From a virus: a DNA stretch of 21,681 nucleotides. Shown here one piece after another: positions 1-21,681 of this stretch. The notes below the pieces were generated by a model. The model ran no database searches. It was given only the letters and a program-made list of their open reading frames with translations, and had not been told where the DNA came from. Location of the stretch: the IMG/VR virus record IMGVR_UViG_3300020051_000106, positions 1 through 21,681 of that record. The stretch is one strand, 5' to 3'. How positions within the stretch are numbered: position 1 is the first letter of the stretch; each line of letters opens with the position of its first letter. The translations under genes and the position numbers were made by a program.

Positions 1-2
1 AT

Positions 3-1268
3 GTTGGTTTAGATAACGTAACAAATGAGAGTAAAACAACAATGTTTACTTCTCCAACATTCACTGGAACTATATCTAACTCAGGTGGTGCAGTAGTAAC
101 TGATGAAATAACAATTACATCTGGTGGTCAAGTTCGTGGTTCATTAACTGGTGATGCAGATGGACTTTACTTAACTGCTCCAAGTGGAAAAGGTATTGGA
201 ATCCTTACTGACGGTGCTAATGATGGTATGATAGTTCAATCAGATGGTAGTACTGTAATATATGGTTCACTTGCATTAGAAAATATACCTGCAAACGCGA
301 GTTCTTCTTTTGCTGTCGTAGTTGGTGCTTCAAACACATTGAATTACAGACAACTTGGTTCGAATGCATTTAATTCAACTGCTTATGCTACTGCTGCTTC
401 GGTATCTAATGTAGATAACACTTCGGATGCTGACAAACCAGTATCAACTGCACAACAAACTGCGTTGAACTTGAAAGTTAATACAACATCTGCACAAGCT
501 TTATCATCTGCTGCTAACGCACTAACTCTTGTAGGTAATACACTTACATTATCAAGAGGTGATAGTACAACTGATACTGTTGATTTATCTGCTTATTTAG
601 ATGAAGATGCAAGAGCTATTTCAAGTGGTACACTTAATGGTGCTACTGGTATTGTTACATTCACGAGAGATGATGCTAGTACCTTTACATTGGATTTATC
701 AGATTTATTAGATGATACCAACCTAGTAACTTCAGTTGCTGGTAAATCAGGTGTAGTAACTCTTGTTAAGGGTGATGTTGGACTTGGAAATGTTGATAAT
801 ACATCAGATGCTGCTAAACCAGTATCAACTGCTACTCAAACTGCATTAGACTTGAAGTATGATGCTTCTAACCCTGCTGGATATACAACTTATACATCTA
901 ACCAAGCAACTAACACTACATCGAATGTAACGTTCGCTAGTGTATCTGCTACGGGCGATGTTGTTGCATACTCATCTTCGGATAGAAGATTGAAGGATAA
1001 CATCGTAAACATCGAAAACCCAATTGAAAAAGTTCAGAAATTGAACGGTGTAACATGGGATTGGAATGATAACGCTGATGAACTTCAGAAATCTATTGCA
1101 AATGTAGGGGTTATTGCTCAAGAAGTTGAAGAAGTTCTTCCACAATTAGTGAAAGATAGAGAGAACGGATATAAAGGTGTAGATTACGCTAAGTTAACTG
1201 GTCTTTTAATCGAAGCTGTTAAGGAACAACAGAAACAAATCGATGAGTTGAAATCTCGATTAGGATAA
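3..1268 (+). CDS. Tail fibre protein with C-terminal S74 intramolecular chaperone (5' partial)
   Basis: The reading frame is open from base 3, well before the first ATG at 42. The codons before that ATG already read as fibre repeat (GLDNVTNESKTT), so the true start lies upstream of the window. The motif recurs as NVDNTSDADKPVSTA near 405-455 and NVDNTSDAAKPVSTA near 790-835, typical of trimeric phage fibre shafts. The last ~97 codons (from about 972) form a Peptidase_S74 domain: SSSDRRLKDNI, then GVIAQEVEEVLPQLV, then a helical end LIEAVKEQQKQIDELKSRLG. In this family the domain helps the fibre trimerise and then cuts itself off just before the conserved Ser (here around base 978, followed by D-R-R-L-K). 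The product is probably a host-recognition fibre at the virion surface. Which T4 fibre it corresponds to cannot be told from this fragment. Confidence 0.9.
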   Translation, partial: VGLDNVTNESKTTMFTSPTFTGTISNSGGAVVTDEITITSGGQVRGSLTGDADGLYLTAPSGKGIGILTDGANDGMIVQSDGSTVIYGSLALENIPANASSSFAVVVGASNTLNYRQLGSNAFNSTAYATAASVSNVDNTSDADKPVSTAQQTALNLKVNTTSAQALSSAANALTLVGNTLTLSRGDSTTDTVDLSAYLDEDARAISSGTLNGATGIVTFTRDDASTFTLDLSDLLDDTNLVTSVAGKSGVVTLVKGDVGLGNVDNTSDAAKPVSTATQTALDLKYDASNPAGYTTYTSNQATNTTSNVTFASVSATGDVVAYSSSDRRLKDNIVNIENPIEKVQKLNGVTWDWNDNADELQKSIANVGVIAQEVEEVLPQLVKDRENGYKGVDYAKLTGLLIEAVKEQQKQIDELKSRLG

Positions 1269-1280
1269 GAAATAAATAAG

Positions 1281-1325
1281 AACCACCCACCTTCCTTATA
1301 TAAGAGAGGTGGGTTCGGTTTTTTC
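1281..1325 (+). terminator. Rho-independent terminator after the S74 fibre gene
   Basis: The arms CCCACCT (1286-1292) and AGGTGGG (1307-1313) pair perfectly. An outer AACC/GGTT pairing extends the stem across a small internal loop, and six T follow. It starts 12 bases after the fibre stop codon, so it separates this gene from the next group. Confidence 0.85.
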
Positions 1326-1374
1326 TAAATCCTCATATATATAATTAAATAATTGAAAACGGTAAGTCATAAAT

Positions 1375-2469
1375 ATGGCACAAGTAGTAAAGCTAAAGAG
1401 AACCTCTGTACAGGGTAGAATACCCTCTATTTCCAACCTCGAATTAGGAGAGTTGGCAATTAACACCCATGATGGTAGAATATTTTTTGAAAAAGATAAT
1501 GGTATATTATCTATACAAGAAATTCTAACCACAAATTCACAAAATTCAGGTTCATTTAACTTAACTGGTGCTATTTCGGCTTCAAGTTTATCAATTAGTG
1601 GAGATACTACCATTGGTGGTAATCTTACATTAGGTGGAAACATTACAATAGGTGATGCAACTACTGATGTTGTTAATGTTACTGCTGGATTTAGTGGTTC
1701 CCTACTCCCAAACATAAGTTTAGAATCAGATTTAGGTTCTCCTACTGAAAAATGGAAGGATTTATACGTAGGAACTGCCTCGGCAGATTTTTTTGTTGGT
1801 GATGGTAGTGGATTAACAAATTTACAAGTATCATCAAGTATTGTAGAAGCTACAACTGTAACTTCTTCCTTTGATAATGAATCAACTATTTCAATAATAC
1901 ATAGTTTTGATTCTAAAAATATTATAGTATCGGTATATGATACCGATTACTCACAAATTATTCCACAAAGTGTAACTCTTACAGATAATGATACCGTAGA
2001 TATTGTATTATCAAATACTGGCTCAGGTCATGTAGTAGTTGCAAATGGTGGACATATAGTACGAGGTCTTTATGTAGACGAAGTTGCAAAAGTAAGTGAT
2101 ACTTTTACTAATCAAACTTCTTATACAATTAATCACTCATTTGGTACCAAGGATGTAATTGTCACGACATATAACACAAGTGATGAACAAATTTTACCAC
2201 AATTAGTATCCACACCAACAACTTCTTCAGTTGAAATAGGATTTGAAAATCCAACAAGTGGTCGAGTTGTTGTAGTAAAAGGAGGTCACTTAGTATCTGG
2301 TTCAATTCCTTTTGAAAATATATCAAATAAACCTGACTTAATTAGTGGAAGTGTAACTGGTTCTAATATAGTAGGCTCAGATACAGTTACTTCAATCGAA
2401 ACTATGACATCTGCTTCTTATGCATTAATTACACCTGTGAGTGGAACTCTTTATATAATTACAGATTAA
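1375..2469 (+). CDS. Tail fibre/adaptor protein with duplicated beta domain
   Basis: This is a 364-residue structural protein. Residues 5-40 (KLKRTSVQGRIPSISNLELG, then ELAINTHDGRIFF) match the N-terminal pattern common at the start of phage fibre and tropism proteins, where it likely anchors the protein to the tail. Residues 60-150 are Gly/Ser/Thr-rich with NLTLGGNITIG, a beta-helical shaft style, and include SDLGSPTEKWKDLYVG, often seen in virion surface proteins. Residues about 163-230 and 242-309 are two copies of one beta-rich unit, each with HSF..K(N/D)(I/V)IV, an ILPQ-like stretch, SG.VVV and GGH. The next gene starts two bases after the stop. No strong Shine-Dalgarno is seen. The exact fibre role is inferred from composition and neighbours. 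Confidence 0.75.
   Translation: MAQVVKLKRTSVQGRIPSISNLELGELAINTHDGRIFFEKDNGILSIQEILTTNSQNSGSFNLTGAISASSLSISGDTTIGGNLTLGGNITIGDATTDVVNVTAGFSGSLLPNISLESDLGSPTEKWKDLYVGTASADFFVGDGSGLTNLQVSSSIVEATTVTSSFDNESTISIIHSFDSKNIIVSVYDTDYSQIIPQSVTLTDNDTVDIVLSNTGSGHVVVANGGHIVRGLYVDEVAKVSDTFTNQTSYTINHSFGTKDVIVTTYNTSDEQILPQLVSTPTTSSVEIGFENPTSGRVVVVKGGHLVSGSIPFENISNKPDLISGSVTGSNIVGSDTVTSIETMTSASYALITPVSGTLYIITD
1861..2064 (+). repeat. Coding repeat, copy 1 (about 68-residue beta unit)
   Basis: This codes for about residues 163-230 of the fibre/adaptor protein. It aligns with the unit at 2098-2301: HSFDSKNIIVSVYDTDY with HSFGTKDVIVTTYNTSD, QIIPQSV with QILPQLV, and SGHVVVANGGH with SGRVVVVKGGH. The resemblance is at protein level; DNA identity is modest, so the duplication is old. 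Confidence 0.75.
2098..2301 (+). repeat. Coding repeat, copy 2 (about 68-residue beta unit)
   Basis: This is the second copy of the beta unit described at 1861-2064, residues about 242-309 of the same protein. Spacing between copies is about 79 residues. Confidence 0.75.
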
Positions 2470-2470
2470 G

Positions 2471-3187
2471 ATGAACTTATCAAATGCAACAGAGTTATAT
2501 ATAAACAATAAGGATGTAAATGAAGTTAGATTAAATAACAATTTAATTTGGTCTAAGTACTTCCAACCAAACACTAATGGATTGGTAATGTTTATAGATG
2601 GTGCTAACCCTGACTCATATTCAGGAAGTGGAAACACTTGGTATGATATATCTGGTAATAACCATAATATTTCACTAGGTTCTACTGTTTCTTATACTTC
2701 TGATTTTGGTGGAGTTTTAACTTTTCCTGAAAATTCAAATGGATACGGTAGAAATACTACTATGAATCTATCAACATCTAATTATACAGTTATAACTTAT
2801 GTAAGAAAGTTATCTAACTCCAATAATGGGCGTACAGTTACTGCTTACCAAAATAACTGGTTAATCGGACACCATGATGATACTTATGGGGATTACTATG
2901 CAGAAGGATGGATATACAGTCCTTCAAGTCCAAAATCTGATACAACTTGGAGAATGTTTGCAGGTACTGGTCATATATCTAATGATGTTTATCAACTATA
3001 TATTAATGATTCACTAATTGTTCAAAACAACTTAGGAAGTCAAGGACCACGTGGATGGAATTTTAACAATCAGTATGACCAATATTCAAACTGTCAAATC
3101 GCAAATCTTATAGTATATAATAGAGTACTATCAGCATCAGAAATTCAAGATGTATATAATAACACTAAAGGACGATTTGGACTGTAA
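2471..3187 (+). CDS. LamG/concanavalin A-like lectin domain tail protein
   Basis: The protein has 238 residues. Residues about 1-32 form a short N-terminal module ending EVRLNNNLIWSKYF, a pattern (V.LNGNLIW) often found at the start of phage receptor-binding proteins. Residues about 38-238 look like a laminin-G/concanavalin A-like jelly roll: NGLVMFIDGANPDSYSGSGN, TWYDISGNNHNISL, a central beta-rich region, VYQLYINDSLIVQ, then the characteristic end ANLIVYNRVLSASEIQDVYN. Such domains commonly bind carbohydrates. Beside other fibre genes it likely contributes to recognition of cell-surface glycans. The start is one base after the previous stop, suggesting translational coupling. Lectin activity and ligand are inferred. 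Confidence 0.8.
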   Translation: MNLSNATELYINNKDVNEVRLNNNLIWSKYFQPNTNGLVMFIDGANPDSYSGSGNTWYDISGNNHNISLGSTVSYTSDFGGVLTFPENSNGYGRNTTMNLSTSNYTVITYVRKLSNSNNGRTVTAYQNNWLIGHHDDTYGDYYAEGWIYSPSSPKSDTTWRMFAGTGHISNDVYQLYINDSLIVQNNLGSQGPRGWNFNNQYDQYSNCQIANLIVYNRVLSASEIQDVYNNTKGRFGL

Positions 3188-3197
3188 ATAATATAAT

Positions 3198-4193
3198 ATG
3201 TACGATGTTTACTACACTACTGGCGGAGGACCTTGGGTAAATGCAGGAACGGATACTTGGGTTAATTTATGGTTAGAGTTAATTGCACCTAAATTAGAAG
3301 TAAAACCAGTTCTTCTTATTCATAGAAACAAACCAAAAGGTCATGAAGATTTTCAATTTCCAATTGAAGCTCACTGGCATGGTGATGATATTCGTAAATT
3401 TGAAAAAATAGTTAATGATTGTAGAAGAATTCATATTTTACATGGTCATTATACTCCAATGGGGGTAATAGAAAACAACAAACACAAGATTTATTCAAAC
3501 GTACTACATAATTCAGTAGACCATATTTTAAAATCACAAGTTGGTACTGATGCTTCATTAGGTTGGCATCCTTATCTAAGTTCAGAATGGGAACAACGAG
3601 TTAATGAGTGGGCCAAAGAATCAATATGGGTAGGATTATACGATATTATTATTCCTAACAGAAAAATACCCAACTTTTACGAATTTAAATACAACGAACC
3701 TTTATCAGAATCTACTAATTTAGGATTCGCCGCAAGATGTGAAGGTAGAAAGAATCCTCATTACTTAGATGGATTGAAATCTTTTATTTTTACAAATTCT
3801 ATTGAATTTAACTTAGTTTGGAAAAATGGCGCAAAGGTAGATGTTGGTAAATCAAAGATATATCACTATGATTCATCATTTAAAGATATATTTTACAATA
3901 TGGATTGGGGAATCTCCCATTCATCGTTTACATCAGAACCATTTGGTTATGGAATCTTTGAAGCAGTGGATAGGGGTAAATTACCCATTCTAAATGGAAA
4001 TTGGTGTAAAGAGTTAGAATATCCATACCGTGCTTCATCTAAAACAGAATTTCATCATATTTATAGTAAGTTATTAGAAACCCCCTTTGAAGAAAAGAAA
4101 AAATGGTTTAATGTTATTAAATCGTTTATGATTGAAAACTTTTCAGATAAAGATAAGTGGATGAAGGACTTACTCAATATTTATAATATATAG
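3198..4193 (+). CDS. GT4-like glycosyltransferase in the fibre cluster
   Basis: This 331-residue protein looks like a GT-B fold glycosyltransferase. An N-terminal TGGGPWVNAGTDTWVN region resembles the glycine-rich loop that opens many GT4 enzymes. LGFAARCEGRKNP (about 175-187) resembles the start of the nucleotide-sugar binding half. SEPFGYGIFEAVDRGKLPIL (about 246-265) carries the E-x7-E motif, Glu247 and Glu255, that binds the sugar-nucleotide donor in GT4 enzymes. There is no signal peptide or membrane segment, so it should act in the cytoplasm. It lies 10 bases after the lectin-like gene and 12 before the Hint protein, in one apparent transcript with the fibre genes. Donor and acceptor are unknown; tail fibre glycosylation is a guess from position. 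Confidence 0.75.
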   Translation: MYDVYYTTGGGPWVNAGTDTWVNLWLELIAPKLEVKPVLLIHRNKPKGHEDFQFPIEAHWHGDDIRKFEKIVNDCRRIHILHGHYTPMGVIENNKHKIYSNVLHNSVDHILKSQVGTDASLGWHPYLSSEWEQRVNEWAKESIWVGLYDIIIPNRKIPNFYEFKYNEPLSESTNLGFAARCEGRKNPHYLDGLKSFIFTNSIEFNLVWKNGAKVDVGKSKIYHYDSSFKDIFYNMDWGISHSSFTSEPFGYGIFEAVDRGKLPILNGNWCKELEYPYRASSKTEFHHIYSKLLETPFEEKKKWFNVIKSFMIENFSDKDKWMKDLLNIYNI

Positions 4194-4205
4194 GGAAATA
4201 TAATT

Positions 4206-5477
4206 ATGGCTATAACAGCAGGAGAAACATTAAGTTTAAACAATTTAGGTTCAGCAACAGGAGTTGCAGCAGGACCACGTTCATTATCAGCAGCAAAGGG
4301 TAATACTACTGGACCAATCGCGATGTCATCATTTGGTATCGATTCCGTTGGTACATTAAATGGATATACTTATGCAGTAGAAGATACTCAAGAAACTTAC
4401 AGACTGAGTTTTATAGGAAGTGGTTCAAATTTTACTTCAAGAATTGCATCAAGAGGTGAAAACTTTACTTGGTCTGTTGCATCTGGTACTACTATTAGTT
4501 TAACCTCTAATAATGGTGAAACTGCAGTATTTACGGTATCAAACAGACCAAATACAACAGGTACATTACAGCCAGTTTCTTTAAATACTCTTAGAGTTAA
4601 ATTTGCTGATGGGTTTAATGACCATGCAACAAATTATAACACCAATAGAGATAAACCAGTTTATTCGGTAGATTCTTATGATGGTAACTCAACTGCATTA
4701 TGTTTAACTGCCGATACTCCCGTAACTCTTGCTGATGGGTCTACTCTTGAGATTGGTGATTTAGAAGAAGGAATGAAATTAAAGGGTTATTCTATTGATG
4801 GTCTACTACCTTCAAGTGAAATGAACTTTTTAGATTGGAATTCGGATTCTCTTAATGTATCTGAAAAAGAAGTAACAATTCAGAATATAGTTTTTTCATT
4901 TTCAGAAAAAATATATAATATAAATGATGGTACCTTAAAATGTACTGCAGAACACCCATTCTTAGTTAAAACTTTAAATGGTGAGTATAAATTTATTGTA
5001 GCTCATTTGTTGAGAGAAGGTGATTCATTAATTAAATCAACCGAGGATGGTGTAATTGAAGAAATCATAACTTCTATTGATATTGAGATGGAAGCTTCAG
5101 AAATTGTAACTATTGATGTTGAAGATGTTGATACATATTTGGCAAATGGATATATTACTCACAACAAAGGTGGAGATACTCATACTGATTTAGCAGCACC
5201 AGGTGCACCAACAACATTAGCATATTCTCACCCATCTTTATCATGGAGTGGTGGTTCATCAAGTGGTACAACTGGTATAACTGCATATGATGTACAAATC
5301 GATAACAATTCAGATTTCTCATCACCTCTTATTAATGAAACTAATTGGAATGATTCATCAATACAATTGGCAGGTGGTGTTGTTGCTGCAGGAACTTATT
5401 ACGCTAGAGTTAGAAATATTGACCACGGATTAAAATCTACATGGAAAGTATCAACTGCATTTAGTGTAGTAGTTTAA
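4206..5477 (+). CDS. Fibre-like structural protein with intein-like Hint (BIL) domain and FnIII-like end
   Basis: The 423-residue protein has three parts. Residues 1-165 are a beta-rich N part (MAITAGETLSLNNLGSATG). Residues 166-320 form a complete mini-Hint domain: Cys166 opens block A (CLTADTPVTLADGS), block B is TAEH with Thr247 and His250, and the domain ends in VDTYLANGYITHN with His319-Asn320. No homing endonuclease is inserted, and at 155 residues it has minimal-intein size. Residues 328-423 resemble a fibronectin type III domain (APGAPTTLAYSHPSLSWSG, then GTYYARVRNIDHGLKS). The residue after Asn320 is Lys, not Cys, Ser or Thr, so normal intein splicing is not expected. This fits A-type bacterial intein-like domains, which cleave or splice by other routes. 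Its role on the virion is unknown. Confidence 0.85.
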   Translation: MAITAGETLSLNNLGSATGVAAGPRSLSAAKGNTTGPIAMSSFGIDSVGTLNGYTYAVEDTQETYRLSFIGSGSNFTSRIASRGENFTWSVASGTTISLTSNNGETAVFTVSNRPNTTGTLQPVSLNTLRVKFADGFNDHATNYNTNRDKPVYSVDSYDGNSTALCLTADTPVTLADGSTLEIGDLEEGMKLKGYSIDGLLPSSEMNFLDWNSDSLNVSEKEVTIQNIVFSFSEKIYNINDGTLKCTAEHPFLVKTLNGEYKFIVAHLLREGDSLIKSTEDGVIEEIITSIDIEMEASEIVTIDVEDVDTYLANGYITHNKGGDTHTDLAAPGAPTTLAYSHPSLSWSGGSSSGTTGITAYDVQIDNNSDFSSPLINETNWNDSSIQLAGGVVAAGTYYARVRNIDHGLKSTWKVSTAFSVVV

Positions 5478-5507
5478 AAATAATTTTTACGTTTGGAGTA
5501 ATTCTAT

Positions 5508-5517
5508 ATATTTATAT
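5508..5517 (+). promoter_or_regulatory. Putative late promoter motif TATATTTATA
   Basis: TATATTTATA lies 40 bases before the 94-aa protein start, within an AT-only stretch. The same 10-mer, or near copies, precede several other structural genes here. No TTTG box lies about 20 bases upstream, unlike the host-type promoters near 19.5 and 19.9 kb. Promoter function is inferred. Confidence 0.5.
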
Positions 5518-5557
5518 ATATTAACATAACAAATACAAATAATTAAATTTTACAAAA

Positions 5558-5842
5558 ATGGCGGAAGCAATTAAGTTTACAGAAGAAGAAGTAAATTCAA
5601 TCAATGGTTTAAGACAAGAAGTTGCAAATGTGTTCACTCAATTAGGACAAGTTGCAATTGAAAAGAAACGAAGAATTTCAGAGATTGAAGGTGTTGAAAC
5701 ACAATTACTTCAAAAACATTCAGAATTGGTAACTCAAGAACAAGAATTGTTCAAGGGATTGAATGAAAAGTATGGAGATGGTAACTTTGACCCTGCAACG
5801 GGTGAATTTACACCTACTCCTAAAGAAGATACTGAAGAGTAA
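5558..5842 (+). CDS. Small coiled-coil phage protein upstream of the sheath gene
   Basis: The 94-residue, acidic protein is not assigned to a named family with certainty. Residues about 5-70 are strongly helical with heptad-like spacing (ITxLRQEVANVFTQLGQVAIE style pattern, then ISEIEGVETQLLQKHSELVT), suggesting a coiled coil. The end NEKYGDGNFDPATGEFTPT resembles the C-terminus of small proteins frequent in marine T4-like phages. It sits between the fibre group and the sheath gene, so a role in tail assembly or structure is possible but unproven. Its own putative promoter motif is at 5508-5517. Confidence 0.7.
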   Translation: MAEAIKFTEEEVNSINGLRQEVANVFTQLGQVAIEKKRRISEIEGVETQLLQKHSELVTQEQELFKGLNEKYGDGNFDPATGEFTPTPKEDTEE

Positions 5843-5865
5843 TTTTATTCTTGAGTAAACAACAT

Positions 5866-5875
5866 TATACTTATA
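5866..5875 (+). promoter_or_regulatory. Putative late promoter motif, variant TATACTTATA
   Basis: This is a one-mismatch version of the TATATTTATA motif, 44 bases before the sheath start. It fits the pattern of one motif per structural transcript. Confidence 0.4.
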
Positions 5876-5919
5876 TAAAGAGTATTATTATACAAAACAA
5901 TAACAAGGAGTAATAAAAC

Positions 5920-8217
5920 ATGGCAGAAAAGATTGTATCACCTGGTGTATTTACAAGAGAGAATGACCTTTCTTTCTTATCACAAGGGATTGGAGAAATC
6001 GGAGCAGCAATAATTGGACCATTCCATAAAGGACCTGCATTCGTACCAACCGTAGTAAATACCCAATCAGAATTTGAATCAATATTCGGTACACCGAATG
6101 GGGATTTTTACACGGGATATACCGTACAAAATTATTTAAGAGAAGCTGGAACTGTAACTATCGTTCGTGTTGGGCACGTTGGTGGTTATTCTCACGTTAC
6201 ACCTCTTGCTATTAAAGTAAGTGGTTCAAGTGGAATTCAAGTTGTAGGAACTCTTAATGTAACTCACAATGGAGATGAATCTGTTGGTTTACCTGATACT
6301 GTATTGAATTCACAACCATCCGCATCTGCATTCTCGATTAGTGGTTCTGAGTTATCAGAAGTATCTGCATCTATCTTACCTTCAGCTGGTAATGATTTAT
6401 CAGATGTATTTGGTGAGAACGCAAGAGGTTCTAAGGAAGCATATGTTTACAACTATTACGAATCAGCAGCAACTAATCAATCAGATGAGTTAACTGCAGG
6501 TGGAAAAGTAATTGTTGAAGAAATGCCAACTCAAGATTTCGCACAAGATATTTCTCACGCATCTACTCCTTGGATTAAATCACAATTGATTTCTGGTGAG
6601 AGACATGACTTGTTTAGATTACATACTCTTGGTGATGGTTCAAACTATAACAAAGAATATAAAGTATCTATCTTTAACGTAAAAGCAGCTGGAGAAACTA
6701 ACTCTACTGATTACGCTACTTTCTCAATGATGATTAGAGGATACTCTGATACTGATAAGAGAAAATCTGTATTAGAAATTTATAACAACTTAACACTTGA
6801 CCCTGCATCTCCAAATTATATCAACAAGATTATTGGTGATATTAACATTACTATTGATGCAAATGGAAAACAAACATTCACAGGTGATTACTCAAACCGT
6901 TCTAAATTCGTAAGAGTTGAAACTAAAGATGAAGGTTCATTCCCAATCATCGCAGGACCTTTCGGACATGGTGCTTATACTAATACAGTAAAAGTAACTA
7001 CTGAAACTGAAGTACCTGCAGTAGTATTCACTACTAAATCATCTGATAATACATCATCTAATGGTGTATCATTTAGTGGTATTGATTTAGAAACATCAGT
7101 TGTTAAGATTGATAACTCACATTACTTGAAACCATTACCATCTGATGCTGGTGTTGGTGCAAACGTAGATTTCGCATTTGATACTACTTTATCTTTTGAA
7201 TTGACTGGTTCGGATTCTGCAGATGTAAACAAAAGACAATTTACAGTAGGATTCCAAGGTGGATTCGATGGTATATCTCCAACAATCAAAGCAGCTAAAG
7301 CTGGTGATTCTGATTGGGGTGCTGGAAACTCACAAGGATTTGATTTGGCTACTTCAACAGCAAGTGGTTCAGTTGCTTATGTAAAAGCAATTGCATCTGT
7401 ATCTAACCCTGATGATTTTGATATCAACTTAGTATCTGTACCAGGTGTTGTAAGAAGATTACACTCTTATGTATTTGATAAAGTAACTGATATGGTAGAA
7501 GCTAGAGAAGATGCATTCTTCATTGGTGATGTAACTGATTATAACGATTCAATTGATTTGGCAGTAGAACAAGGACAAGCAGTTGATTCTAACTATGTTG
7601 GTACATACTACCCATGGGTTAAGACAATCGATTCAAGAACAAACAAACTTACAACTGTCCCACCATCAGTATTGATGCCAGGAATATACGCTTCTAACGA
7701 TGCAGTTGCAGCTGAATGGTTCGCACCAGCAGGTTTAAACAGAGGTGGAGTTGTAGGAGCAGTTAGTGTATTGAACAGATTAACACATGCTGAAAGAGAT
7801 ACATTATATGAAGGAAAAATCAACCCAATCGCTCAGTTCCCTGGAGAAGGTATCGTAGCATTTGGACAGAAAACACTTCAAGACCGTTCATCGGCACTTG
7901 ATAGAATCAACGTAAGAAGATTATTAATCAAAGTGAAGAAATACATTGCATCTACTTCAAGATACCTTGTATTCGAACAAAACACTTCTCAGACAAGAGG
8001 TAAATTCTTGAATACTGTTAATCCTTATTTAGAAGGAATCCAACAAAGACAAGGTTTATACTCATTTAGAGTAGTAATGGATGAATCTAACAACACACCA
8101 GATGTAATCGATAGAAACATCTTGGCAGGGGCTATTTACTTACAACCTACTAAGACGGCTGAATTCATTGTAATTGATTTCAACATTCTACCGACTGGGG
8201 CTAGTTTCACCGCATAA
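5920..8217 (+). CDS. Contractile tail sheath protein (T4 gp18-like)
   Basis: This 765-residue protein forms the contractile sheath around the tail tube. The N-terminus (SPGVFTRENDLSFLSQGIGE, then IGAAIIGPFHKGPAFVP) is the usual start of T4-type sheath proteins. Residues about 640-765 form the conserved C-terminal sheath domain: INPIAQFPGEGIVAFGQKTL, then INVRRLLIKVKKYIASTSRY, then FNILPTGASF near the end. It is somewhat longer than T4 gp18 (659 residues); the extra length falls in the middle, beta-rich, Ser/Thr-rich surface domains about 70-450. AGGAG eight to twelve bases before the ATG is a good Shine-Dalgarno. The tube gene follows, as in T4. Confidence 0.95.
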   Translation: MAEKIVSPGVFTRENDLSFLSQGIGEIGAAIIGPFHKGPAFVPTVVNTQSEFESIFGTPNGDFYTGYTVQNYLREAGTVTIVRVGHVGGYSHVTPLAIKVSGSSGIQVVGTLNVTHNGDESVGLPDTVLNSQPSASAFSISGSELSEVSASILPSAGNDLSDVFGENARGSKEAYVYNYYESAATNQSDELTAGGKVIVEEMPTQDFAQDISHASTPWIKSQLISGERHDLFRLHTLGDGSNYNKEYKVSIFNVKAAGETNSTDYATFSMMIRGYSDTDKRKSVLEIYNNLTLDPASPNYINKIIGDINITIDANGKQTFTGDYSNRSKFVRVETKDEGSFPIIAGPFGHGAYTNTVKVTTETEVPAVVFTTKSSDNTSSNGVSFSGIDLETSVVKIDNSHYLKPLPSDAGVGANVDFAFDTTLSFELTGSDSADVNKRQFTVGFQGGFDGISPTIKAAKAGDSDWGAGNSQGFDLATSTASGSVAYVKAIASVSNPDDFDINLVSVPGVVRRLHSYVFDKVTDMVEAREDAFFIGDVTDYNDSIDLAVEQGQAVDSNYVGTYYPWVKTIDSRTNKLTTVPPSVLMPGIYASNDAVAAEWFAPAGLNRGGVVGAVSVLNRLTHAERDTLYEGKINPIAQFPGEGIVAFGQKTLQDRSSALDRINVRRLLIKVKKYIASTSRYLVFEQNTSQTRGKFLNTVNPYLEGIQQRQGLYSFRVVMDESNNTPDVIDRNILAGAIYLQPTKTAEFIVIDFNILPTGASFTA

Positions 8218-8236
8218 TTAGAAAAATAATAAAAAC

Positions 8237-8246
8237 TATATTTATT
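8237..8246 (+). promoter_or_regulatory. Putative late promoter motif TATATTTATT
   Basis: This nine-of-ten match to TATATTTATA lies 23 bases before the tube protein start and is followed by the Shine-Dalgarno AGGAGA at 8255-8260. It would let the tube be made at higher copy than the sheath transcript alone gives. Confidence 0.5.
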
Positions 8247-8269
8247 AGTATAATAGGAGAATAAACAAA

Positions 8270-8761
8270 ATGGCAGAAGTATTAGAATTTAACGATATGT
8301 TCTACACCAATTTCGAACCAAAGATGAAGAATCGTTTCATCATGGCAATCGATGGTATTCAATCATATCTTATCAAGGCAGCTAACAGACCTTCAATTCA
8401 ATTTGAAAAGGTTACACTTGACCACATTAATGTTAAAAGACAGTTAAAAGGTAAAGGTGAATGGCAAGATATCGAAATTACATTATTTGACCCAATCGTA
8501 CCGAGTGGAGCACAACAAGTAATGGAATGGGTAAGATTATCTCATGAATCAATCACAGGTCGTGATGGATATGCAGATTTCTACAAAAAGGATGTTGATA
8601 TCTTTATGTTAGGACCAGTTGGTGATAAAATTGAAAATTGGAAACTTAAAGGAGCATTCATCCAATCCGCAAACTTCGGTTCGTTGGAATGGGCAAGTGC
8701 AACTGATGTTGCTGAAATTACTCTAACATTATCGTATGATTACGCAATTTTAGAATACTAA
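8270..8761 (+). CDS. Tail tube protein (T4 gp19-like)
   Basis: This 163-residue protein, the length of T4 gp19, should polymerise into the inner tail tube. NRFIMAIDGIQSYLIKAANRP near residues 22-42 and VKRQLKGKGEWQDIEITLFD near 55-74 match the typical tube pattern. The end SLEWASATDVAEITLTLSYDYA is the standard closing beta-strand motif of these proteins. It lies directly after the sheath gene and is followed by a strong terminator, so sheath and tube can form a separate high-expression unit. Confidence 0.95.
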   Translation: MAEVLEFNDMFYTNFEPKMKNRFIMAIDGIQSYLIKAANRPSIQFEKVTLDHINVKRQLKGKGEWQDIEITLFDPIVPSGAQQVMEWVRLSHESITGRDGYADFYKKDVDIFMLGPVGDKIENWKLKGAFIQSANFGSLEWASATDVAEITLTLSYDYAILEY

Positions 8762-8786
8762 TACAATACTCCATTTTACTATACAG

Positions 8787-8820
8787 AAAGAGTTCTCTTG
8801 TTGAGAACTCTTTTTTTTTT
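8787..8820 (+). terminator. Strong rho-independent terminator after the tube gene
   Basis: AAAGAGTTCTC and GAGAACTCTTT pair perfectly around the loop TTGTT and run into a tract of ten T. This 11-bp stem is the strongest terminator in the window. It separates the sheath/tube pair from the next gene, which has its own promoter motif. Confidence 0.9.
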
Positions 8821-8837
8821 CAACTTTTTTGAAATTA

Positions 8838-8847
8838 TATATTTATA
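8838..8847 (+). promoter_or_regulatory. Putative late promoter motif TATATTTATA
   Basis: This exact TATATTTATA lies 25 bases before the gp26/51-like gene and just after the tube terminator, where a new promoter is needed. No TTTG box is present at the -33 position. Confidence 0.55.
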
Positions 8848-8872
8848 TACAAACAAATTAAAATAAAAGTTT

Positions 8873-9640
8873 ATGGCAAATTTTGAATTTCCAACGGAAG
8901 TAATTGAACTTCCATCACAAGGAAAGGTTTATCCCGAAGGACACCCATTATCAAAGGGTACTGTGGAGATTAAGTATATGACCGCTAAGGAAGAAGATAT
9001 ACTTGCTTCACAAAATTTGATAAGAAGGGGGGTGGTACTTGATAAGTTATTCGAATCGGTGGTTGTAGAACCTGGTTTAGATATTGGTGATATATTCATT
9101 GGTGATAAAAACGCAATCTTATTAGCAACTCGTGTATTGGGATATGGTAAGGATTATCAAGTAGAAGTAAATGACCCATTCACACTTGAACCTCAGAAGG
9201 TAATAATTGATTTATCGGCTATTCAGATTAAAGAAATTGACTTTTCTAAATTAAATTCTAATAATCTATATGAGTTTGAACTACCTATATCTAAAAAGAT
9301 AGTAAAAGTAAAGTTGTTAACTCATAAAGATGAATTGGCTATAAATGCTGATATTCAAGCAATGAATCGTTTATCCAAAGGTAATGATTCTGTTTCTCAA
9401 GATGTATCAACTCGTTTACGTTATATGATTCAAGAGGTAGATGGTAACACAGAACGTGGATTTATTAACAAATGGGTTCAGAATAACCTATTAGCACGAG
9501 ATAGTAGAGCGATTAGAAACTTCGTGAAAGAAATTTCACCTGATTTGGATTTAAAATATGAATTCACATCAGATATAACTGGTGAGACGGAGGCACTTGA
9601 TATCCCATTTGGGATAGGGTTTTTTTACCCTTCCGAGTGA
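8873..9640 (+). CDS. T4 gp26/gp51-family baseplate or tail-assembly protein, short form
   Basis: The zero-frame product has 255 residues, the size of the T4 gp26 (208) and gp51 (249) family. Family features are the N-terminal IELPSQGKVYPEGHPL, the motif EIKYMTAKEEDILAS near residues 33-47, and the end DIPFGIGFFYPSE. In T4 these proteins act in baseplate hub assembly. Here the gene lies between the tube and tape-measure genes, where many phages keep tail-assembly chaperones. The ORF ends 12 bases after a run of seven T (9620-9626), and an open +1 frame with no start of its own continues to 9848. The gene therefore probably makes two products, short and frameshifted. No clear Shine-Dalgarno precedes the ATG. 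Confidence 0.85.
   Translation: MANFEFPTEVIELPSQGKVYPEGHPLSKGTVEIKYMTAKEEDILASQNLIRRGVVLDKLFESVVVEPGLDIGDIFIGDKNAILLATRVLGYGKDYQVEVNDPFTLEPQKVIIDLSAIQIKEIDFSKLNSNNLYEFELPISKKIVKVKLLTHKDELAINADIQAMNRLSKGNDSVSQDVSTRLRYMIQEVDGNTERGFINKWVQNNLLARDSRAIRNFVKEISPDLDLKYEFTSDITGETEALDIPFGIGFFYPSE
9617..9627 (+). promoter_or_regulatory. Candidate frameshift site GGG-TTT-TTT-TA
   Basis: In the zero frame the codons are GGG TTT TTT TAC CCT TCC GAG TGA. A Phe-tRNA on the second TTT can re-pair perfectly one base ahead (+1) or two bases back (-2) in the seven-T run. Both enter the open frame ending at 9848. RNA polymerase slippage on the same run would do likewise. Confidence 0.6.
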
Positions 9641-9848
9641 TTATAGTATTAAACTTCATTCTCAGATTTGGGAAATGGTTAACTATGGAAATGGTTTCAA
9701 TTGGACAGAAGTTTATACGATGCCAATCCATTGGAGAAAGTTTTATTTTAAAAAACTTTTAGATGCCAAGAAAAAGGAGAAGGAAGAATACGATAAAAGT
9801 AGTAAGAGTTCTAAATCAAAAGGACCTGGAGTAAGAGTGAGGAAGTAA
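9618..9848 (+). CDS. +1-frame extension of the gp26/51-like gene (likely reached by frameshift)
   Basis: This frame is open only after a TAG at 9615-9617, so it overlaps the upstream ORF for just 23 bases, which contain the seven-T run. Read from ACC at 9627 it adds 73 residues: TLPSDYSIKLHSQIWEMVNY, then NWTEVYTMPIHWRKFYFKKL, then a Lys/Ser-rich tail. It looks like a genuine protein: hydrophobic/aromatic pattern, helical segments and a basic end. No ATG with a ribosome site opens it; the first in-frame ATG (WEM) falls inside the conserved-looking part. A +1 or -2 slip on the T run would give a fusion of about 324 or 325 residues. A base error in the homopolymer would give the same picture and must be excluded. 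Confidence 0.75.
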   Translation, partial: GFFTLPSDYSIKLHSQIWEMVNYGNGFNWTEVYTMPIHWRKFYFKKLLDAKKKEKEEYDKSSKSSKSKGPGVRVRK

Positions 9849-9865
9849 ATTTCCTCACTTTTTTT
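9836..9865 (+). terminator. Terminator overlapping the end of the +1 extension
   Basis: AGTGAGGAA (9836-9844) pairs with TTCCTCACT (9851-9859), nine base pairs, followed by six more T. The loop holds the TAA stop (9846-9848) of the +1 frame. The terminator is placed for a gene ending at 9848, not at 9640. Confidence 0.85.
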
Positions 9866-9871
9866 GTGCTC

Positions 9872-9881
9872 TATATTTATA
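9872..9881 (+). promoter_or_regulatory. Putative late promoter motif TATATTTATA
   Basis: This exact TATATTTATA (as CTATATTTATA) lies 30 bases before the 72-aa gene and directly after the terminator at 9836-9865. It would start the long tape-measure and baseplate transcript. Confidence 0.55.
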
Positions 9882-9911
9882 GTAGTATAAAACTATAAAG
9901 GAAAATCCTAT

Positions 9912-10130
9912 ATGTCAAACGAAAAATTAAATGAAGGGTTATTTGGAGCTGCTAAGAAGTTCTCCGATGCATTTTTTGATGGATTGAAATCAAATGTAAC
10001 AAACACTGCATTAAATACTGCCAAAAAACGAGGATTCCCACCAAAACTTCAAAAACAATTGGATAAGGTGGATAAAGAATCTAAAGAATTGTTAAGACAA
10101 CTTGCTGATTATCAGGCAAAGAACAAATAA
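9912..10130 (+). CDS. Small basic helical protein before the tape measure
   Basis: The 72-residue protein is not recognised. It is Lys-rich and mostly helical: an N part NEGLFGAAKKFSDAFFDGLK with amphipathic character, and a C part KLQKQLDKVDKESKELLRQL with coiled-coil spacing. AAGGA lies about eleven bases before the ATG. It ends 12 bases before the tape-measure gene, whose Shine-Dalgarno follows its stop, so the two are co-transcribed. A partner or chaperone role toward the tape measure is only a guess from position. Confidence 0.65.
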   Translation: MSNEKLNEGLFGAAKKFSDAFFDGLKSNVTNTALNTAKKRGFPPKLQKQLDKVDKESKELLRQLADYQAKNK

Positions 10131-10142
10131 TAGGAGTCTAAA

Positions 10143-12821
10143 ATGGCAGATAGTAGATTAGAACAATTAAAAAAATTATCAGACCAGCAACAAAGGTACC
10201 AAAAATTACTTGAGATGCAGGAAAAATCTGGTAAGGATTATTCTGCCTCATTAGAAAAGCAATCAAAAAAGATAAAAGAACTTGCAAATACCTTAAAAAG
10301 TATTAATAGTTCTAATTCAAAATTTTTAGGTGAACAAGAAGTTGGTATAAGTTCTATCGGTTCTTCAATGCAGAGTTTAAAAGATGCTCAAAATAGTGTT
10401 TTAAGTACAACTTCATCATTGGGTACTTTAAATGAAGCACAAAGAGAAAGTATCTCATCCATTCTTTCCGATACAAGAGATTTGGCTTCATTGAACGCAG
10501 AAGATACAAATCAGATATTAGAAAAAAACGAATCACTTGAACAACAATTACAAGTTGCAAGTTCGTTATTTGGTGTAAATAGTCAAATAGTTGAAGAATT
10601 ACGTGCACAAGTACAAACTGGAAATCAGTTAGCTAAGTTAACCGAAGATGAACAGAGACAGTTAGAAAAACAACTTGCAGCATATAAAGGAATAAAAGAT
10701 GCAATTGGTGGTGTATTGAATACTGCTTCAGCACTTCTTAAAACCACAGGAGGTATCGTAGGTGGTTTAGTTATTGGAATGGGATATGTTACCGAAGCCC
10801 TTGGTAAAACTACTCGTGAAATGGGTGGTTTTTTAGGAGGACTTACTGGTGCAACATCACAAGTAACTTTATTAGGTACAATTTTCCCACAAGCACTTGA
10901 TTCAGCAAAAGGATTATCGAGTGAATTTGGTGGATTAAACGATTTATCTTTTCAAACCCAACTTAACACTAATCTCATGGCAACGAACATGGGTATTAGT
11001 GGACAAGAAGCCGCTGCCCTAACTGGTAACTTCGCTAGGTTGAATGGAGGTTCTATTCAAACGGCTCAAAACCTTGCAGCATCTACCAAAGAATTAGCAA
11101 AAGCAAACGGATTAATGCCATCTCAAGTAATGGCTGATGTAGCTGGTTCTGCACAGGCATTTGCTGAATATGGAAAACAAGGTGGTAAGAATATAGGTGA
11201 GGCCGCAGTTGCAGCTGGAAAACTTGGGGTGAATATGAGTACTCTTACTGGAGTAACTGATAACCTTTTGGATTTCGAATCATCTATAACAAAAGAATTG
11301 GAATTGGGTGCAATGTTAGGTAAGAATATCAACCTTAACAAAGCAAGACAATTAGCATATGAAGGACAAATTGGGGCATCTGTAAAAGAAGCTCTTAATC
11401 AAATGGGTGGTATTGAAGCTTTCAATAAAATGGATATTTTCCAAAAAAGACAAGCTGCAGCTGCATTAGGATTATCAACAGACCAACTTCAAAAGATGGC
11501 CAGTAACATGGATAAGTTGAATGATGATGGTACTATGCAACTATCTACATTTGATTCTATGACAGAATCTCTTACAACATTTGCAACTGGACCATTAGGT
11601 TCTACACTTAAAGGATTGGGTTCAGGTATAATAGCAGTTGGTCAAATGAACATGGGATTAAAATCATTTGGAACTTCTATATGGGGTATGGTTAAAGGAT
11701 TGGGTATGGGATTAAAAAAATTAGTTATGTACCCTATTCATTTAGCAAAAGCTGCTGCTATTAAAGTTGGTGGTATGATGGGAATTGGTGGTAGCGCTGT
11801 TGGTGGTGTTGGTAAAGTGGCAAGTAAGGCAACAGAAGTAGTTGGTGCTGGTGCTAACGCAGTTAAAGGTGCTGGTGTTGGGGTAAAGCTAACTTCTCTT
11901 GCTACTGGATTATCTGCTATGGGAACACCACAAGTTTTATTTGGTGCTGCTAACTTAATCCCAACTGGATTGGGATTCCTTACGGTATTACCTGGGTTAC
12001 CTGGTATGCTTGGAGTAGGAGCTCTTGGTACAAAGGCTGGTACTGGTTTAATGAATTTGGCAATAGGTTTAGGATTCATGGGTAATGGTACAATTACAGC
12101 TGGTGCTGGTAATTTAGCTCTTGCTGGATTAGCATTTACTTTAATGACTGCTGGTATAATAGGTATGGGTGCTATTGCACTACTTGGTCCTGCCATTGGA
12201 GTTGGATTAGGTGCAATTGCTGGAGGATTGGTTTCATTGGGTAATCCTGCTGTTGCTTTATTTGCTGCAATTGGTGTGGCTATTTTAGGTGGATTATCAC
12301 TTGCGCTTATGGGAGTTGGATACGCATTAGGATTAGCCGCTCCATTTATAGAAGCAATAGGGTCCGTTATCACAAGTGTATTCCAAGGTATTGCAACTGT
12401 AATACCTGTAGCTACCGCGAGTATAATTTCACTAATGGATAGTATTACTTTGGAGAAAGTAGGTGCTATTGCATTATTATCTCTGGCATTTATGGGACTG
12501 GCTTATTCATTGATGTTCTTAGGTTCTGCTGGGTTATTTGCTCTACCTACTTTGTTAGGTATTGCTGCCGCATCTGCTGGTATTGCACTTGTAGCAGAAT
12601 TATTTGGATTGGGTGGAAATGGTGAAAGTAGTGGAGAAGAAGCTGGTGGGTTAGAAGAAGGTTCATTATCAGAATACCAATCCCAAATGTTGGAAAATAT
12701 GAAACTATTGATAGCAGCAACTACAGCACCAAAAGAATTTATAATGGATGGACAAAAATTTGGTAGTTATATCACTAAACAACAAAAGAGAGATACTACT
12801 AATACTATCGTAAAGAAATAA
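10143..12821 (+). CDS. Tail tape measure protein (T4 gp29 counterpart)
   Basis: This 892-residue protein should fill the tail tube and set tail length. Residues 1-190 are Gln/Lys/Glu/Ser-rich coiled coil. A Gly-rich hydrophobic segment follows at about 190-240 (GGIVGGLVIGMGYVTEALGK). Residues about 240-480 are Ala-rich helical repeats. Residues about 600-830 form a long Gly/Ala/Leu-rich series of hydrophobic helices, as expected for segments that insert into the host membrane. The end EFIMDGQKFGSYI resembles the end of many T4-like tape measures. At the usual 0.15 nm per residue, 892 residues would span about 134 nm, longer than the 590-residue T4 gp29 implies. I see no cysteine. AGGAG precedes the ATG. 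Confidence 0.85.
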   Translation: MADSRLEQLKKLSDQQQRYQKLLEMQEKSGKDYSASLEKQSKKIKELANTLKSINSSNSKFLGEQEVGISSIGSSMQSLKDAQNSVLSTTSSLGTLNEAQRESISSILSDTRDLASLNAEDTNQILEKNESLEQQLQVASSLFGVNSQIVEELRAQVQTGNQLAKLTEDEQRQLEKQLAAYKGIKDAIGGVLNTASALLKTTGGIVGGLVIGMGYVTEALGKTTREMGGFLGGLTGATSQVTLLGTIFPQALDSAKGLSSEFGGLNDLSFQTQLNTNLMATNMGISGQEAAALTGNFARLNGGSIQTAQNLAASTKELAKANGLMPSQVMADVAGSAQAFAEYGKQGGKNIGEAAVAAGKLGVNMSTLTGVTDNLLDFESSITKELELGAMLGKNINLNKARQLAYEGQIGASVKEALNQMGGIEAFNKMDIFQKRQAAAALGLSTDQLQKMASNMDKLNDDGTMQLSTFDSMTESLTTFATGPLGSTLKGLGSGIIAVGQMNMGLKSFGTSIWGMVKGLGMGLKKLVMYPIHLAKAAAIKVGGMMGIGGSAVGGVGKVASKATEVVGAGANAVKGAGVGVKLTSLATGLSAMGTPQVLFGAANLIPTGLGFLTVLPGLPGMLGVGALGTKAGTGLMNLAIGLGFMGNGTITAGAGNLALAGLAFTLMTAGIIGMGAIALLGPAIGVGLGAIAGGLVSLGNPAVALFAAIGVAILGGLSLALMGVGYALGLAAPFIEAIGSVITSVFQGIATVIPVATASIISLMDSITLEKVGAIALLSLAFMGLAYSLMFLGSAGLFALPTLLGIAAASAGIALVAELFGLGGNGESSGEEAGGLEEGSLSEYQSQMLENMKLLIAATTAPKEFIMDGQKFGSYITKQQKRDTTNTIVKK

Positions 12822-12838
12822 AGTTAGGAATATAAAGA

Positions 12839-14902
12839 ATGGCAACATTACGAGACTTATTTAAAGGTTCACCACAAGACAAATCAGTTAAGGCTGATAA
12901 GGAAACCTTCATAGAACAAGAAACTTCAGGAATACGTGTTAAATCACTTGTGGAGTTGAACAATCCTCTTATCTATGGTAATGAGGCAGCTCGTATTTCC
13001 CTTCGTTCTACTCCTGATTTGGAGAAAATGAAAAACGGTACTGGTACTACCGCAGGTGATGGTGGATTGGTAGGTAGTAAAATCACAGAAGCTCGTGATT
13101 TTGTAAATGATGAATTAGGAATTCCAAAAGGATTGATTCCAAGTGAAGTTGTAAGTGAAATAATTGATAGTAAACCAAATAAAAAAGGTGAAGGTTCTAT
13201 AAATAATTCACAAACACCAATTACTAAAGATTTGTATGGACCAAATGGAAAAGAAGTTGGTAAGTTTTTAAAACAATCAGGTGGGGGTAACCCAACTACA
13301 ATTGGAAAGCAAGCATTAGGTAGTGGTATTTCTTTTGCAAAAGACAAATTAAGAGGTGCTCTATTTGGTGAAGGTCAAGAAGCCGGAACTTCTAATGGTG
13401 GTAAACAATATGCAGTAGAATATACAAGTAATGATAGAACATATAGTGATACTAATACATCTAAAAAATTATCTAAACAAGAGGATATTTTTGAAGATTT
13501 AAAAAAAGCCAATAATGGTAGAATGGACTTGACTCTTGTTTCACCTACATATGGTGTAGTTAGAGGACCTAATTTCAAGTATGGAACCCCAAAAGGTCAG
13601 TATGGTAAAACAAAATATGCATTCGGTTCAACTGAAGGTTCTTATGCTAATGGTGGTGGGGCTCGTGTTAATAACTCACCATTAGAAGAATATACTAAGG
13701 GTAAGGAAGCTGGTTTAATAGAAAATTATTATGGAATTGGTAAACAAGATACACTAAACAAATTAACTGTTAGTGATTTGGCCAAATACACCATAGATGA
13801 TGATGGAGTTGTTAAAGATGGTGAAACTGTAATAGGTAGAGATTTAATTCCATTTAATATTGGAAAACGAGGGGGAACTAAAATTCCATTTCGTGCAACC
13901 ATAACTGGTCTTACTGAAAATGTATCACCTTCGTGGAATGGTAATAAATTTTTAGGAAACCCATTTAATTTTTACACATATAGTGGAGTTGAGAGAAGTA
14001 CTTCTTTTAATTTTACAATTTTTTGTTTATCACCAGCTGAATTAACTTCAAATTGGGAAAAGATACAACAACTTACAAAGATGACATACCCATCTATAAA
14101 TTCTAACAACTTGGTAAATCCACCATTGATACAATTTAGATTGGGGGATATATATTATAATAAAGATGGGTTTATTGATTCATTGACATATACAATGCCA
14201 GATAATGGTACTTGGGAAACTGATGGAGATTTAGGATATCTACCAAAAATTATCGAAGTGGCAATCAGTATTAAGTTAGTAGAAACTCCTGCATCTATGT
14301 CAAATTTATATGGGTATAAATTATCAGAAGAGGCACTTAAAACTCAAAAAGAATTATTATCCGAAAAACAAACACAATTTGATGAAAATCAGAAAACATC
14401 AAATACTCCATCATATACTCCAAAAGCCGATACTGGACTTACTCCACGTGGGGTAAAAATAATAAAAACCGATATTAAACCAAAAGCATCTACTGATATG
14501 AGTGGACTATTGGGTAGAAGTGGTATTTCTCAGACTCCTGTACAAAAAGAATTGGGTATAGAACCTGCAATTACTTCGCAATCATCCGTATCCGATAAAT
14601 TAGGTGGTAAAACTCCAATTGAATCTATGAAAGATGAGTTGGCTAATAGTTCATTTACATCTGGACAATTATCTTCAAAACAAAGTTTCTTTTTAAAACA
14701 CAACGATGCGAAGGTAATTTCTAAAAAAGATGCAACTTCATTGGTTGACCCACGTGTAAAATGGAATTTAACAGGAGATAAGTTAGATGCATTTGAAGCT
14801 CCTGGATTATTATGTATGGTTGGTACTCATAAAGTATATAAACAAAAACAAGTTGAATTCCACTCTTCAAATGGAATACATAGTTGGAGTGTATATATTT
14901 AA
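12839..14902 (+). CDS. Baseplate tail-tube cap/initiator-like protein (T4 gp48/gp54 type), long form
   Basis: This 687-residue protein lies directly after the tape measure, where T4 has gp48 and gp54, which cap the hub and start tube growth. The recognisable part is residues about 345-500: IPFRATITGLTENVSPSWNG, NFYTYSGVERSTSFNFTIFC, LTKMTYPSINSNNLVNPPLI, then GYLPKIIEVAISIKLVETPA. This pattern is widespread in myophage baseplate tube-cap proteins. Before it stands a long, Gly/Ser/Asn/Lys-rich, low-complexity region (1-330), and after it a Thr/Ser/Lys-rich linker with a small C-terminal domain (DPRVKWNLTGDKLDAFEAPG). It is about twice the length of T4 gp48 (364) or gp54 (320). AGGA precedes the start. 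The assignment rests on motif style and gene order. Confidence 0.65.
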   Translation: MATLRDLFKGSPQDKSVKADKETFIEQETSGIRVKSLVELNNPLIYGNEAARISLRSTPDLEKMKNGTGTTAGDGGLVGSKITEARDFVNDELGIPKGLIPSEVVSEIIDSKPNKKGEGSINNSQTPITKDLYGPNGKEVGKFLKQSGGGNPTTIGKQALGSGISFAKDKLRGALFGEGQEAGTSNGGKQYAVEYTSNDRTYSDTNTSKKLSKQEDIFEDLKKANNGRMDLTLVSPTYGVVRGPNFKYGTPKGQYGKTKYAFGSTEGSYANGGGARVNNSPLEEYTKGKEAGLIENYYGIGKQDTLNKLTVSDLAKYTIDDDGVVKDGETVIGRDLIPFNIGKRGGTKIPFRATITGLTENVSPSWNGNKFLGNPFNFYTYSGVERSTSFNFTIFCLSPAELTSNWEKIQQLTKMTYPSINSNNLVNPPLIQFRLGDIYYNKDGFIDSLTYTMPDNGTWETDGDLGYLPKIIEVAISIKLVETPASMSNLYGYKLSEEALKTQKELLSEKQTQFDENQKTSNTPSYTPKADTGLTPRGVKIIKTDIKPKASTDMSGLLGRSGISQTPVQKELGIEPAITSQSSVSDKLGGKTPIESMKDELANSSFTSGQLSSKQSFFLKHNDAKVISKKDATSLVDPRVKWNLTGDKLDAFEAPGLLCMVGTHKVYKQKQVEFHSSNGIHSWSVYI

Positions 14903-14914
14903 TAAGGAAAAATT

Positions 14915-15208
14915 ATGGCAAATAGATATAATAGAATTGGTACAAGAAAATTAAACGATGGTAGAGTGGTATATCGTAGTAATAGGTATCCCAATATACC
15001 AAAGAGTAATGATGATATTTATGTAATAACTCAAGGTGGTGATAGATTGGATTCTCTTGCTAATGATTATTATAGTGATTCATCATTATGGTGGATTATT
15101 GCTTCTGCTAACAATATTCATGATGCTGCATTTGCAGTACCTGATGGAACTGAATTAAGAATACCATCAAATTATTTAAAAATAGTATCTGATTTTAATA
15201 AACAATAA
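14915..15208 (+). CDS. LysM-type baseplate wedge protein (T4 gp53-like)
   Basis: The 97-residue protein contains a LysM-like fold: YVITQGGDRLDSLANDYYSD, then SSLWWIIASANNI, then VPDGTELRIPSNY. Phages use this module in the T4 gp53 wedge protein and related baseplate proteins, where it binds other tail proteins rather than peptidoglycan. It is shorter than T4 gp53 (196 residues) and consists of little more than the module. AAGGA lies before the ATG. Its neighbours on both sides are baseplate-type genes, supporting a virion role. Confidence 0.8.
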   Translation: MANRYNRIGTRKLNDGRVVYRSNRYPNIPKSNDDIYVITQGGDRLDSLANDYYSDSSLWWIIASANNIHDAAFAVPDGTELRIPSNYLKIVSDFNKQ

Positions 15209-15211
15209 GTT

Positions 15212-17851
15212 ATGAGTGGATTTCCTAATCTATCAAATATTGATTCCGTAATATCTAAAACTATCAAAGATAGAGCAGGTGATAATTTAGCGGTATCATC
15301 TTTACTACCATGGTTTCGTAGTGTTTCTTTGGTTGGTGCTGGTTTGATAATAGAATCAACTACCTCGGATGATAACATGTCAACACGATATGGTACAAAT
15401 GGTAGTTCTGGTAGAGTTGGAAAAAGAGCCGATAATACAACATCAGTTTATGCACAAAATGATGTTCGTAGTAACAGACCATCCCCAACTATATCTTCGT
15501 TATCTATACAGAATGGTTCGGAGGGGTTGACACGTAAATGTAAATTTACTATTACATGTTACACCAAAGGTCAAGCTCAGAAAATGATTCAACATTTTTT
15601 AGAACCTGGATATTATGTTTTAATTGAATGGGGTTGGAATGTTTCAAAATCTCATAATCAAAAAGCAGGTAGTGGTGGTGTAGTTGGAGTTTGTGATATG
15701 ATTCAGTATCAAAATTTAGGAGTATTAAAAGATAAAAGAGCTGAATCAGAGGGAACTTATGATGCATTCTTAGGAATAGTAACTGGTGGCCAAATGGCAT
15801 ATGGGTCAGATGAAACATATGAAGTTCAAGTAGAATTAACATCTCAAGGAGAACTCCCATCGTATTTATCAGAACACAAAGGTACACCTGTAAATTCACA
15901 ACAAGCTGCAAGTGGAATAAAATTTACCCCTAAACAGATAGAAGATGCATCTGAAAATTCCGATAACATTGGTTTATCATTATTTATGCAGATGTACAAT
16001 AAATTACCACTTGTTAAACAAATTGGTAATATTAAAAATTTAAAAGATGGTGTTGACAGTCGTGGTATTCCATGGACAGAAGCTTCTAATTTTTTAAATA
16101 TGGATGATTATTTACGTGAAGATTATGTAAAAAAATTAACTGATACTGTTATAAACTCGGATGAGGGAGATGACCGTGAATTGAGAGTTCCAAACGATAC
16201 ACCATTACTTTCAGATGATACTTTTATTAGATTTGAACTTGCATATAAAATATTAACAACTACTGTTGCAGAAAAAAAATTAGAAAACATATGTCCTGCC
16301 TATAAAACAAAGAATAGTAAAACATTAGAGATACAATCAATAAAGTCAATTGATATCGAGCATACATTATGTAGAGCACACAGACATATATTCTCAACTA
16401 ATAAAAATAAACTATATATATCTAATAAGAATTTACCAGATTTTGGATTAGCAGACGCACTATCCGCAGACCCAAGTGGTTCTTTATTTCTTTTTCCTGA
16501 TAATGGAAAATTTGATGAAACCGATTTTATAGATGGACACCCAACAACCCATCCTCAATCTAAAAAAGAAAATCTACCAGATAAAAACTTTTATTTTCCA
16601 AAAATAACTGATACATTTTTAGATGCATATCCATTTGATGATACTATAAAGCCATTTGAGGGTAAGGCATATGAACATGGATATTTAAAAGATTTATATA
16701 TCAACTTTGATTTTTTCATAGAGTGTATGGAAAAAAGTGGATATGTTTTATATGAAGTTTTACTTGATATGTTAAATGGGTTATCATCATCGGTTAATTT
16801 ATATTGGGATTTCCAAATTGTAGCAGGTGCTAGTAGTGATTGTGGAAATGAGCAAATGAGGGTAGTTGATAAAACCTTTCTTGGATTGAGTAAAGGTGCA
16901 ACTAAAAAAAATGATAGTGGTATACCTGATATTGTAAAAACCTCGTTTCAATCAATAGGAGTTAATTCTGTCTTTTTAGATGCAGATTTTACTATGGATA
17001 TTCCAAAGGAAACTGCTAATATGGTAATTGCACAACGTAATGACAAAACAGCAAAGGATTCAGATGGAAACCCAAGTACTCCAAGTGATTCTCCTGGTTC
17101 TTCTATGGAGGCCTCATCTTTGAATTTTGATACTGGATTATTTCAATCACAACCCGATAAAGTAGGTGAAAAATTAGATTCTATTAATTTAGAAATAACT
17201 GAAAATGATAAGGAAATTGCAAAGGCACGTAAGGAAGCGGAAATTAAACAAGCGAAAGAAGATGAGGAAAACGATAGTTGGTTTGATTATAGTGATGTTA
17301 AAGCAAAGTTCGCTAAAGGTTGGGATAATACTAAAAATGTGGCACAAAGTGCATGGGATTCCATTGGGTCAAGCACTGGATTCTGGACACCTGAAGCAGA
17401 ACAAGAAGCACGCGAAGCTAATTATGATTATTTTGTAAACAAAGCAGGAGTTTTTCCAAGAGGTATTGATAGAAATGATGTAATGAGAGCAGATGGTGGT
17501 TTTTGGGGTACCTTAACCGCAGCATTTACTACTGATTATAAGGTAGGTGTGTCATCTGTTCTTTGGGTTGGTACTTATGACGACCCTCAATTATTAAAAC
17601 AATTTGAAACTTGTGATTTTAAAAATCATAAATCAGAAGGTGGGGGAGACCATACTTTGAATCCGGTATTACTACCTATAAAATTTAACTTCACTATCCA
17701 TGGTGTGAGTGGATTAAAAGTTGGTGATATATTTACCATTACTGATTTACCTGATAAATACACAAATAGAGTATTTCAAATTACTCAAATTGAACATGAA
17801 GTTGCTGATATATGGACTACTAAGGTTGAATCTCAAATGAGGAATATATAA
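15212..17851 (+). CDS. Large baseplate hub-like structural protein (gp27/gpD-like features)
   Basis: The 879-residue protein starts three bases after the LysM gene. Residues about 90-225 are a beta-rich domain: RKCKFTITCYTKGQAQKMIQ, then HFLEPGYYVLIEWGWN, then EVQVELTSQGELPSYLSEHK. The last 60 residues (FNFTIHGVSGLKVGDIFTIT, DLPDKYTNRVFQITQIEHEV, then WTTKVESQMRNI) resemble the closing domain of phage hub proteins of the gpD/gp27/VgrG type, where a Gly-rich 'G.sGl..Gd.f.i..lP' strand leads to 'W.T.ve..mr'. A charged coiled-coil stretch (about 650-690) lies between. It probably forms part of the central hub at the end of the tape measure. The family call is from motif style and position; another large baseplate component is possible. 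Confidence 0.6.
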   Translation: MSGFPNLSNIDSVISKTIKDRAGDNLAVSSLLPWFRSVSLVGAGLIIESTTSDDNMSTRYGTNGSSGRVGKRADNTTSVYAQNDVRSNRPSPTISSLSIQNGSEGLTRKCKFTITCYTKGQAQKMIQHFLEPGYYVLIEWGWNVSKSHNQKAGSGGVVGVCDMIQYQNLGVLKDKRAESEGTYDAFLGIVTGGQMAYGSDETYEVQVELTSQGELPSYLSEHKGTPVNSQQAASGIKFTPKQIEDASENSDNIGLSLFMQMYNKLPLVKQIGNIKNLKDGVDSRGIPWTEASNFLNMDDYLREDYVKKLTDTVINSDEGDDRELRVPNDTPLLSDDTFIRFELAYKILTTTVAEKKLENICPAYKTKNSKTLEIQSIKSIDIEHTLCRAHRHIFSTNKNKLYISNKNLPDFGLADALSADPSGSLFLFPDNGKFDETDFIDGHPTTHPQSKKENLPDKNFYFPKITDTFLDAYPFDDTIKPFEGKAYEHGYLKDLYINFDFFIECMEKSGYVLYEVLLDMLNGLSSSVNLYWDFQIVAGASSDCGNEQMRVVDKTFLGLSKGATKKNDSGIPDIVKTSFQSIGVNSVFLDADFTMDIPKETANMVIAQRNDKTAKDSDGNPSTPSDSPGSSMEASSLNFDTGLFQSQPDKVGEKLDSINLEITENDKEIAKARKEAEIKQAKEDEENDSWFDYSDVKAKFAKGWDNTKNVAQSAWDSIGSSTGFWTPEAEQEAREANYDYFVNKAGVFPRGIDRNDVMRADGGFWGTLTAAFTTDYKVGVSSVLWVGTYDDPQLLKQFETCDFKNHKSEGGGDHTLNPVLLPIKFNFTIHGVSGLKVGDIFTITDLPDKYTNRVFQITQIEHEVADIWTTKVESQMRNI

Positions 17852-17852
17852 T

Positions 17853-18236
17853 ATGGATATATCAAGTCAATATAATAAGTTAAGAAAGCCTGATTTAAAA
17901 GCGGGCCCTACCAAAATTAAATCTTTTTTACCAAAACCAACTGATGTTGATTATACACGTGGTTATATTAAAAGATATTTTGCACAAAAAGTAAATGATT
18001 TAAATTCACCTATACGTGAGATATCGAGTGATGATTATATAAAGGTATCAAATAACTCATTCTATAACACGACTTCGTTAAAGTGGAGAATTACGGGCCC
18101 TATTAAAAGTAATTCAAGTATAGGTACATCTGAAAAAACCGTTTCAGAGTCAAATCAAATATCAATCCGTTTAGCATCATCAAGTATTAAAAATTTAAAA
18201 TTATATTTACCAAATCTTTTACAATTTCATAAATAA
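17853..18236 (+). CDS. Small conserved-looking virion/baseplate-associated protein
   Basis: This 127-residue basic protein begins one base after the hub-like stop, with GAGGA before its ATG. VDYTRGYIKRYFAQKVNDLN, PIREISSDDYIKV and TSLKWRITGPIKSN resemble a small protein type found beside baseplate genes in marine T4-like phages, for which I know no defined function. It closes the baseplate group. Its end overlaps no terminator; a promoter motif for the next gene follows three bases after its stop. Confidence 0.65.
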   Translation: MDISSQYNKLRKPDLKAGPTKIKSFLPKPTDVDYTRGYIKRYFAQKVNDLNSPIREISSDDYIKVSNNSFYNTTSLKWRITGPIKSNSSIGTSEKTVSESNQISIRLASSSIKNLKLYLPNLLQFHK

Positions 18237-18238
18237 TA

Positions 18239-18248
18239 TATATTTATA
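18239..18248 (+). promoter_or_regulatory. Putative late promoter motif TATATTTATA
   Basis: This exact TATATTTATA lies 15 bases before the dioxygenase-like gene, in the 27-base gap after the baseplate group. It suggests the auxiliary gene is expressed with late genes. Confidence 0.5.
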
Positions 18249-18263
18249 TAAAATAAGTTACAT

Positions 18264-19043
18264 ATGGCATTTAAACATCTCACCAATGAAGAAATCCAAC
18301 AAATGACCTTTGATTGGAGGTATAGGGGATTTACTACACTAGAATTGCTCACAGAAGAAGAATGTGATGAAATTAACGAAGAACTTGAAAGACTTCGTCA
18401 AGAAAGACAACTAACTACCAAAGAAGATGGTGAAGAATGGGGAGAATGGGACCCGTTTGCATACCCCCACAAATTATCAGATAAATTGGCAGCACTATTT
18501 TCACATCCAAAGTTAATAGAGGCTTCTGAATTTTTAATGGAAGGTGAGATTGTTGGTATGCAATCTTGGGCATATTTTAAACCACCTGGCCAATTGGGTA
18601 GGGACCAACATCAAAATGCATTCTATACTGGATGTGGCCATAACGAAATTATCAACACTGCCATTGCATTAGATAATCATGATGAACTAAATGGTGCGGT
18701 TTGGAATTATGAAGGTTCTCATAGATTACCAATACTTCCAATTGAAGTCGATGAAGAGCGTACTAAAACAAATCCTAAGTTTTGGAGAAACGAACGAGGT
18801 AAACCTTGTATAATGCCAGAAGGTCATGATTTTAAAAAGATTGAAGGAACTATGCAAAAGGGACATGTAGTATTACTTCACTCACATTGTGTACATGGTT
18901 CAGAAGAAAACAAATCAGATAGATTCAGACGAAACTTTTTAGGTGGATATCTTAAAAAAGGAGCTCCCTTTAATCAAGGAACTCATATGAAGCGAGAACC
19001 CATTGATATGTACGAACTTCGTAGTAAACATTGGGGAGAATAA
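18264..19043 (+). CDS. Phytanoyl-CoA dioxygenase (PhyH)-like Fe(II)/2-oxoglutarate oxygenase
   Basis: This 259-residue protein has the layout of the PhyH family of Fe(II)/2-oxoglutarate enzymes. Visible parts are the N-terminal GFTTLELLTEEECDEINEEL, a metal-site segment GRDQHQNAFYTGC (about 112-124), the core IALDNHDELNGAVWNYEGSH (about 134-153), and the C-terminal metal and 2-oxoglutarate segment HCVHGSEENKSDRFRRNF with His211 and Arg222. The first metal motif is His116-Gln-Asn118, where the family normally has His-x-Asp; an Asn at the carboxylate position could reduce or change activity. Such genes occur in marine T4-like phages as auxiliary genes of unknown substrate. It stands alone between a late-type promoter motif and a terminator. 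Confidence 0.8.
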   Translation: MAFKHLTNEEIQQMTFDWRYRGFTTLELLTEEECDEINEELERLRQERQLTTKEDGEEWGEWDPFAYPHKLSDKLAALFSHPKLIEASEFLMEGEIVGMQSWAYFKPPGQLGRDQHQNAFYTGCGHNEIINTAIALDNHDELNGAVWNYEGSHRLPILPIEVDEERTKTNPKFWRNERGKPCIMPEGHDFKKIEGTMQKGHVVLLHSHCVHGSEENKSDRFRRNFLGGYLKKGAPFNQGTHMKREPIDMYELRSKHWGE

Positions 19044-19056
19044 ATTGTTACAAATA

Positions 19057-19155
19057 TAACAAAATAATTTAAAGAAAGTTGGTAAATCATTAGGATATAC
19101 CAACTTTTTTTTGTATATTTACTTTGTAAATGAGAGTTAATTAAAACCATAAACT
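19057..19155 (+). promoter_or_regulatory. Degenerate copy of the repeated promoter cassette (copy 0)
   Basis: It shares several parts with the two copies near 19.45 and 19.83 kb, in the same order: TAACAAAATAATTT (19057-19070), a TTGG...CCAA inverted repeat (here the terminator stem), TATATTTAC (19114-19122), then TTTGTAAATGAGAG and an A-rich leader to the ATG. The -33 position has TTAG in place of TTTG. It is the weakest of the three copies. Confidence 0.55.
19075..19112 (+). terminator. Terminator after the dioxygenase-like gene
   Basis: AAAGTTGGTA (19075-19084) pairs perfectly with TACCAACTTT (19098-19107) around a 13-base loop, followed by more T. It ends the transcript of the dioxygenase gene and touches the promoter motif of the next gene. 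Confidence 0.8.
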
Positions 19156-19443
19156 ATGAACTATAAAAGATTTAACAGACACGAATTATTTGATAAATTC
19201 CTAATGGAATATCATTCAACTACTATTAAAAGAGCTACTGATTATATTTGGGAAACTCAAAAAGAAGTAATGACTGAATTAGAAAACTTACTTTGTGGTA
19301 TTTGGGATGGATACCTTTACGATGAATTACTTACCAAGGCTCTAATCCTTCCAACAGAAGATTACAGACGAGTTGAAGATATTGTTCAGTTAATCAACGA
19401 ACATATCGAATCAAATGGTGAAAATACAACCCAAAAATTTTAA
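19156..19443 (+). CDS. Small protein of unknown function, cassette-driven
   Basis: This 95-residue, acidic protein is not recognised. It begins MNYKRFNRHELFDKFLMEYH and appears all helical, with a central TQKEVMTELENLLCGIWDGY. There is no membrane segment or signal peptide. It is the first of a run of small genes of the kind phages express early to act on the host. A repeated promoter cassette precedes it, and the next copy begins exactly at its stop codon. Confidence 0.65.
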   Translation: MNYKRFNRHELFDKFLMEYHSTTIKRATDYIWETQKEVMTELENLLCGIWDGYLYDELLTKALILPTEDYRRVEDIVQLINEHIESNGENTTQKF

Positions 19444-19540
19444 CAAAATTTTAACATTTGAGATTTGGTAAAACCAATAAAATGTTGTATATTTACTATG
19501 TAAGATTGAGAGAGATAAAACACTTTAAAACCCTAAAATT
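19441..19540 (+). promoter_or_regulatory. Repeated promoter cassette, copy 1 (Bacteroidota-type promoter)
   Basis: Parts in order: TAACAAAATTTTAACATTT (19441-19459, beginning at the stop codon of the previous gene), TTTG at 19464-19467, 20-base spacer, TATATTTAC at 19488-19496, TATGTAA, GATTGAGAG, an A-rich leader and ACCCTAAAATT just before the ATG. TTTG and TAnnTTT with this spacing match the known Bacteroidota -33/-7 consensus. The inverted repeat TTGGT-AAA-ACCAA (19465-19477) overlaps the -33 box. Confidence 0.75.
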
Positions 19541-19825
19541 ATGAATTATTTAATACACCCACAAGATTTAGTTTTCAGAGCCAAAAGTAGAATCGAAGGA
19601 TTCGTTCAAATGATTGGAGATGAGGAAATTCCACAATGGGATTTATTACAAACTTCACTTGAAATTGTAGAAGAGTGGAGTTCTGATTGGGATGAGGACC
19701 AAGGTTTTGGTTCTTCTGATGGAACATACCTTCTAAAAGATTTTATCGATACTGTAATTGGCGACTATACCAATGGTAAATACAAAACCGATTTTATTCC
19801 AAGTTTATCAGTAATAAAACTTTAA
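19541..19825 (+). CDS. Small acidic protein of unknown function, cassette-driven
   Basis: This 94-residue acidic protein is not recognised. It begins MNYLIHPQDLVFRAKSRIEG and has an Asp/Trp/Ser-rich middle (EEWSSDWDEDQGFGSSDGTY). It looks soluble. Its promoter cassette and leader are nearly the same as those of the gene at 19934, but the proteins are not alike, so the shared DNA is regulatory rather than a gene duplication. Confidence 0.65.
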   Translation: MNYLIHPQDLVFRAKSRIEGFVQMIGDEEIPQWDLLQTSLEIVEEWSSDWDEDQGFGSSDGTYLLKDFIDTVIGDYTNGKYKTDFIPSLSVIKL

Positions 19826-19933
19826 CAAAATTTTAACATTTTAAATTTGGAAATACCAACATTTATTCGTATATTTACTATGTAATAAAGATTGAGAGAT
19901 AAATAAAACTTAAAACATTAAAACCCTAAAATT
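19823..19933 (+). promoter_or_regulatory. Repeated promoter cassette, copy 2 (Bacteroidota-type promoter)
   Basis: It has the same parts as copy 1: TAACAAAATTTTAACATTT (19823-19841, again from the stop codon), TTTG at 19846-19849, the same 20-base spacer, TATATTTAC at 19870-19878, TATGTAA, GATTGAGAG, an A-rich leader and ACCCTAAAATT before the ATG. The inverted repeat is TTGG-AAATA-CCAA (19847-19859), at the same place over the -33 box. Confidence 0.75.
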
Positions 19934-20521
19934 ATGGCTACTAAAAAAATCAAAATCAACTACTTAAATCAAGAATTCCTTTTACCAGAAAACGCTCTTC
20001 AAAAAGATTCTTACGATGGTGGTAATTATATCTACATGGGAGCAAAACATTGTGCTTCTGTTATCAAACAATATGTAACTAAAAATTACCCATCAATCAA
20101 AGTATGGGCTACTTCTGATGTTTATAGTGGTGGTTCTTCTACTCGTATTAACATCTCTAACCACGATGGTAGTTCAGTTTCAGATAAAATCAACGAAGAT
20201 GTTAACGCATTCGCCAACTCTTTAAAGGCTGGTAAGTTCGATGGTATGTATGATATCTACGAATATAGAGAAGATAAAGTTGAAACTAAGAATGGAACTC
20301 CTTTAAAGTATTTCCCATCTTATATCTTCGTTGAGAATAGACCTAAATGGGGTTCTGTTGAATATTGGATGAATGAGTACAATCTGTACAAAGAAAACCT
20401 TAACAACCCTGATTACTCAAGAATGGTTGAGATGGTTTCTAAATATGGTTCGTTCTTAGAATACAACAAACAATTCATGAACAAGAGTCAGTATAACAGA
20501 TGTAAATTAATTTTAAAATAA
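19934..20521 (+). CDS. Phage protein resembling an LPD29-type domain
   Basis: The 195-residue protein carries AKHCASVIKQYVTKNYPSIK, then VWATSDVYSGGSSTRINISN and HDGSSVSDKINEDVNAFANS. This helix, strand (V-x-S-x-x-Y-S-G-G-S-S) and DG...V...I pattern recalls a domain found in many phage and plasmid proteins (large polyvalent protein-associated domain 29), whose function is not established. The C-terminal half, with SVEYWMNEYNLYKENLNNPD, is helical and Tyr/Asn-rich. It is probably cytoplasmic. It is followed six bases later by another small gene without its own promoter, so the two are co-transcribed from the 19.85 kb cassette. The domain name is a tentative recollection. Confidence 0.65.
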   Translation: MATKKIKINYLNQEFLLPENALQKDSYDGGNYIYMGAKHCASVIKQYVTKNYPSIKVWATSDVYSGGSSTRINISNHDGSSVSDKINEDVNAFANSLKAGKFDGMYDIYEYREDKVETKNGTPLKYFPSYIFVENRPKWGSVEYWMNEYNLYKENLNNPDYSRMVEMVSKYGSFLEYNKQFMNKSQYNRCKLILK

Positions 20522-20527
20522 TATAGT

Positions 20528-20983
20528 ATGGGATTAGATATGTACCTCAATAAAAAAACCTATGTGAAATATTGGGAACACAATGGTGATGATAATTACG
20601 AAGTAATCGTAAAGAAAGCTGGTAAAGTTGTTGAAAGTATCAATACCAAACAAATTACCAACATCGAAGAAGGAGTTGGGTATTGGAGAAAGGCCAATGC
20701 AGTTCACCAATGGTTCGTAGATAATGTACAAGGTGGTGTTGATGAATGTCAAGAATCTTATGTATCTGCTAGTAAATTACAAGAACTATTAGATATCTGT
20801 CTATATATTAAAAAGGATAATAAATTGGCAGAAGAACTACTACCAACCGAAGATGGATTCTTTTTCGGCCCTACTGATTATGATGAGTGGTATTTACAGA
20901 CAATTGACCAAACTATTGAAATCTTAGAAAAGTTAGATTTGGAAAATACAACTGATGATTTCTACTATCAGGCATCTTGGTAA
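20528..20983 (+). CDS. Conserved phage hypothetical protein (MGLDMYL family)
   Basis: This 151-residue acidic protein belongs to a type common in phages and some bacteria, recognised by the start MGLDMYLNKKTYVKYWEH, the core VGYWRKANAVHQWFVDNVQG and EELLPTEDGFFFGPTDYDEW, and a helical end TIDQTIEILEKL. No function is known to me. The conserved Tyr-Trp-Arg-Lys-Ala-Asn and His-x-Trp-Phe positions suggest a conserved binding site, but this is a guess. It is the last gene before the tRNA. Confidence 0.75.
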   Translation: MGLDMYLNKKTYVKYWEHNGDDNYEVIVKKAGKVVESINTKQITNIEEGVGYWRKANAVHQWFVDNVQGGVDECQESYVSASKLQELLDICLYIKKDNKLAEELLPTEDGFFFGPTDYDEWYLQTIDQTIEILEKLDLENTTDDFYYQASW

Positions 20984-20991
20984 ACAAAAAA

Positions 20992-21065
20992 GGTCGAGTA
21001 CCCAAGTGGCCCAAGGGGATGGATTGCAAATCCACTATTCGTAGGTTCGAATCCTACCTCGACCT
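20992..21065 (+). tRNA. tRNA-Cys (anticodon GCA)
   Basis: This is a full 74-base cloverleaf. The acceptor stem GGTCGAG/CTCGACC pairs perfectly. The D arm is CCC/GGG. The anticodon stem ATGGA/TCCAC encloses the loop TTGCAAA with anticodon GCA. The variable loop is TATTC, and the T arm is GTAGG-TTCGAAT-CCTAC. The first anticodon-stem pair is A-C, a mismatch. CCA is not encoded; TCT follows, so it must be added. Cys codons are rare in the neighbouring structural genes. Confidence 0.93.
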
Positions 21066-21066
21066 C

Positions 21067-21076
21067 TATATTTATA
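21067..21076 (+). promoter_or_regulatory. Putative promoter motif TATATTTATA beside the tRNA
   Basis: This exact TATATTTATA starts two bases after the tRNA and ends four bases before the ATG at 21081. If used as a -10 type element, transcription would start at or inside the next gene, giving a leaderless or nearly leaderless mRNA. It may instead be a chance match in AT-rich sequence. Confidence 0.35.
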
Positions 21077-21080
21077 TTTT

Positions 21081-21323
21081 ATGTACAACAACGCAAGCTT
21101 TGTAGATGCCCAACAATTAAAATTTCTAAAAGAAATGGATAAATGGTTATCTACTACAAATTTCTCAAATGAAGAAGAACTGAAAATCTCAATAGAAGTT
21201 CGTACCTTAATTTCTAAAATAGAAGAAAAGGGGTACTACTACGAAAGTGAGGCAGAGATTCTAAACATCATGAGACACGAATATATTAAACATAAAAAGA
21301 ACAACCCAAAGAAGCGATTATGA
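21081..21323 (+). CDS. Small protein of unknown function upstream of thyA
   Basis: This 80-residue protein is not recognised. It is charged and helical, for example FVDAQQLKFLKEMDKWLSTT and EELKISIEVRTLISKIEEKG, with a Lys-rich end ([11 protein letters not shown]). No Shine-Dalgarno is visible; the ATG follows an AT-rich stretch closely. Its stop overlaps the start of the next small ORF as ATGA, suggesting translational coupling toward thymidylate synthase. Confidence 0.6.
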   Translation: MYNNASFVDAQQLKFLKEMDKWLSTTNFSNEEELKISIEVRTLISKIEEKGYYYESEAEILNIMRHEYIKHKKNNPKKRL

Positions 21324-21406
21324 GAAAATTAATTTGGAAATTATACAACGAAAATATGATTTCAATTGAAGTTGCAAACCTACTCTTAGATAAGTATGAT
21401 GAATAA
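21320..21406 (+). CDS. 28-residue ORF bridging to thyA
   Basis: The ATG overlaps the previous stop (ATGA at 21320-21323), and the TAA at 21404-21406 lies inside the thyA start region, overlapping it by eight bases. The product, [20 protein letters not shown] and eight more residues, is unrecognised. It may be a real micro-protein or simply a coupling ORF that carries ribosomes to thyA. Confidence 0.45.
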
Positions 21407-21681
21407 ATTAGATAAACAATACCAAGATTTACTTCAAGATATTCTTGATAACGGAATAACCAAATCAGATAGAACTGGTACTGGTACAATTTCTGTATTC
21501 GGTAGACAGATAAGACACAACCTTAACGATGGGTTTCCACTACTAACTACCAAGAAGATGGCAATCAAATCTATTATGACAGAACTTAAATGGTTCTTAA
21601 AAGGAGATACTAACATTAAGTATTTAGTTGATAATGGGTGTAATATTTGGAATGGAGATGCATTACAAAATATTATGAAGA
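21399..21681 (+). CDS. thyA: Thymidylate synthase, N-terminal part (3' partial)
   Basis: The first 94 codons of a ThyA-type thymidylate synthase are present, and the gene runs off the window. The enzyme makes dTMP from dUMP with methylene-tetrahydrofolate. Recognisable segments are [13 protein letters not shown] with the dUMP-phosphate-binding Arg, FPLLTTKKM, then [18 protein letters not shown] with the conserved Glu and Trp, and GCNIWNGDA. The catalytic Cys lies beyond the window. The ATG at 21399 gives the normal N-terminal length compared with bacterial ThyA and overlaps the 28-residue ORF. T4-like phages commonly carry this enzyme (td in T4) for nucleotide supply. No intron boundary is seen in the visible part. 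Confidence 0.93.

Follow-up and report, generated by a model that had tools for sequence, protein, structure and literature searches.

Does the gene at the tail-chaperone position of IMG/VR virus record IMGVR_UViG_3300020051_000106 encode one protein or two, and if two, by which route? The question was raised by an earlier note on the 21,681-nt stretch of DNA analysed here (the window, from a 21.7-kb virus record), according to which a gp26/gp51-family gene ends in its zero frame close to seven T and is continued in the +1 frame by a protein-like stretch that has no start. Both parts of this description were confirmed in the sequence. The zero-frame ORF begins with ATG and ends in TTT TTT TAC CCT TCC GAG TGA; the +1 frame, closed by a TAG, is then open from 9618 to the TAA at 9846-9848, and the overlap of the two frames (9618-9640) contains the T7 run. 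No ATG, GTG or TTG precedes the conserved part in the +1 frame of the window, and initiation further 5' in that frame is excluded because the TAG closes it. The joined product would have 324 aa after a +1 shift and 325 aa after a -2 shift. There is one chaperone gene in the window, with its extension out of frame, a count whose scope is the window, as a second copy may lie elsewhere.

We consider it highly probable that this gene yields two products by +1 ribosomal frameshifting, with stimulators 5' of the shift site and with roles like those of the G and GT proteins. The frameshift is most probably real, conserved and programmed, and most probably both +1 and ribosomal, as judged from comparative sequence analysis. 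The features under discussion are collected in Table 1.

Table 1. Features of the chaperone region, in coordinates of the window
Feature	Position	Strand	Remarks
Tail tube gene (T4 gp19-like)	8270..8761	+	Pfam Phage_T4_gp19, E 2e-9; immediately upstream of chaperone gene
Intrinsic-terminator-like stem-loop	8785..8815	+	between tube and chaperone genes; 13 pairs, then T run
Short form of gp26/gp51-type tail assembly chaperone (TAC-N), putative	8873..9640	+	255-aa zero-frame ORF; PF12322, PHROG_150; model pLDDT 89
Shine-Dalgarno-like GGAGG, candidate frameshift stimulator	9589..9593	+	26 nt 5' of T run
Hairpin TATCCC-ATTT-GGGATA, candidate +1 stimulator	9601..9616	+	3 nt 5' of T run, between GGAGG and run
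TAG closing +1 frame	9615..9617	+	just 5' of shift site
+1-frame extension (TAC-C), putative	9618..9848	+	~73 aa past shift; conserved in relatives; dN/dS ~0.3
Slip site TTT TTT T(AC), putative	9620..9626	+	conserved site; P-site tRNA-Phe would go +1, UUU to UUU
Intrinsic-terminator-like stem-loop	9833..9862	+	overlaps extension's end
72-aa ORF	9912..10130		between chaperone and probable tape measure gene
Probable tail tape measure gene	10143..12821	+	892 aa; position/synteny

The putative chaperone gene, its protein and its neighbours

The zero-frame protein matches PF12322, the family of T4 gp26 and gp51 (E 1.2e-6; 28.8 bits against a curated cut-off of 24.5), and PHROG_150 (E 2.2e-11). Its AlphaFold model (pLDDT 89) retrieves the SP-15 hub subunit (E 6.9e-18) and T4-like hub assembly proteins (E 2e-14 to 2e-10) from BFVD. 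Among PDB chains re-aligned with VIA-align, the best two are 3klu YqbN (Z 5.5), which we take to be an XkdN-like tail chaperone, and the HK97 tail assembly chaperone 2ob9 (Z 5.4), both weak at Z below 8; Foldseek gives 2ob9 an E of ~1 and a probability of 0.33. The fold match to solved tail chaperones is suggestive only, because Z is low and the Foldseek E is about 1. For a model of T4-type gp51, too, 2ob9 is among the hits (Z 3.7, rmsd 2.8 over 70 residues), and this model matches gp26 proteins as well. We infer a tail assembly chaperone function for the gene.

Alignment places the end of T4 gp26, ...EFFELL, at the shift point; gp51 runs on in frame, and its helical C-terminus resembles the extension. 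Homology between extension and gp51 received no support when the fused family was compared with T4 gp51 profiles by hhalign, and T4 and its relatives, gp51 of T4 included, gave no match to an extension profile. Scored against PHROG_150, the fused proteins gained slightly for the window and not for its relatives, with no clear gain past the junction. Homology of the extension to the C-terminus of gp51 is suggested by position and a shared helical pattern, and was not proved by the sequence profiles.

The position of the chaperone gene between the tail tube and tape measure genes is kept in well over 100 loci, isolates included. Searches of Pfam and PHROG with the ORF at 10143-12821 returned no match; the syntenic gene is annotated as tape measure in Flavobacterium phage immuto and in SP-15. 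The small ORF in front of it showed no clear family in the same two databases, and Mel-JY01 and immuto likewise have a small ORF between the chaperone and tape measure positions. Strong terminator-like stem-loops lie on both sides of the chaperone gene, and the region holds three terminator-like sites where 0.5 are expected. Because these stem-loops flank it, there is a hint that the gene forms its own transcription unit. Elsewhere in the window, an ORF upstream of the sheath gene (4206-5477) carries a HINT/intein-like domain (PF07591, E 3.5e-7), and an ORF next to the tail genes (18264-19043) is Phytanoyl-CoA dioxygenase-like (PF05721, E 9e-20).

Conservation of the frame offset and of the proposed slip site

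A scan of IMG/VR with the zero-frame protein of the window returned 80 loci with 47-80% identity, and a second scan with the homologue of Flavobacterium phage immuto as query returned 80 further loci. The 168 loci in which the zero-frame stop lies inside the contig, the window and isolate genomes included, were compared. The extension is in the +1 frame in 163 of them; four others are cut by the contig end, and one (LR756511) opens in the -1 frame. The latter, from a 595-kb uncultured phage, has an apparently -1 extension, unlike its best-matching relatives. The +1 relation is found in the isolates Microcystis phage Mel-JY01, Flavobacterium phage immuto, Bacillus phage SP-15 and Listeria phage LIS04, and further in Streptococcus phage GXN1, Rhodothermus phage RM378 and Streptomyces phage BRock. 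Since related sequences are not independent, these and the following counts overstate significance. No chromosomal relatives were found in a scan of genome contigs with SP-15 as query, and Vibrio phage Va2 was dropped as a relative, its family match being too weak.

The junction, compared in related phages, thus has the relation that was described for the window. The earlier note had named as its main alternative a homopolymer sequencing error, with the true gene being one continuous frame or two ordinary genes, and a lone run of seven T in a metagenome contig is indeed a classic site of such errors. This explanation is ruled out because related loci share the frame offset: several isolate genomes have it unchanged, as do well over 100 contigs of independent origin, and some variants have no homopolymer at all. 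A plain in-frame fusion was looked for among the compared loci and none was seen. We give an error of this kind a negligible probability. The extension is, moreover, under purifying selection, as its dN/dS indicates.

The slip site was analysed in 144 non-identical loci. Taken alone, T7 is uninformative, since the AT-rich window contains 20 such runs where 28 are expected; position and conservation carry the signal. The shift site is TTTTTTT or a re-pairing variant in all 144 related genes, and T7 recurs elsewhere in these genes only 2 times in 144. The sites comprise TTT TTT TGG, TTT TTT TAC, TTT CTT TGG and TTT CTA TGG, and once each TTC TTT TAC and TTT CTT TAC. TTT TTT T(GG/AC) is nearly invariant, though TTC is synonymous: 143 of 144 loci use TTT for the first Phe codon, and all 109 with Phe at the second codon use it there as well. 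Phe codons elsewhere in the same genes number 1072 TTT to 367 TTC, and other Phe-Phe pairs are written TTC TTC 14 times and TTT TTT twice. At greater distance the site reads TTT TTT CAC (SP-15), TTT TTT AGT (LIS04), TTC TTT CGT (GXN1), TTT CTA TTC (LR756508) and CTG TTT CGC (BRock).

All of these variants keep at least one codon that permits +1 re-pairing in the P site, namely UUU to UUU, UUU to UUC or CUU to UUU. UUU_C is the +1 site of influenza PA-X (PMC3498833) and CUU_U that of bacterial RF2 (PMC5009743). The slipping codon may differ between lineages, because no single codon position suits all variants. A T directly 5' of the slip codons (TTTTTT or TTTCTT/TTTCTA) occurs in none of the 144 loci, against 73.3 expected from each gene's own codon usage. 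Its absence is what would be expected if -1 slippage is avoided, because a T at this place would make a -1 heptamer.

Candidate upstream signals and the probable mode of slippage

Two candidate stimulators precede the run. The GGAGG is invariant in 24 distinct close sequences. Compared with synonymous shuffling, Shine-Dalgarno-like matches of at least 5 nt are found in 26 of 26 close relatives (2.0 expected), in 29 of 34 members of the next group (4.6 expected), in 46 of 70 of the immuto group (21.5 expected) and in 3 of 14 of a fourth group (2.1 expected). The folding energy of the hairpin between GGAGG and the run is below that of synonymous shuffles (z about -1.6), an effect that in the groups tested is mostly local to this spot in the gene. 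Support for the hairpin is weaker in the immuto clade, and a control subset of 12 immuto-group sequences showed no low-energy hairpin effect against synonymous shuffles. One stem pair covaries, being C-G, A-U and U-A in different relatives, and 95% of the cells of the stem pair, as compared with 22-58% for slid versions. By these comparisons the GGAGG and the covarying hairpin are conserved beyond the need of the protein. To our knowledge, the 26-nt spacing from the GGAGG to the slip site exceeds that of known Shine-Dalgarno stimulators; looping out of the intervening hairpin would shorten this distance. An alternative fold of the window that places the T run in a GGGU...ACCC loop was rejected, as it is not conserved and needs a GGG before the run, present in only 25 of 144 loci.

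Work in a 70S system showed that +1 frameshifting is raised, and -1 frameshifting lowered, by a hairpin that refolds beside the E site, and an internal Shine-Dalgarno duplex has the same effect (PMC6321510). With the first UUU in the P site, the hairpin of the window ends exactly at the E-site codon. The proposed course of events is that most ribosomes would terminate at the TGA (9638-9640) and give the short form, while some would skip one base at T7 to give the 324-aa long form (TAC-NC). The P-site tRNA-Phe would re-pair from UUU to UUU, and either of the two codons may be the one that slips. The hairpin, refolding behind the ribosome by the E site, would favour forward over backward slippage, and the GGAGG further 5' would likewise do so. 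As with lambda gpG/gpGT, the tape measure protein would be coated by the short form, and the long form, the rarer of the two, would bring the tail tube protein to it.

The fourth group (loci L068, L069 and L072-L081) is mostly without GGAGG, and many of its members have a strong 3' hairpin instead. This begins a few nt past the zero-frame A-site codon and shows compensatory differences (GCCGCC...GGGCGGC and GCCGGC...GGCCGGC). It is possible that the stimulator was swapped in these loci, the 5' GGAGG for a 3' hairpin.

Other routes to a long product have to be weighed against +1 ribosomal frameshifting. The earlier note had left +1 and -2 side by side, and a peptidyl-tRNA that moves back two bases on the T run, as in phage Mu, would indeed find pairing partners on T7 and enter the identical downstream frame with a 325-aa product. 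The natural variants favour +1: TTC TTT TAC, TTT CTA TGG, TTC TTT CGT and CTG TTT CGC allow it and offer no good -2 re-pairing. Slippage backwards is, besides, opposed both by a hairpin to the rear of the ribosome and by the fact that T is avoided in front of the run, and -2 frameshifting is on these grounds very unlikely. Slippage might instead occur in transcription, the nascent hairpin at T7 causing RNA polymerase to drop one U so that some mRNAs carry a single frame. Hairpin and T7 together resemble a terminator, and stem-loop-mediated slippage is known to yield transcripts minus one base (PMC5009743). Such slippage requires a homopolymer, which is present in the window and missing in relatives that keep the offset: those with TTTCTTT, TTTCTAT or TTCTTTT, whose runs do not exceed 3-4 T, retain the frame relation. 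Selection against T before the run, furthermore, shortens it, the opposite of what polymerase slippage would lead one to expect, and we give this explanation a slim chance. Both -2 and polymerase slippage are poor general explanations, because several variants lack good -2 re-pairing and several lack a long homopolymer.

The extension might also be a separate protein with its own internal start, for which the conserved GGAGG could serve as ribosome-binding site, much as gene 26 of T4 yields a shorter product (26') by internal initiation. The TAG of the window closes the +1 frame between GGAGG and extension, and in 53 of 144 loci no ATG, GTG or TTG is found from the last +1 stop to the second codon past the shift, and 24 loci are closed within three codons; the separate start that the earlier note had raised as an objection is lacking in those 53. 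The conserved part of the +1 protein has its first residues at the shift site, and this conservation would be lost to a product started at the first internal Met. Two separate proteins are, on this evidence, hardly credible. What the comparison strongly supports, through frame relation, shift site and position, is the earlier note's proposal of a long fusion linked to the G/GT strategy; the fusion protein itself we infer.

Relation to known systems and the direction of the shift

The window shares with T4-like gp26/gp51 the family (PF12322, PHROG_150), the kind of gene position and, as proposed here, short and long forms; it differs in that the cited T4-like sites are -1 and T4 has two genes, whereas the window has one gene with +1. 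Lambda gpG/gpGT likewise form a short and long chaperone pair ahead of the tape measure gene by programmed frameshifting, but with -1 at a different heptamer. Canonical X_XXY_YYZ-type slippage by -1 (in Mu, -2) is not what the window presents, its extension being in the +1 frame and the variants disfavouring -2; on these grounds the gene is classed as a +1 variant of the G/GT-type chaperone and not as the canonical -1 type. RF2 (prfB) with CUU_U and influenza PA-X with UUU_C use the same kind of P-site re-pairing, and both sites occur among the natural variants here. RF2 relies on a Shine-Dalgarno sequence at short spacing and a stop codon, unlike the window, and we know of no upstream hairpin at the RF2 or PA-X site. 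In haloarchaeal myovirus HSTV-2 the tail chaperone very likely uses +1 as well, according to a 2016 review, which describes G-T frameshifting as conserved in long-tailed phages except T4 (PMC5009743); its likeness to the window lies in the direction of the shift and in the kind of gene. The Roseiflexus IS element also has a hairpin immediately 5' of its T5C5 run and a net loss of one base (PMC5009743), but this slippage requires a homopolymer, which many relatives of the window lack.

Vladimirov, Gautam and Davidson (2022, Virology 566:9-15) reportedly identified the T4-like tail assembly chaperones, with gp26 as TAC-N and gp51 as TAC-NC; their abstract is said to name genes 26 and 51 and to state that frameshifting is conserved in several T4-like groups. 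The claim that such a mechanism had not been described for this family is therefore not supported, and the central idea is not new, because the connection between gp26/gp51 and tail assembly chaperones is reported to have been made in that 2022 study. Of the papers that cite this study, one notes that a short and a long chaperone gene are both present in some T4-like phages (PMC10885494), and another that poly-T -1 frameshift signals are known in T4-like TAC-N genes (PMC12846349). A description of the +1 lineage or of its 5' signals was not found in the open-access literature, and this lineage with its 5' stimulators may be new.

A homologous gene with an extension from the same Phe-Phe position, but in the -1 frame, is present in the cyanophages S-RIM8 and S-BM1 and in the jumbo phages RaK2, 121Q, XaC1, Phosso, Vibrio 2.275, Atu_ph07, PA5oct and RAS14. 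Their site is mostly TTT TTC and is preceded by T, in contrast to the +1 lineage of the window, where T never precedes the run. A tree built from the N-terminal part accounts for the +1 rows by one change, with low branch support (60/0), and for all direction labels together by three, compared with 10.8 for shuffled labels; direction is thus clustered by lineage. A single switch of frameshift direction is possible. With moderate confidence we read these patterns as a T4-related lineage that would use +1 on UUU_Y with a two-part 5' signal (GGAGG and E-site hairpin, replaced by a 3' hairpin in one sub-clade), with sister lineages using -1 and T4 two genes, so that the direction would have switched and the architecture been kept.

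Two observations concern annotation of the -1 phages. In S-RIM8 and S-BM1 (L196, L197), the gp26 extension in the -1 frame is overlapped by a small downstream ORF with the annotation gp51 or hub assembly catalyst, so that a single frameshifted gene has probably been annotated as two. The -1 extension of RaK2 (L173, after 3278) matches PHROG_18291, of unknown function, at E 2e-29; by this match PHROG_18291 is a family made of a putative frameshift extension.

For annotation, the gp26-like genes of this lineage would have to be joined to the downstream stretch that is currently left blank or called hypothetical. In this lineage a bacterial +1 site with a hairpin 5' of it exists in many natural versions; otherwise we found such a layout tested only in designed constructs. 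Tail chaperones made by frameshifting would now include a +1 type from a broad, largely uncultured lineage of T4-related phages. The natural series of -1, +1 and two genes would offer a system for asking how the direction of frameshifting evolves.
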